Positions 1-64,000 of a stretch of 64,000 nt of DNA are shown here, piece after piece. Each line of letters starts with the position of its first letter. The first letter of the stretch is position 1. This DNA comes from Candidatus Sulfotelmatobacter sp. (GTDB taxonomy: Bacteria > Acidobacteriota > Terriglobia > Terriglobales > Acidobacteriaceae): the NCBI GenBank assembly GCA_036500765.1, contig DASYBM010000011.1, forward strand, positions 248,001 to 312,000, read 5' to 3'. The notes under the pieces were generated by a model. The model worked only from the letters and a program-made list of their open reading frames with translations. It had not been told where the DNA came from and did not search any database. A program made the position numbers and the translations under genes.

Positions 1-232
1 ACAGCGCGTCGCCATTGCACGCGCGATTGTGAGCGATCCGACCCTGCTGCTGGCGGACGAACCCACGGGAGATCTGGACAGTCATTCCGCCACAGAAGTG
101 TTGGAGATCCTGAAGCGGCTGAACGAGGACTTTCAGAAGACGATTGTGATGGTGACGCACGATCCACACGCGGCATCTTATGCGCACGTGACCCGGCATC
201 TGGAAAAAGGGATGCTGCTGCCGCCGGGGTAG
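1..232 (+). CDS. ABC transporter ATP-binding protein, C-terminal part (cut by window edge)
   Basis: This is the last 76 or so residues of an ABC ATPase of the MacB/LolD type, which powers FtsX-like permeases. Reading from base 2, the end of the signature region (QRVAIARA) is followed by the Walker B motif [12 protein letters not shown], and the H-loop histidine lies in MVTHDP. The Walker A motif is outside the window. The EPTGDLDS wording is typical of LolD/MacB ATPases rather than of importers. It may serve the MacB-type permeases at 7.9-10.5 kb, but those lie on the other strand and the link is only inference. Confidence 0.9.
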
Positions 233-306
233 GGAAGGCATGCATGTACCGAAATGCACTCGCTAAATCATAATCACGCCAGGCTATTTCGCTGCCTTAC
301 TAAGTC

Positions 307-885
307 TTAGCCCGCGTTGGCGACAAGTCCGGTTTCGCCGGTTCTAGCCTCAGGCTCCGCGGGCATTTCTGCGACCCAACGCCAGGCCCGTCTTCCGTTT
401 AGCAACACTGCCTGGGCCTCGCCATACTCCACCAACCGGTTCAGGACGGTCGTGACCGACGCCATAGGATCCTTATGCCGAGCCAGCAGCGCGGGCATGT
501 TCTGCTGAAAATAGTCGCAAATGTCGCGGGCATTCATGGCGTGCCCGGCCTGCATCAGGATCATGCGGCAGGCCTTGGTGAACCCGGGCTGGCGTCCGCT
601 GCTTTTGCGGTCGACCATTTCCAGCAATTCCTCGCTGAGCACGTCGTCGCCAAACAAACTCGCCAATCCGGAGATGGTTTGTTTGACTGTGCCAATGCGC
701 TTCATGACCTCGGAGCGTTGTTGCAGCAACTGACGGAGTTCGCCATGCGCTTGCCGAATCACTTCCTGCACGTGGCCGACGTCATATCTCTCGATCGGTC
801 GAACCAAACCGGGTTGAACCGAGCCGTTTTCCTTCTGCCCGTTTTCCATACGATCTCTCCCCAATTCTTCGAACGAGTCACTCAT
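307..885 (-). CDS. Hypothetical protein with coiled segment and winged-helix-like C-terminal half
   Basis: The 192-residue product has a charged helical stretch at about residues 38-70 (EVIRQAHGELRQLLQQRSEVMKR is its core), predicted to coil. From about residue 100 a compact segment (AGHAMNARDICDYFQQN, then SVTTVLNRLVEYGEA) resembles the winged-helix HB1/ASXL-type domain of regulators and restriction-associated proteins. The tail (RRAWRW) would be the wing. No catalytic motif is seen. It stands alone between an ABC ATPase on the other strand and a long non-coding gap. A DNA-binding role is an inference; the gene itself looks real, with no competing frame of similar quality. Confidence 0.7.
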   Translation of the reverse strand: MSDSFEELGRDRMENGQKENGSVQPGLVRPIERYDVGHVQEVIRQAHGELRQLLQQRSEVMKRIGTVKQTISGLASLFGDDVLSEELLEMVDRKSSGRQPGFTKACRMILMQAGHAMNARDICDYFQQNMPALLARHKDPMASVTTVLNRLVEYGEAQAVLLNGRRAWRWVAEMPAEPEARTGETGLVANAG

Positions 886-1381
886 ACCGAACTAATCGCT
901 GCGAACCAGTTCTGGCGGCGCCACCCAAACCGGCGTCTACACACGCAGAGGTGCGACTCCATTTCTTTACATACCGGACGTGGCATCCATCGTGCGAGGG
1001 CAGAACTCGCTTAGGGATGTATACGCAGAGCATCGTTCTGGCGTTCCCTCGATTTTCGAGTAGGAATATCTGAAAGATGCCGGGTCTCGTGACATTAGAC
1101 GCGGCTATGGCGGATCGGTTAACAAGGGTTTCCTCTTGCCCTCTGGAAAGCTCGAACCTGGTCTGTCGAAGGGAGCCTGAACCACTAACACCTGCCTCCG
1201 TGAGGTTCTTGGCGCCCCTGAAGAGAAGTTCGGATCATTCTTGCTTCTCTCTAATCCAAATCTCGTCACAACGCAGGCCCCCGGCCGCCGGTACGATCGG
1301 GCCGATAACGGACGGTTTCAGAGCGGCGCTAAACTCCTGCTCGCGAGATTCCGATGGTAACAAGTAGGGAAGCCATCCTCC
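886..1381. other. Intergenic region, about 500 bp, with stable hairpins
   Basis: No convincing gene is present; short open frames here lack a ribosome binding site and have unlikely composition. The region must hold the promoter of the minus-strand gene ending at 307 and that of the histidine kinase at 1382. Its middle contains two adjacent strong hairpins (see 1171-1250), so part of it may be transcribed as a structured RNA. Confidence 0.5.
1171..1250. other. Candidate structured RNA element (two hairpins)
   Basis: GGGAGCC then GAACC (1171-1183) pairs with GGTTC then GGCGCCC (1204-1217), giving about 11 pairs around a 20-nt loop. The loop contains CCTCC, which could mimic an anti-Shine-Dalgarno sequence. 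A second hairpin follows: AGAGAAG (1222-1228) with CTTCTCT (1244-1250). No named family (6S, SRP, riboswitch) could be assigned. It lies 130 bp before the histidine kinase, so a leader or a small RNA are both possible. Confidence 0.3.
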
Positions 1382-3388
1382 GTGTCAACCGTTGCAAAAC
1401 CGGCCGTTGCCTCCACGCCCTTGCGGGTGCTGCTGGTGGGGACGAAAGAGGAAGACTTCTTTCTGATTCGCGAGATTCTGGAGCGCACTCGCAGCATGCT
1501 CGCCGCTGACCTGGACCATGCCCACTCACTGGATGAAGCCCAGGCGATGCTCCGCCAGCAGAGCTACGGCTTGGTCTTGTTCGAGCACGAAACCGGAGAC
1601 GTGGAGGCGGTTCACCTGGTGGCTGAGTTTCTGCACGTCGGCGTAACCGTTCCTTTTATCCTACTGACGGAAAATGCAGACGAGAAGACGATCGCCGAAC
1701 TCATCGGTGCGGGGACCTGGAATTGTGTGGCCAAGTCTCACCTGGACGGCGCGACATTGGTCCGCACCATTCGCAACACCTTGGCGATGCATTCTTTGCA
1801 ACAGGAACAGCAGACTGCCGAGGAATCTCTGCGCAAGCTCTCGCGCGCCGTCGAGCAGGCGGCCGACGCCGTAATGGTAACCGATTGTGACGGGATCATT
1901 GAATACGTGAATCCGGCATTCGAGGCACTGACTGGCTATACCCGCGAGGAAGCATACGGCAAGACCCCACGGATACTAAAGTCGGGTGAGCAACCGCCCG
2001 AAATTTACCCGCAAATGTGGAAAGCAATGCTTGCGGGCAATCCCTTTCGTGGTGTGCTGGTGAACCGGAAGAAGAATGGAGAGTTGTACTACGTGGAGCA
2101 AAGTATCTGTCCGGTGCGGGATTCCACGGGGCGCATCACCCACTTCATCTCCAATGGCCGCGATCTAACCGAGCGAATGCGACTGGAAGCGTACCTGCTT
2201 CAGTCGCAAAAAATGGATGCGATCGGAAATCTCGCCGGCGGCGTTGCGCACGATTTTAACAATCTCCTAACGATCATCACCAGTTATGCGGAGCTGGCGT
2301 TGGATGCTGCGCCACACGAGAGCCCGCTCGAATCGAAGATTCAGGAGATTCTGCTGGCCGCGCGCCGTGCCGCAGAGTTGACCCGCCAACTATTGGCCTT
2401 CAGCCGCAAGCAGCCCCAGGCGTTGCGGGTTGCAGACCTCAACCAGGTAATCGCACGCATTGCCAATACACTTCCCCGGCTCATCGGCGAAGATATTGAC
2501 TTCACTTTTACGCGAGGCGAGCGCCTGGGTCCCGTGCGGGTTGACCCGTTGCAGATCGAGCAAATTCTGATGAACCTCGCCGCTAATGCTCGCGATGCCA
2601 TGCCCCAAGGCGGTCACTTGCGAATTGAAACCTCTGACGAGCATCTGGATGAGGCCTATGTGCATTGCAAGAAGGCTGTGATTCCTACGGGACGGTATGC
2701 GCTGATCACAGTCAGTGATGACGGAACCGGTATTCCGGCTGAGCATTTGCCGCACATTTTCGAGCCTTTCTACACAACCAAACCTTTAGGCGAAGGCACT
2801 GGCTTAGGCCTCGCGACCGTGTATGGAATCGTGAAGCAGAATAAGGCATTCATCTGGGTCTATAGCGAACCCGGAATGGGTACAATCTTCAAGATTTACC
2901 TGCCCTGTGTGGGAGATCGAGAGAAATTGATCGAGACCCAGAATCTCAAATCCGAGGGCGCGATTCGCGGATCGGAAACAATTCTTCTGGTGGAAGACGA
3001 GCATGCGGTGCGGCGCGCAACCGCTGAATTCCTCAACCTGCAAGGCTATACGGTCCTCGAAGCCAAGGATGGTCTGGATGCGCTGGCAGTCGCCAGAAAC
3101 CATTACTCAACCGTTCACCTGGTCGTGTCTGATGTCGTGATGCCGAATATGAGCGGCGGTCAACTGGCGAAAGAACTGTCGCAACTGCGGCCGGATACTA
3201 AGCTCTTATTCGTCTCCGGCTACGCCGGCAAGACTGTGCTCGACCACAATGTCGTCGACCTTGAGACCAACTTTCTTCAAAAACCCTACACCTTGAAACA
3301 GCTTTCGGAAAAGATACGCGCCGCTCTGCGCCCAACCGAAATGAACTCGCAGTCGGCTTCCACGCAATGCGCTGGGCAAGCTCACTAA
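1382..3388 (+). CDS. Hybrid sensor histidine kinase (receiver-PAS-HisKA-HATPase-receiver)
   Basis: Signal-transduction kinase of 668 residues, apparently soluble. In order: an N-terminal receiver-like domain (about 14-135), a PAS domain (about 150-265; ends in the usual NGRDLTERMRLE linker), HisKA with the phospho-accepting histidine in GGVAHDFNNLL (about 285-300), HATPase_c (N box NLAANARDA, G boxes DDGTGI and GTGLGLATV), and a C-terminal receiver with the aspartate in VVSDVVMPN. The first receiver has LVLFEHETGD where a phosphorylatable Asp is expected, so it carries Glu instead, while the Lys of VAKSH is kept. GTG start. No response-regulator gene is adjacent, so phosphotransfer probably goes to its own C-terminal receiver or a distant partner. 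Confidence 0.92.
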   Translation: MSTVAKPAVASTPLRVLLVGTKEEDFFLIREILERTRSMLAADLDHAHSLDEAQAMLRQQSYGLVLFEHETGDVEAVHLVAEFLHVGVTVPFILLTENADEKTIAELIGAGTWNCVAKSHLDGATLVRTIRNTLAMHSLQQEQQTAEESLRKLSRAVEQAADAVMVTDCDGIIEYVNPAFEALTGYTREEAYGKTPRILKSGEQPPEIYPQMWKAMLAGNPFRGVLVNRKKNGELYYVEQSICPVRDSTGRITHFISNGRDLTERMRLEAYLLQSQKMDAIGNLAGGVAHDFNNLLTIITSYAELALDAAPHESPLESKIQEILLAARRAAELTRQLLAFSRKQPQALRVADLNQVIARIANTLPRLIGEDIDFTFTRGERLGPVRVDPLQIEQILMNLAANARDAMPQGGHLRIETSDEHLDEAYVHCKKAVIPTGRYALITVSDDGTGIPAEHLPHIFEPFYTTKPLGEGTGLGLATVYGIVKQNKAFIWVYSEPGMGTIFKIYLPCVGDREKLIETQNLKSEGAIRGSETILLVEDEHAVRRATAEFLNLQGYTVLEAKDGLDALAVARNHYSTVHLVVSDVVMPNMSGGQLAKELSQLRPDTKLLFVSGYAGKTVLDHNVVDLETNFLQKPYTLKQLSEKIRAALRPTEMNSQSASTQCAGQAH

Positions 3389-3417
3389 GACAAGCTCAAT
3401 AAGGCAAGCCTGGTGAA

Positions 3418-5319
3418 TTGCCCGCCATCTTCTCAGACTCTATAATCAGCCTTCGCGACTTCGCAGGAAACTTCAATAGCCAGCGGGTCCGGGGGACTGG
3501 TATTCCAATCACCGCGACGAATCAGGATCGTCCCAACCCACAAGCGAATCCGGCATCGCTGCTCATTCTGATTTCACTCTGGCTTGCGATTTACGCCGCG
3601 GGCATGTTTACCCCTCCGTTGCTCGATGACGTGGATACGATCCACGCAGAAGCGGCGCGTGAAATGCTTCTCCGCCATGATTGGGTAACCATGTACACCA
3701 ACGGGCTTCGCTACATGGAGAAGGCGCCGCTGATGTATTGGAGCGTCGCCGCCAGCTACGAACTCTTCGGAATCAGCGACTGGAGCAGCCGGCTTCCGCT
3801 CATGCTAGGTTTGTTGGCGCTCGTGCTGGCGACTTATCGCCTGGGCAGTTATGCGCTCGGCGAACGGGGCGGCTTCTATTCCGGCGTTGTCCTGGTGACG
3901 TCGATCGGGCCCTACATCTTCACTCGCTTCCTGATCCCCGATGTGCTGGTGGGGCTCTGGCTGGTGATTTCATACCATTTGTTTCTGCGATCTTTAGAGG
4001 AAGATCGTCCGACGCGACTTACCTGTTGGGGATTCGCAGCGGCGTGCGCCCTGAACGTGCTCACCAAAGGCCTGATTGGGCTGATATTTCCCATCGCTAC
4101 GATCGCTCTGTACTTGTTGCTGACCCGGAATCTACGGCATCTGGCAAAGCTACGAATTGTTTCCAGCACCGTCGTTTTTTTTATCATCGCGGCTCCCTGG
4201 CATATCCTCGCCGCTATTCGCAATCCGCCCCAGGGCGAGGCGCGCGGATTTCTATGGTTCTACTTCGTCAATGAACACATCATGAGATTTCTGAACAAGC
4301 GGGTGCCTCCGGGATATGATACGGTTCCACTCGTTCTCTTCTGGGCTCTGCTCGTTCTGTGGCTGGTGCCGTGGGCGGTGTTCTTGCCACAGGCTCTATG
4401 CGACGTTCCGATTCGGTGGAATGAGTTAGGTACGCCGATGGATCGACGCCGACGTGCCAATCTGCTTTTTCTCCTGTGGGCTTTGGTGATTCTTCTGTTC
4501 TTTAGTTTTTCGACCCGGCAGGAGTACTACACCATTCCAGCGCTTCCAGGCATTGCTCTGCTGACGGGAGGATGGCTGGCGCGGGAATCCGCCGCGGATG
4601 CCACCGAGCGCGAACGCCGCGCCGGGCGGCGCTCTTCGCTTGTTCTAATGATCGTCGGATTGGCTTCAGCCGTGCTTGGTCTGGCACTTCTTTCTGTTAC
4701 TCATCCGCCTGCGGGCGCCGATCTTGCGGACCTGCTGAAGACCAATCCGCAAGATTACGATTTCTCGCTGGGCCACGTTCTCGATTTTACGCCGCAAGCG
4801 CTGGGAATGTTCCGCGGGCCGCTGCTCGGTGCTTCTCTGTCTCTGTTGTTTGGGACGTCTGTGAACTGGTGGATGCGGCGACGGAACCGGCCGGTCTGGG
4901 GAAACGTGTTTCTGTCATTGATGATGGTCGGCTTGCTCACGTGTGTGCATACTTCGTTTGCGCGATTTTCGCCGATCCTGTCTTCATATGATCTCGCGGT
5001 GGCGATTGAGAAAAAGTTTCAACCGGGAGATCTCATTGTTGTGGATGGCCAGTATCATCAGGCTTCCACTCTGAATTTCTATACTCATGTCCCGCTGCGA
5101 ATATTGCACGAACCCAGCGGCAATCTCTGGTACGGCGAAAAGTTTCCCGATGCGCCGCATGTGTTCGAGACTTCGCAGTCATTCGCCGCTTTGTGGCGCG
5201 GGTCGGCTCGCGTTTTCTTATGGACAGATCAGGGCGATCCTAAAGAATTGGCGGGAATGCCGCACTTCTTGCTGGCACGCAGCGGCGGCAAGTCAATATT
5301 TATCAATCGAGCGCCCTGA
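3418..5319 (+). CDS. GT39-family (ArnT/PMT-like) membrane glycosyltransferase
   Basis: A 633-residue multi-pass inner-membrane protein of the GT39 type, which moves sugars from polyprenyl-phosphate donors to lipids or proteins on the periplasmic side. After the first membrane helix (about 46-65) comes the acidic loop LLDDVDTIHAEAAREM, the expected catalytic loop with paired aspartates, followed by about ten hydrophobic segments and a soluble C-terminal domain. The only reasonable start is a TTG, giving about 45 residues before the first helix; no in-frame ATG lies before the membrane segment. It begins 29 bp after the kinase gene and precedes a GT21 glycosyltransferase, so a role in lipid or envelope glycosylation is inferred. 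Confidence 0.85.
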   Translation: MPAIFSDSIISLRDFAGNFNSQRVRGTGIPITATNQDRPNPQANPASLLILISLWLAIYAAGMFTPPLLDDVDTIHAEAAREMLLRHDWVTMYTNGLRYMEKAPLMYWSVAASYELFGISDWSSRLPLMLGLLALVLATYRLGSYALGERGGFYSGVVLVTSIGPYIFTRFLIPDVLVGLWLVISYHLFLRSLEEDRPTRLTCWGFAAACALNVLTKGLIGLIFPIATIALYLLLTRNLRHLAKLRIVSSTVVFFIIAAPWHILAAIRNPPQGEARGFLWFYFVNEHIMRFLNKRVPPGYDTVPLVLFWALLVLWLVPWAVFLPQALCDVPIRWNELGTPMDRRRRANLLFLLWALVILLFFSFSTRQEYYTIPALPGIALLTGGWLARESAADATERERRAGRRSSLVLMIVGLASAVLGLALLSVTHPPAGADLADLLKTNPQDYDFSLGHVLDFTPQALGMFRGPLLGASLSLLFGTSVNWWMRRRNRPVWGNVFLSLMMVGLLTCVHTSFARFSPILSSYDLAVAIEKKFQPGDLIVVDGQYHQASTLNFYTHVPLRILHEPSGNLWYGEKFPDAPHVFETSQSFAALWRGSARVFLWTDQGDPKELAGMPHFLLARSGGKSIFINRAP

Positions 5320-5344
5320 ACAGATCGTGTCCTTGGCTTCCGGT

Positions 5345-5350
5345 TATAAT
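5345..5350 (+). promoter_or_regulatory. Probable -10 box of the GT21 gene at 5377
   Basis: A perfect TATAAT lies 26 bases before the ATG at 5377 and after the stop of the preceding gene, so the GT21 gene probably has its own promoter and a leader of about 20 nt. No good -35 hexamer was seen. Confidence 0.45.
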
Positions 5351-5376
5351 CGTCCTTCCGCAATGGTCCTTCGTCG

Positions 5377-6606
5377 ATGATCTTTGGGATTTTCACCGTT
5401 CCTGCGGTTCATCTTTTTTGGCGTGCGCTCTTGCTTCTTGCGGCTGCGGGTTCGTTTACTTCCACCGTCTATCTGGTCATGACTCTGGTGGCAACTTCCC
5501 GTCATGTGCGCCGAGCGCGACCGGCGCGGGCGGCCGCAGCCGCAACACCCCCCCAGTCGCTGCCGCCGGTTACGATCTTCAAGCCTGTCCACGGTATCGA
5601 AGAACAACTGGCAGCCAATCTGGAGAGTTTCTTTCAGCAGGACTATCCCGACTACGAAATCATCTTTGGGGCGCGAGATTCGAATAACCCGGCCGTTAAG
5701 ATCGCCGAAGAAGTCCGCACGCGTTATCCGCACATTCGCAGCAGAATCGTTATCTCGGGACCCCCGATGTGGCCGAGCGCCAAAGTGTTCTCGCTCGATA
5801 AGATGATCGCAGTCTCCTTGCGGTCCTACTTCATCATCAGCGACAGCGACGTGCGGGTGACGCCCGATTTTCTGCGCAACACGATTCCGCCATTGCTTGA
5901 CCCAGCGGTCGGACTGGTCACTTGCATGTATCGCGGCATTCCGGCTTCGGATTTCTGGTCATGGCTCGAGGCGTTGGGACTCTCGGTGGAAATGTCATCT
6001 GGCGTGATGGTTGCGGACATGATGGAGGGCATGCGCTTTGCCCTGGGCCCGGCGATGGCCGTGCGCCGTGACGCCATCGATGCCATTGGTGGCATCGCCG
6101 CTATCGCCGATTATTACTCGGACGATTTCGAATTAGGCAATCGCATCTGGGCGAAGAATTACAAAGTGGTTTTGTCGCACCACATTGTCCGCAACGTTCT
6201 GACGTCGCGCTCGTTGTTGCGCACCCTTGGCGATCAACTGCGCTGGATGAAGAGCACGCGCTATTCGCGCCCCGCAGGCCACGCGGGGACCGGCCTCACT
6301 TACGCCGTGCCGTTTGGTCTCCTGGGACTGCTCGCCGCCGGGGCACTTGGTCATTGGCGGCTCGGAATCGGTCTGCTCGGACTGGCCTGCCTGAATCGCA
6401 TGATCCAGTCGGTCGTGGTGGGATGGTTCGTAGCGCGCGATCCGCGCGCGGTCGGTTATTGCTGGCTTTACCCTCTGCGTGATCTTTTCGGTTTCGTGGC
6501 GTGGGCGATCAGCTACACCAGCCGAGATTTCTATTGGCGCGGAGAGATGTACAGGTTCGGCAATGGCGGAAAAATTACGGCGCTGCAAAGGCCGCGAGTC
6601 GGTTAA
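5377..6606 (+). CDS. Ceramide-glucosyltransferase-like GT21 glycosyltransferase (HpnI-like)
   Basis: Membrane-bound GT-A enzyme of 409 residues. The family includes ceramide glucosyltransferase and the hopanoid glycosyltransferase HpnI, which use nucleotide sugars to glycosylate lipids at the inner membrane. An N-terminal membrane helix (about 12-38) precedes the catalytic domain, with the signature acidic residues in GARDSNNPA (D1), SDSDVRV (D2) and YSDDFELG (D3), then the QLRWMKSTR (Q/RxxRW) motif. Three C-terminal hydrophobic segments follow. The substrate cannot be read from sequence, and no other hpn gene is nearby. The gene at 6729-7913 is a convergent paralogue. Confidence 0.88.
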   Translation: MIFGIFTVPAVHLFWRALLLLAAAGSFTSTVYLVMTLVATSRHVRRARPARAAAAATPPQSLPPVTIFKPVHGIEEQLAANLESFFQQDYPDYEIIFGARDSNNPAVKIAEEVRTRYPHIRSRIVISGPPMWPSAKVFSLDKMIAVSLRSYFIISDSDVRVTPDFLRNTIPPLLDPAVGLVTCMYRGIPASDFWSWLEALGLSVEMSSGVMVADMMEGMRFALGPAMAVRRDAIDAIGGIAAIADYYSDDFELGNRIWAKNYKVVLSHHIVRNVLTSRSLLRTLGDQLRWMKSTRYSRPAGHAGTGLTYAVPFGLLGLLAAGALGHWRLGIGLLGLACLNRMIQSVVVGWFVARDPRAVGYCWLYPLRDLFGFVAWAISYTSRDFYWRGEMYRFGNGGKITALQRPRVG

Positions 6607-6728
6607 GTAGCGCCGCCCTCTCGCCGAGCCGCGCCCGTAAGCGAGAACGTGGCGAAACCTTCTGACGGAAGTTTAGCTTTCGGCGCCGAGGGCGAGACGC
6701 CTTCGGGACTGCCGCCGGGACGGCGGCG
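6607..6728. repeat. GC-rich intergenic repeat between convergent GT21 genes
   Basis: This gap ends in the palindrome GCCGCCGggaCGGCGGC and the tail GCGCTACG. A related tail, gggatggcagcgctacg, occurs at 33113-33129. The element is probably a member of a dispersed repeat family and may act as a bidirectional terminator of the two convergent genes. Confidence 0.5.
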
Positions 6729-7913
6729 CTACGAAGGAATGCGCGTCAGCCGTCCCTGCTTCAGTTCAAAGCGATCGCCGCGCCAGGTGACGGTGTGTCC
6801 AGCGAAACTTGCAACCCAAACTGCGACTGCGATGAAATCGCGGATCGGAAGCAGCCATAAGTTCTTCGTCAGACGCGCATCGCGCAACACGGACCTTCCA
6901 ATTACCAGGGCCACGATCGATCTCAGCAAAAGCATAACCCCCAGAATCGCCCACGACCATGCCGCCGCGCCGGCCGCGATCAAGGCGAGCAATGCCCACA
7001 TAAGGCCGTACGTTGAAATCAGCCCGATGTAGCCTCCTTTGCGCGCGTCGCGCACGCCGCGTGCCCAGCGCAATTGATGAGCCCAGAACCCTCGCAGGTC
7101 ATACGCCGGAAGGCGCGTCTCGACGACCACGTCGGAAAGTTGCACTTGCAAGCCGAGATCGGCGATCCGGCGCCCGATTTCGTAGTCGTCGGCGAGAAAG
7201 TCAACAATCGCTCGGAACCCGCCAATTTGCGCGAGATCACTTCGACGGAACGCGAGCGTCGATCCTAGTCCAAAGCGAAGTCCGCCCTCGAGTTGACGCG
7301 CGACCAGCACGCCCGGACAAAAGTCTGTGCTGATGCCCAGAGCCTCCAATTGCGATCCCAATGTATTCGCAGCGACGCCGACGTACAAACACGTCACCAT
7401 CCCCACGCGCTCATCGGCGAGCGGGGCGACGATTCGCCGCAGATAATCGGGCTCCACGCGAATGTCGCTGTCATTGACGATCAGGTGTTCGAAGTGCGCT
7501 GCCGGCAACATCTGTTCCAGGTTGCTGACCTTCACATTCGGCCCGAGTTTATTCGCCGAGACGACCAGGCGAATCGTGTGGCTCGGAAACTCCCGCTGTA
7601 ATTGCCGGACGCTGGCCACCGCCGGGTCGTCGGAATCGCTGACGCCAAAAATGATTTCGTATTCGGGATAGTTTTGCAGGCAGTGACTGCGAAAGCTTTC
7701 GTAAATGTCAGGGTCGCTGCCCTTCAGCGGCTTAAGAATCGAAACCGGAGGAAGAGCCTTTGTGGGGCGGACAATTCCGTCCGCCTCTTGCCGCCGAAGA
7801 AATGCCCGCGCACTCCGCAAGCAGATCAAATAATAGATCGAACTCGACAGGCAGCCGACGCAAGCAACTATGATCGTGGCGGAGTGGAAGATCCTGACGA
7901 TGTCGTGCATCAT
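6729..7913 (-). CDS. Second GT21 (HpnI-like) glycosyltransferase
   Basis: Paralogue of the gene at 5377, about 394 residues, with the same layout: N-terminal membrane helix, GVSDSDDPA (D1), NDSDIRV (D2), LADDYEIG (D3), QLRWARGVR (Q/RxxRW) and C-terminal membrane segments. The frame stays open upstream to 8075, but that part overlaps the preceding permease gene and is out of character. The paired ATG codons at 7913/7910, just before the first membrane helix, are the likely start. It begins 17 bp after the stop of the permease gene at 7931, suggesting one minus-strand operon with the two MacB-type permeases. Two convergent paralogues may act on different lipid acceptors or in successive steps. 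Confidence 0.86.
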   Translation of the reverse strand: MMHDIVRIFHSATIIVACVGCLSSSIYYLICLRSARAFLRRQEADGIVRPTKALPPVSILKPLKGSDPDIYESFRSHCLQNYPEYEIIFGVSDSDDPAVASVRQLQREFPSHTIRLVVSANKLGPNVKVSNLEQMLPAAHFEHLIVNDSDIRVEPDYLRRIVAPLADERVGMVTCLYVGVAANTLGSQLEALGISTDFCPGVLVARQLEGGLRFGLGSTLAFRRSDLAQIGGFRAIVDFLADDYEIGRRIADLGLQVQLSDVVVETRLPAYDLRGFWAHQLRWARGVRDARKGGYIGLISTYGLMWALLALIAAGAAAWSWAILGVMLLLRSIVALVIGRSVLRDARLTKNLWLLPIRDFIAVAVWVASFAGHTVTWRGDRFELKQGRLTRIPS

Positions 7914-7930
7914 GCGCGAAGGCAGGCCAA

Positions 7931-9193
7931 TTATTCGTATCGCAACGATTCTATCGGATCCAGATTCGCCGCTTTCCACGCCGGATAGATCCCAAAGATG
8001 AGGCCGACTGCGGCGGCCGCGCTGAAGCCGAACGTAGTCCAGAACATGGACATGCGGGCTGGCAACGAAGGCCACAGGAAAGGGATTACCCAGACGACCA
8101 GCGCGCCGGCGCTTACGCCGATGATGCCGCCGACCGCGGTCAGCATGATGGCCTCAAGCGTAAACTGCAAAAGAATATCGCGTTTGCGCGCGCCAATCGC
8201 CTTGCGCACGCCGATCTCGCGGGTGCGTTCGGTCACACTGACCAGCATGATGTTCATTACGCCCACACCGCCCACAATCAGTGCAACACTGGAAATCGCA
8301 AACATGCCCACGAACAGCGCGCCGGTAATCTGGTTCCATGCGTCGGAGATGGAGTCGGACGTGAACACGGCGAAGTTGTCCGGCTTATCGACGGGAACTC
8401 TACGCCGCCGCCGCAGCAGTTCGCGAATCTCGTCGATGGCCTTCGGCACATCGTCATGCGACGTGGCTTTTATGCTGATCCAGTGCTGCTTGATTTCCGG
8501 ATGCAACTTGCGCAGCGTACTGAGGGGCAAGATGATTTTGTTGTCTTCCGGATTCTTGCCGCCGCCGAATACAGCCTTCACCTGCTTCATAACTCCGATT
8601 ACGGTAAAGAGTTGGCCTTCAATGTTGACTTCTTTCCCGAGCGGGTCGGTAACGCCGAATAATTCGTCCGCCGTTTCGGAGCCGAGCAAGACCACAGTGG
8701 AGCGATGATCCTCATCCACATCGCTGAACCAACGTCCGGTCGCGATTTCAAGATCGAAGACGTCTTTGGCTTCGGGCTGATCGCCTTCGAGAATCGTGTT
8801 CTTCGCCTTCTTGTCCTGATATTTCACGGCAAACGATCCAATGCCCAGCTCAGGACGGAAATAACGAACGCCCGCGTTGACCGCTTTAACGTGCGGCAGA
8901 TCTTTCATGGCAATGGCATCATCGGCGGTGAGTTCTTTGCGCGTGCGCATCTCTTCGGTGGGGCGACCGAAGGTGAAGGGCTCAAGATGGAAGGCGAAAA
9001 CGACGTCGGAGCCGATGCTGCTGACAATGTCGCGAACGTTGTCGTCGAGCCCGCGCCCGATCGACGATACGCCGATGACAACCGCGACTCCAATCACGAT
9101 CCCGAGCACGGTCAGCGCCGAACGCAGCTTGTTGCCGCGAATGGTATCGCCCGCCATGCGAAGCACTTCTCCGAATTCATCTTTGCGAATCAT
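7931..9193 (-). CDS. MacB-type ABC transporter permease
   Basis: FtsX/MacB family permease of 420 residues: one N-terminal membrane helix ([18 protein letters not shown], about 26-43), a large periplasmic MacB_PCD domain, and three C-terminal helices in the FtsX domain, which contains the conserved [14 protein letters not shown] loop and ends [19 protein letters not shown]. Such permeases work with a LolD/MacB ATPase in export or in mechanotransmission across the envelope rather than in import. The partner ATPase is not adjacent on this strand. It lies downstream of a similar permease (9297-10526), separated by an AT-rich hairpin. Confidence 0.9.
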
Positions 9194-9202
9194 AAGAGAT
9201 TG

Positions 9203-9292
9203 TGTAATTAAGTAATTTTGTAATCGGGTAATTGGAAATCCATGAGTCCGATGTTCAATTAGACAATTACAAAATTACCCCAATTACTAAAT
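9203..9292. repeat. AT-rich inverted repeat with internal GTAATT words
   Basis: The left arm (9203-9235) repeats words of the type GTAATT or TTGTAAT; the right arm (9256-9292) is an imperfect reverse complement of it. The hairpin fills the gap between the two permease genes, forming the leader of the second. It belongs to the class of word-built hairpins described in the findings. Confidence 0.65.
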
Positions 9293-9296
9293 TCCT

Positions 9297-10526
9297 TCAC
9301 ATTTCAAATCGCAGCGCCACAATCGGATCAAGCCGGGCGGCTTTGCGCGCCGGATACACGCCGAAAAATACTCCTACGCTTGCCGACACCAGCAGGCCCG
9401 CCGCGACTGCCCACAACTTGATGGACGATGGCATCCCGATCAAAAGGGTAACCAATTCGGCCACCGTCGCGCCCGTGAGCACTCCCAGAATGCCGCCGAT
9501 CAGAGCCAGAATCACGGCTTCGATCAGAAACTGCAAAAGCACGTCGTCCCGCCGCGCGCCCAGCGCTTTGCGGATGCCAATTTCGCGAGTCCGCTCGGTC
9601 ACCGAGACCAGCATGATGTTCATGATCACAATGCCGCCGACCACGAGCGAGACCGCGGCAATGCCGATCGTCGCCATGAAAAACGTGCTGCTTAGCCCGG
9701 ACCAGATTCCGAGCAGGCTGGCATTGGTTTCGATTTCAAAACTGTCTTCTTCGCCGGGACGATCGTGCCGATGGGCCCGCAACGCTATGCGCGCTTCGTC
9801 GATTGCCTGGTTCAGCGGAGCGCCAGTCGCAGTTGCCTTTCCCCAAATTCCAATGCTGCTGTTATGCGATCCGTACTGCTTCAGGTAAACAGTCACGGGG
9901 ATGAGAACATAATTATCCGCACTCTGCCCTAGAGTTTTCCCTTTCTTTTTTCCCACGCCGATGACCTGGTAGGTCCAGCCGTCCACACGAATTTCCTGGC
10001 CCAGCGGATCGGCGCCACCCAGCAGATGTTCCACAATGTCGGTGCCGACCACGGCTACCTGAAGATGATTCTCGAGGTCGGTATCGTTCAGCATGCGCCC
10101 ATAGGTCAAGTCGGTATCGAGAATCGAGGCGATCGATGGAGTGATGCCCTGGATCGTCGTGTCGCTAATCGATTGTTCGTTGTGCTTGACGCGGCCCGTA
10201 CCGCGCATCAACGCGCCGACATACTCGCAGTGGCGGCAAGCTTCGAGCACGGCCTGGTAGTCCTCGAGCACAAGGTTCTTGCGCTTTTCCGCAATGAGAA
10301 GATGCTCGACGTTGGTCTCGACCGGCGACATTTTGCCGATGATGAAGACGTCCGCGCCCAGATTGAAAATCTTGGTAGCGACGTAATCCTGAATTCCCGA
10401 AACGAAGGTGACGACGGCGATGACCGCCGCAATGCCAATGACCACGCCAAGCAGCGTGAGGACAGAGCGCAGCTTGTTCGCCCACAGCGAGCGCAACGCG
10501 ATTCGGATGGCTTCGGCGATGTTCAT
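9297..10526 (-). CDS. MacB-type ABC transporter permease
   Basis: Permease of 409 residues, paralogous to the one at 7931-9193. The N-terminal helix is in SVLTLLGVVIGIAAVIAVV, the central MacB_PCD domain spans about 45-260, and the C-terminal FtsX domain has three helices, the TREIGIRKALGARRDD loop and the usual ending VYPARKAARLDPIVALRFEM. Start is the ATG at 10526. The periplasmic domain contains a cysteine pair (EACRHCEY, about residues 91-98). The two tandem permeases probably form a heterodimer or two alternative exporters; no ATPase gene is present in the same operon. Confidence 0.9.
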   Translation of the reverse strand: MNIAEAIRIALRSLWANKLRSVLTLLGVVIGIAAVIAVVTFVSGIQDYVATKIFNLGADVFIIGKMSPVETNVEHLLIAEKRKNLVLEDYQAVLEACRHCEYVGALMRGTGRVKHNEQSISDTTIQGITPSIASILDTDLTYGRMLNDTDLENHLQVAVVGTDIVEHLLGGADPLGQEIRVDGWTYQVIGVGKKKGKTLGQSADNYVLIPVTVYLKQYGSHNSSIGIWGKATATGAPLNQAIDEARIALRAHRHDRPGEEDSFEIETNASLLGIWSGLSSTFFMATIGIAAVSLVVGGIVIMNIMLVSVTERTREIGIRKALGARRDDVLLQFLIEAVILALIGGILGVLTGATVAELVTLLIGMPSSIKLWAVAAGLLVSASVGVFFGVYPARKAARLDPIVALRFEM

Positions 10527-10530
10527 AAAC

Positions 10531-10643
10531 TCGGCTTCCGGCTCTCGGGCTTCCGGAAATTGCAGGTGTCGAACGGAATCAAGTTTACCAGTCTATTCCG
10601 AGGTTCCGAAGTAAAAGGTGCCCAGAAGCCAGAAGCCGGAAGT
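10531..10643. repeat. Inverted repeat with GGCTTCCG words
   Basis: The left arm (10531-10560) contains two GGCTTCCGG-type words; the right arm (10623-10643) contains CAGAAGCCAGAAGCCGGAAG, their reverse complement. It lies between the permease start and the rnpB promoter. Confidence 0.5.
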
Positions 10644-10647
10644 CGCA

Positions 10648-10653
10648 TATAAT
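10648..10653 (+). promoter_or_regulatory. -10 box of rnpB
   Basis: A perfect TATAAT lies 10 bases before the base of the P1 helix of the RNase P RNA, the distance expected for a transcription start at about 10660. The -35 region shows no clear consensus. Confidence 0.6.
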
Positions 10654-10663
10654 CATCCTGTAG

Positions 10664-11122
10664 GCAGCCGGACCGGACGGCCGCTCTCCGTATCTTTGCT
10701 GGAAACGGCGAGGGCGTGGAGGGAGGAAAGTCCGAACTCCGCAGAGCAGTGTGCCGGATAACGTCCGGGAGGCCGGGTTCAAGCCCGGTTGACGGAAAGT
10801 GCCACAGAAAACATACCGCCTCGGCCTTCGCGGGCTGCGGTAAGGGTGAAAAGGTGCGGTAAGAGCGCACCGCCGCGGCAGTAATGCAGCGGGCAGGGCA
10901 AACCCCACACGGAGCAAGACCAAATAGGGAGGAAGTCTCGCCGTCGCTGTAAGTTCTTGGCCGCGTGGCGAAGAACTTAGAGCGACGGCGGGACACGTGC
11001 CGGCTCGGCGCGTCAAACCTTCGGGTAGGTCGCTAGAGCCGCACAGCAATGCGCGGCCCAGAGGAATGGCCGTCCAGCAGGAGCAATCCCGCGGACAGAA
11101 TTCGGCTTACAGGTCCGGCTGC
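10664..11122 (+). ncRNA. rnpB: RNase P RNA, bacterial type A
   Basis: Catalytic RNA of ribonuclease P, which removes 5' leaders from pre-tRNAs. The 5' conserved core GAGGAAAGTCCGAAC occurs near 10722, and the distal core GACAGAATTCGGCTTACAGG lies just before the 3' end. The first 11 bases (GCAGCCGGACC) are the exact reverse complement of the last 11 (GGTCCGGCTGC), forming helix P1. About 459 nt is slightly longer than in Escherichia coli because of an extended arm near 10940-10990 (a long pairing around TAAGTTCTT/AAGAACTTA). The exact ends are set from P1 and may extend a few bases. Confidence 0.95.
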
Positions 11123-11683
11123 CACAACTCATTGTTACCTGCATACTCATTTCTTAACCAACTTCCTCCCAGCGATTTGGCGCAGCCTTGCATCAGCCCA
11201 TGTCCAAGAAAGGAAGGATCGTCATCTGCACGGTGAAAAAGAGCTCGGGACAGTGGAAATAGGCGGCAGTAGCAGTTGCGGATCAATGCAGCTCTGTGGG
11301 AAGGGACGCAGGGGAAATTGCAGAAGGTGATTTTCCGGCTCGGGGCTAGACCCCGTAAAACGTTAACTTAACATTCCTTCCGGTTTGCCGGTGACTCGGA
11401 CGTACTTCCATCAGTTTCCGCTAAAAGCTGGTGTGGCGATGTCACTTCGATGAGTGCCCAACCATCAATCAGATAGCAGCAAACGAGATTTCCGAGTGGC
11501 TGAGTTTTCACCACGAGCGCATGGGGATGCGTTCCTGAACGTCCGTTCCCGGGTTGAACTCGTGAACCTACGTCCGACCCTATCCAAAGTGAGTGGCACC
11601 CAAATGGCGAAGCTGGAGGTATATCGGAAACATTTTCCGTCGCTCCGACGATATTGGCGCAGGGTCGCTTCAGGTCGAGACGC
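11123..11683. other. Intergenic region after rnpB, no gene recognised
   Basis: About 560 bp with only short, unlikely open frames. A small hairpin CGGGGctagaCCCCG lies near 11341-11356 but has no T tract, so it is not a clear terminator for rnpB. No tRNA or known RNA motif was found. Confidence 0.5.
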
Positions 11684-11697
11684 GACGTTATAATGTC
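11684..11697 (+). promoter_or_regulatory. -10 box embedded in a palindrome, probable GntR operator
   Basis: GACGTTATAATGTC is palindromic at 12 of 14 positions and contains TATAAT (11689-11694), only six bases before the ATG at 11701. The eleven bases GTTATAATGTC recur at 13069-13079, upstream of the doxX-like gene. The position fits autorepression by the encoded GntR protein and a leaderless transcript. Confidence 0.5.
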
Positions 11698-11700
11698 CTT

Positions 11701-12435
11701 ATGTCAGCGGCGGGTGGCTCTCCTCTTTATGCGCGGGTTGAAACGGTCCTCGCCGGCGAGATTACCGATGGAGACCTGAGGGTCGGCGACCAACTGCCGA
11801 CTGAAGACAGCCTCATTGCGCGATTCGGGGTCAGTCGCATCACTGTTCGCCGGGCTATTCAGAATCTTGTGCGCCGCGGTCACGTCGAGATTCGCCGCGG
11901 CAAGGGCACGTTCGTCGCAGCGCCAAAGATCACGCAGGACCTTAAAGATCTCAGCGGATTTGTCGAAGATATGCACGCGCTTGGCCGCAAGCCAACGGCC
12001 CGCGTACTCGGTAAAGAAATCGTAACTGCCAGCGCGACCGTGGCACGACAGCTTGCGCTGACAAGAGGCGAACGCGTCGTTAGAATTCGTCGCGTGCGCC
12101 TGGCAGATGGCGTTCCCCTCTCCTTCGACGAGACCTACCTGCCGTTAGAAATTGGCAAGAAGATCGCCACGAACAATCTGAAAGTCGAGCCTATCTTTTC
12201 GCTCCTTGAACGCAAATACGATGTCCCGCTGATCGAGGCGGAGTACAAGTTGGACGCCGTGGCCGCTGAGAACGAGGTTGCCAGGGCGCTCAAAGTGAAA
12301 CCACGGAGCCCGATCTTTCGCGTTGAAAGAACTTCCTACTCGACAGGCAACCGTCCAGTCGATTACGAAACACTGCACTACCGGGGAGATCTTGTCCGAT
12401 TCGTCACACGCCTTGTCCGAAAGGCTTCTGGCTGA
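11701..12435 (+). CDS. GntR-family transcriptional regulator, HutC subfamily
   Basis: Regulator of about 244 residues with an N-terminal GntR winged helix (about 5-70; QLPTEDSLIARFGVSRITVRRA is the core with the recognition helix) and a C-terminal UTRA ligand-binding domain (about 90-240), the HutC/FarR arrangement. The frame is open from 11593, but the ATG at 11701 fits the family N-terminus (YARVETVLAGEI) and follows a TATAAT box by six bases. The ligand is unknown; UTRA domains bind sugars phosphates, amino-acid derivatives or fatty acids. It is convergent with the doxX-like gene, whose upstream region shares the motif found here, so that gene is a candidate target. Confidence 0.9.
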   Translation: MSAAGGSPLYARVETVLAGEITDGDLRVGDQLPTEDSLIARFGVSRITVRRAIQNLVRRGHVEIRRGKGTFVAAPKITQDLKDLSGFVEDMHALGRKPTARVLGKEIVTASATVARQLALTRGERVVRIRRVRLADGVPLSFDETYLPLEIGKKIATNNLKVEPIFSLLERKYDVPLIEAEYKLDAVAAENEVARALKVKPRSPIFRVERTSYSTGNRPVDYETLHYRGDLVRFVTRLVRKASG

Positions 12436-12460
12436 AATCTTCCCGTGGCGTGCGCAGCGA

Positions 12461-12979
12461 TCATTTCTTGCTGAAGTAGCGGTCGATAGCCATCGGCCCA
12501 CAACCACCGAACACGAGCGCCGCGAGGCAAGCAAGATAGAGCAGGTCAACCTCGTACCCAGGCGGGCCGAACTGGGCCCGGCCGGAGGCCACGCCCAACA
12601 GCTTGATGGAGCTGAATCCATAGGGGAGATGGACAGTGAAGATTGCTACGAAAAGAAGCCCAGCCATCGCTAGACTAACCAGCGGAACGAAAGCTCCCAG
12701 CAAGACTGCCAGGCCGCCGATGAGTTCGGTCAGGATGGTAAGCCATGCCATGAAATGAGGCACCGGCACGCCGATAGCGTGCAGGATGCCCGCGAAGACC
12801 TCAGGCCCCTTGTACAGTTTCGCGAAGCCATGCTCCATGAACCCGTAGCCAACAATCAGCCGTAGCGGAATCGGAGCCCAAACAGCGACCGAATGTCTTG
12901 TTAAGAATGGAAAGCGGCTGCTCAAGAACGCAAAACGGCTGTTGCCGTCCCGTTTCAAAGATTGAGTAAGTTGGACCAT
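12461..12979 (-). CDS. DoxX-family membrane protein
   Basis: A 172-residue inner-membrane protein with four hydrophobic segments. Family features are PLRLIVGYGFMEHGFAK at the first helix, the second helix FMAWLTILTELIGGLAVLLGA, and the third region ending IFTVHLPYGF. DoxX proteins are small membrane proteins linked to quinone or thiol redox functions in some bacteria; the exact activity here is unknown. The frame is open to a TTG at 13045, but the ATG at 12979 has GAGAGG ten bases upstream and is preferred. A motif shared with the gntR promoter lies about 90 bp upstream (13066-13079). Confidence 0.85.
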   Translation of the reverse strand: MVQLTQSLKRDGNSRFAFLSSRFPFLTRHSVAVWAPIPLRLIVGYGFMEHGFAKLYKGPEVFAGILHAIGVPVPHFMAWLTILTELIGGLAVLLGAFVPLVSLAMAGLLFVAIFTVHLPYGFSSIKLLGVASGRAQFGPPGYEVDLLYLACLAALVFGGCGPMAIDRYFSKK

Positions 12980-13417
12980 ATTCAAAAAGCCTCTCGATTG
13001 GTTGATCGTTATCGAACGCGCGAAGCGTCGGAGCGAACTTCGCAACCTTCATCTCTACATATTATGATGTTATAATGTCATTTAAGTTGCAGAATTTCAA
13101 AAACTTGTTTGCCGACGTTCTCGCTTCCCGGAGCTGGAATGCCTCGGGAAGAAAGCCTCGTTGGCGATCTCCGTCGATTCACTTCGTCGCATGGCTTCCA
13201 CATTCTTGCGCATCGGCTGGAAATTCCGCTGCTTGCGATCGACTCCCACCGCAATGCAGTCGATCAACGAAAACGAATTCGAGTGTTTGGCGAGCACGGG
13301 AGTGAACACTCCTGAGACAATATTCCCAAATCTCGCCTCCGATATTCGAGACTGTAGTTGGACCCGGACGGCAGCCGTGTGAGAGAATTTTGCGAATAAA
13401 CGGCGCGTTGGAGCCGA
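12980..13417. other. Divergent intergenic region between doxX-like and ASPIC/UnbV genes
   Basis: About 440 bp. It contains the GntR-type motif at 13066-13079. Short overlapping open frames in both directions have no ribosome binding sites and no recognisable domains, so they were not called. The region must also hold the promoter of the gene at 13418. Confidence 0.5.
13066..13079 (-). promoter_or_regulatory. Probable GntR operator upstream of the doxX-like gene
   Basis: GATGTTATAATGTC shares GTTATAATGTC with the motif at the gntR start. Read on the minus strand it gives GACATTATAAC, which could also contain a -10 element for doxX transcription, leaving a leader of about 80 nt. This links the regulator and the convergent gene. 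Confidence 0.4.
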
Positions 13418-15283
13418 ATGCCTGCCTTGATTTCCCGTCAATTTACCGGTTCTTCGGTTTCCCGTCCTGGGCTGGGCGCAGTTCTAATGATCTGCTGGTC
13501 GCTGTGTAGCGGTACGGGACAGGCACAAGACGCGCTCAAAAGCGCTCCGCCACAAGAACAGCGAAGCGGGATGAGCACTGGGGTAGCGCATGCTCCTGTG
13601 AAGGACGCCCTGTCGCGTCCCATTACGGCAGGTGGTTTTGTCGATGGAGCGCCGGTGGTCTTCCGCGACATCACGCATGAGGCCGGCCTGGACAGGTTTC
13701 GGCATAAGTCGGGAACTCCAGAAAAGACCACGATCCTCGAGACTCCCGGCTCTGGTGTTGCTCTGCTTGACTATGACAACGATGGCTGGCTCGACATCTA
13801 TCTGCTGAACGGATCCACGTTTCCTGCACTGAAGGGCAAGGAGGTTCCTCCCCACGCAATGCTGCTGCACAACAACCGCGACGGCACATTTACCGATGTG
13901 ACTGAGAAAGCCGGAGTAGCGAACGAGCGCTGGGGATTTGGTGTCGCGGTCGGAGACTTCGACAACGATGGCTGGCCTGACATCTACGTTTCCAATTTTG
14001 GCAAGAACCGGCTTTATCACAACAATCATGACGGCACCTTCACGGATGTGGCAGAAAAGGCCGGAGTCAGTTTGGGCGGTTGGTCCACTGGCGCGACGTG
14101 GGGCGACTACGACCATGACGGTTTGCTCGACTTGTTTGTCCCTGGCTACGTGAAGTTCGACCCGGACAATCCGCCAATTCCAGGCAAAGGCAATATTCCG
14201 CGGGGCTATTGTCAGTTTCGCGGGATTGAGGTGATGTGCGGCCCGCGCGGGCTGCCGGGCGAAAGTGACCACCTGTTCCACAACAATGGGGACGGGACAT
14301 TCACCGACGTCAGTGTAAAAGCAGGCGTTTCCGATCCGAGAGGATATTATGGCCTCGCCTCGGTATTCATTGACGTGGACGACGACGGGTGGGTTGATCT
14401 GGTAGTCGCTAACGATTCTGTTCCCCGATATCTTTACCGGAATAAGCACGACGGTACATTCGAGGATATTAGCTATCTTTCCGGATTTGCCTTAAACGAC
14501 GAGGGGCGGGAACAGGCGTCCATGGGGATCGGGGTCGGCGATTACAATCGCGACGGTAAAGTTGACTTCTATGTCACTAATTTTTCTGACGACTACAACA
14601 CGCTTTTTCGCAACGAGGGCGAAGCTAGTTTTTCCGATGTGAGCTTTGCGGCAGGCGTCGGCAACCAGACGATTCCCTTTCTCGCATGGGGAACAAGCTT
14701 TCTGGACTATGACAATGACGGTCTTCTGGATATCTTCGTAGCCAATGGGCACGTCTATCCCGGAGTTGATAAGCAAGATTGGGGTACGACCTGGGCTCAA
14801 CGTCCGCTTTTGTTTCGCAATCTGGATGGATCGCGGTTCGAGGAAGTGCCTGCGGCAACGGGCAGCGGCTTGGCAGATGTGATCTCCGCTCGCGGAGCTG
14901 CGTTTGGCGATTTGTTTAATGACGGTCACATTGACGTAATTCTCAATGTGATGGATTCGCCACCCGTGCTTCTGCGCAATGTGGTCAAGAATGCCAATCA
15001 TTGGTTGACGTTGAAGCTGGTTGGCGGAACCAAGAGCCCGCGCGATGCCATCGGAGCGAAAGTGTTCGTCACCGCGGGCGGCGTGCGCCAACGCGGCGAT
15101 GTCTTTAGCGGCGCTAGTTATGCGTCCAGTTCGGATCAGCGGCTTCACTTCGGTCTGGGTACGGCCAACAAAGTGGATAAAGCGGAAATCGATTGGCCGA
15201 GTGGAAAAAAGGAAGAGATTCGGATTCCGTCCGTCGACCACATTTTCACGGTGGTCGAGGGCAAGGGCATCGTGACACCATGA
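13418..15283 (+). CDS. Secreted FG-GAP/VCBS repeat protein with ASPIC/UnbV domain (CRTAC1-like)
   Basis: Exported protein of 621 residues. A signal peptide (hydrophobic stretch PGLGAVLMICWSLCSGTGQA, about 18-37) is followed by about seven calcium-type beta-propeller blades, each with a DxDNDGxxD-like loop such as DYDNDGWLD, DFDNDGWPD, DVDDDGWVD and DYNRDGKVD. From about residue 520 comes the ASPIC/UnbV domain (NHWLTLKLVGG, then DAIGAKV, then SGASYASSSDQRLHFGLG). Such proteins are abundant in Acidobacteria and Planctomycetes near TonB receptors; their biochemical role is unknown but they are probably extracytoplasmic binding proteins. Its stop overlaps the start of the next paralogue, indicating translational coupling. 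Confidence 0.92.
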   Translation: MPALISRQFTGSSVSRPGLGAVLMICWSLCSGTGQAQDALKSAPPQEQRSGMSTGVAHAPVKDALSRPITAGGFVDGAPVVFRDITHEAGLDRFRHKSGTPEKTTILETPGSGVALLDYDNDGWLDIYLLNGSTFPALKGKEVPPHAMLLHNNRDGTFTDVTEKAGVANERWGFGVAVGDFDNDGWPDIYVSNFGKNRLYHNNHDGTFTDVAEKAGVSLGGWSTGATWGDYDHDGLLDLFVPGYVKFDPDNPPIPGKGNIPRGYCQFRGIEVMCGPRGLPGESDHLFHNNGDGTFTDVSVKAGVSDPRGYYGLASVFIDVDDDGWVDLVVANDSVPRYLYRNKHDGTFEDISYLSGFALNDEGREQASMGIGVGDYNRDGKVDFYVTNFSDDYNTLFRNEGEASFSDVSFAAGVGNQTIPFLAWGTSFLDYDNDGLLDIFVANGHVYPGVDKQDWGTTWAQRPLLFRNLDGSRFEEVPAATGSGLADVISARGAAFGDLFNDGHIDVILNVMDSPPVLLRNVVKNANHWLTLKLVGGTKSPRDAIGAKVFVTAGGVRQRGDVFSGASYASSSDQRLHFGLGTANKVDKAEIDWPSGKKEEIRIPSVDHIFTVVEGKGIVTP

Positions 15284-17010
15284 AGCAGCAACTGCAACTC
15301 GCGCTGCTAGCGACGGCCTCCCTTCTTCCTATTTTCAGCTTGATTGCTACTGGACAGCAAGGCTCGACGACGGCCCGTGCCGACCAGGGACCTCCCGGCA
15401 CATTCGTCGATGTGACGCAGCGGCTCGGCGTCAACTTTCAATACAAGTCGTCGCATACTTCCAGAAAATATCTCCTCGAGACGATGGGAGCAGGAGTCGC
15501 TTTGTTTGATTACGACAATGATGGACTGCTCGACATCTACCTGATGAACGGAACGCCTCTCGCTAATCCTACGCCTAAAGGAACGATTCCTCAGAAAACG
15601 AGTCCGCAGTACTGGAATCGCCTCTATCACCAGAAGAAAGACGGGACGTTTGAGGATGTCACGGAAAAGGCAGGTCTTCAGGGAGTTGGTTACGGCATGG
15701 GGGTAGCTGTCGGCGATTACGACAACGATGGATTCGAGGATCTCTACATCACTGCCTATGGTGGAAACAAGCTATATCACAATAATGGCGACGGCACGTT
15801 CACGGACGTAACCCAAAAAACCGGAGTGGGCGGCAGCGGCTGGTCAACCAGCGCAGCCTGGGTGGATTTGGACAACGACGGATTCCTGGATCTGATAGTC
15901 CTGCGATATCTGGATTGGGACTTTGATGACTTCTGGTGTGGCGAACACAAGGAAGGCTTTCGCGCTTACTGTCACCCCGATCACTTCAAGCCCATCTCGC
16001 CGCTTGTCTATCATAACAACCACGACGGAACTTTTACGGAGGTTGCCGACAGGCTGGGATTCTCCAAACCGGGCAAAGGGCTTGGTCTGGGCATTGCGGA
16101 TTATGATCGCGATGGTCGGATCGATGTATTTGTTGCCAATGATTCTATGGTCGAGTTTCTCTATCACAACAAGGGAGATGGAACGTTCGAAGACCTTGGC
16201 CTGGTCTCTGAAGTGGCTGTGGATATTGACGGGCGGACTTATGCAGGCATGGGAGTGGACTTCGCCGACTACAACAACGACGGCTGGCCGGATCTTGTTG
16301 TTACCGATCTTGCGAACCAACGCTACGCGCTCTACCAGAATAACGGTGACGGTTCTTTCAACTATGCCAGCAGCACTGCCGGAATCGGCCAGATGACGCT
16401 TTCGCATTCCGGTTGGGGCGTTCGCTTCTTCGATTATGACAACGATGGCTGGAAGGATCTCCTGATTGCGCAAGGTCACGATATGGATACGATTGAACTG
16501 ACTTCTCCCAACCTGAAATATCGTGAACCGCTGCTGCTGGCTCGCAACACTGGTCACGGATTTATAGATGTATCGGCACAGTCTGGCGATGTTTTCCGCC
16601 AAGCCTGGGTCGCGCGCGGACTAGCTATCGGCGATCTGGACAATGATGGACTTCTCGATGCCGTCGTAACCACCAATGATGGCCCAATTCACATCCTTCA
16701 CAACGAAAGCCAAACGCAGAACCATTGGCTTCTTCTGAATCTAGTGGGACATAAAAGCAACCGCGATGCGATTGGCGCAGAGGTCACGGTTGTGACCACG
16801 CACGGCTCACAATCCGCTACTGTATCCACAGCCGGCAGCTATCTTTCCGCGAGCGACAAGCGCGTTCACTTCGGGCTCGGTAAAGACAGGATCGCGGCAA
16901 AAATTGAGATTCGCTGGCCCAGCGGCGTCCGGCAGACATTGAAAGACGTCGCCGCGGACAAGATTCTGCAAATCGACGAGCCCGCCAGCTCCAACTCGCC
17001 ACCAAAATAA
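15280..17010 (+). CDS. Second secreted FG-GAP/ASPIC-UnbV protein
   Basis: Paralogue of the preceding gene, 576 residues. The start ATG at 15280 overlaps the previous TGA (ATGA), and directly begins a signal peptide (LALLATASLLPIFSLIATG). Propeller loops include DYDNDGLLD, DYDNDGFED, DLDNDGFLD, DYDRDGRID and DYNNDGWPD. The ASPIC/UnbV domain begins near NHWLLLNLVGHKSNRDAIGA and ends with IEIRWPSGVRQTLKDV. The open frame extends 29 codons upstream but that part lies inside the first gene. Its TAA shares a base with the ATG of the TPR gene, so all three are made as one unit. Confidence 0.92.
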   Translation: MKQQLQLALLATASLLPIFSLIATGQQGSTTARADQGPPGTFVDVTQRLGVNFQYKSSHTSRKYLLETMGAGVALFDYDNDGLLDIYLMNGTPLANPTPKGTIPQKTSPQYWNRLYHQKKDGTFEDVTEKAGLQGVGYGMGVAVGDYDNDGFEDLYITAYGGNKLYHNNGDGTFTDVTQKTGVGGSGWSTSAAWVDLDNDGFLDLIVLRYLDWDFDDFWCGEHKEGFRAYCHPDHFKPISPLVYHNNHDGTFTEVADRLGFSKPGKGLGLGIADYDRDGRIDVFVANDSMVEFLYHNKGDGTFEDLGLVSEVAVDIDGRTYAGMGVDFADYNNDGWPDLVVTDLANQRYALYQNNGDGSFNYASSTAGIGQMTLSHSGWGVRFFDYDNDGWKDLLIAQGHDMDTIELTSPNLKYREPLLLARNTGHGFIDVSAQSGDVFRQAWVARGLAIGDLDNDGLLDAVVTTNDGPIHILHNESQTQNHWLLLNLVGHKSNRDAIGAEVTVVTTHGSQSATVSTAGSYLSASDKRVHFGLGKDRIAAKIEIRWPSGVRQTLKDVAADKILQIDEPASSNSPPK

Positions 17011-18056
17011 TGGGTGTACGCCATTCAACAACGCCGGTGCAGGTCGCGGTGATCGTTGCCGGGTTGTTTTGTATTGTTCACCTCACCGCACAAGCCGGCG
17101 ATGAACTCGATCGGGGCATGACCGATTTCCGAGCCGGAAACTATTCTTCAGCGGCAGCTCGATTTGCTCGGGCAGAATCGGCATCTCCCGGTTCGACCAA
17201 CGCCCTTCTTTTCGAAGCCAAGTGTTTCGTTCACCTCGGAAACTTCGCGGCTGCGGAAAAAGCGCTTGATAGCTATCTCGCCTCCCATGCCGACTCCGCG
17301 GATGCAATGTACTTGCTTGGATTTACGCTGCACCGGCAGAACCGGCCAGCTGAATCCCTTGCCACCTATACTCAGGCAGCCGGGCTTGTGCGGCCTAAGA
17401 GTGATGATCTCAAGATCGTTGGCCTGGACTATGTCCTGTTGGACGATTACCCGGATGCGATCAAGTGGTTGGAGAAGTCCGTTGAGTTCGATGCGAACAA
17501 TGCCGACGCCTGGTACTACCTTGGCCGTGCCTACTACACGAAGGCTCGCTTTTCGGAGGCGCGTAAAGCCTTCCACAAGTTGCTTGATCTCGACCCACGC
17601 GACTCCAGAGCTGAGAATAATCTGGGATTGATTTTCGAAACCGAAGGTCAACCTGCCGAGGCTATCGAAGCCTATCGCCAGGCGATCACATGGCAACAGC
17701 AAAGTCTCCGGCCCAGCGAGCAGCCTTACGTAAACCTTGGAAGTCTGCTGCTGGAGCAAAGCCAGACGAAAGATGCATTCGAGCCCCTTCAGAGGGCAGT
17801 AGCGCTGGCGCCAGGTAATGCGTATTGCCACGTGAAGCTGGGGGAGTACTACCGAAAAACCGCACAATTCGAAAGCGCTCAACGTGAATTGGAGAAAGCG
17901 ACAGCCCTCGAGCCCGACAACGCCACAACTCACTATCTGCTGGGCCGTTTGTACAAAGAAACTCACGCGATGGATCGTGCCCAAACGGAATTCGATCTTG
18001 CCGCCGAGTTGCAGACTCGTGCGGCCCGCTCTCGCCCATCGTCCCCGAACAACTAA
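17010..18056 (+). CDS. Secreted tetratricopeptide-repeat protein
   Basis: A 348-residue protein with an N-terminal signal peptide (VAVIVAGLFCIVHLTAQAG, about 11-29) and about eight TPR units. Recognisable units contain AEKALDSYL, AIKWLEKSVEFDANNADAWYYLG, ARKAFHKLLDLDPRDSRAENNLG and AIEAYRQAI. TPR domains are protein-protein interaction scaffolds. The ATG overlaps the stop of the ASPIC/UnbV gene by one base (TAATG), the third member of a tightly coupled trio. A role as a periplasmic assembly partner of the propeller proteins is inferred from this coupling. Confidence 0.88.
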   Translation: MGVRHSTTPVQVAVIVAGLFCIVHLTAQAGDELDRGMTDFRAGNYSSAAARFARAESASPGSTNALLFEAKCFVHLGNFAAAEKALDSYLASHADSADAMYLLGFTLHRQNRPAESLATYTQAAGLVRPKSDDLKIVGLDYVLLDDYPDAIKWLEKSVEFDANNADAWYYLGRAYYTKARFSEARKAFHKLLDLDPRDSRAENNLGLIFETEGQPAEAIEAYRQAITWQQQSLRPSEQPYVNLGSLLLEQSQTKDAFEPLQRAVALAPGNAYCHVKLGEYYRKTAQFESAQRELEKATALEPDNATTHYLLGRLYKETHAMDRAQTEFDLAAELQTRAARSRPSSPNN

Positions 18057-18071
18057 TTCTTGCCTTGCTTT

Positions 18072-19340
18072 CTACTGTGGCTTCGGTGGGGGTTGCGGTT
18101 CTCTCGGCGCTTGTGGATCCGCGGGGCCTGGCGATCCGTCGGCATCCGGTTGATTCGGATGGTCTGCCCGGTAACGTTCGAGTGATTGCTGCGATTTCTT
18201 GGCGGCTTCATCTTTAAGTTGCTGGTAGGTGGCCATCGCACTTCGTGCCTCATCAATGCGACGCAAGCGGCGATATGCAGTGCCGAGTTGATACCAGGCT
18301 TGCTCGACGACCTCCGGATCGGTGTCGGTCTTCACGGTAATCTCGAAATGCTTCGTGGCCGCTTCATCGTCGTGCAGGAGCATCTCAGCGCGTCCCAGAT
18401 TGTAATCCATGTGGATCAGCCCTGGTTTTTCCCGTTGAGCGGCTTCGATCAATTCTTTGCCCTTCGCTCCGTCGCCTTTTTCCACTTCAATGGCGCCTAG
18501 TTTGTATCGAGCCAGCACGTTGTGAGGATCGATCTCGAGTTCTTTCTCGAAGGCGGCTTCGGCCTCGGCGATCTTGTTCACAGCTCGATACTCCGATCCT
18601 AGTTCTTCGTGCAATCCGGGTTGCGTCGGGGCGAGCTTGACCGCAACTTCATACTCGGCAATCGCATCGGTGTGGCGCTCGGCTTCCGAGTTTGCCTGAG
18701 CGAGCACGCGGTGCACCAGCCACGAGCCGGAATTCAATTTGAACATCTCTGCGTAACTGTTCTTCGAAACCAGCAGGTGCGCGCGGCCACGATGATACAG
18801 AATGTCCTGGTCGTCTGGTTTCAATTTTGCTGCCCTGTCCAAAGCGTCGGCGGCCTCTTCCGGCTTGTCCTGCGCCAGACACACGACCCCCAGCCACATC
18901 CAGGCTGAGGCGTCTTTCGGATCGCTCACTGTTTCCCTGGCAATGGCGCTGTGAGCCTTTTCCAGGCGATTGAGCCGGAACTCTGTGATCCCGAGGAAGA
19001 GATTCGCGCCATGCAGATGCGGCTTGAGTGCAACTGCTTTCTCAAAACTGGCGATTGCTTCTTCATAGCGGCCGCGCTCTTCGTTGACCAGGCCAAGATT
19101 GAAGTGCGCCTCGGCGAAAGCGGGCGTCTGTTGAATCACCGCAGAGAAGCCTGAGGCGGCCGCATCCAAATCGCCTGCACGCATGGCATCCGTTGCGTGT
19201 TCGAATTGCGCCGAAGTTGCAGGCGCTTGCGACTGGAGCAACGACGGAGCGGCCACATGCGCTGCGCTTAATACCAATGCTGTAAGGAATCCGAGGGAGT
19301 TGAACAAATATTTTCGGATTTGAGGCAAAAGCATTTTCAT
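18072..19340 (-). CDS. Secreted tetratricopeptide-repeat protein
   Basis: A 422-residue protein, convergent with the preceding TPR gene (15 bp between stops). A signal peptide (about 1-35, ending near VAAPS) precedes at least nine TPR units, for example AIASFEKAVALKPHLHGANLFLG and AIAEYEVAVKLAPTQPGLHEELG. The C-terminus is proline- and glutamine-rich and low in complexity. It lies 100 bp downstream of the TonB-dependent receptor gene on the same strand, with a terminator hairpin between, so it is probably separately transcribed. It likely acts in the envelope with the receptor cluster; no enzyme motif is seen. Confidence 0.88.
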   Translation of the reverse strand: MKMLLPQIRKYLFNSLGFLTALVLSAAHVAAPSLLQSQAPATSAQFEHATDAMRAGDLDAAASGFSAVIQQTPAFAEAHFNLGLVNEERGRYEEAIASFEKAVALKPHLHGANLFLGITEFRLNRLEKAHSAIARETVSDPKDASAWMWLGVVCLAQDKPEEAADALDRAAKLKPDDQDILYHRGRAHLLVSKNSYAEMFKLNSGSWLVHRVLAQANSEAERHTDAIAEYEVAVKLAPTQPGLHEELGSEYRAVNKIAEAEAAFEKELEIDPHNVLARYKLGAIEVEKGDGAKGKELIEAAQREKPGLIHMDYNLGRAEMLLHDDEAATKHFEITVKTDTDPEVVEQAWYQLGTAYRRLRRIDEARSAMATYQQLKDEAAKKSQQSLERYRADHPNQPDADGSPGPADPQAPREPQPPPKPQ

Positions 19341-19370
19341 AAATTCAGAACAATTCTAAACTGCGCCAAA

Positions 19371-19398
19371 GGAAAAGGCTGGACGTGAGTCCAGCCTT
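19371..19398 (-). terminator. Rho-independent terminator after the TonB-dependent receptor gene
   Basis: Perfect 10-bp stem AAGGCTGGAC/GTCCAGCCTT with a 4-nt loop at 19375-19398. On the minus strand the stem is followed by TTTTCCTTT. It lies 43 bp past the receptor stop at 19441. Confidence 0.8.
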
Positions 19399-19440
19399 GA
19401 ATGCACCAGCCTTGAACGGACCAAGATGAACGAAAGGTAT

Positions 19441-22400
19441 TTAGAACTCGTAGCGCAGAGTCGCCTGAATCTGTCGCGGCTGATTAATGACGCCGTGACC
19501 GCCGTTTCCGGGTACGCCGAAGTAGCTGTCGCCGGGATTACCGTCGATAGCGCCGAAGACGTGCCGGTTGAAGGCATTGGGAATATCAAGTTTAAAGAGA
19601 ATATCCTGGCCTTCGCGTATAGTCGTTCGCTTAATGATGGAGAAATCTTCGTTCTTATAACCCGGACTGCGCCACCAGGAAACGACACTCGGAAGATTTC
19701 CGAAGACGTAACCGCCTCCGGCACTGAGCGACGCGGCACTAGGATCGATGTAGGCGGCGCAATTCACAGGCGTTGGATTAGTCGGACTAGCGGCGCTGGC
19801 GACGCCGTTATTAAAATTGCAGCCGCTGCTGCTCCATCCGCCCGAAAAGTTCGCGCTTCCGCCCGATACGCTCGTCAGTACGCGCCCGCCATTGGCATTC
19901 ACCTGGGCCGCAGGCGACCACGATCCGGTTCCAAACGGGCTTACGCCCCCGACGAGGCTGTAGCGATAGTTCCCGCCGCTGAATGGATTTGCGGTCGCAT
20001 ATTCGTTGATTACAGCGGGCGAGCCGCTCTGATAACGATGCGAACCGCTGATCTGCCATCCGCCCAGAACTTTGCTGGGTACGCCGTGGCTGAAGTGCCG
20101 CTTTCCCGGTCCAGCCGGCAACTCGTAAAGGTAGCTGACGACAAAGGCGTGGGGAATGTCCTGATAGCTGACTGCTTTTTCACCTCTGAGATTGTACGGG
20201 TTCTGCGCCCCGAAAACGTTCGAGTTGAAGCCTGTTTCGGTAGAGAACGAGGAGTCGGCGTCGGTGATGGTTTTGGAATAGGTATAGGACGCCAGCAGGT
20301 TCAGTCCGTTGCGGAAACGGCGCTCCAATTTGGTCTGCAAGGCATTGTAGGTGGACTGTCCCAGGTTCTCGAGGCAGCAGTTGGTCGTGATCGTGCCGTA
20401 CTGGGGGAACGGCCGCAGAAGCTGGCCAATCACATTCGATGAACTACCACTGCCCCAGCCCGGAGTGAACCAGGAAGGCACGCTGATTCCAAGCGAACTC
20501 AGAATTGCCGGCCCGTTGTTTCCATCGGAGCCGTCGACTTGGTATCCCAATGCCGTGCCGAGGCTATTGTATATTGGATTCGGAGTGTTGATCTGAGCCA
20601 GATTCGAACGCAGGCGCGTGCCATGTTGTCCGATATAACCGATGGCGAAGATCAAATCCGGGGCCAGTTGATGCTGGATTTCCAGGTCCCAATTTTGCAC
20701 CATGCCCGGACGCCCATAACTGGGGGCTACGTAGTACAGGCCGTTTTGCGTGAATGTATTCAGAGCCGGATCCTGCGCGTTGCTTGGGGGCGTATAGGAG
20801 GGGAAGCCCGAGTCCAGCGACTGCACCGGCGTGAAATGATCGGCGTTCTGAAAGTTCGGGCTGGCAGTGGTACCGCTGCTCAGGTTGCTTCCGAAATCAG
20901 AGTAAGTCAGCGGCGCATAGTAAATTGTGTACGCGCCACGGACGACTGTGTTCTTAACGAAATCCGGAGAGTATGCAAATCCAATGCGCGGACCGAAGTT
21001 CTTGAAATAGGTTTTAGCTCCGGTGGCGCCTTTGCCATAAATCAACGCTCCGGGTTGACCCGGGGTATCGGGATTGGTTGCAGTCAAAGACAGAACCGAT
21101 TGTGCACCGAGGGCTTCATGCCGTGGGGTTTCAATATCCCAGCGCAATCCCAGGTTGAGGGTGAGATTCGGACGAATCTTGAAATCGTCCTGGGCATAAA
21201 GCGCATAGTAGTTCTGTGCCCACCGGGAATAATGGGAGGCCACTTGCAGGCCTTCCTGGTCTGGCTGGCCCAGGAGGAAGCTGGCGAATGGGTCGCCGGT
21301 CAGCGACGAGTTGGGATTCTGACTGGGAGGCGTAAACGAAGTCTCGTAGCTCTGAAAGGTATAGGCAGGCGACGATGCCCCCGGAGACTCGACCGAATAC
21401 TGGTAAGACCTCCAATCAAAACCAAAACGGAACGCGTGTCGACCCTTGATCCATGACACGCTGTCGGCCAGGACCAGAGCGTTGGGAATCTGAAGAGTGT
21501 CGTTGTTGTCGCTCCAGTTGCTATACGAAGTGTTGTATTGCGCACCGTTGAAGTTGAACTGCGGAAAGGTCGGCCCGCTGGCTCCGCCGATGCCGAGAAC
21601 GCTCTCCCAGTCGGACCCATTTACGCTGGGCGCTTTGGCCGCTGTGTAGACGCGGTTTAACCCGACGGTCAGATGGTTCAGCACGGAAGGAGTGGCGATG
21701 TAGTCCCATCCCAGGCGGAAGTAATGCGTAAAGTAGTAGTTGTAATAATTATTGGGGGTGAGCGGCGCGGGCAAATCGTAGCTCAGCGCATTAAGAAAAT
21801 TCTGCTCGCGGCTGTGATAGGAAAAGAACAGCTTATTCTTCTCCGTAAGATTCTCATCAATCCGAAAGCTGGTCTGGGTGGTGACGATGCTTTCCGCGCC
21901 CGCCGGATTGAGGTAGTTCGCCTGCGTTCCGCCAACTCCGAGGCTGTTGGAAGTGCCGCCAAGATTCGCCTGCGGCAGATAACCCAGCGCTTTTTGCGCG
22001 ACAGCGCTGATGTTGGTGATTTTGTTTCCCGCAAACGGCAGGCGGCAAGTCTGCCCAGCGACCGTTTGCGTAGTCGAGGGGTCGAAAATCTGTCCCTGAA
22101 GAACTTGCTGCCCTGTGCAGGGATTAATGATCGGATTGTTGCTGCTGTCGACCAAGCCCGGACCCAGCAAGGCTGAAAAATCGCCGCCCCGCTCGGCAGT
22201 CGTGGGCAAGGTGAGCACGTCGTTGGTCAGCCCTTGACGCTTGCGAAACTGCTCCCAGGCAAAGAAGAAGAAAGTCTTGTCGTGCCCATTGTAGAGCCCT
22301 GGAATTCGCACTGGACCACCGAGCGACCCGCCAAAGTCGTTCTGGTGGTCCGCTGGCTTCGGCGTGATGGACTCCAGTGCCGCCATGTTCGTCGGATTGG

Positions 22401-23298
22401 CAGCATTCCAGGCGTTGATCTGGGCATTGTCGTACCGGGCCAGCGCATTGTTAAAATCGGTGTTCCACGAATTCGCGTCCAGAGCTTGATTGCGAAACAG
22501 ATCGAAGACGCTTCCATGATATTGATTCGTCCCCGACTTGGTAGTGAAGCTTTCGACACCGCCAGAAGTGTGGCCGAACTGCGCGGAGGGTGTGGAGGTT
22601 GTGACTTTGAACTCAGTCAAGGCTTCGACCGAAGGCGCTGTCTGGTCAAACGCACTGCCGGAGTCCGATCGCTGCACGCTGGCGCCGTCCAGCAGGATTT
22701 CGGAGCCGAAGTTTTGACCGCCGGAGATTTTGGTCTCGTAAACGCCGGCTGAGGCGTGGTCGCCGGCGGTGCCTTGCCCAATGGTTCCGGGCAGCAAGAA
22801 AATGAAGGTTTCAGGGGAGCGCACGAAGCTCTGTCCCGTGTTACCCAGCGATAAAGGCAGGTCGTGAATCTGTTTGTCCCCCACGACAGTGCCGATGTCG
22901 GAGCTGTCAGTCTGTACCGTAGGAGCGTCGGCGAGAACTGACACTTCCTCCTGCACGTTTCCGGGCTGGAGGGTGATGTTCAGGGAAGAGACGGTGTTGA
23001 TTTGGATTTCAACTCCCTTTTCCACCGCCATCTTGAAACCGCTGGCTTCGACGGTCACGTCATAGCGGCCAATGGCCAGATCGTTCACGCGATACCCGCC
23101 GGAGGACGACGAGGCCGTCTTATATACGCTGCCGGTGTCCACGCCCTTTAGTGTGACCGCCGCCCCGACCACTGCCGCGCCCGAACTGTCCAAAACCGAG
23201 CCCGCGATTGCTCCGCGGTCGGATTGAGCTACAGCCGTGTTCAGCGTAATGAAACTCAGAGCCCCCACCAACAATGCCGCGAACGACAGGGTCCGCAT
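19441..23298 (-). CDS. Oar-like TonB-dependent receptor with carboxypeptidase-regulatory-like domain
   Basis: Outer-membrane receptor of about 1285 residues. A signal peptide (MRTLSFAALLVGALSFITL..) ends near AVAQ, followed by a CarboxypepD_reg-like beta-sandwich (GAIAGSVLDSSGAAVVGAAV to GNVQEEVSV, about 28-115), a plug domain, and a long beta-barrel ending QIQATLRYEF with the terminal phenylalanine needed for BAM insertion. The frame opens further upstream to 23436, but the ATG at 23298 starts the signal peptide and has GGGGGG 6-11 bases upstream; ATG 23304 sits directly against that G tract. Such receptors import large substrates, often glycans, using TonB energy. The neighbouring GH30 and ASPIC genes support glycan use. 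Confidence 0.92.
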   Translation of the reverse strand: MRTLSFAALLVGALSFITLNTAVAQSDRGAIAGSVLDSSGAAVVGAAVTLKGVDTGSVYKTASSSSGGYRVNDLAIGRYDVTVEASGFKMAVEKGVEIQINTVSSLNITLQPGNVQEEVSVLADAPTVQTDSSDIGTVVGDKQIHDLPLSLGNTGQSFVRSPETFIFLLPGTIGQGTAGDHASAGVYETKISGGQNFGSEILLDGASVQRSDSGSAFDQTAPSVEALTEFKVTTSTPSAQFGHTSGGVESFTTKSGTNQYHGSVFDLFRNQALDANSWNTDFNNALARYDNAQINAWNAANPTNMAALESITPKPADHQNDFGGSLGGPVRIPGLYNGHDKTFFFFAWEQFRKRQGLTNDVLTLPTTAERGGDFSALLGPGLVDSSNNPIINPCTGQQVLQGQIFDPSTTQTVAGQTCRLPFAGNKITNISAVAQKALGYLPQANLGGTSNSLGVGGTQANYLNPAGAESIVTTQTSFRIDENLTEKNKLFFSYHSREQNFLNALSYDLPAPLTPNNYYNYYFTHYFRLGWDYIATPSVLNHLTVGLNRVYTAAKAPSVNGSDWESVLGIGGASGPTFPQFNFNGAQYNTSYSNWSDNNDTLQIPNALVLADSVSWIKGRHAFRFGFDWRSYQYSVESPGASSPAYTFQSYETSFTPPSQNPNSSLTGDPFASFLLGQPDQEGLQVASHYSRWAQNYYALYAQDDFKIRPNLTLNLGLRWDIETPRHEALGAQSVLSLTATNPDTPGQPGALIYGKGATGAKTYFKNFGPRIGFAYSPDFVKNTVVRGAYTIYYAPLTYSDFGSNLSSGTTASPNFQNADHFTPVQSLDSGFPSYTPPSNAQDPALNTFTQNGLYYVAPSYGRPGMVQNWDLEIQHQLAPDLIFAIGYIGQHGTRLRSNLAQINTPNPIYNSLGTALGYQVDGSDGNNGPAILSSLGISVPSWFTPGWGSGSSSNVIGQLLRPFPQYGTITTNCCLENLGQSTYNALQTKLERRFRNGLNLLASYTYSKTITDADSSFSTETGFNSNVFGAQNPYNLRGEKAVSYQDIPHAFVVSYLYELPAGPGKRHFSHGVPSKVLGGWQISGSHRYQSGSPAVINEYATANPFSGGNYRYSLVGGVSPFGTGSWSPAAQVNANGGRVLTSVSGGSANFSGGWSSSGCNFNNGVASAASPTNPTPVNCAAYIDPSAASLSAGGGYVFGNLPSVVSWWRSPGYKNEDFSIIKRTTIREGQDILFKLDIPNAFNRHVFGAIDGNPGDSYFGVPGNGGHGVINQPRQIQATLRYEF

Positions 23299-23717
23299 AC
23301 CCATCCCCCCAGAGAAACAAGAAAGTCGCCGACAAGGTTTGGGTAACCTGGTCTGTTGCCACACCGCAACAGACAGGTAACACGCCATGCCACCGACGAA
23401 AACGCGTCCGCCTAGTACAAAGCCACTAGTACCCAAATGTCAAGTAAAAGAATTTACGGAACCCGCGTTGCGACGGCATTTAAGCATTTAACTTTCCGAT
23501 TTGGGCGCGCTGATTGTGATCCACAGTCTGTGCAGAAGCTTGGCCGGTCGAAGTCTCTTGCTCAGAATGCTGAAGCTCGGCTACGAGAGTGCAGTTGGAC
23601 GAATTCTGGTGTTATTCTGCAACTCAGTTTCGACTGGAGTCGACCGGGCATCGCAGCGTGCAAGAAAACCGCCCATGCTTAGACCGGATTCCACCACCTT
23701 GCGGTGGGGAGCTGACC
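23299..23717. other. Divergent promoter region, TonB-dependent receptor / GH30
   Basis: About 420 bp between two divergently transcribed genes. It should hold both promoters. No repeat, structured RNA or convincing small gene was recognised. Confidence 0.5.
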
Positions 23718-25187
23718 ATGCATCCAGTTTTCTGGTCTCGGATCACCGTAGCTTGCTCGTTTCTTTCCATCTTGTTTTGCTGTTGTTTCTCGTGTTCCAA
23801 AGGCGGTGCTAACTCGGCGGTGGCCACGACGTCGGGGCCCACGGTGCAGGTGGTTGAGACCACTGGCGATCGCACCATGTTGTTGCTGGCCAAGCCCCGC
23901 GTCAGGTTCGGATCAGCCGCCTCCTCCGGTTTGGTCATCGCCGTCAATGACAGCACGAAGTATCAGCAAATGGACGGGTTCGGCGCATCGTTGACAGATT
24001 CTTCTGCCTGGCTCATTTCGAATAAACTCACCGCGGCACAACAAACTGCCTTATGGCAGAGCCTGTTTAGCCCGGCGGCAGGCATCGGCCTTAGCTTCCT
24101 CCGCCAGCCCATGGGTGCCAGCGATTTTTCGGCCAGCGGTAATTACAGTTACGATGACGTGCCTGCCGGACAGGCGGATCCCAATCTGGCCAGCTTTTCG
24201 ATCGCGCACGACACGGCCGACATCATCCCGCTTCTGAAGCAAGCCCTGGCGGTGAATCCCGATATCAAGGTTGTGGCTGTGCCATGGAGCCCACCAGCGT
24301 GGATGAAAGCTTCTGGCACGATGAATGGCGGCAGGATGAATACGGCGTACTTTCCCAGCCTGGCCCAGTATTTCGTGAAATTCGTCTTGGGATATCAGCA
24401 GGAAGGCATCCCGATTTATGCTGTTCTGCCGCAGAATGAACCTTTAAACACCAACCCCACATACCCGACTGAATATCTCGCTGCGACCGACGAAGCCGCA
24501 TTCATCGGCGGAGACCTGGGACGGGCATTCAAAGCGGCCGGATTGAGTGGTGTGAAGATTCTGGGCTACGACCACAACTGGGACCAGCCGTCTTATCCGG
24601 AGGCGCTGCTGGCGAACTCAACCGCGTCCAGTTACTTGGCGGGAACTGCGTTTCATTGCTACGCAGGGAATGTCAGCGCTCAATCCACGGTGGAGGCTGC
24701 CTATCCCAACAAGGGCATTTGGTTTACGGAATGCTCGGGGATCACAACGTCGGGTTTCGCAGCCGACTTGGTCTGGTACTCCGAGAATTTGATGATCGGA
24801 TCCACGCGTAATTGGTCTCGCAGCGTGTCCCTGTGGAATCTCGCTCTGGATCAAAACTCCGGACCGCATAGCGGCGGCTGTCCCAATTGCCGCGGAGTAG
24901 TGACGATTGACGATCATGTCTCGCCTTCCACGATCACCAACAATGTTGAATACTACGCGCTCGGGCATTTGGCCAAATTTGTGGTCGCAGGGGCATATCG
25001 CATCGATTCCAATACTTTCGGCCCCGGCAGTATTGAAGACGTTGCCTTTCAGAATCCCGATGGATCGATCGTTCTGCTGGTACTCAACTCGGGCACCAGC
25101 ACCACCAGCTTCACCGTCAGTTGGAACAACCAGAATTTCAGCTATAGCCTGCCCGCAGGTGGGGTCGCTACGTTTCAGTGGAAATGA
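23718..25187 (+). CDS. Glycoside hydrolase family 30 lipoprotein (glucosylceramidase-like)
   Basis: Exported enzyme of 489 residues. The N-terminus has a hydrophobic signal and cysteine-rich lipobox-like region (LFCCCFSCSKGG), so it is probably a lipoprotein. The GH30 TIM-barrel plus beta-domain fold is indicated by YQQMDGFGASLTDSSAW near the start, the acid/base glutamate in LPQNEPLNTNP and the nucleophile glutamate in GIWFTECSG. The C-terminal beta domain ends FSYSLPAGGVATFQWK. GH30 enzymes cut beta-glucosyl, beta-xylosyl or beta-1,6-glucan linkages; the exact specificity is unknown. The start at 23718 has GGGGAG seven bases upstream; the longer frame from 23589 is rejected because it lacks a signal at its N-terminus. 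Confidence 0.9.
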   Translation: MHPVFWSRITVACSFLSILFCCCFSCSKGGANSAVATTSGPTVQVVETTGDRTMLLLAKPRVRFGSAASSGLVIAVNDSTKYQQMDGFGASLTDSSAWLISNKLTAAQQTALWQSLFSPAAGIGLSFLRQPMGASDFSASGNYSYDDVPAGQADPNLASFSIAHDTADIIPLLKQALAVNPDIKVVAVPWSPPAWMKASGTMNGGRMNTAYFPSLAQYFVKFVLGYQQEGIPIYAVLPQNEPLNTNPTYPTEYLAATDEAAFIGGDLGRAFKAAGLSGVKILGYDHNWDQPSYPEALLANSTASSYLAGTAFHCYAGNVSAQSTVEAAYPNKGIWFTECSGITTSGFAADLVWYSENLMIGSTRNWSRSVSLWNLALDQNSGPHSGGCPNCRGVVTIDDHVSPSTITNNVEYYALGHLAKFVVAGAYRIDSNTFGPGSIEDVAFQNPDGSIVLLVLNSGTSTTSFTVSWNNQNFSYSLPAGGVATFQWK

Positions 25188-25296
25188 GCTTCAGTCTTTG
25201 AGAAGCCACCAGTATCGATGACAGCCCAGAAGAGCGAGTGCAGACGATATCCAACTTAGGAGCAAGTTCATTCTGATGCGCTAGAAATAGCCACAG

Positions 25297-26259
25297 TTAC
25301 TGCGCCGGTGTGATCGTGATGTTCCGAAAGGCAACGTGTCCGGTCTCGCTTCCCTGAAGGTAAATGGGGCCTGGTAAGCCCTCACGACTGTCCAAAGCAC
25401 CGCCGGTGATGCCGGGGATCTCCTGCTTATCGATAATCGTCTGCCCATTCTGCACCACTGTAATCATTCGCCCTACCAAAGTAATGTCATAGCTCTGCCA
25501 CTCTCCTGGCCTCCGCGGTTGTTCCGGCGAGGCGGCGATGAAGCCATAGATACCCCCGGTGCGCATGGTCGGCCCCTCTGGTTCAGGATCATCCTCAATT
25601 TGGAGTTCGTATCGACCACGCAGGTAGACACCGCTGTTCGACCCGCGTGCACAATTGAATTCAACATGTAACTTGAAATCGTTGAATTTCGCATTAGAAA
25701 TCAATTCAGGCCCGTGCCCGGGACTGACCAGGGTTCCGTCTTCAACCTTCCATGGTGCAGTTGCGTTGGGATCGCTCGGCATCCACCCGGACAGGTCCTT
25801 GCCGTTGAACAACGACATTGGCCTCCCCCATTTCGGCGCGCTCGTTCTCACTAGGCCAGGTGCTCTGAGACCCGTCCATTGCCATTGCGTACCGTCAGGC
25901 CCGGTCGTCGTTCCGGCCAAGGTGTTGCCAGACAGCTTGCCCTCGAACACCATGTCGTCTTTTCTTTCTTCCTCCTCCTTCGGCGAAACGAATGTGATGC
26001 GATCGTTTGAGACCTCAACTTTCGGAAGGTCCCGGGCGTGTCCCCAACGACTCACCAGTCGCGCTTTGAAATGTCCCTCTTCCCGAGTGATTTCCAACCA
26101 GGAGGGGGCCTCGCGCTGCGGAGTCTTAAGGGTTAAATCCCACCGACCGAGAAACGATTGGCCACTGCTCTGAGAAGGATTCTCGGCCGCGCCATAAAAT
26201 GGCAGCAAAATCATAAGGATCAAAATTGCAAACACCAACACTTTTGGCCGAGCAGTCAT
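25297..26259 (-). CDS. DUF1080 (3-keto-disaccharide hydrolase domain) secreted protein
   Basis: A 320-residue secreted protein. The signal peptide (VLVFAILILMILLPFYGAA) is followed by a region of unknown fold (about 35-140) and then the DUF1080 domain, a concanavalin-like sandwich. Family landmarks are MSLFNGKDLSGWM, GTLVSPGHGPELIS, FNCARGSNSGVYLRGRYE and the ending HVAFRNITITPAQ. Members include 3-keto-glycoside hydrolases in Bacteroidetes and Planctomycetes. The start has GAGG upstream at good spacing. It lies beside the GH30 gene, convergent, which suits a role in carbohydrate use. Confidence 0.85.
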   Translation of the reverse strand: MTARPKVLVFAILILMILLPFYGAAENPSQSSGQSFLGRWDLTLKTPQREAPSWLEITREEGHFKARLVSRWGHARDLPKVEVSNDRITFVSPKEEEERKDDMVFEGKLSGNTLAGTTTGPDGTQWQWTGLRAPGLVRTSAPKWGRPMSLFNGKDLSGWMPSDPNATAPWKVEDGTLVSPGHGPELISNAKFNDFKLHVEFNCARGSNSGVYLRGRYELQIEDDPEPEGPTMRTGGIYGFIAASPEQPRRPGEWQSYDITLVGRMITVVQNGQTIIDKQEIPGITGGALDSREGLPGPIYLQGSETGHVAFRNITITPAQ

Positions 26260-26470
26260 ATGTTCGCCTCTGGTTCAGCGAGTATTTGGCCATAAGATCA
26301 TCGCAATCACAATAAGAATCTGGCGCTCGCATCTTGGGATGTGCATCTGGGGAAGAGTTGGTATATTCATGTGCCGAGGAGAGAAAGCTATGAATTTCGA
26401 TCGCTGTACCAAGTCCATGTACAGCAAATGCTGACCTCCGGCTGCATGTCCCACGCACGAGGGCCGAACC

Positions 26471-26941
26471 ATGATGCAGGTGCACGACGAACTGCTCCAC
26501 GAATTTCAGGAGTTTGCGAAAACCGCTACCACAGCTCAATCCGTCATGGAGCGGATCTGCCAGCGGCTGCACGAAAAGATGACACGCTACAACTGGGTAG
26601 GTTTTTACCTGGTGGATCCGGCGGACGATGGCGTCTTGGTGGTTGGGGCTTACGTCGGAAGCTTTACGCCTAACTCGCGGATTCCCCTTAACGCCGGCCT
26701 CTGCGGTGCCGCGGCTAGAACCGGGGAATCCGTGGTCGTTGACGACGTCACCAAAGATCCGCGTTATCTGGCGGGATCGCCGCTGGTGAAGAGCGAGATT
26801 GTCGTTCCCATCGTGGTGAAGAACAAACTCGCCGCAGAACTTGATGTCGAGAGTTATTTTAGTGGCGCATTCGGGCCGAAAGAAAAGGATTTTGTCGAAG
26901 CCTGCGCCGACGTGGTCGCACAATATTTGGCGAAAAAATGA
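26471..26941 (+). CDS. GAF-domain protein, related to free-methionine-R-sulfoxide reductases
   Basis: A 156-residue single GAF domain. The sequence follows the fRMsr/YebR pattern (RYNWVGFYLVDP, then VGAYVGSF, then IPLNAGLCGAAARTGESVVVDDV, SEIVVPIV). Of the three cysteines used by fRMsr enzymes only the one in GLCG is seen; the positions of the other two hold other residues. It may therefore be a ligand-binding GAF protein rather than a reductase. The gene stands alone between DUF1080 and a small basic-protein gene. Two consecutive ATGs are available; the first is used. Confidence 0.75.
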   Translation: MMQVHDELLHEFQEFAKTATTAQSVMERICQRLHEKMTRYNWVGFYLVDPADDGVLVVGAYVGSFTPNSRIPLNAGLCGAAARTGESVVVDDVTKDPRYLAGSPLVKSEIVVPIVVKNKLAAELDVESYFSGAFGPKEKDFVEACADVVAQYLAKK

Positions 26942-27107
26942 CGCGTGGAGAGCGAAATGCACTTCGCGGATGCCAGTTCCGGTATCAACGATGCTCGGCG
27001 CCTCGTTGACAGTTCTTTCGGACTCCGTTCCAATAGATCAGTGGATTTAACCTGGGAATTTCGCCCGCAGGTTCGAACCCACGATTTCTAGATTTCAGGA
27101 GGCCTGA

Positions 27108-27281
27108 ATGTCAGCACCCAGTCGCCGACCAGAGATTCGGCGGCGCCGTACCCGTAGAGAAAAAATTGTCCAGTTGCGCAAGCGCCTGGCCGCCGCCAAA
27201 ACCGATGCCGACCGTACCCGCATCACGGCCAAGCTCCACAAACTCTCCATCCTCTCGCCGGGCCAGCCTTTGGTGAAATAG
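27108..27281 (+). CDS. Small basic protein (DUF6800-like), 57 residues
   Basis: A very basic 57-residue protein, beginning MSAPSRRPEIRRRRTRREK and continuing with a helical stretch VQLRKRLAAAKTDADRTRI. A perfect AGGAGG lies five bases before the ATG, which strongly supports translation. The pattern (arginine-rich start, then an Ala/Lys/Arg helix) resembles small proteins annotated as DUF6800 in Planctomycetes and Acidobacteria, from memory. The function is unknown; the charge suggests nucleic-acid or ribosome binding. It is convergent with the glycosyltransferase gene at 27309. Confidence 0.7.
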   Translation: MSAPSRRPEIRRRRTRREKIVQLRKRLAAAKTDADRTRITAKLHKLSILSPGQPLVK

Positions 27282-27308
27282 GGGGCGGGCGGTGGCAATG
27301 TCGACGCT

Positions 27309-28484
27309 TTAGTCTGCCGCATGCTGCTGAGGCGTATGCGGCCCATCATGAGCGATATGGCTATAAGAGACAAGAATGCGCCGCACCGATGTTTCCCAGG
27401 AGAACTTCTTAGCCTGCTCGTAACCACGTTCTTTCATGCGCTCGCGCAGAGCGCGGTCCATGAGAACGCGGTGCAGCGCGCGCATGATTTCGAATACGTT
27501 TTCGGGATTCACCAGCACCGCCGCGTTGCCAACCACCTCCGGCAGCGAGGACACGTTCGAAGTGACTACGGGAGTGCCGTGCGCCATAGCTTCCAGGGGA
27601 GGCAATCCGAAGCCTTCATACAACGAAGGAAAGACGAACATCTTGGCCTCGTCGTAGAAAATTCGCAGCACTTCAATGGGCACGAAACCGAGAAATCGCA
27701 CATCGTTCTGCACGCCGCTGCGGACCACGGTTCGCCGCAGATCGGGATTGCCGGAAAGATCGTCTCCGATAATGATGAGTTTGAGATCGGGATAGGCCGA
27801 ATCGCGTTCTAGTTCGGTTTTTAGCGCGGAAAAAGCCTCGATCATACGCACTACATTTTTGTGTGGACTGATTCGTCCAGCATACAGCAGAAAGGGATAA
27901 GTCACCTGGTAACGGCGTGCAATCAAGTCCCGATCGGCGGTGCTGGCGTGGCCATGTAGAAAGCGCTCATCAATCGCGTTGTAGACCACTTCGACCCGAT
28001 CTGACGGAACTTCAAACAGCTTCTCGATTTCCGTGCGGGTGAAATTCGATACGGCAAAAATCCGCGCCGCTCCCGCCAGCACGCGCTTGGTCATGTGAAA
28101 ATGAAGTGATCGCCAGAACCCGGTTTGCTCGCGGGCGCGCGACATGTGATCCAGCATGTCGTGTACGGTCATTACGTAGGGGCAGGGAAGCATCCGCGGC
28201 ACCGAAAAAAGATTGGGAATGTGCACCAGGTCGCACTCGATCTGTCTCAGGGCGGTGCGGAATTCGCGGTAGCCTTGAATCGAACGATCCGACGTGAGGA
28301 GCGGGACGGTCTGAAAATTGGGCGGCAGTTCTCCGATTTCCTGAACTTTGGCCGGAGAGCCGATCAGCAGAAACTCGTTCTCGTGATCGATTCGGCCCAG
28401 TGTCCGAACCACGTTGCGGATGTAGGTACCCACGCCAAACTCGGTCATCCGCCGAATGTCGATGGCGATCTTCACCGCTGGCAT
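27309..28484 (-). CDS. GT4-family glycosyltransferase
   Basis: A 391-residue cytoplasmic GT-B enzyme of family 4. The N-terminal acceptor domain begins KIAIDIRRMTEFGVGTYIRNV, with the glycine-rich loop FGVGTY. The C-terminal nucleotide-sugar domain has FLLYAGRISPHKNVVRMIEAF and the EX7E motif within PSLYEGFGLPPLEAMAHG. The acceptor is unknown (exopolysaccharide or envelope glycan likely). It lies 47 bp after glyA on the same strand and may be cotranscribed, although the functions are unrelated. Confidence 0.9.
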   Translation of the reverse strand: MPAVKIAIDIRRMTEFGVGTYIRNVVRTLGRIDHENEFLLIGSPAKVQEIGELPPNFQTVPLLTSDRSIQGYREFRTALRQIECDLVHIPNLFSVPRMLPCPYVMTVHDMLDHMSRAREQTGFWRSLHFHMTKRVLAGAARIFAVSNFTRTEIEKLFEVPSDRVEVVYNAIDERFLHGHASTADRDLIARRYQVTYPFLLYAGRISPHKNVVRMIEAFSALKTELERDSAYPDLKLIIIGDDLSGNPDLRRTVVRSGVQNDVRFLGFVPIEVLRIFYDEAKMFVFPSLYEGFGLPPLEAMAHGTPVVTSNVSSLPEVVGNAAVLVNPENVFEIMRALHRVLMDRALRERMKERGYEQAKKFSWETSVRRILVSYSHIAHDGPHTPQQHAAD

Positions 28485-28531
28485 TTAACCACAGCGGACA
28501 CGAGCGAAACGAGAGGAATTATGCCGGCGAA

Positions 28532-29827
28532 TTATGTCCGCACCTCGGCTTGCGCTTTCGCGCGACGGTCTGCATAGAGTGGGAAAGCCTCGCACAGACC
28601 AAGAACCTGCTTGCGGACCCGGCTCAGCAAAGCCGCGTCCGTTCTCTGGAGAAGCACTTCGGCAATCCAGCGGCCGATCTGCATCATCTCGCTTTCCTTC
28701 ATGCCGCGCGTGGTCAAAGCTGGCGTCCCGATCCGGACGCCGCTTGGCTTCATCGGCGGATTGGTATCGAACGGGATGGCGTTCTTGTTCACGGTGATCG
28801 CAGCCTCGCCCAGAGCCTTTTCCGCTTCGCTGCCCAGCATGCCCTTCGAAAACACATCGACCAGCATGAGGTGCGTGTCGGTGCCTCCGGAAATAATGCG
28901 GAAGCCTTCGTCGGCCAGCGTCTGCGCCAAAACCTTGGCGTTGGCAACCACTTGCCACGCGTAGTCGCGGAACTCAGGTTGCATCGCCTCCTGAAAACAC
29001 ACCGCCTTCGCCGCCATGATGTGGACCAGCGGCCCGCCCTGCATTCCAGGGAAGACGACCTTGTCGATGGCCTGCGCGAACTCGGCTTTGGAAAGTATCA
29101 TCCCAGCGCGCGGGCCGCGAAGAGTTTTATGTGTCGTCGAAGTCACAATGTGCGCGTGCGGCACCGGCGACGGATGTGCGCCGCCGGCCACCAGGCCTGC
29201 GAAGTGCGCCATGTCGACCAGGAAAAACGCGCCGACTTTGTCTGCAATCTGGCGCATGCGCGAGAAATCAATGGTACGCGGGTAGGCGCTTCCTCCGCCG
29301 ATGATCAGCTTCGGCCGCTCTTTTTCTGCAATTCTTCCCAATTCGTCATAATCGATGGTTTCCGTTTCCCTGGTCACGCCGTAGGGCACGATCTTGTACG
29401 TCTTGCCGGAAAAATTCAGGTGATGCCCGTGCGTCAAATGGCCGCCATGGGCCAGGTTGAGTCCCAGAATCGTATCGCCCGGCTGGAGCACGGCTGCGTA
29501 GGCCTCCATATTTGCCTGCGAGCCGGCATGCGGCTGGACGTTCGCGTGTTCTGCGCCGAACAACTGTTTTGCCCGGTCGCGCGCCAGATTTTCAACTACG
29601 TCCGCGTACTCGCAGCCCCCGTAATAACGCTTGCCGGGATATCCTTCCGCATATTTATTTGTGAACACCGAACCCGCGGCCTCGAGCACGGCTTCGCTGA
29701 CGAAATTTTCCGAGGCGATCAGTTCCAGTCCTTCGTGCTGGCGGCGAGTTTCGTTGTCGATCGCAGCGGCGATCTGCGGATCGCTTTCGTGGAGCGGACG
29801 GTACATCGCAGCAGTCTGGTTGGGCAT
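28532..29827 (-). CDS. glyA: Serine hydroxymethyltransferase
   Basis: Cytoplasmic PLP enzyme (431 residues) that converts serine and tetrahydrofolate to glycine and 5,10-methylene-tetrahydrofolate, the main source of one-carbon units. Conserved blocks are [44 protein letters not shown], the PLP-binding lysine in [12 protein letters not shown], and [14 protein letters not shown]. The frame opens 70 codons further upstream, into the acetyltransferase gene; the ATG at 29827 has GGAAGAA upstream and matches the family N-terminus. The length is normal for the family. Confidence 0.97.
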
Positions 29828-29841
29828 GAATTCTTCCGTTC

Positions 29842-30327
29842 TTAAATTTTTTCGTACATGTTCACGCGCTGGATTTCCATATATCTCTCGGGCATTTTCA
29901 GCGGCGTAAATCCCAGCTGCGCATATAAAGAGTGGGCATCGCGAGTCGTCAGGTTCCAGCGCCGCATTCCCTGCAGCGCCGGATGCTGCACAATAAACTC
30001 CATCAGCCTCTTGCCCAGTCCGCGCCCCCGATGACATTCCAGAATGAACACATCCGCAATGTAGGCGTATGTCGCGAAATCGCTGATTACGCGGGCAAAG
30101 CCGACCTGCGCGCCGGTTCCATCATAAACGCCAAAGCACAATGAGTGCTCGATGGAGCGGGCCACGACTTCGCGCGGAATTCCTTTCGCCCAATAACTTA
30201 TGGTCGACAGGAACGCGTGAATCACGTTCAAATCGAGACGCGCGCGGTCGGTGCTGATCACGAATCCGCCGCGCTGGCACTCGACGACTGTGACGGGATT
30301 GGCGGCCTGAGCGAACTGCATCTCCAT
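29842..30327 (-). CDS. GNAT-family N-acetyltransferase
   Basis: A 161-residue acyl-CoA-dependent acetyltransferase. The core motif is [20 protein letters not shown] (acetyl-CoA pyrophosphate loop with R/QxxGxG/A), preceded by the beta strands around [18 protein letters not shown] and followed by [20 protein letters not shown]. The substrate cannot be deduced. It ends 14 bp before glyA on the same strand, so the two are probably cotranscribed. Confidence 0.88.
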
Positions 30328-30346
30328 ATTCTAACCGCGATCGCCT

Positions 30347-30422
30347 CAGCATTTGGCACTTGGCATTTAGCCGGCAAAATCTCGGCGTGGCCAAATGCTA
30401 AGAGCTAATTGCTAACTGCTGC
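30347..30422. repeat. Inverted repeat with TTTGGCA/TAGCA words
   Basis: The left arm has CAGCATTTGGCACTTGGCAT; the right arm (30389-30422), read backwards, gives related words CAGCAGTTAGCAATTAGC. The right arm overlaps the last codons of the hydrolase gene. A third similar block (CAGTTGGCGCTTGGCATTTGG) lies at 31614-31634, on the far side of that gene. Confidence 0.5.
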
Positions 30423-31545
30423 AAAACGCGGTCCGCAGAAACGACAGCATGTGCCAGCCGTCCATATATTTGTATGGAGTCTCGCCGGTCGTGTAATGCC
30501 CGCAAGGCAACACCGCAACTTTGTGATCGAGTCCGTGCTGCTCGAAAGCTTCCACCGTTTGCCGCGAGAGTTCCGGCAAGAATGTCAGATCGTACTTCGC
30601 ATAAACGATAAGCGACTTGCGGGGCCAGCGCGCGAATTGCTTGAAGTACGACATGGGGCTGACGGCGAGCCACGCCTGCCGCAGTCGATCGAGATCGATC
30701 GACTGTTCGATCCCCTGCCGGATGTGGCGGGTCGACTGCCCATGCCATACCACATCGGCAACATAAGTTGACGCGTGATTGAACGTGGCCACGCGAATGC
30801 GCGGATCGTGCGCGGCGGCGATGAAGGCATAGCACGAACCCAGGCTCGTGCCCACGATCCCAAGCTGGCTGTAGCCGTGGTCTTCGAGCCAGTCGAGGCA
30901 GCTGCGAATATCGGTCACGCCCTGGCGCACCGCGTCGAGCGTGCGGCCGATATTGGCGGAGACGGCATAATCGGCGCGGCTGATTTCGGCGGGCATGCGA
31001 ATGTCGTGATAGGGCATGGTCAACCGCAGCACGGCGATGCCCAGCATATTCATCACGTGACACAGACTGTTGTATGCGACCGCGTCGGCATTCCAGTGCG
31101 GCAGCAGGACAATCGCGCGGCGTCCCCGCGCCGGGAACCATCGTGCATTGACCAGATTGTTCTCGGGATACGGAGTTTTGACCGGCGAGGTGAATCGCAG
31201 GAATTCTCCGAACGTTCCTTTGACCTTGGCTTCCAGTTTTGGATCGGGGACTTCGCGCGTAGAAAAAACCTGAACCTGGCGCTTTTCCAGACGGAAGTCA
31301 GTGGGCGGGGTGTAGGAATAAAATTCGTCGCTGGCCGCCACAATGCGGCGGTTGTAATCCAGGATGTACTTCTCAGGATCATCCAGCGCCAACCTCGGCG
31401 GCTGTCCCGGACGATATCCGTTGCGGCAAGGCCAGTCCCGCGTCCACTCCACGCCCCACTCTAGCGGACGCACCACGCGGTTGTTGTCCACCGACGTGAG
31501 GCGGTGCTCCCAGTCATACATCCACTGTGCGTAACGCGAGGGCAT
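30412..31545 (-). CDS. Alpha/beta hydrolase, ABHD18/DUF2048-like
   Basis: A hydrolase of 377 residues from the start chosen. The nucleophile elbow is GIVGTSLGSCYAF (serine in GTSLGS), about two-thirds along; the catalytic histidine is probably in LPCGHYTTGE and the acid before it. The N-terminus MPSRYAQWMYDWEHRLTSVD is conserved in similar proteins I recall from soil bacteria. A frame 17 codons longer exists (ATG 31596), but neither start has a clear ribosome binding site. No signal peptide. The substrate is unknown, and no operon partner is evident. Confidence 0.8.
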   Translation of the reverse strand: MPSRYAQWMYDWEHRLTSVDNNRVVRPLEWGVEWTRDWPCRNGYRPGQPPRLALDDPEKYILDYNRRIVAASDEFYSYTPPTDFRLEKRQVQVFSTREVPDPKLEAKVKGTFGEFLRFTSPVKTPYPENNLVNARWFPARGRRAIVLLPHWNADAVAYNSLCHVMNMLGIAVLRLTMPYHDIRMPAEISRADYAVSANIGRTLDAVRQGVTDIRSCLDWLEDHGYSQLGIVGTSLGSCYAFIAAAHDPRIRVATFNHASTYVADVVWHGQSTRHIRQGIEQSIDLDRLRQAWLAVSPMSYFKQFARWPRKSLIVYAKYDLTFLPELSRQTVEAFEQHGLDHKVAVLPCGHYTTGETPYKYMDGWHMLSFLRTAFCSS

Positions 31546-31751
31546 GGTTAACTTTCTAGTGTAGCAAGCGGGAAAGCCATATCTTAGGCGGCTCATTCAA
31601 TGGTCGCAATCAGCAGTTGGCGCTTGGCATTTGGCCGCTGAGTGGAAGACGGGTCGGGCGTCGGGCTTCGGGCGACAGGCCTCAGCCGTACGAAATCGCC
31701 GATCTGGCAGAAGAGTGAAGACGAAGGTCTGAAGTCTGACGCCGGTTCTTC

Positions 31752-32942
31752 TTAGCTGGCGTATCTTCTCGGTACCCGCTTCGAAATATTGCAGAGGATT
31801 TCGTAGGGAGTGCTGTTTGCCAGCTCAGCGTGCTCCAGTGCGTCAATGCTGAGGCCCTCGGCCGAGCCGAGCAGGATTACCTCGTCTCCCACCGCAATGC
31901 CCGGGATGCCGGTCACATCCACCAGCGTCAGGTCCATCGAGATGCGTCCTACGATCGGCGCGTAGTGTTCGCGAACAATCACGCGGCCGCGATTCGAAAG
32001 CTGGCGGTTGTATCCGTCGGCGTAGCCGACTGGCAGCACGGCAACGCGTGCCGGCGCCTTGGTCACATAAGTTGCGCCGTAGCCCAGCGGCTGATTCGCG
32101 CCGAAATCGCGCAGCGACAGGATGCGCGTCTTCCAGGTCAGGACCGGTTTCACCGGCAGACGCAACGTGCCCCCGCTCACTTCGCGTCCCGCGCGCTGAA
32201 AGGGCAGGAAATAACCGTAAAGCGCGACTCCGGGGCGCACCATGTTGTGCATATTCGGATATGACCAGGTTTCGCGGCGCGAAATTACCGCGGCCGTATT
32301 CGCCATGTGGACGAAGGCCGGCTCCAGCCCAGCGTCGTGCAGCATGCTCCGCGCCGCGTCGAAGCTGCGTTCCTGTTCGGCGACCGAGGGTGCGTCCATG
32401 ATTTCGGAAGATGCCAGATGAGTAGACAGCCCTTCGAGCACCAGATGCTTTGCTGCTTTCAGTGCAGTTAGCACAGCGGGAAGTTGCTCGACCGCGACGC
32501 CGAGACGTCCCATGCCAGTATCGACTTTCAAGTGGAGCGGATGCTGCGCTACGCCCAGCGCGGCGGCTGCGTTGTCCAAAGACTCGATATGCCAGGGCTC
32601 CCACACCGTAGGAGTGAGATGCAAACGAATAATTTCGCTCTCTTCGCCACGCCAGAAGCCGGTCATTAAAAGAATGTTGGCGCGAACTCCCGCCTCGCGC
32701 AGGGGAATGGCCTCGTCGAGCGAAGTCACGCCCAGCCAGCGCGCGCCTTCGGATTCGAGCGCGCGGGAACACTCGACCGCTCCATGGCCGTAAGCGTCAG
32801 CTTTCACGACCGCGCATATCGTCACGTTCGCTCCCACGTGCTGCTGCACCGTGCGGAAGTTTTGCCGCAACGTGTTCAGCGAAACTTCCGCCCAGGTTGG
32901 GCGCGTCGCCACGCGGCTCAGGGTTTCTGCTGTGGTCGCCAC
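31752..32942 (-). CDS. alr: Alanine racemase
   Basis: PLP enzyme (396 residues) producing D-alanine for peptidoglycan. The PLP lysine is in CAVVKADAYGHG (about residue 48), the second catalytic base, tyrosine, in QPLGYGATYVT, and the conserved VGRISMDLTLVDVT lies near the C-terminus. Fold-type III barrel followed by a beta domain; normal length. The start is GTG, and a TATAAT box lies seven bases upstream, so the mRNA is probably leaderless. Nothing in the neighbourhood links it to a cell-wall operon. Confidence 0.96.
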   Translation of the reverse strand: MATTAETLSRVATRPTWAEVSLNTLRQNFRTVQQHVGANVTICAVVKADAYGHGAVECSRALESEGARWLGVTSLDEAIPLREAGVRANILLMTGFWRGEESEIIRLHLTPTVWEPWHIESLDNAAAALGVAQHPLHLKVDTGMGRLGVAVEQLPAVLTALKAAKHLVLEGLSTHLASSEIMDAPSVAEQERSFDAARSMLHDAGLEPAFVHMANTAAVISRRETWSYPNMHNMVRPGVALYGYFLPFQRAGREVSGGTLRLPVKPVLTWKTRILSLRDFGANQPLGYGATYVTKAPARVAVLPVGYADGYNRQLSNRGRVIVREHYAPIVGRISMDLTLVDVTGIPGIAVGDEVILLGSAEGLSIDALEHAELANSTPYEILCNISKRVPRRYAS

Positions 32943-32949
32943 TTTCGCG

Positions 32950-32955
32950 ATTATA
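32950..32955 (-). promoter_or_regulatory. -10 box of alr (leaderless arrangement)
   Basis: TATAAT on the minus strand, with seven bases between it and the GTG start at 32942. Transcription would begin at or next to the start codon. Confidence 0.5.
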
Positions 32956-33141
32956 GCGGCAGCAGACTCGGAGCTGAGGTTACGCTGGGGCTACTCCCCG
33001 GAGCGCTCTGCGCGCGCTATTTGTAACGCATCATGCCCCTCGCCCTCTCTCGCCGTGTGGCGGCGAGGACGCCGCCACAACCGCCCTGATCACTGTCGAA
33101 GGGACAGCCGCCCGGGATGGCAGCGCTACGCTCTTGACTGC

Positions 33142-33913
33142 CTAATTTCCTCCGAGGAAAAAATTAACCGTGACTTGCGTCTCCACTTCGATGGCCTGGT
33201 TATTCAGGATGTACGGGCGGTAGCGCCATTGGCTGACGGCGTCGATTGCCGCTGGCACCAGCATCGGATGGCCCGATACCACCCGCAGGTTCTCGATCGT
33301 TCCCCGCCTTGCCGATGACTGCCGCGAGAATCACCGATCCCTGGATGCGCGCGCTTTTCGCCAGCGGAGGATAGATTGGCTGCACGCGGCGAATCAGGCT
33401 GCCCTCCATCATGCTCGAAGTGCGGAAGGTGGGAACAACTCCTGTTGGCCGCACTGGGGCTACAACGTTGTTTCCGCCGAAATTTGGAATTGCGGGACCA
33501 TTTCCCGCTCCTGGCGAAAGTCCGGGCCCGACCCCGACTCCGGGAGGCTCTGGCGAAGGTTCATCGTCTCCCCGTCCGATGACGATGGGCATCTGGGCTG
33601 GCGGCATCAATGGGTGCCAGAGGGCGGGTTGTGTCGTACTGCCAACATGTGGCCGCGGCGACGGCGACGGGTGCGGTGCTCCCGGAGATCCCATACTCAC
33701 CGGAGTCGATACAACTCTGGCTACTGCCGGCAGTCCCACCGTCCTCCAAAGCGGCAGCAAGAGCAGGCAAACAATGGCCAGCACCTGTACTCCGAACGAA
33801 ATTAGCGTGGTCCATTTGCGGTGAGTGCGCTGCGACCAGGATGTTTCCAGCATGCTATCGGCAAACATTTTTTCTTCAAATGCGTTCTCCTCGAATGCAG
33901 CTTCTTCAACCAT
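33142..33913 (-). pseudogene. TonB-like energy-transducing protein, disrupted by a one-base frameshift
   Basis: Periplasm-spanning protein with a cytoplasmic N-terminus, a single membrane helix (LISFGVQVLAIVCLLLLPLW), a proline/glycine-rich linker and a TonB C-terminal domain. The uninterrupted frame reads SARIQGSVILAAVIGKAGN and then runs into non-family sequence up to a stop at 33200. Moving by one base at about 33298-33304 restores TIENLRVVSGHPML, DAVSQWRYRPYILN and ETQVTVNFFLGGN, ending at the TAG at 33142. One extra base in GGGGAACG explains it. It could be a real mutation, a sequencing error or, less likely, programmed frameshifting. The start at 33913 has GGAGG five bases upstream. It lies downstream of ompH, after a terminator. 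Confidence 0.85.
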
Positions 33914-33986
33914 AGTGTCCTCCAGCTCTGAACTCTGTTTGCTGTTATGGACACCGTGCATGCACGCGCCGGCGACTGCGCCACAA

Positions 33987-34015
33987 GTAAAAAGGCCGCG
34001 TTTTTACGCGGCCTT
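33987..34015 (-). terminator. Rho-independent terminator after ompH
   Basis: Perfect 10-bp stem AAGGCCGCGT/ACGCGGCCTT (33992-34001 with 34006-34015) and a run of T on the minus strand after it. It lies 57 bp past the ompH stop and before the tonB-like gene. Confidence 0.88.
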
Positions 34016-34071
34016 CTGGAACTTTATGGACACCGTATGTGTCGTTTTTCGCTTCTTGCTTAGACGAATTC

Positions 34072-34803
34072 TTACTTGGACGGCTCCGCGGGCTTGGGCG
34101 CCGCAGGTTTTGCAGCGCCGGTTCCAGTGCTGGCGCCAGCGCCGGACTTCGGAACCGCCGGCTTCGCAGCGCCGCCGGTCGGTGCCGCCACGCCCGACTG
34201 TGTGTTGTAGAGGTCCACCACCTGCCGGGTGATATCTACGCCCTCGCCGGCAAGCAGGACCGGGCCTTGTGGCCATTGTTTGGACGTATCGATGATCATG
34301 CCAAAGCCATTGTCCTGTGCATATTTCACAACCACGGGAGCGACCTTTTGCAGGATGCGCCCGAACAACTCCTGCTGTTGGTTGCCGAAGTCTTCCTGAG
34401 CATCCTGTACGGCACGATCGAAGAGCTTCTGTTTACTCTCAATCTGCTTTTTCAGATTGGCCTCTGCATCCTGGTTCAGCTTGCCTTCCTGCGTAGTCAG
34501 CTGCTTCTTCAGAGCGTCGAGCTCGTCGTTCTGGCCCTTCAACTCGGCTTGCTTGGGTTCGAATTTTTTTTGCAGGGTTTCCAGGTCGCGCCGTCCCTCG
34601 TTGCTCCCGAAGACCGCCCCTTCCACGTTGATGGCTCCGACCTTGGTGCCGACGATGGCCGGGGGAGTGGCTGGCCCAGAAGTAGCCGGACTGACTGGCG
34701 CGGCAGCCGGAGATGACGGGGTGGCGGCGCCGGTTTGGGCCAGGGCGGAAAATGTGAAGGTAACCGCAGCGGCCAGAAGAATTCGCACAAGGATGCTTTT
34801 CAT
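34072..34803 (-). CDS. OmpH/Skp-family periplasmic chaperone
   Basis: A 243-residue secreted protein. The signal peptide (RILLAAAVTFTFSALAQTG) is followed by an Ala/Pro-rich stretch, then the OmpH domain: VGAINVEGAVFGSNEGRRDL, a long charged coiled coil (LQKKFEPKQAELKGQNDELD onwards, about 85-150), and the closing strand QDNGFGMIIDTSKQWPQGPV. Skp binds unfolded outer-membrane proteins in the periplasm. The C-terminal 40 residues are a low-complexity Ala/Pro/Lys tail not present in E. coli Skp. It lies downstream of bamA on the same strand, as in many bacteria, but 412 bp away with a repeat hairpin between. Confidence 0.9.
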   Translation of the reverse strand: MKSILVRILLAAAVTFTFSALAQTGAATPSSPAAAPVSPATSGPATPPAIVGTKVGAINVEGAVFGSNEGRRDLETLQKKFEPKQAELKGQNDELDALKKQLTTQEGKLNQDAEANLKKQIESKQKLFDRAVQDAQEDFGNQQQELFGRILQKVAPVVVKYAQDNGFGMIIDTSKQWPQGPVLLAGEGVDITRQVVDLYNTQSGVAAPTGGAAKPAVPKSGAGASTGTGAAKPAAPKPAEPSK

Positions 34804-35090
34804 TGGATCGGTTGAACTCCTTGGAACATGGTTCCGGGAAAGATTTTTTTCGAAATCGCGCTCAGATCGCTTCTTCAGTCAACGCTGGGCCGCATTGCTG
34901 GGCCGCTTTACGAGCTCTCCGCTGCCTTAGCGGGCGCCTTCAGAAATGGCGCTCTGGACTGCCAGCATCGCACGCCCAACCTGCGCGACATGTCGTACGC
35001 CCTCACGGCTCACTCCATGGCGTGGATCTTGAACATTATAGAGACCACGCTCCCGGCCCGTCAAACCTGACCTCAGACTTGCGTCCGAGA

Positions 35091-35213
35091 TTCTTTGCGT
35101 CCTTTGCGGCATTTCTTCGCGTGCTTTCGCGGTTATGAATTTTTCCTGGCTACCGGCAAAATTCAACAACTTTACCGCAAACAACGCTAAAACATTCCGC
35201 AAAGACGCGAAGA
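35091..35213. repeat. Inverted repeat with CTTTGCG/TTCGCG words
   Basis: The left arm (35091-35141) is built of CTTTGCGTC, CTTTGCGG, CTTCGCG and CTTTCGCGG words. The right arm (35173-35213) carries the complements (ACCGCAAA, TTCCGCAAAGACGCGAAG). It ends just past the bamA stop at 35216. The rest of the gap to ompH (34804-35090) shows no gene. Confidence 0.6.
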
Positions 35214-35215
35214 AC

Positions 35216-38131
35216 CTAGAACGTGGTCGCCACCGTAAACCGGAACGTCTTGCGCGGTTCGCGCAACAGGAAACTCGGAGCGTACGTATTCACCGCCAGA
35301 TGATACGTATAGTCGCCGGCCGCGCCCGCCGGGAACATGCCACGCGTAATCGGAATCGGCGGATTCGCATTATCGTCCAGACGAAGAGGATTGTAGGCCC
35401 AGTAGATGCGGAACGGCGCGTTCACTACGGGCAGGAACATTTGCAATTCCAGTCCCGTCGACATACGGGGTTTCCAATTCGTCTGGCTCAAGACTTGCAG
35501 GTTTTGTGCTGGCTTCGGATTCAGAATGTTTCCACCCGTGCAGTTGAAGCCGGTATCGAGCGTCGGGCATCCGAACGGCGTACCAATCACCAGGTCGTAC
35601 TGCGCGGTTGCGATTTGCAATTGCGAGGGCCGTACGATCGCGTCGATGCCCGTATCGACGAACGGAGCGATTGCAACCGGGCCGGCAATCGTAATGCGGT
35701 ATTCCAGGTTCGACCACATACTAAGATCGCCGCCCGGGAACACGATTTGGTCGACCGGAATCGGTATGGTCCAATTGCCCTGGCGCGGGTTGGCGGGATT
35801 CTTGGGAACCGGAGTGCCATCCGGATTCGTAAGAGTAATGACGTTCGAACTTGGCAGAAATGCGACGGGCGAGATCGACCGGATATCGAACCCGCGGAGG
35901 TCGTTTTCGCCGCCCATAAACGAGCGCTGGAACGGTGGCGCTACGAGTCCACCGTAGCCGCTGATATACGAACCGTTCGCGGTGAAACCAATCGTATTCC
36001 GCCGGTTCTGAACCGGAATGAATTGCTTGTATTGCACGATGGGTTGAACCGATCGCACGGTGCCGCCCAATCCTGCGATTTGCGCCCCCAATGTCATCTG
36101 GCGTCCGCTGTGGGGAGAAATTCCGCTGTCCAGGTGATTGAACGAGAAATTGGGAAAAATCTTGCTCGTGATAATTCCATTTACCGCATTCGGTCCCGAA
36201 ATGCCGCGGAAGGCGATGTAGTCAAACAACGTCTTGGACGCGGTGCTGAGAGCAATCAAACTGGAGCGGTCCAGCGAATAGGTCATGCCGACGCGCTTGA
36301 ACGAGCGGTGCAACTGATAACTCACCGAAGTAGTAAAGCCGACGCTCGACTGAGAATAGTTCTGCAAGTTCTGCAGTTGGGCGGCGGGCAGATTCAAAGT
36401 CTGTCCGCTGAAAATGGAAAGCTGCCGGGCCTGGTTGTAGCTGATCTTATTGCCAAAAACGGAGAACCCGAACTGTATCGGACGGTCGAACATGTAAGGC
36501 TGGGTAAAGCCAAAATTCACGCTGCGCGCCAGGTTTCCGAGACTGATCTGCATCGACAAGGTTTCGCCGCGGCCCAGGAAGTTATTGGTGGCGTAGTTCA
36601 GACCGATGAAAGCTCCCTCTAGCCCACTCACGCCGCCGTTCAGTCCAATGCTGTTCTTGCCCTTCTCTTTGACTTTCAGAGTCAGGTCAACCTGTCCATT
36701 CTTCTCGTCCAGTTTCTTCTCGGTCACATTCGGATCGTCTGGTTTGAGCTGGTCGAAATAGGAAAGCTGATTCAGTCGCAGCAGGCTCAGTTCCCACAGG
36801 CGGGAGTCATACACTCCGCCTTCTTCGAGAGCCAGTTCGCGGCGGATCACTTTGTCGCGAGTGGTCGTGTTGCCAACGAATTCGATGCGGCGTACGTAGA
36901 ACTGCTTGCCCTCGTCGATGTCGATCTCGAGATAGGCCAGTTTCTTGTCATCGTCGAAGGTGGTCGAGGGAACGCCGGTGTAGTTGATATAGCCGTACTG
37001 CCCGTAGGCCTTGCGCAGAGCTTCCAGGCCTTTTGCGATTTTGTCGCGGCTGAAAATGTCTCCATCTTTCAAGGGGAACAGCGAGCGCAGGGCGGCCGTG
37101 TTGGAAATCGCCTTGTTGTTCTTGAAGGTTATCTTGCCCAGGCGATACTTGTCGCCTTCCTCGATCGGCATCGTAATATTCACGGACTTGCCCGGGCCCG
37201 CCTGCAACAGAGGAATATGCACACCTCTGTGTCCGGTGTCGTGGATTTCGGTCTTCGGGTCGCCAACGTTCGCTTTGAAGTAGCCCCGGTTCTGATATTC
37301 CGCCCGCACCCGCTCGGTATCTTCCTCCAGTTTCGTAGCGTCGTAGGTCTTGGCGAACAGGTTCTCCAGGAAGATGGAATGGGGGACCCCGACCGGTTTC
37401 AGGTTCTTCATTGCTGCGCGCAGCACGCGCGATTTAATGGCTTTATTGCCTTCGAATGTGATTTTGCCGACTTTAACTTTGGGGCCTTCCTTGATCACAA
37501 ACGTAATGCCGACCGCAGCAGGGGGAATCTGCCGTACTTCGGTGCGGATGGTCGCAAACTGCCGCCCGTGTTCGGAAAGCAAGCCCTTGATGGAGACTTC
37601 CGCTTTCTTGACGCGCGTTGGGTCATATTGGCTTTCTACCACCAGGCCGACCTTGTCCTGCTTAAATCGGTCAAGGACGTCGCTGGTCGATACCGAACTG
37701 AGGCCCGTATAGTTAATTTCGCGGATCGTCGGCTTTTCCTTCACCTGGAAAGTCACCCGCCAACCCTTCGGGGTCTGTTCCCGCACGATCTTGAGATCTT
37801 CGAAGTAGCCCGTGTTCCACAACGAGTTGAAGTCGCGTTCCAGAGCGGACACGTCATAGACATCCCCAGGCTTGGTGAAGATACGGGCGCGAATGGTCTC
37901 GGCAGGGATGCGCCGGTTTCCGCTGACATTGATCTCCGAAATCACGTCGCTCTGCGCCCAGGCCGGGGTCGCGGTCACCAGCAATAATGTGATTAAGGCC
38001 CAACAAGATGAGCGCGCATACCGCCCCAGTCCCAACCACGACCTCTGCGATGAAAGCCGTCGCAATGAAAGCATGCGGAATGAAGAAGATGGCCCAGACG
38101 CGTCCCCGGGAAAGCGGGGTCGCGTAGACAC
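35216..38131 (-). CDS. bamA: Outer-membrane assembly factor BamA
   Basis: Central BAM component (971 residues, longer than the roughly 810 of E. coli) that folds beta-barrels into the outer membrane. A signal peptide ends near ATPAWAQS. Five POTRA units follow: ISEINVSGNRRIPAETIR, REINYTGLSSVS, VGKITFEGNKAIK, LGKITFKNNKAIS and VRRIEFVGNTTT. The 16-stranded barrel shows NFLGRGETLSMQISLGN, the lid motif region around FMGGENDLRGFDIRSISP (RGF of loop 6), and ends FRFTVATTF. GTG start at 38131; an internal ATG at 38074 would also leave a complete signal peptide. Upstream is a TATAAT at 38203-38208. Confidence 0.95.
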   Translation of the reverse strand: MSTRPRFPGDASGPSSSFRMLSLRRLSSQRSWLGLGRYARSSCWALITLLLVTATPAWAQSDVISEINVSGNRRIPAETIRARIFTKPGDVYDVSALERDFNSLWNTGYFEDLKIVREQTPKGWRVTFQVKEKPTIREINYTGLSSVSTSDVLDRFKQDKVGLVVESQYDPTRVKKAEVSIKGLLSEHGRQFATIRTEVRQIPPAAVGITFVIKEGPKVKVGKITFEGNKAIKSRVLRAAMKNLKPVGVPHSIFLENLFAKTYDATKLEEDTERVRAEYQNRGYFKANVGDPKTEIHDTGHRGVHIPLLQAGPGKSVNITMPIEEGDKYRLGKITFKNNKAISNTAALRSLFPLKDGDIFSRDKIAKGLEALRKAYGQYGYINYTGVPSTTFDDDKKLAYLEIDIDEGKQFYVRRIEFVGNTTTRDKVIRRELALEEGGVYDSRLWELSLLRLNQLSYFDQLKPDDPNVTEKKLDEKNGQVDLTLKVKEKGKNSIGLNGGVSGLEGAFIGLNYATNNFLGRGETLSMQISLGNLARSVNFGFTQPYMFDRPIQFGFSVFGNKISYNQARQLSIFSGQTLNLPAAQLQNLQNYSQSSVGFTTSVSYQLHRSFKRVGMTYSLDRSSLIALSTASKTLFDYIAFRGISGPNAVNGIITSKIFPNFSFNHLDSGISPHSGRQMTLGAQIAGLGGTVRSVQPIVQYKQFIPVQNRRNTIGFTANGSYISGYGGLVAPPFQRSFMGGENDLRGFDIRSISPVAFLPSSNVITLTNPDGTPVPKNPANPRQGNWTIPIPVDQIVFPGGDLSMWSNLEYRITIAGPVAIAPFVDTGIDAIVRPSQLQIATAQYDLVIGTPFGCPTLDTGFNCTGGNILNPKPAQNLQVLSQTNWKPRMSTGLELQMFLPVVNAPFRIYWAYNPLRLDDNANPPIPITRGMFPAGAAGDYTYHLAVNTYAPSFLLREPRKTFRFTVATTF

Positions 38132-38202
38132 AACAAGGTTCTCCGAATGAAAGCGAAAAGGAATCGCTACGACCTCAGCCTCTGGGATGTGAGAAAACTG
38201 TC

Positions 38203-38208
38203 ATTATA
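38203..38208 (-). promoter_or_regulatory. -10 box of bamA
   Basis: TATAAT on the minus strand, about 72 bases before the bamA start. A TTGGAC lies 19 bases further upstream and may serve as -35. Confidence 0.4.
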
Positions 38209-38272
38209 CGGCAGTGCAAGGGAAAGCGTCCAAGTCGCAACTCTTTCTGAAGTGGTTCTGCAATAGCCTCAA

Positions 38273-38352
38273 TCACAAAGGTCACGAAGAAACATGAAGT
38301 AAAATTTCTTACTGATCACGCTCGCGATACTTCGTGATTCAGGGCCTTTCTT
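38273..38352. repeat. Inverted repeat with CACGAAG words
   Basis: The left arm CACAAAGGTCACGAAGAAAC followed by ATGAAG faces the right arm CTTCGTGATTC followed by CCTTTC. It lies in the gap between bamA and the oxidoreductase gene. Confidence 0.45.
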
Positions 38353-38369
38353 CCTTCTGACCTGTTGCT

Positions 38370-40607
38370 TCATTGGGATGGCTTGGATAACTCTACATCA
38401 ACCAAGACGGAATAAAACGTGGCCGAGTTGCCCATGTCGGTAAGTTTTTCTGAGGTGAGGGCATTAATACTCTGGAAGCCAGGGGTCATTTTGGCCCAAT
38501 TGAGGGTGGCGGACACGACTCCGGGTTGGACCTTGCCATCGACTTTCGCCTTCAATACGATGTCGCCACGGTCGTTGAAGACCCGGACCTCGTCGCCATC
38601 GGCAATGCCGCGGGCGCCGGCATCCGCCGAACTGATCTCGAGAAGACCCGGCTCTTCCATTTCCTGAACCGACGGCACATTGGTGAACGTGGAATTGAGA
38701 AAGTTATCGGCCTTCCGCGCCAGTAGCTCCAGTGGGAGGGTATGATCCTTTTTCCCATGCCGCGACTCAGTAGGAGGAATAAAGTCGGCGACTGGATCAA
38801 GCCCCAAAGCCTTCACCGCCTCGCTGTAAAGCTCCGCCTTCCCCGAGGCAGTTCTAAAATTTCCGTAAGCAAAGGGAAGAAAAGCTTCTGCTTGTGCTGG
38901 CAAAGCGGCAGCTTGCCCTGAGCGAATTCGAAGCGGCTGCCCAACGGAGCGAAGCTCCTCGCCGGAAGCCTGCCGAGTGGCGGAAGCCCCGAATCCCAAC
39001 CGCACCGGGCCCTGTTCCAACCGCTTGCGGCTCATCCCCTCCATCAACGGATTCTTCGACTCCAGAGCTGAGTCGATCATCTCGTCGACGCTCTCTTGAA
39101 AGCACTCCTCTTCAAATCCCATCCGCTCCGCCAGCCCGCGGAACAGTTCCACATTTGATCGGCACTCGCCCAGCGGCTCGATGGCCTGATTCGAGACTTG
39201 CAGGTAATAATGCCCGTAGCCCTTTTGCAAATCTTTGTGCTCGAAGAATGTGGTCGCTGGCAGCACGACATCGGCATAGTCGGTGGTGTCGGTTAGAAAT
39301 TGCTCGTGCACCACGGTAAACAGATCCGGCCGCAACAGCCCGCGGACCACTTCATTATGCTCCGGACAAACCGCCGCTGGATTGCAGTTGTAAACAAACA
39401 AGGCCTTCACCGGCGGATCATTCCCTGTGTTGAGCACGCGTCCCAACTTGACCATATTGACGGTTCGCGCTTCCCGCCCCAGCGCAGTGTGCATCAGATC
39501 GGGACGCTTTAATCCTTCAGTGTTCAGATCCACCGCTCCGCTCACAGACATCTGCAACCCGCCGCCGATTTCTTTCCATGATCCAGTGATGCAGGGCAGC
39601 ATGCAGATTGCCCGCGTCGCCATACCGCCGCCTTCCGAGCGCTGCACGCCATAGTTCAGGCGAATTACCGAAGGTCTTACTGCGGCATACTCCCGCGCCA
39701 GCCTGCGAATATCGTCAGCCGCGATCCCCGTCCATTGCTCGACACGCTCCGGTGAATACTCCTTCACCTTCTCCTGCAATTGCTCGAAGCCCAGCGTGTA
39801 TTTAGAAACATAATCGGCGTCGTGCAGATTTTCGCCGATGATGACGTGCATCATGCCCAGCGCCAGCGCCGCGTCCGTTCCCGGATTGATGGGCAAATAC
39901 CAGTCGGCGCACTCTGCGGTCCGTGTGCGATAGGGATCGATCACCACAAGCTTTGCGCCATTGCGCCGCGCCTCGGCGATGAACGGCCACAAATGAACGT
40001 TATTGCCGTGGATGTTCGACGCCCACGCAATGATGTATTTGGAATGCCGAAACTGCTCCGGCTCAGTGCCAAGCTTCACGCCGTAAACAGATTTCAGCCC
40101 CGCTTCGCCGGCCGCCGAACAGATCGTCCGATCAAGCTGCGAAGCGCCGAGCCGGTGAAAAAATCGCCGGTCCATGGAAGCGCTATTGAGCGCTCCCAAA
40201 GTACCGCCATAGGAATAGGGCAGGATCGCCTCACTGCCGAACTCGCGAGTAATCGCGCGAAAGCGCAAGGCGATCTCATCGAGGGCCTCGTCCCACGAAA
40301 TCCGCTCCCAGGCGTGTGTCGCACTTGCCTGTGTGGGGACAGCCGCCCTCGGCTGTCCATGCGGAGCGAAGCTCCGCTGCCCCGCCGCCGGCCCCTTAGC
40401 CGCGATCCGTCGCATCGGATACATCACCCGATCCGGCGAATACACCCGATCCAGATATTTCGCCACCTTCGCGCACAAAAACCCGCGCGTCACAGGATGT
40501 TCCGGGTCCCCCTGAATCCGCGTCGCCCGCCCATCCTGCACGGTAATCAGCACCCCGCAAGCATCCGGGCAATCGTGTGGACACGCGGCATGAATTACCT
40601 GCTTCAT
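38370..40607 (-). CDS. Molybdopterin-dependent oxidoreductase (DMSO reductase superfamily)
   Basis: A 745-residue enzyme carrying bis-MGD molybdenum and one [4Fe-4S] cluster. The cluster ligands are in ACPHDCPDACGV and GFLCAK near the N-terminus; the molybdopterin domains follow (GTDAALALGMMHVI, FVYNCNPAAVCPEHN), with a C-terminal dinucleotide-binding domain (DEVRVFNDRGDIVLKAKV). No twin-arginine signal, so probably cytoplasmic. The ATG at 40607 fits the family; the frame extends 15 codons upstream. Two stretches look inserted relative to the family: about residues 83-112 and about 540-575, both coded by palindromic repeat sequence. The substrate is unknown; formate or polysulfide-type assignments cannot be made. 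Confidence 0.88.
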   Translation of the reverse strand: MKQVIHAACPHDCPDACGVLITVQDGRATRIQGDPEHPVTRGFLCAKVAKYLDRVYSPDRVMYPMRRIAAKGPAAGQRSFAPHGQPRAAVPTQASATHAWERISWDEALDEIALRFRAITREFGSEAILPYSYGGTLGALNSASMDRRFFHRLGASQLDRTICSAAGEAGLKSVYGVKLGTEPEQFRHSKYIIAWASNIHGNNVHLWPFIAEARRNGAKLVVIDPYRTRTAECADWYLPINPGTDAALALGMMHVIIGENLHDADYVSKYTLGFEQLQEKVKEYSPERVEQWTGIAADDIRRLAREYAAVRPSVIRLNYGVQRSEGGGMATRAICMLPCITGSWKEIGGGLQMSVSGAVDLNTEGLKRPDLMHTALGREARTVNMVKLGRVLNTGNDPPVKALFVYNCNPAAVCPEHNEVVRGLLRPDLFTVVHEQFLTDTTDYADVVLPATTFFEHKDLQKGYGHYYLQVSNQAIEPLGECRSNVELFRGLAERMGFEEECFQESVDEMIDSALESKNPLMEGMSRKRLEQGPVRLGFGASATRQASGEELRSVGQPLRIRSGQAAALPAQAEAFLPFAYGNFRTASGKAELYSEAVKALGLDPVADFIPPTESRHGKKDHTLPLELLARKADNFLNSTFTNVPSVQEMEEPGLLEISSADAGARGIADGDEVRVFNDRGDIVLKAKVDGKVQPGVVSATLNWAKMTPGFQSINALTSEKLTDMGNSATFYSVLVDVELSKPSQ
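38946..38958. repeat. Palindrome inside the oxidoreductase gene
   Basis: GGAGCgaaGCTCC lies in a stretch (about 38900-38990) that encodes an apparent in-frame insertion. The same core occurs at 40362-40376 in the second apparent insertion. Confidence 0.5.
40337..40377. repeat. Double palindrome inside the oxidoreductase gene
   Basis: GGACAGCCG and CGGCTGTCC (40337-40358) form a perfect 9-bp stem; GCGGAGCgaaGCTCCGC (40361-40377) a perfect 7-bp stem. The sequence resembles intergenic repeats elsewhere in the window (GGACAGCCGCCC also at 33104-33115) rather than protein-coding sequence. Confidence 0.6.
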
Positions 40608-40614
40608 CCTTACG

Positions 40615-40620
40615 ATTATA
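40615..40620 (-). promoter_or_regulatory. -10 box of the oxidoreductase gene (leaderless arrangement)
   Basis: TATAAT on the minus strand with seven bases before the ATG at 40607. Those seven bases contain AAGG adjacent to the ATG, too close to act as a normal ribosome binding site. Confidence 0.5.
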
Positions 40621-40649
40621 GAGTGCTTGTCTCGGTGCTGCGAACAAAA

Positions 40650-40678
40650 CAAAAAGGCATCCGAAAAACGAATGCCTT
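40650..40678 (-). terminator. Rho-independent terminator after frr
   Basis: Stem AAGGCATTCG/CGGATGCCTT (one G-T pair) with a T-rich loop, followed by TTTTTG on the minus strand. It lies 58 bp after the frr stop and ends the translation-factor cluster. Confidence 0.85.
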
Positions 40679-40708
40679 CCCTGAATGTCCAGCTAAGAAT
40701 GCAGGGCC

Positions 40709-40736
40709 AACGACCGACGACTAACGACCGACGACT
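40709..40736. repeat. Two perfect copies of AACGACCGACGACT
   Basis: A 14-bp word is repeated exactly twice in tandem (40709-40722, 40723-40736). It abuts the frr stop codon. The word is related to CGACCAACGA words at 43126-43168. Confidence 0.75.
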
Positions 40737-41320
40737 TACTTTAGTTCCAACACTTCATTTTCTTTGCCCTTGCTCATCTCTTCCATCTTCTTAATCTCGC
40801 CGTCGGTCAGCTTCTGAATTTCTTCGAGCGAGCGCTTCTCATCGTCTTCGGTAATCTTCTTGTCTTTCAGGGCCTTTTTGATCGCGTCGTTGCCGTCGCG
40901 CCGAATGTTGCGAACCGCCGTCCGGTGCTCTTCGAGTATCCGATGCAGATGCTTCACCATATCCTGGCGGCGCTCCTGCGTGAGCGGCGGTACCGGGATG
41001 CGGATGAGTTTGCCGTCGTTCATGGGATTCAATCCCATCTCACCAGACCGGATCGCCTTTTCAATCGCGCCCAGTTGTGAAGTGTCAAATGGCTGCACCG
41101 TAATCAACTGCGCCTCAGGCGCGTGCACCTGCGCGACCTGATTCAGCGGCATTTGCGAACCATAGTAGTCGACACTCACGTTATCGAGCATGTGCACGTT
41201 CGCGCGCCCGGTGCGTACCCCGGCCATGGCCTTGCGAAAATCTTCTACGGCCTTATCCATGCGCGTTTTTAGTTGCGCATACGTTTCTTTCAGTCCGGCA
41301 ATCTGGGCCATCATCGCCAT
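40736..41320 (-). CDS. frr: Ribosome recycling factor
   Basis: A 194-residue factor that, with EF-G, splits post-termination ribosomes. The family signatures are present: [32 protein letters not shown] near the N-terminus, [22 protein letters not shown] and the [29 protein letters not shown] region. Its extended C-terminus ([11 protein letters not shown]) is slightly longer than usual. The ATG has GGAGG eight bases upstream. A TATAAT at 41357-41362 suggests its own promoter, although it follows pyrH as in most bacteria. Confidence 0.97.
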
Positions 41321-41356
41321 AGGGTAGGCCTCCGTGTTACGCGGTCAAAACGTGGA

Positions 41357-41362
41357 ATTATA
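41357..41362 (-). promoter_or_regulatory. Probable -10 box of frr
   Basis: TATAAT on the minus strand, 36 bases before the frr ATG, between the gene and the CACGGAT hairpin. The -35 region is not clear. Confidence 0.45.
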
Positions 41363-41381
41363 AACCCGTCAAAAATAACCT

Positions 41382-41454
41382 GCCACGGATTTTGCACGGA
41401 TGAACACGGATCAAGATCGCGATTTATCCGTGTGCATCCGTGCAAATCCGTGGC
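41382..41454. repeat. Long inverted repeat with CACGGAT words
   Basis: The left arm (41382-41410) carries CACGGAT, GCACGGAT and ACACGGAT; the right arm (41424-41454) has ATCCGTGTGCATCCGTGC and AATCCGTGG. Over about 29 bases the arms are nearly perfect complements. It lies between pyrH and frr, touching the pyrH stop. Confidence 0.8.
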
Positions 41455-42182
41455 TAAACTTGCGCGCTGACCATGGACCCGATCTTCTCGCCGAGCACTA
41501 CGCGGCGGATATTTCCGTGGTGGTTCAGGTTGAAAACGATGATCGGCAGGTTATTGTCCTTGCAGAGGCTGATGGCCGTCGAGTCCATTACTTTCAGGCC
41601 CAGCTTGAGAACATCCATGTAGGAGATGTGGTTGAATTTCTTGGCACCATCGACCTTCAGCGGGTCGGCGTCGTAAATGCCATCCACGCGCGTGGCCTTG
41701 AGAATGGCGTCGGCCTTGATCTCCATGGCGCGCAGCGAGGCTGCGGTGTCGGTCGAAAAATATGGATTGCCCGTGCCGCCAGCAAAAATCACGACGCGGC
41801 CTTTTTCCAGATGCCGAATCGCACGCCGCCGGATGAACGGCTCCGCCACCTGCTTCATTTCGATCGCCGATTGTACCCGCGTGTAAACGTCCTGCTTCTC
41901 CAACGCATCCTGTAATGCCAGTGCATTGATCACGGTGGCCAGCATGCCCATGTGGTCGGCTGAGACGCGGTCCATGTCCTTGGCCTGCTGCGCCACGCCG
42001 CGGAAAAAATTTCCTCCGCCGACGACAATCGCGAGCTGCACGCCCAGCTTGTGAACGTCCGCCAGTTCCGCCGCGACTTCGTGGATGCGTGCCGTATCGA
42101 CGCCAAAGCCCTGATTGGCCGCGAGCGCCTCACCGGAAATCTTGAGCAGGATTCGTTTGAAGGCAGGGGTAGGAGTCGTCAT
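41454..42182 (-). CDS. pyrH: UMP kinase
   Basis: Cytoplasmic amino-acid-kinase-family enzyme (242 residues) phosphorylating UMP to UDP in pyrimidine nucleotide synthesis. Landmarks are [14 protein letters not shown] at the N-terminus, [59 protein letters not shown], and [13 protein letters not shown]. The length is normal. The order rpsB-tsf-pyrH-frr is the widely conserved arrangement. A terminator after tsf (42284-42308) suggests that pyrH is expressed at least partly from its own promoter. Confidence 0.97.
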
Positions 42183-42283
42183 GAGATATCAGTCTAGCAG
42201 CGAAGTTAGTAACGCCGGCGTCCCGCCGGCTGTTGCGGGGGCGTCTCGCCCACGCACCGGAGAGTCAGGAAAATGCAAACAGA

Positions 42284-42308
42284 AAAAAAGGGCGCCGGAA
42301 GGGCGCCC
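42284..42308 (-). terminator. Rho-independent terminator after tsf
   Basis: Perfect stem GGGCGCC/GGCGCCC with a 5-nt loop (42290-42308), then TTTTTTT on the minus strand. It begins five bases beyond the tsf stop. Confidence 0.92.
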
Positions 42309-42312
42309 TGAC

Positions 42313-42996
42313 CTATTCAGCCTTAGGTTCTGTAGCCTTCGTAACGGCAACGGTTTCGCCCGCATCACCTACTTTAAAGCGCGCGAAGCGCCGCACGGCG
42401 ATGTTCTCGCCCAGCTTACCCACCTTGGCAGCGATTAGCTGCGAGATCGAGATGGTCTGGTCTTTGATGAAGGGCTGCTCGAGCAGGCACACTTCCTCGT
42501 AGAACTTTTCCATCTTGCCGGTAACCATCTTCTCGGCGATGTTGGCCGGCTTGCCGCTGGCAAGGGCCTGGGCCAGAAAGATTTCTTTTTCTCGCGCGAA
42601 ATCCGCCGCCGTAACGTCCTCTTTGCGGACATACTTCGGATCGCTGGCCGCGATGTGCATCGCGATGTCGTGCACCAGCTCCTTGAAGTCATCAGTGCGC
42701 GCCACGAAGTCGCTCTCGCAATTCACTTCGACGAGCACGCCGATCTTGCCCCCGGCGTGAATGTACTGCGCCACCGATCCTTCGCTGGTCACGCGTGTCG
42801 CCTTCTTGGCCGCGACCGAAACGCCTTTTTTGCGCAGAATCACGACCGCCTGCTCCATATCGCCCTTGGCTTCCGTCAAGGCTTGCTTGCAATCCATCAT
42901 GGGAGCGCCGGTTTTTTCCCGGAGATCTTTCACTTGTCCCGCCGAAATGTTGGGACGCCCGCTGTCATTTGGTTCGGGACTGGCAATGGTAGACAT
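42313..42996 (-). CDS. tsf: Elongation factor Ts
   Basis: Nucleotide-exchange factor for EF-Tu, 227 residues, the shorter form lacking part of the E. coli C-terminal region. The UBA-like N-terminus has VKDLREKTGAPMMDCKQALTEA, followed by the core with EGSVAQYIHAGGKIGVLVEVNCESDFVAR and AMHIAASDP. The C-terminal segment carries VCLLEQPFIKDQTISISQLI. AAGGA lies 12 bases before the ATG. Cotranscribed with rpsB, ending at the terminator just past its stop. Confidence 0.97.
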   Translation of the reverse strand: MSTIASPEPNDSGRPNISAGQVKDLREKTGAPMMDCKQALTEAKGDMEQAVVILRKKGVSVAAKKATRVTSEGSVAQYIHAGGKIGVLVEVNCESDFVARTDDFKELVHDIAMHIAASDPKYVRKEDVTAADFAREKEIFLAQALASGKPANIAEKMVTGKMEKFYEEVCLLEQPFIKDQTISISQLIAAKVGKLGENIAVRRFARFKVGDAGETVAVTKATEPKAE

Positions 42997-43125
42997 AATC
43001 TAAATGATTCCTTTTCACCACTTCGTTCTTTGACCCTATAAACTGAAACCCGCGCCGGGCGATCTATGAAGAACGACCCGCGCGGGTCTGATTTCAAAAT
43101 GCCCGAATTTCTGTATCGGCAAAGC

Positions 43126-43168
43126 CACGACCAACGACTGACGACCAACGGCCGAGGACCAACGACCG
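43126..43168. repeat. Degenerate CGACCAACGAC words between tsf and rpsB
   Basis: Successive words CACGACCAACGACTGACGAC, CAACGGCCGAGGACC and AACGACCG form a degenerate short tandem array with a period of about 14. It ends four bases before the rpsB stop at 43172, and the words match those beside frr (40709-40736). Confidence 0.5.
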
Positions 43169-43171
43169 CTC

Positions 43172-44065
<894 letters not shown>

Positions 44066-44106
44066 TGAACCTCCTCTTTAGTCTGCATCGGAAGTTCTAG
44101 AGTTCA

Positions 44107-44182
44107 AGCTTCAATGTTTCAAGGTTGCGAAGTTTCAAAGTGCTTATCTTTGAAACTTTGAAACCTTGAAACGTCGAAACTT
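44107..44182. repeat. Inverted repeat with TTTGAAAC words upstream of rpsB
   Basis: Arms at 44107-44140 and 44148-44182 match at 30 of 35 positions as reverse complements and are built of GTTTCAAGG/GTTTCAAAG words. The remaining gap up to rpsI (44183-44389) holds further short-word repeats (TCAGCTATCAGCCGTCAGCT near 44259) and a GTCATTCCGAGCG block near 44315, but no gene. Confidence 0.7.
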
Positions 44183-44389
44183 GCTCTTCCCTCCGATTGC
44201 CATTCCCGTCCCCGCGCCGCGAGGCACGAGAAGAATTGAACACCTAAAACAAACTGTCAGCTATCAGCCGTCAGCTCTCAGCTAAACCCAAACCAAACCA
44301 ACCCAAACAAAAGGTCATTCCGAGCGGAGGCGCTTTTCAGCCTGAGCGAGGAATCTCAATCTCCTCGGTCCCGGCCCACGGTGACGCAG

Positions 44390-44785
44390 CTACCGTTTCG
44401 AGAACTGGAAACGTTTGCGAGCGCCCTTCTGGCCGTACTTCTTGCGTTCTTTGCCGCGCGAATCGCGGCTAACGAAGCCCTCGCCTTTCAGCTTCTTGCG
44501 CAGTTCCGCATTGAACTGCATCAGGGCGCGCGCAATGCCCAACTTCACCGCGTCGGCCTGGCCGCGCACCCCGCCGCCCAATACGCTGGCGATGATGTTG
44601 AACGAAGCGCCCGTCTCCGACGAAGCCAGTGGCGCTTTCGCCGCCGAACGCTGCGCCGGGGTCACGAAATACTCTTCAAAAGCGCGACCGTTGACCTTGA
44701 AATCGCCGTTGCCCGGACGCAAATAAACCCGGGCAATCGCCGTCTTGCGGCGTCCCGTTCCGTAGTATTGAACCAGTTCTGCCAT
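44390..44785 (-). CDS. rpsI: 30S ribosomal protein S9
   Basis: A 131-residue ribosomal protein whose C-terminal tail reaches the P-site tRNA. Family features: [50 protein letters not shown], and the basic ending [15 protein letters not shown] with the terminal KR needed for tRNA contact. It follows rplM as expected. The bases just upstream of the ATG are a degenerate AGCT-word array which also contains the only candidate ribosome binding site (AGGAG, about 12 bases away). Confidence 0.97.
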
Positions 44786-44787
44786 TT

Positions 44788-44820
44788 TAGCTTCTAGCTC
44801 CTAGCTCTTAGCTTCTAGCT
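44788..44820. repeat. Degenerate AGCTTCT/AGCTCCT words at the rpsI start
   Basis: The words AGCTTCT, AGCTCCT, AGCTCTT, AGCTTCT and AGCT follow each other immediately upstream of the rpsI start. The array lies in the 5' leader of rpsI. A GTCATCCTGAGCGCAG repeat block lies further upstream, near 44872. Confidence 0.6.
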
Positions 44821-44931
44821 TGAATCGCCCGAAGCGAGCTGTGATTTCTTCTCGAAACTCCCTAACCTCTTGTCATCCTGAGCGCAGCCGCTTTTCAGGC
44901 GGAGCGAACGATCTCCCGCTTATCTGCTCTC

Positions 44932-45399
44932 TTACGAAACTGCCACTTTGCGTGGCTTATCCACCCTCACTTCCAACTTCAAATCCACCGGCTTCTGCGC
45001 CTGATGCGGATGCTTATCGCCTTTGTACACCTGCAACTTCGATAGCATGTGCGCCGCCAGTTTGTTCTTCGGCAGCATGCGCCGTACCGCATCTTCAATA
45101 ATCGCTTCCGGCTTGCGAATCAAGCGCTTGCTGTATTCTTCGGTCCGAATACCGCCGGGATATCCCGTGTAATGGTGATATTTCTTCTGCTCGGCCTTCA
45201 CGCCGGTGGTTTTGATCTTCTCTGCGTTGATCACAATCACGTGATCGCCGGTATCGAGAAACGGCGTATACTGCGGGTTTTCTTTACCCATGAGGACGCG
45301 CGCAACCTGCGAAGCCAGGCGCCCGAGCGTCTGCCCGTCCGCATCCACGACATACCACTTGCGCACAATTTCCCCCTCTTTGGGGAAATACGTAGACAT
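44932..45399 (-). CDS. rplM: 50S ribosomal protein L13
   Basis: A 155-residue large-subunit protein. Landmarks are [52 protein letters not shown], and [29 protein letters not shown]. The ATG at 45399 has GGGAGA six bases upstream; the frame extends four codons further to a TTG. A TTGACA-N18-TAGATT promoter lies about 105 bp upstream. rplM and rpsI form the usual pair. Confidence 0.97.
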
Positions 45400-45504
45400 A
45401 AAATCTCCCAAGATTGAATAAGACTGCGAAAGAAGACCGCTCGTTGATTCCCTAGCGAGGACGCCAGTGCATCAGGCGGGCAACCACACGACTACCAAGT
45501 CTTT

Positions 45505-45534
45505 AATCTACCGAAATCTGCGAGGAATTGTCAA
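45505..45534 (-). promoter_or_regulatory. Sigma-70-type promoter of rplM-rpsI
   Basis: On the minus strand: TTGACA (45534-45529), an 18-bp spacer, then TAGATT (45510-45505). It is the best full promoter match in the window. The predicted transcript has a leader of about 100 nt. Confidence 0.7.
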
Positions 45535-45589
45535 CGTAGAGTTAACAACGACAGGGTTTCTGACCATAAGAGAACGGCTGATCATTGCC

Positions 45590-45640
45590 TGCGTTGCACC
45601 GCCGCCCGCGTTGCACCGCTGCCTGCGTTGCACCCCCGAC
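45590..45640. repeat. Three tandem 17-bp repeats
   Basis: CCTGCGTTGCACCGCCG, CCCGCGTTGCACCGCTG and CCTGCGTTGCACCCCCG follow each other without a gap. They lie 74 bp before the gene at 45714, between it and the divergent rplM promoter. Confidence 0.85.
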
Positions 45641-45713
45641 GGAAATCTACTCGAGACGGCCAGCACTGGCAATGGTCCCCACGCTGGTGGTAATTTTTAA
45701 TAGGAGGTTCGAC

Positions 45714-46256
45714 ATGAAACAACTCCCCCGGTTTCTAACACTGTCTATAGCAGTATTCATCGTCCTTTCCCTGCCCGCCTTCGCGCAGCACGGTAGCCGC
45801 GGAGGCGGTGGTCACGCGGTCGGCGGCGGATACATTCCGCCACATGGTCCGCCGGCAATGCACGGCGCACCCGCCCGACCTGCTCCCCAGACTTTTCGCG
45901 ACCGCGAAGGCCACCCCGATGCACCGCACGTGCACCACAATGGCGAATGGGTCGGCCATGATGTCGCACGCCCTGGTGTGGACTTCCACCTCGATCATCC
46001 CTGGGAGCATGGCCGCTTTACCGGCGGCTTCGGTCGGGGCCACGTATGGCGACTCGGCGGAGGCGGTCCCGGCCGCTTCTGGTTCGGCGGCTTCTATTTC
46101 AGTGTCGCGCCTTTCGACGTCGGATATTGCGGCGACTGGCTCTGGGACAGCGATCAGATCGTCATCTACGACGATCCCGACCACGACGGCTGGTATCTCG
46201 CCTACAACGTGAGGCTAGGAACCTACGTTCACGTGCAATATCTGGGTGGACAATAA
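45714..46256 (+). CDS. Secreted glycine/histidine-rich protein of unknown function
   Basis: A 180-residue exported protein. The signal peptide ([19 protein letters not shown]) ends at about residue 23. A low-complexity Gly/Pro/His part follows ([20 protein letters not shown], then several HxH pairs such as HVHH). The C-terminal domain is aromatic and acidic ([38 protein letters not shown]). The His-rich part could bind metal; this is inference. AGGAGG lies six bases before the ATG, so translation is well supported although the frame opens earlier at 45585. Similar proteins of unknown function are common in Acidobacteria. Confidence 0.8.
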
Positions 46257-46270
46257 CCGCCCTTACATAA

Positions 46271-46383
46271 ACCTTTGTCATCCTGAGCGGCGTTCTTTGC
46301 CGCGAGGGATCTATGCATTTGGCTCGGTCAAACAAAATGCATAGATCCTTCGGCGCCACAGAACGCCCGCCTCAGGATGACAA
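46271..46383. repeat. Long palindromic repeat (TTTGTCATCCTGAG ends)
   Basis: A 113-bp inverted repeat. Outer arms CTTTGTCATCCTGAG and its complement, inner arms GGATCTATGCATTT and its complement; intermediate bases also match well. It fills the space between two convergent genes and can act as a terminator on both strands. The GTCATCCTGAGCG end occurs also near 44872 and, altered, near 44315, so this is a dispersed family. Confidence 0.8.
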
Positions 46384-46399
46384 AGCAGAAATAGAATTA

Positions 46400-47506
46400 T
46401 TATTCGTACGCCAGCGCGTCGATCGGATCTCTCTGCGCCGCCTTCAGCGCCGGATACAATGCTCCCGCCAGCGCCCCCAGAGCCGCAATCAGTGCTGCCC
46501 GCAACGCCCACTGGTTGCTCCAGAACAGGCGCAGCACCGGCCTTTCCATCATGATCACGCGCCGCGTCACCAGGCTGATGATGATCCCAGCGATGATTCC
46601 TACTACGGCCAGCAGCATCGTCTCGCGCAGCACCACATTGACGATATAAAGCTTCGAGGCGCCAATGGATTTCAGAATTCCAATCTCGCGCGTGCGCTCC
46701 ATCACCGCCGTATACATCGATTGAAAGATCACCAGAAAGCCGACCACGACCGCCACCCCGATCACGATATTGATGGCGATATCAAATCCCGGAAGATTAT
46801 CCGGCGTCATCATCGAAAGATATTCCTGCATCGAGCGCACTGAATATTTCTCCATGCCCGGCGTCTCCGCAATGGCTTTGGTTACCAGGCCGGCATTGGC
46901 CGGATTATCCAGCTTGAGGTAAAACGCGGATGCGTGCCCTTCAGCCGCCACCAACTCTCCCATAGTGGCAATTGGCAGAAATTTACGGGCGCCGATGCCG
47001 TGTGGAACAATGCCGCAAATTCGGAAGTCGTGGTTGAGGACCTCAACTGTATCCCCGACCTTCTTGTGGTTTTGATCGGCATAGTAATCGTCCACAATCA
47101 CGTCGTTTGCCGTTTGAAACGGCCCTCCCGCGAGAAAATGGAACCTGGGATACAGCAGCTTTTCGTAGCTCTCAAGATCGATGCCATAAACGATCTCGAG
47201 CGGCTTTTGACTGAACCACCAGATCACTGGTGCAACCACGGTCACGTGCGGAACCCGGCGCAGCACATCTCCCACCTTCACCGAAATCGGCGCTCCGGAC
47301 ATACCGATCAACGCCGACGACCCGGGCGGATTCACCGTCAAATCCCAGCCGATGCCCTCCTGGCTCTCCTTCGACCCATTGAGCAATCCATAGAAAAGGG
47401 CGACAACCAGCAGAATCATGGTGACTTCGAGAGCAATGGCGCTGGTCGCGATCAGCGACCGCGCCGGCCGGTGCACCAGGTTGGCGACCACCATTTTGTT
47501 CATCAT
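46400..47506 (-). CDS. FtsX-like ABC transporter permease
   Basis: A 368-residue permease with the four-helix FtsX layout: an N-terminal helix (SLIATSAIALEVTMILLVVALF, about 17-38), a periplasmic domain (about 45-235), and three C-terminal helices around VIGVAVVVGFLVIFQSM, ETMLLAVVGIIAGIIISLV and AALIAALGALAGALYPAL. The conserved loop MERTREIGILKSIGASK and the ending AQRDPIDALAYE are typical of DevC/LolC-type export permeases. It follows a lipoprotein gene on the same strand by 97 bp. No ATPase gene is adjacent. Confidence 0.88.
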   Translation of the reverse strand: MMNKMVVANLVHRPARSLIATSAIALEVTMILLVVALFYGLLNGSKESQEGIGWDLTVNPPGSSALIGMSGAPISVKVGDVLRRVPHVTVVAPVIWWFSQKPLEIVYGIDLESYEKLLYPRFHFLAGGPFQTANDVIVDDYYADQNHKKVGDTVEVLNHDFRICGIVPHGIGARKFLPIATMGELVAAEGHASAFYLKLDNPANAGLVTKAIAETPGMEKYSVRSMQEYLSMMTPDNLPGFDIAINIVIGVAVVVGFLVIFQSMYTAVMERTREIGILKSIGASKLYIVNVVLRETMLLAVVGIIAGIIISLVTRRVIMMERPVLRLFWSNQWALRAALIAALGALAGALYPALKAAQRDPIDALAYE

Positions 47507-47603
47507 ATTTTACTCATCACGGGGAAGCACTCAGCACTCAGGCGTTGAAGCTCAAGATTGCCGCGGAAATAACCAGCAGGCCCAAGGCGCTGAATGCCGA
47601 ATG

Positions 47604-48563
47604 CTAATTCTGCTGCTTCACACTCGCCGGTATCACCAGACTCGACTGCGGACGGTCCAGATGCACGACTATCGCTCCCGGCGGCTGTTCCAGCGTGAAC
47701 TGTTCATCGGTGAGCGGCTGGTTAATTTCCACCTTCAGCATGTTCAGCGTAATGTCATATTCTTCCTGCGGCCGGTAGATCTCAATGCGAGAAGGGAAGC
47801 TTACGCCGTCGAAATCCTTGTACTCGGCGTAGCGCGCGTCGGTTGCCACCGTCCCGTCTTCGCTATAAATGTATTGCCGATGCGGCTTCAGATCGGTGCG
47901 CCCGAAGACGATCTTGCGCCCCAGTTTCCATCCGCTCCCGGCCTTCTGAATCACGGTCAACTCGTAATCGTCCTGAAGAATTCGCCGTCCCTTGGCATCG
48001 TGCAGAGTTTCGTAGCCGTTCTCGAGCACGGCAATCTCGGAATTCGCGTCGATGCGCCGGATCAGCAGCGCTTCATAAATATTCTGCGGACGAATATTTT
48101 CCATCGGCTGATCGGTATTGGGTGTGGGAACGTCGTTCTTGCCGATCACGAAGCGGTTCTTGGGCGGAATCCACAGCTTGAAATCCTGCCCGTCGCTCAC
48201 CATGTCAAAGGCCTTGGTGCGCACCACGGGCATCAGCCCGATCATATGGAGTGTATCCGGCTTGCGCGCCAGCACATAGCCGCGGATTTCCTTGTAGTCG
48301 GTGACGTGGCCTTTCTTGAGTCCGCCCACCGACGTATCGATGTCAACCGTCGCCTTCAGCGAGTGGATCGTTTCCGCCTGTTGATTGATGCTGTCGATCA
48401 ATCCCTGCTGCGTCGACTGCTTCAGCGGTGCTTTCGAGTAGTTATCTTCGACCGGGCGCGTGCGAAACACGCAGCCACTCGTGGAGAGAGCTGCAAGAAA
48501 CAGGATTACGAGCCAAAAAGCCGAATCACGTCTCATCAAGATAAAAGAATGCCTCTTAACCAT
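47604..48563 (-). CDS. Putative lipoprotein with LolA-like fold (DUF4292-like)
   Basis: A 319-residue protein with an N-terminal signal and lipobox-like LSTSGC (Cys at about residue 31). The rest resembles LolA/LolB-type lipoprotein-binding folds: HSLKATVDIDTSVGG, IRGYVLARKPDTLHMIGLMP, VSDGQDFKLWIPPKNRFVIG, and DGVSFPSRIEIYRPQEEYDITLNMLKVEINQPLTD-type strands near the end. An ATG nine codons later (48536) is an alternative start directly before the hydrophobic segment. Being next to an FtsX-like permease gene, it may take part in lipid or lipoprotein export; this is inferred. Confidence 0.75.
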   Translation of the reverse strand: MVKRHSFILMRRDSAFWLVILFLAALSTSGCVFRTRPVEDNYSKAPLKQSTQQGLIDSINQQAETIHSLKATVDIDTSVGGLKKGHVTDYKEIRGYVLARKPDTLHMIGLMPVVRTKAFDMVSDGQDFKLWIPPKNRFVIGKNDVPTPNTDQPMENIRPQNIYEALLIRRIDANSEIAVLENGYETLHDAKGRRILQDDYELTVIQKAGSGWKLGRKIVFGRTDLKPHRQYIYSEDGTVATDARYAEYKDFDGVSFPSRIEIYRPQEEYDITLNMLKVEINQPLTDEQFTLEQPPGAIVVHLDRPQSSLVIPASVKQQN

Positions 48564-48881
48564 TTGAGTATACAGGGCTGGAAAGGGTTCAAAGACCGGC
48601 TGCGACAGTTTTCAGAGTGTCCTGTGAAATTATCTACTCTTCGGACACCCCCATTTTTCCGTTTCCGCTTGTTTCTTGCAGCGTTCTGTTCTTCCAGTCA
48701 TTGTTCTTCCAGCGTTCTTCCAGAGCGAATCCTAAAGTGAATCAAGTACTAATGAAGTTCCTTGTCTAGTGCTTACTTCTAGTGCTTACTAAAGACAGAC
48801 GCACTGTCGTCAGGTCATGGGCCAGCCGAGCATCATCTAAACTAGGCGAAGTTATCAGCACCATTTTATGATCGCCGTTAT
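48564..48881. other. Divergent intergenic region with short tandem repeats
   Basis: About 320 bp between the lipoprotein gene and mltG. It contains two perfect tandem copies of TCTAGTGCTTACT (48765-48790) and several GTTCTTCCAG words near 48688-48722. No gene seen; both promoters should lie here. Confidence 0.6.
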
Positions 48882-49973
48882 ATGAAAAAGATCCTCTGGC
48901 TCATCTTGGTTGCCATCTTTGGGGCTACCGGTTGGTTCGCCTGGGCCGTCCTGACGCCCGTCGACCCATCTCTGGACAAATCTGCCGGCCAGACGTTCGT
49001 GCTGCTGCATCCGGGATATTCCATACGCCGCATCGCCGCTGAATTGAAGAGGACAGGCGTCATCCGCAGCGAAGAGGCCTTCGTGCTGTGGCACTACCTG
49101 CACCACGGAAGGTCCCTGAAGGCTGGCGAATATCTTTTCGACAAGCCGGCCAACATCATCGAAATCCAGAAACGGCTGCGACGGGGCGATGTTTACTTCC
49201 ACACTGTAGTTGTGCCTGAAGGCTTCAACATGTTCGATATTGCCCGCGCGATTGAGGCCGCCGGTCTGGGGCCTGCCGAGGACTTTGTGAAGGTCGCGCA
49301 AAACGAAACGGGGCTTATCTCCGGCATTGCTCCTGGGGCGCGCTCGCTCGAAGGCTATCTCTTTCCGGACACATATCAATTCACTCGCATGATGACGATG
49401 CGGGATATGGCTGCATCAATGGTGTGTCAGTTCCATATCGTGGCGCAGCAAATCGGGCTGATTCAAGCTCCGGGTGGAGATGCCAATAGCAAACAGATCT
49501 GCGACTCGATTCGCGCGCTCCATGAACCGAATGACCCGAAGATCACGCCAGGCGATACCTTTGCCGTGGAGCGCACGGTGATCATGGCGTCCATCGTCGA
49601 AAAAGAAACCGCCGTACCCGAAGAGCGCCCGCTTGTTGCCAGTGTCTATTACAACCGTCTGGCCAAAAACATCGCCCTCGACGCCGACCCCAGCATCATC
49701 TACGCCGAGCTTCTGGCCGGAACTTACCAGGGCGCGCTGCACCACGCCGACATGCAGTTCGTATCTGCTTACAATACCTACAGGCATCCCGGCCTGCCGC
49801 CCGGACCGATCGGCAATCCCGGACGGATCGCCCTCGAAGCCGCCATGCATCCCGCGCAAAGCGACTATTACTACTTCGTCGCCGACGCCCAGGGTCACCA
49901 CCGCTTCGCGAGCTCGATGGAAGAACACAATAAGAATGTAGCGGCCTACCGGAAAGCGATGCGGGGGAAGTAG
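48882..49973 (+). CDS. mltG: Endolytic transglycosylase MltG
   Basis: Inner-membrane lytic transglycosylase (363 residues) that cuts nascent glycan strands and may terminate their elongation. One N-terminal membrane helix (ILWLILVAIFGATGWFAWAV), a LysM-like region (QTFVLLHPGYSIRRIAAELK), then the YceG domain with PEGFNMFDIA, LEGYLFPDTYQF, the catalytic glutamate in MASIVEKETAV, VYYNRL, LDADPSIIY and SAYNTYRHPGLPPGPIGNPG. Normal length. Alone here; the common partner tmk/holB is not adjacent. Confidence 0.95.
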   Translation: MKKILWLILVAIFGATGWFAWAVLTPVDPSLDKSAGQTFVLLHPGYSIRRIAAELKRTGVIRSEEAFVLWHYLHHGRSLKAGEYLFDKPANIIEIQKRLRRGDVYFHTVVVPEGFNMFDIARAIEAAGLGPAEDFVKVAQNETGLISGIAPGARSLEGYLFPDTYQFTRMMTMRDMAASMVCQFHIVAQQIGLIQAPGGDANSKQICDSIRALHEPNDPKITPGDTFAVERTVIMASIVEKETAVPEERPLVASVYYNRLAKNIALDADPSIIYAELLAGTYQGALHHADMQFVSAYNTYRHPGLPPGPIGNPGRIALEAAMHPAQSDYYYFVADAQGHHRFASSMEEHNKNVAAYRKAMRGK

Positions 49974-50070
49974 CAGGCGTCAGGCGCCGGGCATCAGGCG
50001 TTAGGCCTAGGACCTCAGACTTCGGACCTTGGACCTTTAGACCCCGGACCTAGGGCACCTTAGAAAATCC
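49974..50070. repeat. Degenerate CAGGCGT / GGACCT word arrays
   Basis: The words CAGGCGTCAGGCGCCGGGCATCAGGCGTTAGG-type (in units of about 9) are followed by GGACCTCAGACTTCGGACCT-type units. A related array in inverted orientation (GACGCCTGACGCCCGACGCC) lies at 50570-50590. The four-helix-bundle gene sits between the two. Confidence 0.6.
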
Positions 50071-50156
50071 AGAGGAACAATCGCCTCAAATGTGATATCC
50101 GTGCTTGCGGCGTGGCAATCAAGCTGCCAGTATTGCGGATCAGCCGAGGCGCCCGA

Positions 50157-50540
50157 ATGAGTGGATCCTACCGAGATCTAAGAGTGTGGCAGCGTGCTAT
50201 GGACTTAGTTGTCAGCATTTACGCGGAAAGTCAGGGATTTCCTAAGAACGAACTGTACGGCTTAGTAAGCGAAATGCGACGGGCAGCCGTCTCCATACCG
50301 AGCAACATTGCTGAAGGTAAAGGGCGGCTAACGGATCGCGACCGAGCGCATTTCTTTTGCCAAGCGCGTGGCTCTCTTCTAGAACTCGAGACTCAAATCC
50401 TTATCGCGCAGAGGTTAGGATTCCTCATTCAGCAGCGAGCGGAGATCGTGATCGGCCTCTGTGCTGAACTTGGTCGAATGCTGAATTTGCTGATCCAGTC
50501 CATCCGTCCAATCGACGGGTCGGGACGTTCAGCAGCGTAG
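50157..50540 (+). CDS. Four-helix-bundle protein (23S rRNA intervening-sequence / S23 type)
   Basis: A protein of about 127 residues of the S23/TIGR02436 type, first seen in intervening sequences of 23S rRNA and now found as solitary genes. It has the characteristic start YRDLRVWQRAMDLVVSIYAES and the central MRRAAVSIPSNIAEGKGR motif, then two more helices ending LNLLIQSIRP. The start at 50157 matches the family; the frame opens 15 codons earlier. The function is unknown. It is flanked by inverted word arrays (49974-50070, 50570-50590), which may mean it travels as a small element. Confidence 0.85.
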   Translation: MSGSYRDLRVWQRAMDLVVSIYAESQGFPKNELYGLVSEMRRAAVSIPSNIAEGKGRLTDRDRAHFFCQARGSLLELETQILIAQRLGFLIQQRAEIVIGLCAELGRMLNLLIQSIRPIDGSGRSAA

Positions 50541-50595
50541 AGAACTCGCCATGAAGTCGAGGTCCGTAGTCCGACGCCTGACGCCCGACGCCGCA

Positions 50596-51117
50596 CTACT
50601 CCCCCGGAAGCCGGGAGCCGGAAGCCGATCTCGCTTCCATCCAGCCCTGCAAGATCAAGACCGCTGCCATCCGGTCCACGGCTTTGCCGCGCTTTTCGAT
50701 CGAGAGATCCGTTTCCCGCAGGAGCCGATTGGCTTCGGCCGAGGTCAGCCGTTCATCCCATAAATGCACCGGAAGCCGAAAGCGTTTGCGCAAGTCTTCG
50801 GCGAAGACCTGCATCTTGTCGGACTGTATTCCTTCCGCGCCGCTCATGCGAAGGGGCAACCCAACCACAATTTCCCGCACGTCATATTCCTGAATGAGGC
50901 GCTGCAAATATTCGAAGTCATGGCGCTTGGTTTTGCGTTGCAAGGTGTCCAAACCCTGCGCCGTGATTCCCAGCGGATCAGACACCGCGACGCCGATCCG
51001 GCGTGCGCCGACATCAAGACCCAGAATCCGTCCCGCTGGCAGAGCAACCGGCTTTCGGCTTTGGGAAGAGTCTTCTTCGATTTGGTCCCAAATTGGTTGT
51101 TCTTCGCCTGAGTCCAC
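50596..51117 (-). CDS. ruvX: Putative pre-16S rRNA nuclease / Holliday-junction resolvase homologue RuvX (YqgF)
   Basis: RNase H-fold nuclease, 173 residues, thought to trim the 5' end of pre-16S rRNA. The first active-site aspartate is in ILGLDVGARRIGVAVSD, the second acidic region in REIVVGLPLRMSGAEG, and the third in LPVHLWDERLTSAEANRLL, with VDRMAAVLILQGWM at the end. An N-terminal extension of about 28 residues precedes the domain. The GTG start at 51117 has a TATAAT six bases upstream, so the mRNA is probably leaderless. Confidence 0.94.
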   Translation of the reverse strand: MDSGEEQPIWDQIEEDSSQSRKPVALPAGRILGLDVGARRIGVAVSDPLGITAQGLDTLQRKTKRHDFEYLQRLIQEYDVREIVVGLPLRMSGAEGIQSDKMQVFAEDLRKRFRLPVHLWDERLTSAEANRLLRETDLSIEKRGKAVDRMAAVLILQGWMEARSASGSRLPGE

Positions 51118-51123
51118 GGCCTG

Positions 51124-51129
51124 ATTATA
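51124..51129 (-). promoter_or_regulatory. -10 box of ruvX (leaderless arrangement)
   Basis: TATAAT on the minus strand with six bases before the GTG start at 51117. Confidence 0.5.
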
Positions 51130-51320
51130 AGCGCACGATTTTCGGTTCCGGCCAAAACCTTATGTTTCAATCGCTTAACGAAGCCTATAGCGATGGATGC
51201 ACACCCCGGGACCTTGCTTTTCGGCTTATTTTGGGAGTAGCATGAGTGCTAGGATTGTTGCAAGCCTTTCCCCTCGAACCCTTCGCCTATCCCGGGTGTA
51301 AAAAGCATGGGTGCCTAAAG

Positions 51321-51857
51321 ATGAATGCGACAGACTTGAATTTCCACATCGGCGACAAGGTGGTGTATCCCAATCACGGTGTTGGTGTAATTGAGCAGAT
51401 TAGTAGCCGCTCCGTCGGCGCCACAATCGAGAAGTTTTACCTCCTGCACATCAAAGCCAGCAGCCTGAAAGTGATGGTCCCGTGCCACAACGCCGGCAGC
51501 GTCGGCCTGCGCCGCGTCGTGCGCAACGGCGAAATCCAGAAGGTGCTGGACGCCCTTTCTGTCGGTGAAAATGGCAGCAATGGCGACTGGAAAGACCGCT
51601 TCAAGGAAAATTCCGAGCGCATGCGCACCGGTTCGTTGCTCGAGGTCGCCAGCGTCCTGAAGAACCTGATCGCGCTGCATCAGGCCAAGCCGCTTTCGTT
51701 CCGCGAGAAGAAAATGCTGGAACGCGCCCGCTATCTGCTGGTCAGCGAATTGGCCATGGCCCGCAACTGCGAAGAGTCCAAGGTCGAAGAGATCCTCACC
51801 AGCGCCTTGGCCAAATGTAAGCTGCGCTTCCCCGAAGCCTCAGAATTCCAAGCGTAA
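51321..51857 (+). CDS. CarD-family transcriptional regulator
   Basis: RNA-polymerase-binding regulator of about 178 residues. The N-terminal Tudor-like CarD/CdnL domain starts FHIGDKVVYPNHGVGVIEQI and continues with FYLLHIKASSLKVMVPCHNAGSVGLR. The helical C-terminal part includes NSERMRTGSLLEVASVLKNLIALHQAKPLSFREKKMLERA-type sequence. CarD/CdnL binds the RNAP beta subunit and stabilises open complexes, often at rRNA promoters. The frame extends to 51246, but the ATG at 51321 begins just before the conserved domain. Confidence 0.92.
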   Translation: MNATDLNFHIGDKVVYPNHGVGVIEQISSRSVGATIEKFYLLHIKASSLKVMVPCHNAGSVGLRRVVRNGEIQKVLDALSVGENGSNGDWKDRFKENSERMRTGSLLEVASVLKNLIALHQAKPLSFREKKMLERARYLLVSELAMARNCEESKVEEILTSALAKCKLRFPEASEFQA

Positions 51858-51917
51858 CGATCCGTCTTGGCCGGACACAGAGCGCGCCACGCTCCTGCTT
51901 AACTCGACTCCCGGATG

Positions 51918-53183
51918 CTAACCCTCCTCGCAAGCGCGCGCACGATCCAGAAGAAGATTTCTTTCCCGGGTATTGCGGGTCAGCGATGCTGCCCGTGCGA
52001 ACTCGGCGCGCGCCTCACTAAGGCGTCCAAGCTTCCGAAGCAAATCTCCGCGCACACTTGGAAGCAGATGGTAACCCTCCAGCGCGGGATCGTTCGTTAG
52101 CGCATCGACAAATGCCAGACCAGCCGCCGGGCCAGAGGCCATTCCTGCGGCTACAGCGCGATTCAACTCAATCACCGGCGACGGCTCTATGGTTGCGAGT
52201 TCCTCATACAAAGCCACGATCCGAGCCCAGTCGGTATCTGCTGCGCTTACGGCGCGTGCGTGACATGCAGCGATCGCAGCCTGGATGCTATAAGGTCCGC
52301 GCGTTCCAGTCAGTTGCTCGGCACGCTCGAGAGACGCCAGCCCCCGCCCGATCAGTAACCGGTCCCACTGTGCCCGATCCTGTTCGAGCAGCAGAATGGG
52401 TTCTCCCGCCGCATCCACTCGCGCCCTCGCCCGCGATGCCTGGATTTCCATGAGCGCGACCAGTCCATGCACCTCCGGCTCATTCGGCGCCAGTCCCGCC
52501 AGAATCCTTCCTAGGCGCAGCGCCTCCTCGCACAATGCGGGCCTCATCCAGTCATCTCCGGCCGTTGCCGAATAGCCCTCGTTAAAAATGAGGTAAATCA
52601 CTTGCAGCACCGGCGAGAGTCGAGACGTGAATTCGGAACCGCGGGGCACTTCGAAGGGAACATGCGCGTCGGTAAGAGTCCGTTTCGCACGAACGATCCG
52701 CTGCGCCATCGTGGGCTCGACGACCAGGTAAGCGCGCGCAATCTCCGCCGTAGTCAGGCCGCCTAACAAACGCAGGGTTAGCGCGACTCGCGCTTCGGTC
52801 GAAAGCACCGGATGGCAAGCAATGAATACCAGCCGCAGCATGTCGTCGCCGATGTTGTAATCCATGGCAGCCGCGAGGTCCGGCACCTCCATCTCCCGCT
52901 CCGCCAGCTCGCGACCGAGATGCTCATGCTTAAGATCAACCAGCGAACTGTGACGAAGGAAATCGATGGCCCGATGTTTCGCCGTACCCATGAGCCAGGC
53001 CCCCGGATTCTGCGGAATCCCCGACTCCGGCCATTTCTCCAGAGCCGCCACTAGAGCATCCTGGGCCAACTCTTCGGCCACGCCCACATCGTGGACAATT
53101 CGAGTCAGCCCGGCAATCACCCGGGCCGACTCGATCCTCCACACTGCCTCGATGGCGCGATGGGTCTCGGTAGTACTCACCAC
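51918..53183 (-). CDS. ECF42-type RNA polymerase sigma factor with C-terminal helical extension
   Basis: A 421-residue sigma factor. The sigma2 region (VIAGLTRIVHDVGVAEELAQDALVAALEKWP, then NPGAWLMGTAKHRAIDFLR) and sigma4 region (LTLRLLGGLTTAEIARAYLVVEPTMAQRIVRAK) are followed from about residue 190 by a long TPR-like domain (IYLIFNEGYSATAGDDWMRPALCEEALRLGR onward; AAIAACHA, ELNRAVA). This layout plus the adjacent DGPF/YCII genes identifies group ECF42. GTG start, 18 bp after the preceding DGPF gene. Regulation appears to run through the two promoters upstream of the DGPF genes; no classical anti-sigma gene is present. Confidence 0.93.
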   Translation of the reverse strand: MVSTTETHRAIEAVWRIESARVIAGLTRIVHDVGVAEELAQDALVAALEKWPESGIPQNPGAWLMGTAKHRAIDFLRHSSLVDLKHEHLGRELAEREMEVPDLAAAMDYNIGDDMLRLVFIACHPVLSTEARVALTLRLLGGLTTAEIARAYLVVEPTMAQRIVRAKRTLTDAHVPFEVPRGSEFTSRLSPVLQVIYLIFNEGYSATAGDDWMRPALCEEALRLGRILAGLAPNEPEVHGLVALMEIQASRARARVDAAGEPILLLEQDRAQWDRLLIGRGLASLERAEQLTGTRGPYSIQAAIAACHARAVSAADTDWARIVALYEELATIEPSPVIELNRAVAAGMASGPAAGLAFVDALTNDPALEGYHLLPSVRGDLLRKLGRLSEARAEFARAASLTRNTRERNLLLDRARACEEG

Positions 53184-53201
53184 TACCGATCACACCATTT
53201 T

Positions 53202-53588
53202 TCAACCTTGGAGCGCAACCTCGGCGGTATGGCCGGTGCACGGAGCGTCCATGCCCGCTTCGTAGATCTGGCGCAATTCGCACTCGCCATCTCCCGCAAT
53301 CTGAAGGAACTGGCGGGCCAGCTCGATCGCCTCTGCTTTGGAGTTCGCCTTGAGGATGGCGAACCCACCCACCAGTTCCTTCGCCTCGGTGAACGGGCCG
53401 TCCGTAATAGTCAGCTTGCCATTGGACCGTCGAACCCGCGCGCCCTGTGCGCTGGGCAGGCAGCCTTCGGTGCTCAGCAGCCAGCCCTTGTTCGTTCCTT
53501 CTTCGATCAGTTTGCCCATCGCCGCCATCTCTTCGGCGGTCGGCGGGGTGCTTCTCTCAACTGTTTTGTAGATACTTAGGAACCGCAT
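53202..53588 (-). CDS. DGPF/YCII-domain protein
   Basis: A 128-residue YCII-related protein. It carries the motif ITDGPFTEAKELVGGFAILK, from which the family name DGPF comes, with the N-terminal MRFLSIYKTVE strand and the usual GWLLSTEGCLPSAQGARVRR. Members are ferredoxin-like dimeric proteins with a probable small-molecule or catalytic pocket; in ECF42 loci they are the typical target gene. AAGGAG lies nine bases before the ATG. A promoter with the ECF42-like pattern lies at 53665-53695. Confidence 0.9.
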   Translation of the reverse strand: MRFLSIYKTVERSTPPTAEEMAAMGKLIEEGTNKGWLLSTEGCLPSAQGARVRRSNGKLTITDGPFTEAKELVGGFAILKANSKAEAIELARQFLQIAGDGECELRQIYEAGMDAPCTGHTAEVALQG

Positions 53589-53664
53589 TGTTTTTCTCCT
53601 TCAGGGGATAGAATTAATTGATGAGCCGGTTCGGTGGCTTGCCCTCGGGTTCCCGGCTCTATGA

Positions 53665-53695
53665 ATACGTCGAATCAGAAATCCTAAATTCGACA
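53665..53695 (-). promoter_or_regulatory. Probable ECF42 promoter upstream of the second DGPF gene
   Basis: On the minus strand: TGTCGA, a 17-base spacer, then CGACGTAT. The same elements with the same spacing occur at 54209-54239, and the following bases (ATAGA) match too. From memory, ECF42 promoters use TGTCGA at -35 and CGA/TC-type -10. Confidence 0.7.
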
Positions 53696-53724
53696 CAAGA
53701 TTTCGAGTAACCTCATTGTTACGG

Positions 53725-54144
53725 TTACTTTTTTTCTGCAAGCTGTTCGCGCATCCGTTGATCCTGTTTCTTCAACTCGGGCGTCAGGTTCTCGCCGAAA
53801 TCCGCCGCCTCAAACACCGGACGAATCTCGATTTCAGTCCCACCATCAAACGGAGCCCGCTTCAGCCACTCCACCGCTTCGTCAATCGAGCGCACTTGCC
53901 ACAGCCAATACCCGGCAATCAGTTCTTTGGTTTCGGCGAATGGCCCGTCGATTACGGTCCGCTTCTCGCCTGAAAACTTCACCCTCTTGCCCTTCGAGCT
54001 AGGATGCAATCCGTCGCCCGCGAGCATGATGCCAGCTTTTACGAGCTCCTGGTTATATTTCCCCATGTGGGTCAGCAGTTCCTTGCTGGGCAGCACGCCG
54101 GCCTCCGACTCCCGGTTTGCTTTTACGATGACCATGACTCTCAT
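53725..54144 (-). CDS. DGPF/YCII-domain protein
   Basis: A 139-residue paralogue of the gene at 53202. It starts MRVMVIVKANRESEAG and contains LAGDGLHPSSKGKRVKFSG and VIDGPFAETKELIAGYWLWQV. The C-terminal tail is charged. It is the first gene of the DGPF-DGPF-ECF42 unit on the minus strand. A 7-bp inverted repeat AGTAACC/GGTTACT spans its stop codon and the following bases. Upstream is the first of the two matching ECF-type promoters. Confidence 0.9.
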   Translation of the reverse strand: MRVMVIVKANRESEAGVLPSKELLTHMGKYNQELVKAGIMLAGDGLHPSSKGKRVKFSGEKRTVIDGPFAETKELIAGYWLWQVRSIDEAVEWLKRAPFDGGTEIEIRPVFEAADFGENLTPELKKQDQRMREQLAEKK

Positions 54145-54208
54145 TGCTATATCTCCTAATTTCTAATTTGAGCGGGCTTGGTTTCGATGCAAGATCCCGT
54201 CTCTATTT

Positions 54209-54239
54209 ATACGTCGAACGAAGAATCCCGGAATCGACA
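54209..54239 (-). promoter_or_regulatory. Probable ECF42 promoter upstream of the first DGPF gene
   Basis: TGTCGA-N17-CGACGTAT on the minus strand, then AAATAGA. It is the twin of the element at 53665-53695. The gene start is 65 bases downstream. Confidence 0.7.
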
Positions 54240-54337
54240 GGCCTGGATTCAACGGCTATGAATGACATCCTTTCCGGCCGTGCCCTTTGGTCGGCTCTAA
54301 TCCGGTCTTAACTGCTGCTGTCCCGCCAACGCGGGGT

Positions 54338-54343
54338 TATAAT
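54338..54343 (+). promoter_or_regulatory. -10 box of greA
   Basis: A perfect TATAAT, 21 bases before the greA ATG at 54365. It would give a leader of about 15 nt. The -35 region is not clear. Confidence 0.5.
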
Positions 54344-54364
54344 CTCTAAGTTGTGGGTTAATGA

Positions 54365-54865
54365 ATGACAGAGCTCATCAAACGAAAACTACAGGAAGAG
54401 ATCAACGCGCTCGAACACGAACTGATCCACGAGCTTCCCAAGGAAATCAAAAAGGCCGCCGCGCTCGGCGATCTCAGCGAGAACGCCGAATATCATATGG
54501 CCAAGCAGCGCCAGGAGTTCGTCAAGGCGCGCGTTCGCCAGCTAGGCAAGCGCCTCGCCGAGTTGTCCATGATCAACATGAACAACATTCCCCATGACCG
54601 CGTGGGCCTCGGTTCTACGATCAAAGTTTTCGACAATACTAAGAACGAGGAGATTGAGTACAAGCTCGTGACCAGCGAGGAATCCGACGTAGCCACAGGA
54701 AAAATCTCCACCACCTCGCCCATCGGCCGCGCGCTTCTCAATAAAAAGGTCGGGGACGAAGTCATCGTCGTCTCCCCCAACGGCAAACGCGAACTCGAAA
54801 TCCTGAAGCTGAGCACCATCCACGACGAAATCAACGGCGAAGCCCCGAAAGAGGCCGAAGCCTAA
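54365..54865 (+). CDS. greA: Transcription elongation factor GreA
   Basis: A 166-residue factor that rescues backtracked RNA polymerase by stimulating transcript cleavage. The N-terminal coiled coil carries the acidic tip AALGDLSENAEYHMAK, with the two catalytic acidic residues in GDLSEN. The C-terminal FKBP-like domain follows, with GSTIKVFDNTKNEEIEYKLV, ISTTSPIGRALLNKKVGDEV and ELEILKLSTI. The last base of its TAA is the A of the next gene's ATG, so the two are translationally coupled. Confidence 0.96.
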   Translation: MTELIKRKLQEEINALEHELIHELPKEIKKAAALGDLSENAEYHMAKQRQEFVKARVRQLGKRLAELSMINMNNIPHDRVGLGSTIKVFDNTKNEEIEYKLVTSEESDVATGKISTTSPIGRALLNKKVGDEVIVVSPNGKRELEILKLSTIHDEINGEAPKEAEA

Positions 54866-55551
54866 TGTCAGCCAGCTCGCCGAACCCAAGCCGACCATCT
54901 CCAAGCAGATCATCTCTTAGTTGGACCAGCGCCTTCGGCCGCGCCTGCGGAGTTCTGCTCGACACCATCGTCCGCTGGCTCGCGCTTTCCCGCATCAATC
55001 CCAACGTCCTAACCTTCATGGGATTGGTCGTCAACACGTGGGCCGCCATCCTGTTCGGCTCGGCCAACGCGAGCAACCAGAAGCGCATGTTCATTTACGC
55101 CGGCCTGGTGATTATCTTTTCCGGCTTCTTCGATCTGGTCGACGGCCAAGTCGCCCGGGCCACCAACCGCGTCACTCGCTTCGGAGGCTTCTTCGATTCG
55201 GTGGTCGACCGCTACAGCGACGCCTCTCAATTCTTGGGCCTGCTCGTCTTCTACGCCCGCGGCGGACGCTTCTTCTACGTCGTCCTCGCCGCCTTCGTCA
55301 TGATCAGCGCCATCATGGTCAGCTACACCCGAGCCCGCGCCGAATCTCTGATCCCCTCGTGTCGCGTGGGATTTATGGAGCGACCCGAACGTCTGGTCCT
55401 CGTAATCCTCGGAGCTCTGTTGAACCGCATGGCCCCAGTCCTATGGGTAATCGCAGTACTAAGCACAATCACAGTAATCCACCGCATGCGCTACACCTGG
55501 ACGAGGACGCAAGACCCACCAGCCTCGCTGAACGCCGGCCAAGCCGCGTAA
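54865..55551 (+). CDS. CDP-alcohol phosphatidyltransferase
   Basis: An integral-membrane phospholipid synthase of 228 residues. The family signature DGx2ARx8Gx3Dx3D is present in the stretch DGQVARATN followed by GGFFDSVVDRYSDA, carrying the metal-binding aspartates. About six hydrophobic segments surround it. Whether it makes phosphatidylinositol-, glycerol- or serine-type lipids cannot be read. The ATG overlaps the greA stop. Confidence 0.9.
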   Translation: MSASSPNPSRPSPSRSSLSWTSAFGRACGVLLDTIVRWLALSRINPNVLTFMGLVVNTWAAILFGSANASNQKRMFIYAGLVIIFSGFFDLVDGQVARATNRVTRFGGFFDSVVDRYSDASQFLGLLVFYARGGRFFYVVLAAFVMISAIMVSYTRARAESLIPSCRVGFMERPERLVLVILGALLNRMAPVLWVIAVLSTITVIHRMRYTWTRTQDPPASLNAGQAA

Positions 55552-55586
55552 GATTGTGTAGAAACCGATGCATGAGTCAGACATTT

Positions 55587-56009
55587 CTAAGTGGTTACAA
55601 TTTTGAGGGCAGGGAACGCGGCACGATAAAGCCCTTCGTCGAGGGTTAGCAGCGAGCAGTTGTGCCTGGCGGCGTAGGCGCCGATCAAGAAGTCGGCGAG
55701 AATGCGGCGTGGGCCGTCTTCGCGCTGTTTTCGCCGTCGCGCTGCATAAGCCTGGAATGCTTCACCAGCCAACCGCCATACGCGCTCTTCGAATTCCCAA
55801 TCCACCCTCACGCTGGTCTCGCGAAAGAATCCATCCAGAAATGACTCAGTACGTCCGGCAAAGGCCATCAATTCCGCATAAACGGGCGCGGGTACGACCA
55901 TGCTCCCGCGCGCCAGGGCGGTATCCAATGCAGCCTGCGAGCGTGCATTCAGGGCATCGTCGGGATCCCAAAGAGCAGCAATCACGTTAGTGTCTACAAC
56001 GGTAGTCAT
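55587..56009 (-). CDS. PIN-domain toxin, VapC type
   Basis: A 140-residue PIN-domain ribonuclease, probably the toxin of a type II toxin-antitoxin pair. Acidic active-site residues: Asp in TVVDTNVIAAL, Glu in PVYAELMAF, Asp in RRILADFLIGAYA and Asp in SLLTLDEGLY. Its start overlaps the antitoxin stop by four bases (ATGA), the usual vapBC arrangement. Confidence 0.9.
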   Translation of the reverse strand: MTTVVDTNVIAALWDPDDALNARSQAALDTALARGSMVVPAPVYAELMAFAGRTESFLDGFFRETSVRVDWEFEERVWRLAGEAFQAYAARRRKQREDGPRRILADFLIGAYAARHNCSLLTLDEGLYRAAFPALKIVTT

Positions 56010-56245
56010 TGGCCGCGAAGTTCACGGATTGCCCGCAGAATGGCCTTCCTGCCGGAGCCCCCATTTCCGTTTCCTATTCCTCGATACGGCGCAAACGGGC
56101 TCTTCTTGCGGACCGGGCGCACATTGGCACGGGCGCCGCTGGTCTCGAAGACGAGGTGGTCGCCAGGCTTTACGCCCAGGAACTTTCGGATTTCGTGAGG
56201 CACGGTGATTTGCCCCTTGCTGGTAATTCGCGCTTGTTTCTGCAT
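56006..56245 (-). CDS. AbrB/MazE-type antitoxin, VapB
   Basis: A 79-residue DNA-binding antitoxin. The N-terminal swapped-hairpin AbrB domain reads QARITSKGQITVPHEIRKFLGVKPGDHLVF; the C-terminal half, which would bind the toxin, is basic and Gly-rich (RKKSPFAPYRGIGNGNGGSG). The ATG at 56245 has AAGGAG about eleven bases upstream; the frame extends 16 codons upstream to 56293. It probably represses its own operon. Confidence 0.9.
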   Translation of the reverse strand: MQKQARITSKGQITVPHEIRKFLGVKPGDHLVFETSGARANVRPVRKKSPFAPYRGIGNGNGGSGRKAILRAIRELRGQ

Positions 56246-56348
56246 CTTAAGCTTGCTCCTTACCTTATTGTACATCTCCTTACTCCGATGCAATGGACTC
56301 GTTCAATGCTATCCTATCCCATCGCATCCCGATTTCTGAGGACCACTC

Positions 56349-57314
56349 TTGCCGACTGATTCCGTTCTTGTCGTTCACGGCGGCGCGTGGGCCATGCCCG
56401 ACGACATGGTTGACGCCCACATTCAGGGTGTGACCAACGCGCTGGCTGCGGGATGGCGCGTGCTCGAGCGGGGCGGCTCCGCGCTCGACGCCGTCGAGGA
56501 AGCCGTTGTCATCATGGAAGACGACGAGACCTTCGACGCCGGCCGCGGCAGCTTCTTGAATCGCGACGGTAAAGTGCAGCTCGACGCCCTGATCATGGAC
56601 GGCGCCACGCTTCGCACCGGCGGCGTGGGCTGTGTAGAGCGCTTGCGCAATCCCGTGCGCGCCGCGCGCAAGATTCTCAGCGAGAGCCCGCACGTTTATT
56701 TTGTGGCCGAAGGTGCGGAGCGGTTTGCCGCCGAGCACGGCATTGAACTGTGCCGGAACGAGGATCTAATTATTCCGCGCGAGGTCGAGCGCCTGCGGGA
56801 ATATCAGGCGAACATCCCCACTCTAGCGGCAAAAGACGCGGCTAGAATGGGCCACCCGATGGGAAGCGAAATGTTCGAGGGCGCGCATGATCCCACGATT
56901 TCACACGACACTGTCGGTGCCGTCGCGCTCGACTGTAATGGCAGCATCGCCGCCGCCACTTCGACCGGAGGCACTCTGAACAAGGCTCCCGGACGCCTCG
57001 GCGACTCCTCGCTGATCGGCTGCGGCTGCTACGCGAACAACGAAAGCGCCGCGGTTTCGACCACCGGATGGGGCGAGCCCATCATGAAGCTGGTGCTGGC
57101 CAAGTGGACCGCCGACCGCATCTCCGCAGGCAATCTGCCGGAGTGGTCCGCACAGGAAGCAATGAACTATCTGAAGCAGCGCCTGAACGGCCACGGCGGA
57201 ATCATTGTGCTCAATCCCGCAGGCCACATCGGCATCGCCCACAACACACCCCGTATGGCTTGGGCGTATAGAACGACGAAAAAGCAAGACGCAGGCGTCC
57301 TCCGCGACTCTTAA
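56349..57314 (+). CDS. Isoaspartyl peptidase / L-asparaginase (Ntn hydrolase)
   Basis: A 321-residue Ntn-hydrolase precursor that cleaves itself to expose an N-terminal threonine. The nucleophile is Thr188 in SHDTVGAVALDCNGSIAAATSTGG-type sequence (HDTVG). Other landmarks are LVVHGGAWAMP, ALDAVEEAV, FDAGRGSFLNRDGKVQLDA and the substrate-binding RLGDSSLIGCG. It degrades beta-aspartyl peptides and asparagine. The start is TTG with GAGGA six bases upstream. Confidence 0.93.
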   Translation: MPTDSVLVVHGGAWAMPDDMVDAHIQGVTNALAAGWRVLERGGSALDAVEEAVVIMEDDETFDAGRGSFLNRDGKVQLDALIMDGATLRTGGVGCVERLRNPVRAARKILSESPHVYFVAEGAERFAAEHGIELCRNEDLIIPREVERLREYQANIPTLAAKDAARMGHPMGSEMFEGAHDPTISHDTVGAVALDCNGSIAAATSTGGTLNKAPGRLGDSSLIGCGCYANNESAAVSTTGWGEPIMKLVLAKWTADRISAGNLPEWSAQEAMNYLKQRLNGHGGIIVLNPAGHIGIAHNTPRMAWAYRTTKKQDAGVLRDS

Positions 57315-57400
57315 GCTTCTGCTAAAGAAAGTTCAATGCAACAATCCGGTTACCTTGGTCAATTGCGGCGTCTAACCCGCGGTGTTGTAATCGCCACGCG

Positions 57401-58219
57401 ATGATATCCACGCACCCATGTCCGAAGTGCGGAGTCGTTCTGGTGGATGCGGCAGCAGCGTGCCCCGCCTGCGGAGCGAAGCCCGTCCGGCCGTCCGCCG
57501 CAAAGTACGGGATCGCACTGTTTCAGATCGCCGTATCATCCATATTTATGGTTATCTTCCACTTTCCGCGCTTCATGATCGTGATCTTTGGAGGAGTGAT
57601 CCTGCTGGCGACAATATTGTCCAGCCACTTTCAGGCTAATAGAGCAGCCGTCAAAGTTTCCCAGCAGCCGGTCTCGCGCCCATTTTTATTTCGCATTCTC
57701 AGTCTCCTGATTGCGCTGCTCTCGCTTGCCTTCGTTGCGACCTTGGTATTCGGTCTTGCGATCTTTATGAATGCCTGGATGCGCTGGCACCAATACGAAG
57801 GCGCAACCTACCATCGCAGCGACTTCCAGGTCGAGGAGGTCTACTATCAGAGACACGGTAAGGGTACAGACATCTATGCCAAAGGCATCGTCGAGGGCAA
57901 GCGCGAAACGATGAATCTGGTGCCTTTTCTGGATGAAAAGCCACGTAATCAGGCGGAACTCGATGAGCAGGTTCCCGTCGGAACATCGATTCCGATCTAT
58001 TTTTTCCCGGAGATGAAAGGCCGCGCCCGGGTGCAGGTCTACCGCGAAATCGCGCCCGCCGACGAGAGCCGGCAAACCGCAATGGACGCGTTCAAGTATG
58101 GCCTGGGCGGCCTCGCGCTGAACGCCGGAATCATCTTCATTCTGCTGCGCCTTCGGCGGCTTTGTCTCCACGATACAAATGCCGCTTTTCCTCGAGCCGG
58201 CATGCAGCCCATCCACTAA
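57401..58219 (+). CDS. Membrane protein with N-terminal zinc ribbon and DUF3592-like domain
   Basis: A 272-residue protein. The N-terminus has two CxxC pairs (CPKCGVVLVDAAAACPACG), a zinc ribbon. Two or three membrane helices follow (IALFQIAVSSIFMVIFHF, FMIVIFGGVILLATIL, LLIALLSLAFVATLVFGLAIF), then an extracytoplasmic beta-rich domain (about 135-225) like DUF3592 (VEEVYYQRHGKGTDIYAKGI, VPVGTSIPIYFFPEMKG), and a last helix. The function is unknown. Confidence 0.75.
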   Translation: MISTHPCPKCGVVLVDAAAACPACGAKPVRPSAAKYGIALFQIAVSSIFMVIFHFPRFMIVIFGGVILLATILSSHFQANRAAVKVSQQPVSRPFLFRILSLLIALLSLAFVATLVFGLAIFMNAWMRWHQYEGATYHRSDFQVEEVYYQRHGKGTDIYAKGIVEGKRETMNLVPFLDEKPRNQAELDEQVPVGTSIPIYFFPEMKGRARVQVYREIAPADESRQTAMDAFKYGLGGLALNAGIIFILLRLRRLCLHDTNAAFPRAGMQPIH

Positions 58220-58352
58220 TACGCCTCTGTCGGGGCTTGCTCCAGCAACGCCCGATAATCTTCCGTTCCATCCGTGGACGTCCCTAAGACTTTCCCTCTC
58301 AGAATCGAAGCCGCAACCCGAATGTGTCAGGGTTGGTCCGCCCGTACCAGAT

Positions 58353-58997
58353 TTACAACCAGCCCTTGGTCCGCGCAATTCTGGCCGCTTCGACCCGGTT
58401 GCTCGCGCCCAGTTTGCTGATCGCTTCGGAGAGATAATTTCGCACCGTGCCGTCCGACAAACCTAACTCGCCGGCGATGTCGCAGCTGGCCATCCCTTCG
58501 CCGGCGAGTCGCAATACCTGGCGCTCGCGATCGGTGAGCGGATCCATCTCGCCCCACGCTTCGGTCGCGAGCTCGGGATGAATCACGCGCAGCCCCTGAT
58601 GGACGCGGCGGACGGCGTCGGCGAGTTCTTCGGCGCGCATATCTTTCAGCAGATATCCGGAGGCTCCGGATTCCAGCGCGCGACGCAAATATCCGGAGCG
58701 CGCGAACGTGGTGACGATGACCACGCGTGTGCCGGTCTTCCGGCGCTTCAGTTCTGCCGCCACGTCAAGGCCGCTCAGGTGCGGCATTTCAATGTCAGTG
58801 ATGAAGACATCGGGCTTGTTGGCGAGCACGGCTTCCAGCGCTTCCTTGCCATTACGCGCTCTGGCAATTACGGAAATGTCGCCTTCGATTTCCAGCAGCG
58901 CCGCGAGCGCGCCCAGCACCATCCCCTGGTCCTCGGCAAGAACGACGCGGATGGTTTTACGGCCTTCTTTGACGCTTTCTCTGGAGTGAGGATTCAA
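58353..58997 (-). CDS. NarL/FixJ-type response regulator
   Basis: A 214-residue regulator. The receiver has acidic residues in LAEDQGM and the phosphorylated aspartate in PDVFITDIEMPHLSG; the lysine is in YLLKDMRAEEL. The LuxR-type C-terminal DNA-binding domain reads LTDRERQVLRLAGEGMASCDIAGELGLSDGTVRNYLSEA-like. The start is TTG at 58997, overlapping the TGA of the kinase gene (TTGA). Last gene of a five-gene operon. Confidence 0.93.
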   Translation of the reverse strand: MNPHSRESVKEGRKTIRVVLAEDQGMVLGALAALLEIEGDISVIARARNGKEALEAVLANKPDVFITDIEMPHLSGLDVAAELKRRKTGTRVVIVTTFARSGYLRRALESGASGYLLKDMRAEELADAVRRVHQGLRVIHPELATEAWGEMDPLTDRERQVLRLAGEGMASCDIAGELGLSDGTVRNYLSEAISKLGASNRVEAARIARTKGWL

Positions 58998-60163
58998 GGG
59001 TGGAAACCTTCGTTCTTCGGCGCGATTTCTTTCACGGGGAGCGTGATGGTGAGCGTAGTGCCGGAATCGGTGCTGCGATTCAAGCTGCCACCGAGCATCT
59101 CGACGCGTTCGCGCATGCCACGCAGGCCGTTGCCTTCGCCGTTGGATGTGCCCACGCCATCATCCTGAATTTGCAGCCGGCAGGAACCATTCTGCTGCTC
59201 CAGGCGCAAGCGGCAATTCCGGGCCTGCGCGTGACGGACAACGTTGGTGACAGCCTCGCGTACCGCCAGCGACAGCACACTTTCCTGCACAGCTGGGAGT
59301 TTCATCGTGCTCGCCGCGTCGCACTGCACGGTCAGGCCGGCGGTCTCGAGCGTGGTCTTGGCTTGCGCCAGTTCCGCGACCAGGCCTTGCGAACGGTATC
59401 CGCGAATGGCGTCGCGCACATCGGTCAAAGCCTGCCGCGAAATCTGCTCCACTTCGCGGATTTCTTTTCCGGCGCGCTGCGGATCGCGATCGATCAGTTT
59501 GCCGGCAAGCTCCGACTTCAATGTGATCACCGATAACGTGTGCCCTAGTACATCGTGCAGATCGCGCGCAATGCGCTCGCGCTCGGCCATCTTGGCCAGA
59601 TGCTCGATTTCGTCGTTCGCCTTGCGCAGGCGGCGGTTCATGCGGTTGCGCTCGGCGAAAAAGGTATTCCCCGCGCCGATGAACACGGGGAAGAGCGCTA
59701 TCCAAAATAATTGCCAGCCGCGGACATGCAGCAGCAATCCCTCGATGGCGCCCGTGGCTCCAATCGTGAGTAACCCCACGACAGCGGCAGTCTGACTATC
59801 CACACTAAACGGCAACATGGCAGCCGCGAAAATAAAGAACGTGCATCCGCCGTTGTTGAAGGGCAGAAACACGATCCCGAGCACCATCATGCCGACGACG
59901 TGCGCCAGAGCCCGAGGATGTTCCAGCACGAACAACCCAAAATAGAGACCGAGAAAGACAAGAGCGCCGAGAATATCCACCAGCCATAACCTAAGGCTGG
60001 CGTGGTTCATCACCGGATCAATGAAGAAGAAGCCGAGATAGACCACCCAGAACAAAGGACTCCAGCCGTGATCCCTGTCCCTGAATATTTTCTTCCAAGG
60101 TTTTAATTTCAAGGGACCAGCCGATTCGCACTCGTATGTTCGATCAAACCCCATCAGCGGCAT
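58994..60163 (-). CDS. DesK-type sensor histidine kinase (HisKA_3)
   Basis: A 389-residue inner-membrane kinase, with five or six N-terminal membrane helices (about 33-175). The HisKA_3 dimerisation helix contains ERERIARDLHDVLGHTLSVI, with the phospho-accepting histidine in DLHD. The ATPase domain has REAVTNVVRHAQA (N box), QDDGVG and NGLRGMRERVEMLGG. It belongs to the HPK7 group, like DesK and LiaS, which sense membrane state. It follows the ABC exporter genes and a small membrane protein and is coupled to its regulator. Confidence 0.93.
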   Translation of the reverse strand: MPLMGFDRTYECESAGPLKLKPWKKIFRDRDHGWSPLFWVVYLGFFFIDPVMNHASLRLWLVDILGALVFLGLYFGLFVLEHPRALAHVVGMMVLGIVFLPFNNGGCTFFIFAAAMLPFSVDSQTAAVVGLLTIGATGAIEGLLLHVRGWQLFWIALFPVFIGAGNTFFAERNRMNRRLRKANDEIEHLAKMAERERIARDLHDVLGHTLSVITLKSELAGKLIDRDPQRAGKEIREVEQISRQALTDVRDAIRGYRSQGLVAELAQAKTTLETAGLTVQCDAASTMKLPAVQESVLSLAVREAVTNVVRHAQARNCRLRLEQQNGSCRLQIQDDGVGTSNGEGNGLRGMRERVEMLGGSLNRSTDSGTTLTITLPVKEIAPKNEGFHP

Positions 60164-60227
60164 TCTTTTATTCTGCCTCCCGTAATTTCACCTCAGTATT
60201 CGCATCCCACTATTTTCTCCCTGGCGG

Positions 60228-60389
60228 TCAATTTCGGCCAGTTCTTAGGGTAGGCTTGGCCGCGAACCAGACCAAAAGCGCCGCCGGAATCAGTACAGCG
60301 AGCGACTTCACGCCGCCGAACAAGGCGATAAGTCCGAAGAGAATTAGAAGAGCTGCCCAACTCACCGATTTTTTCGAATTCACGCTCAT
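60228..60389 (-). CDS. Small membrane protein, 53 residues
   Basis: A short open frame between the ABC permease and the kinase. It encodes MSVNSKKSVS, then two hydrophobic stretches (WAALLILFGLIALFGG and LAVLIPAALLVWFAA) and a basic tail KPTLRTGRN: a likely two-helix hairpin membrane protein. The ribosome binding site is weak (GGGA, 8-11 bases upstream). It might act as an accessory sensor of the two-component system, as LiaF-type proteins do, but there is no homology to show this. Confidence 0.55.
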   Translation of the reverse strand: MSVNSKKSVSWAALLILFGLIALFGGVKSLAVLIPAALLVWFAAKPTLRTGRN

Positions 60390-60403
60390 GTGAGAATCCC
60401 AGC

Positions 60404-60478
60404 TTCAAAGTTACAAAGTTTCAGATTGAAGGTTCTCAGAGTCGACGGGTGCTTGAGACCTTGAAACTCTGAGACCTC
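60404..60478. repeat. Inverted repeat with GTTTCA / CTCAGAG words
   Basis: The left arm contains CAAAGTTTCAGATTGAAGG and TCTCAGAG, the right arm CTTGAGACCTTGAAACTCTG and AGACCTC. It sits in the operon between the permease and the small membrane protein. The words resemble those upstream of rpsB (44107-44182). Confidence 0.55.
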
Positions 60479-60483
60479 AAACC

Positions 60484-61299
60484 TTACCCGTACATTTTGT
60501 CCTGATCGCGATGGAAGCCGATGCGCGCTACGCCGAGGCAGATCATCGTGAACGCGGCGAGCACTTCCCAATGCGCCGTGTTCGATTCATGCTGTCCGGC
60601 GCCAACGACTCCCAGCGCCAGTTGCGATAAGTGATAAGGCGGCAGGGCGTGCGCGATCTGCCGCACAACTTTTGGCAGGAACATAAACGGCACCCACAAT
60701 CCGCTACAGAAGGACATCGGCAAATAAATAAGGTTGATGGTGGCCGGCGCCGAATTGGGTCCGGTGAAATATCCAAGAGCCAATCCCAATGCGGAAAAAG
60801 GCAAGGAACCGGCGGCCAACGTTCCCAACAGCCTGGCGAAATCGGCGAGCGGCATGCGTACGCCGCCCAAACCAACGCCAAGGGCGAAGAGCGCGAGCAC
60901 AATGATCATGCTGAACGTCATGCTGGTGATGACTTTGGCCGTGAAGTAGGCGAATGGCGGCATGGGGCTGGCGCGCTTCACTTGCAGCCACCCCAGCCCG
61001 CGGTCAGAGGCCAGGCCCGCCGCAGTTCCAAACAGCGAGGCGCCCATCACCCCAAACGTGCCATAGGTTGCGATCAAGTACGCCGGGATCGACGTGCCTC
61101 CGATTGCCTGATGCGAATTGAGTACCAGGCCAAACAATACGTAAAACATGATTGGAAAGCTCAGCACGGACGCGGTGTACATGCGGAGGCGAAGGTTCTT
61201 TAAGAATTCATACTTCGCTTCCTTCATATAAATGGTGGCCGTGTGACGCGGCGTGCGTTCGATTCGCTCGTTGTTCCATGCGATGGATGCGGTACTCAT
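60484..61299 (-). CDS. ABC-2 type transporter permease
   Basis: A 271-residue DrrB/YadH-like permease with six hydrophobic segments (VLSFPIMFYVLFGLVLNS, IATYGTFGVMGASLFGTAAGLA, VITSMTFSMIIVLALFALGVGLGG and others) and the conserved central LPMSFCSGLWVPFMFLP. Such permeases pair with an ABC-2 ATPase to export drugs, lipids or polysaccharides. The ATG has AAGGAG about eight bases upstream. It lies 58 bp after the ATPase gene. Confidence 0.9.
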   Translation of the reverse strand: MSTASIAWNNERIERTPRHTATIYMKEAKYEFLKNLRLRMYTASVLSFPIMFYVLFGLVLNSHQAIGGTSIPAYLIATYGTFGVMGASLFGTAAGLASDRGLGWLQVKRASPMPPFAYFTAKVITSMTFSMIIVLALFALGVGLGGVRMPLADFARLLGTLAAGSLPFSALGLALGYFTGPNSAPATINLIYLPMSFCSGLWVPFMFLPKVVRQIAHALPPYHLSQLALGVVGAGQHESNTAHWEVLAAFTMICLGVARIGFHRDQDKMYG

Positions 61300-61357
61300 T
61301 CTCTTCTCCTTCTTGCTCGCGCACTTGCTGGCTTACCTTTTATGCTCACGTCGACAT

Positions 61358-62323
61358 TCACTTGGAATGATTTCCATTTTGCGCTGTGTCCTGGGTCAGC
61401 GCGAGAAAGGCCTCTTCGAGACCGGCGCTGCTGACCTCAAGGCCGGAAAGACTAGCATCCCGCGTCAACAATTCGCGGACGATCGACTCGGCCTCGACCG
61501 CGTGAAGTTCGACCGCTTCGCGATCTTCCTTTACTTCCGTCACGCCCGGAATTTGTCGCAGAACGCCAATGCTAAGGCTCGTGATGCAGCGAATGCGCTT
61601 GCCGGCGGTTTTGGCTTTGATCTCCGCCGGTGTTCCCTGGGCGATGATTTCGCCCTGATTGATGACGGCGACGCGGTCGGCCAGAGCGTCAGCCTCCTGC
61701 AAGTAATGCGTGGTAAGCAGGACGGTTTTGCCGCGTGTGACCATCTTGCGAATTTCCTCCCACAACATGCGGCGCGCTTCCACGTCGAGCCCGACCGTCG
61801 GTTCATCGAGAAACAGCAAGTCCGGGTCGCCACAAATGGCCAGGGCAAACAGCACGCGCTGCCGCTGGCCGCCAGAAAGGTCGCCAAACTTGCGGTCGCT
61901 CAGCTTCTCGAGACCGGCGGCAGCGAGAATTTCCGCAGGCGCCATCGGTCTCTGGTAATACGATGAAAACAAATCGATGTGCTCGCGGACGCGGAGGGTT
62001 TCCGGAACCCGTCCCACTTGCAACATAGCGCCGGTTCTCATCCGGTTTTCAGGATTCGTGGGGTCGCCGCCGAAAACGCGGGCTTTCCCCGAGTTCGGCT
62101 GTAGCAATCCCAGAAGCAGCTTCACGGCCGTGGTCTTGCCAGCCCCGTTTGGACCGAGCAGAGCCACGACTTCGCCCGCGCGCACCCGAAAATCGACTCC
62201 GCGCAGCGCCCGAACGGTTCCATAGTTCTTGTTTACGCCATCCAGGCTGGCGACGATCAATGCTGAATCCGCCGGTTCGGCGATAGCTTGCCGGTGCTGC
62301 GCAAGCTCTAAAGTTGCGGTCAT
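61358..62323 (-). CDS. ABC-2 type transporter ATP-binding protein
   Basis: ATPase of about 321 residues, similar to DrrA. Walker A is LLGPNGAGKTTAVK, the signature DLSGGQRQRVLFALAI, Walker B LLFLDEPTVGLD and the H-loop VLLTTHYLQEADALADR. The C-terminal extension (about 225-321) is usual for exporter ATPases. The ATG at 62323 has GGGAG seven bases upstream; a TTG two codons earlier is possible. First gene of the ABC/two-component operon. Confidence 0.95.
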   Translation of the reverse strand: MTATLELAQHRQAIAEPADSALIVASLDGVNKNYGTVRALRGVDFRVRAGEVVALLGPNGAGKTTAVKLLLGLLQPNSGKARVFGGDPTNPENRMRTGAMLQVGRVPETLRVREHIDLFSSYYQRPMAPAEILAAAGLEKLSDRKFGDLSGGQRQRVLFALAICGDPDLLFLDEPTVGLDVEARRMLWEEIRKMVTRGKTVLLTTHYLQEADALADRVAVINQGEIIAQGTPAEIKAKTAGKRIRCITSLSIGVLRQIPGVTEVKEDREAVELHAVEAESIVRELLTRDASLSGLEVSSAGLEEAFLALTQDTAQNGNHSK

Positions 62324-62443
62324 TTTCAATCTCCCAGCGGCTTTCGCGCCGTCGGACGGGAATCGTCATATCGTCCCGTCCAGTAATGGCATCATGCGGC
62401 AAGGGAAAAGAGCGCACCAGTGCCATCCATCACGCGGCGAGCG

Positions 62444-62455
62444 TGACAAATGTCA
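62444..62455 (-). promoter_or_regulatory. Palindrome upstream of the ABC/two-component operon
   Basis: TGACAAATGTCA is an inverted repeat (TGACA, two bases, TGTCA) about 120 bp before the ATPase start. It is a candidate binding site for the operon's own LuxR-type regulator. The rest of the 62324-62784 gap carries GC-rich repeats near 62490-62535, the element at 62564-62691 and no gene. Confidence 0.35.
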
Positions 62456-62563
62456 TCCACCTATCTATCCGCGATAAGAGTAATATTCCGCCCCAGCGGA
62501 GGGGCAGACAACGTTTCTGCCGCGGAGGCGGCACAGGGGAAATCCTTATGTCGAACCGCAAGT

Positions 62564-62691
62564 GTTACGAATTCCGAACAGGCGCTGGAAATCCACAATG
62601 CGTGGCTGGCGCACCGTCTCTGCGTCCCAAGCCTAGGGAGTCTCAATTCCGCGCTCCTGATAAGGGCCTCAGCCTGTTCGGATTTCGTAAC
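62564..62691. repeat. 128-bp element with 20-bp inverted ends
   Basis: The left end GTTACGAATTCCGAACAGGC (62564-62583) and the right end GCCTGTTCGGATTTCGTAAC (62672-62691) are reverse complements at 19 of 20 positions. The interior has no gene. The 16-base core of the left end recurs exactly at 63947-63962. It could be a small non-autonomous mobile element or a pair of regulator sites. Confidence 0.65.
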
Positions 62692-62784
62692 AAGACGCAG
62701 ACCTGAAGTCGTTTGCACAAATCCTGCATCACATTTGCTTTTCTCTTTGGTATGATTCCTCCACTTTCTTTGGAGGCGCGCCCA

Positions 62785-63591
62785 ATGTTACCCGCGGGAA
62801 AAAGCCTTCGTACCCTGCGCGAGAAGCTCGGCCTGACCATGCGCGATGTGGAGAACTCGAGCGCATGCATTGCCGATAAATATCGCAACGAGGAATTTTC
62901 CATTCCCCCCAGCCGTTTGTCCGACATTGAAACCAAAGGAATTTTGCCCAGCATTTTCCGGCTCTACACTTTGTCGGTCATTTACCGGAGGGATATTCGC
63001 GAACTGATGGCGTGGTATGGCGTTGACCTGAATCGGATGGCCGCCGACCTCGGATTGGTTTCGCCGCCGAAGTCGCACGTCTCCGACGCGCTCGCGGGGT
63101 TGTCGTCGGTACAGGTTCCGGTGCGCATGGATCCTGGCTTTGACGAGCGCCGCACCACCAACCTCGGGCGCATGGTCGAGCAGTGGGGACTGGTTCCCGT
63201 CGCCTATCTGGCGCAATTCGCCAATAGCGATTTTACCTACGGCTACGTCGGCACTCAGGACTTCACCATGTATCCGATTCTGCCTCCCGGCAGCTTCATC
63301 CAGGTCGATGAGGCTAGAAATAAAGTAGTGGAGGGTTCGTGGCGTTCGGAATACGAGCGCCCGATTTATTTTGTGGAGACTCGCGACGGCCACACCTGCT
63401 GCTGGTGCAGCATGCGCCGCGAGGAAATTATTTTGCAGCCCCATCCTCTCTCTCCGGTTCCGGTGCGGATTCTCCGCCATCCGCAGGAAGCCGAGGTGCT
63501 CGGCCAGGTAGTGGGCGTGGCTATGAAATTGACCGAGTGGCACGCCCTCGATGCTTCTCCAGGGTCGAAAGCGCCAGCAGCACTGAATTAA
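62785..63591 (+). CDS. XRE-type helix-turn-helix regulator with S24/LexA-like C-terminal region
   Basis: A 268-residue DNA-binding protein. The HTH is at about 5-70 (SLRTLREKLGLTMRDVENSS, then IPPSRLSDIETKGI). The C-terminal half (PILPPGSFIQVDEARNKVV, then RPIYFVETRDGHTCCWCSM, and EVLGQVVGVAMKL) resembles the beta fold of LexA/S24 repressors, but no Ser-Lys dyad could be assigned, so self-cleavage is doubtful. The start at 62785 has GGAGG eight bases upstream; the frame extends 24 codons earlier. The repeated GTTACGAATTCCGAAC motif near this gene and its neighbour may be its operator. Confidence 0.8.
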   Translation: MLPAGKSLRTLREKLGLTMRDVENSSACIADKYRNEEFSIPPSRLSDIETKGILPSIFRLYTLSVIYRRDIRELMAWYGVDLNRMAADLGLVSPPKSHVSDALAGLSSVQVPVRMDPGFDERRTTNLGRMVEQWGLVPVAYLAQFANSDFTYGYVGTQDFTMYPILPPGSFIQVDEARNKVVEGSWRSEYERPIYFVETRDGHTCCWCSMRREEIILQPHPLSPVPVRILRHPQEAEVLGQVVGVAMKLTEWHALDASPGSKAPAALN

Positions 63592-63943
63592 GGTGGCGAG
63601 CGGTGGGGGAATCCGCGCGTTCCCCCGGCAGCAAATCTTCGAAGCGATCCCGCAATTGCTCGACATAAGCTTGCGCTTCCACTCCGCCGCCCCGGCTCGA
63701 TTCGTTTAAGTCTCCCTCCAGCGCCGGAAGCGGCGTTCGCAAGATCCCGGCTACCACTTCGCTGTGGGCCGTCTTGAGGGCGCGTTCCGAGGATTCCGGT
63801 CCGTGGATGTGCTCCATTCCCCAATGTTCGTAGCGGCCTTGGGGCCGGCGCAGGGAGGCCAGATATGCCAGTTTTCCCAGCAGGCCGGCGACGGCAGCCA
63901 GCGTGGTCTCTTTCACGTCCTGGAGAGCCGATTTCAGGGTCAT
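63521..63943 (-). CDS. Hypothetical protein, convergent with and overlapping the XRE gene
   Basis: A 140-residue protein with no recognised domain. The N-terminal part (ALQDVKETTLAAVAGLLGKLAYLASL) is an amphipathic helix; the rest is charged, with HSEVVAGILRTPLPALEGD and VEAQAYVEQLRDRFEDLLPGE helices. The last 71 bp overlap the end of the XRE gene on the other strand. A GTTACGAATTCCGAAC motif lies three bases upstream of the ATG, so the regulator may control it. A real gene is likely from its composition, not proven. Confidence 0.6.
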   Translation of the reverse strand: MTLKSALQDVKETTLAAVAGLLGKLAYLASLRRPQGRYEHWGMEHIHGPESSERALKTAHSEVVAGILRTPLPALEGDLNESSRGGGVEAQAYVEQLRDRFEDLLPGERADSPTARHLNSVLLALSTLEKHRGRATRSIS

Positions 63944-63946
63944 CTT

Positions 63947-63962
63947 GTTACGAATTCCGAAC
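63947..63962. repeat. Third copy of the GTTACGAATTCCGAAC motif
   Basis: Sixteen bases identical to 62564-62579, palindromic at 12 of 16 positions. It sits immediately before the start of the minus-strand gene at 63943. Confidence 0.65.
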
Positions 63963-64000
63963 GCTCAAAGGTTTTTCAACGCGTTGCGCCCGCCAATGTG

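Follow-up and report, generated by a model that had tools for sequence, protein, structure and literature searches.

A molybdopterin oxidoreductase gene from a Candidatus Sulfotelmatobacter genome, that of a soil acidobacterium, carries two REP-type elements, one intact and one decayed, of a family built from a GTGG tag, a hairpin and a second hairpin over about 49 nt. The gene lies in the window, the whole 64,000-nucleotide stretch of DNA that we analysed, which comes from a genome of 5.04 Mb. It is very likely that REP-type elements inserted into two linkers of the oxidoreductase, and that such elements have arrived repeatedly at the same linkers across the genus.

Two REP-type elements in an oxidoreductase

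The oxidoreductase contains the Pfam domains Molybdop_Fe4S4, Molybdopterin and Molydop_binding. Its nearest relatives, with 84 and 83% identity, come from MAGs named Acidobacteriaceae or Candidatus Sulfotelmatobacter. The best solved chain is acetylene hydratase (2e7z), and others are formate dehydrogenases and DMSO reductases. The gene and the elements within it are located as follows.

38373–40607, minus strand: molybdopterin oxidoreductase (DMSO reductase superfamily), 745 aa, ATG at 40607
40331–40380, plus strand: site 1, intact REP-like element of the ~49-nt type, read antisense in the oxidoreductase gene as ...RSFAPHGQPRAAVPTQ
40337–40358, plus strand: site 1 hairpin 1, GGACAGCCG CCCT CGGCTGTCC, nine pairs, preceded by the GTGG tag
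40361–40377, plus strand: site 1 hairpin 2, a variable stem around GCGAAGC
38893–38958, plus strand: site 2, decayed REP with its 3' arm CGGCTGCCC at 38934–38942 and hairpin 2 at 38946–38958
38910–38933, plus strand: a different repeat (AGCTTGCCCTGAGCGAATTCGAA...), nested where the site 2 REP has its hairpin 1

The palindromes that the first-pass annotation had reported in this gene are indeed there: GGAGCGAAGCTCC is present at 38946–38958 and 40363–40375, and GGACAGCCGCCCTCGGCTGTCC at 40337–40358, where 100 shuffles gave an expectation of 0. A covariance model (R1; 49 nt, from 19 copies in the same genome, both window copies excluded) matches site 1, which was not used in building it, with 66.9 bits and an E-value of 7.5e-14. 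The site 1 element folds into two hairpins at -20.2 kcal/mol (z -6.5). At site 2 the model misses the window copy yet matches the orthologues there, and the decayed element can be aligned to L040, where the REP at this position is intact. As it stands, site 2 folds no better than shuffled sequences (z 1.18).

Both segments are insertions relative to the family, as had been proposed from the sequence, since the outgroups (L072–L077) do not have them; the homologue alignment also shows that their protein sequence is not conserved. Site 1 spans 41 codons in the window and 17–18 in the outgroups, and site 2 spans 54 and 22–25, respectively. The gains, about 24 residues at site 1 and 30 at site 2, are close to the 28 and 35 noted initially. 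An AlphaFold2 model of the oxidoreductase from 36 sequences (35 loci and the window) has a mean pLDDT of 87. A structure model had been suggested as a check on the insert sites, and the only segments with pLDDT below 50, residues 78–88 and 540–571, fall within the two insert regions. The two loops are thus predicted with low confidence and are probably flexible.

The first-pass annotation also placed a further copy of the repeat block in non-coding DNA at 33104. The block itself, GGACAGCCGCCC, is found at 33102–33113, but it lacks a GTGG tag, a paired arm and a model match. Its non-coding location is plausible because the only ORF of at least 80 aa covering the spot, a 155-aa plus-strand ORF (32851–33318), shares its sequence in part with a longer ORF on the minus strand, whose end it overlaps.

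A repeat family of the genus

A search of the genome for the longer palindrome, allowing up to 3 mismatches, gave 52 matches (a few palindromic places being scored on both strands) and 0 for a reversed control, so the palindrome is repeated as the first reading had supposed. The 13-nt core alone was found 4 times in the window with up to 2 mismatches, which is not above the 3.2 expected by chance. The core palindrome with its GTGG tag is present in 37 of 37 genomes of the same genus, this one included, and in 0 of 24 genomes of other genera. The covariance model found at least 128 matches in the genome at E-values up to 1, a lower bound since the first look scored 150 of 3675 candidates; the best E-values are as low as 1e-15.

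We examined 90 copies, namely the 92 best model matches minus C4:1077347, which is the second REP of UvrC, and C13:62588. A simple tagged hairpin is present in 73 of them (GTGG in 64, GTAG in 5, GCGG in 2 and GCAG in 2) and absent from 17; the scan admitted only tags of the form G[TC][AG]G. Among these 73 copies the hairpin 1 stem occurs in several perfect versions, with GGACAGCCG in 35, GGACGGACG in 15 and GGACGGGCG in 10. In hairpin 2, the 19 own-genome copies show two-sided changes at 6 of 7 pairs and one-sided (G-U) changes at none. Covariation of this kind, free of one-sided intermediates, may fit pairing of DNA strands better than pairing in RNA. Close pairs among the 100 best matches are all head-to-head with GTGG outwards (7 of 7; 0.3 pairs expected by chance). 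Sixty-six of the 90 copies lie outside Pfam-recognised genes, although some of these may sit in genes that have no Pfam match. The family thus shows the structural features of the REP class: many palindromes of 20–60 nt, an unpaired 5' tag, inverted dimers and a mostly extragenic location.

Some copies contain another repeat. Four genome copies span 73 nt instead of 49, and the three that were inspected (L238, L254 and L269) hold a 24-nt CCTTCGACAAGCTCAGGGCAGGCT-like repeat, equal to eight codons, in the loop of hairpin 1. The nested repeat in L266 is arranged as at site 2 of the window, and those in L238, L254 and L269 have the opposite orientation. A search for the repeat class CCTGAGCN3-6CGAAGG gave 88 copies in the genome and 2 in the reversed control.

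In-frame capture in other genes

The first-pass annotation had proposed that repeats enter genes while keeping the reading frame. This holds well beyond the oxidoreductase, as about 21 further genes of the genome contain an in-frame REP. In total, about 24 of the 90 copies lie in frame inside 22 Pfam-recognised genes, 7 of which, as a raw count, process DNA. Among the 22 are the genes for RecG, UvrC, UvrD/PcrA, Lhr (two copies), an ImuB-like polymerase, a RecA-like protein and FtsK. The others encode the oxidoreductase, LpxB (two copies), a DUF255 protein, an M28/TFR peptidase, an aminotransferase, an ABC exporter, an agmatine-deiminase-like protein, DUF1385, an aconitase-family protein, a FAD-linked oxidase, a hydantoinase, a phage portal protein, a PLP enzyme, an ABC ATPase and a GHMP kinase. 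Gene names that go beyond those of Pfam are our interpretation. In many genes Pfam domains flank the insert in one frame.

A codon-usage score helped to choose the genic copies, and the assignment was based finally on Pfam. The REPs of L240 and L242 lie near the N terminus and are less certain, as a start-site error is possible. L297, L218, L241, L257 and L276 were considered and not counted, the Pfam match being absent; nor were L236, L217, L253 and L283, which resemble N-terminal extensions.

The inserts use several frames, with peptides such as MWGQPPSAV, VGTAALG or VGTDAFVRP, CGDSRPRL and LRSAGQPRAAVPT, among others; predicted insert peptides also include GQPRAAVPTQ and VGTDAFVRPAER. The REP consensus is free of stop codons in all six frames, and replacement of GTGG by GTAG closes one of them. 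All six frames are open in 63 of the 90 copies, compared with about 31 expected from shuffles. The stop-free share of the genic copies (18 of 24) is hardly higher than that of the remaining copies (45 of 66). Because the two rates are similar, freedom from stops is a property of the family and not the result of selection within genes.

Recurrence at the same linkers

In 48 oxidoreductase sources the model gave 28 matches with E-values of at most 1e-3. Twenty-four are at the two sites, and the remaining four are just upstream of the oxidoreductase gene in L041 and L042. About ten stems, most of them perfect, are seen at site 1 across the genus, and both orientations occur; in L041, L056 and L100 two different REPs stand in tandem there. 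On a gene tree built without the insert columns, the minimum number of changes in orientation or absence is 6 at each site, and the stem type changes at least 10 times among 18 site-1 carriers. The alignment holds 43 of 79 loci; the partial rows L069, L070 and L100 were excluded from the tree. States were assigned by hand, as the simple hairpin scan misses decayed or interrupted copies (site 2 of the window, L043, L044 and L046), and unclear rows were left unscored (L051, L057, L059, L089 and L091 at site 1; L043, L045, L046, L055, L058, L059, L080, L089 and L091 at site 2). L048 was scored R at site 1 by eye, whereas the scan's best hairpin there is in the F direction. Simple inheritance accounts for some of the pattern, because all 10 oxidoreductase rows of the window's clade have the site 1 REP in the same orientation.

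In RecG, 17 of 30 loci have a REP in the loop that precedes the EPDVLVMTATP motif (E at most 0.01). Scored as sense, antisense or none, the loop requires at least 9 changes over 25 rows, with L313, L328, L329 and L332 left unscored as unclear. Shuffled labels gave a mean of 12.1 changes and a lowest value of 8, so the observed 9 are few enough for some inheritance too. The sisters L322/L323 (support 100) and L324/L326 (support 99) carry the REP in opposite orientations, and the strongly supported sisters L325/L327 differ in its presence. Because well-supported RecG sister species differ in orientation, the aligned sequences argue that REP insertion recurred in the same loops.

Of 30 UvrC loci, 17 have a REP or two inverted REPs in the linker (E at most 1e-3), and the first copy is always in one frame. 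UvrC linkers lacking a REP (L345, L347, L348, L349 and L360) encode peptides like CHPERSEGSM...SARKERGPQDD. These peptides apparently reflect inverted copies of a CATCCTGAGCGAAGCGAAGGA repeat, so that a different class of repeat occupies the position that REPs take elsewhere.

Mobilization and the role of the linkers

The genome has 7 Y1 transposase genes, and such genes are present in 39 of 41 genomes of the genus. We scanned the flanks of the genus Y1 genes for tagged hairpins as a sign of RAYT linkage and rejected this linkage, since this REP flanks none of the genes examined. In the 106 Y1-centred loci, which overlap in part, no REP of the family stands beside the Y1 gene; it occurs at only two places in the fetched flanks, about 0.8 and 1.2 kb away. 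Near two of this genome's Y1 genes, those of L036 and L037, there are other GTGTGG/GTGTAG hairpins with a similar tag and different stems. In L167, L175 and L037, inverted GTGG/GTAG-tagged hairpins of other families lie on both sides of the Y1 gene or after it. By this arrangement these units can be classed as REPtron-like, in Acidobacteria.

Most likely, a HUH (Y1) transposase would act in trans, moving or copying the REP in the form of a single-stranded hairpin, although no Y1 gene examined has this REP at its flank. REPs would have entered the oxidoreductase at two surface linkers, where they persisted by keeping the frame and adding no stop codon, and the same capture would account for the copies in the other genes. 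Across the genus the linkers may be tolerated docking places at which REPs reappear with changing stem and orientation, with selection merely tolerating the added residues. In a more speculative form, which we hold only tentatively, the linkers could be standing docking sites. REPs might arrive in, beside or on earlier REPs in either orientation, with the 24-bp, frame-neutral repeat then entering the hairpin loop. Repeated arrival in linkers would be possible because tagged hairpins free of stops pass through coding DNA unharmed. If this is true, mobile hairpins provide a continuous supply of new linker sequence, most of all to proteins of DNA repair.

Alternatively, each gene could have received its REP only once, in an ancestor, and the present variety could have arisen through drift and gene conversion among REPs. 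The common orientation at site 1 within the window's clade and the common frame of the UvrC inserts are consistent with such a history, and stem swaps such as that between L038 and L079 are explicable by conversion. Conversion is expected to preserve orientation, however, and orientation differs between RecG sisters and at both oxidoreductase sites; the tandem pairs of different REPs at site 1 also speak against it. We consider a single insertion unlikely overall, and for RecG it is already disfavoured.

Usefulness of the added residues, either as linkers recruited for a function or through an mRNA hairpin that regulates translation, seems to us distinctly improbable. The loops have been refilled repeatedly, and the REP-bearing genes that process DNA (the 7 of 22) recall those of other phyla in passages of PMC3733652. 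But the peptides vary between species in frame, strand and sequence, none is conserved, and the insert is absent from some species (L327, L355 and L049). That the elements are chance palindromes or products of wrong gene models is barely conceivable and is already refuted for the main cases: the 13-nt core is no more frequent in the window than chance allows when mismatches are permitted, but the family model reaches E-values down to 1e-15, and the flanking Pfam domains keep one frame across the insert in many genes.

Relation to known repeats

Rickettsia palindromic elements (RPEs) were reportedly described by Ogata in 2000 and 2002 as lying in frame in unrelated genes. The RPE analogy drawn in the first-pass annotation is fair in effect, while by structure the elements are REPs. 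As far as the sections of PMC10969869 on RPEs go, both families consist of palindromes that sit in frame within unrelated genes and add tens of residues in tolerated regions. By description, RPEs are about 150 bp long with a conserved peptide and belong to Rickettsia, whereas the present family is about 49 nt long and uses several frames. In-frame insertion in unrelated genes is thus common to both; a unit of ~150 bp with one conserved peptide was not found here.

A close parallel is in Di Nocera et al. (2013; PMC3733652), parts of which report GTAG and CGTC REPs inside genes, many of them replication or repair genes. In recB, two Xanthomonas species carry different REPs at about the same position, and tyrosine transposases of Acidobacteria are described there with flanking inverted repeats. 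The GTAG REPs in those parts resemble our family in the unpaired GTAG/GTGG tag, the 9-bp stem, the short loop and the head-to-head dimers. They are likewise mostly intergenic; some lie in frame within genes, which in many cases are repair genes. Our family differs in belonging to an acidobacterial genus, in its stop-free GTGG tag in place of GTAG, in its covarying second hairpin, in that a transposase gene was not found beside it, and in its genus-wide recurrence at the same linkers. Portions of PMC8266576 and PMC6006769 deal with TnpA-REP recognition, GTGG-tagged REPs and class 3 proteins in Acidobacteria. REPINs with RAYT/TnpA-REP, as outlined in PMC8266576, share with our family the inverted pairs of tagged hairpins and the presence of Y1 HUH transposases in the genome. 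In a REPtron the RAYT gene is flanked by its own REP, a linkage not found for this family at the Y1-centred loci.

In-frame REPs outside Rickettsia, also in repair genes, are therefore already known from 2013, going by the same parts of PMC3733652. In the open-access literature we found no paper on palindromes in Sulfotelmatobacter and none joining REP elements with uvrC or recG. The novelty appears to lie in the acidobacterial family itself, in the repeated occupation of the same linkers by REPs whose stem and orientation change, and in the nesting of a second repeat. Short mobile-type DNA repeatedly rewrites protein linkers in one genus, and sister species provide natural before/after pairs. 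The bias of intragenic REPs towards DNA-repair genes appears to recur in another phylum, a puzzle that can now be tested as tolerant linkers versus an effect on repair.

Other repeats in the window

Between pyrH and tsf (42205–42265), a plus-strand ORF encodes NAGVPPAVAGASRPRTGES, which is nearly identical to a peptide in the N-terminal part of the Y1 transposase ORF in L035; this stretch is probably another transposase-associated repeat. The sequence TGTCATCCTGAGCG occurs twice, at 44863–44884 and 46268–46289, and is part of another interspersed repeat.
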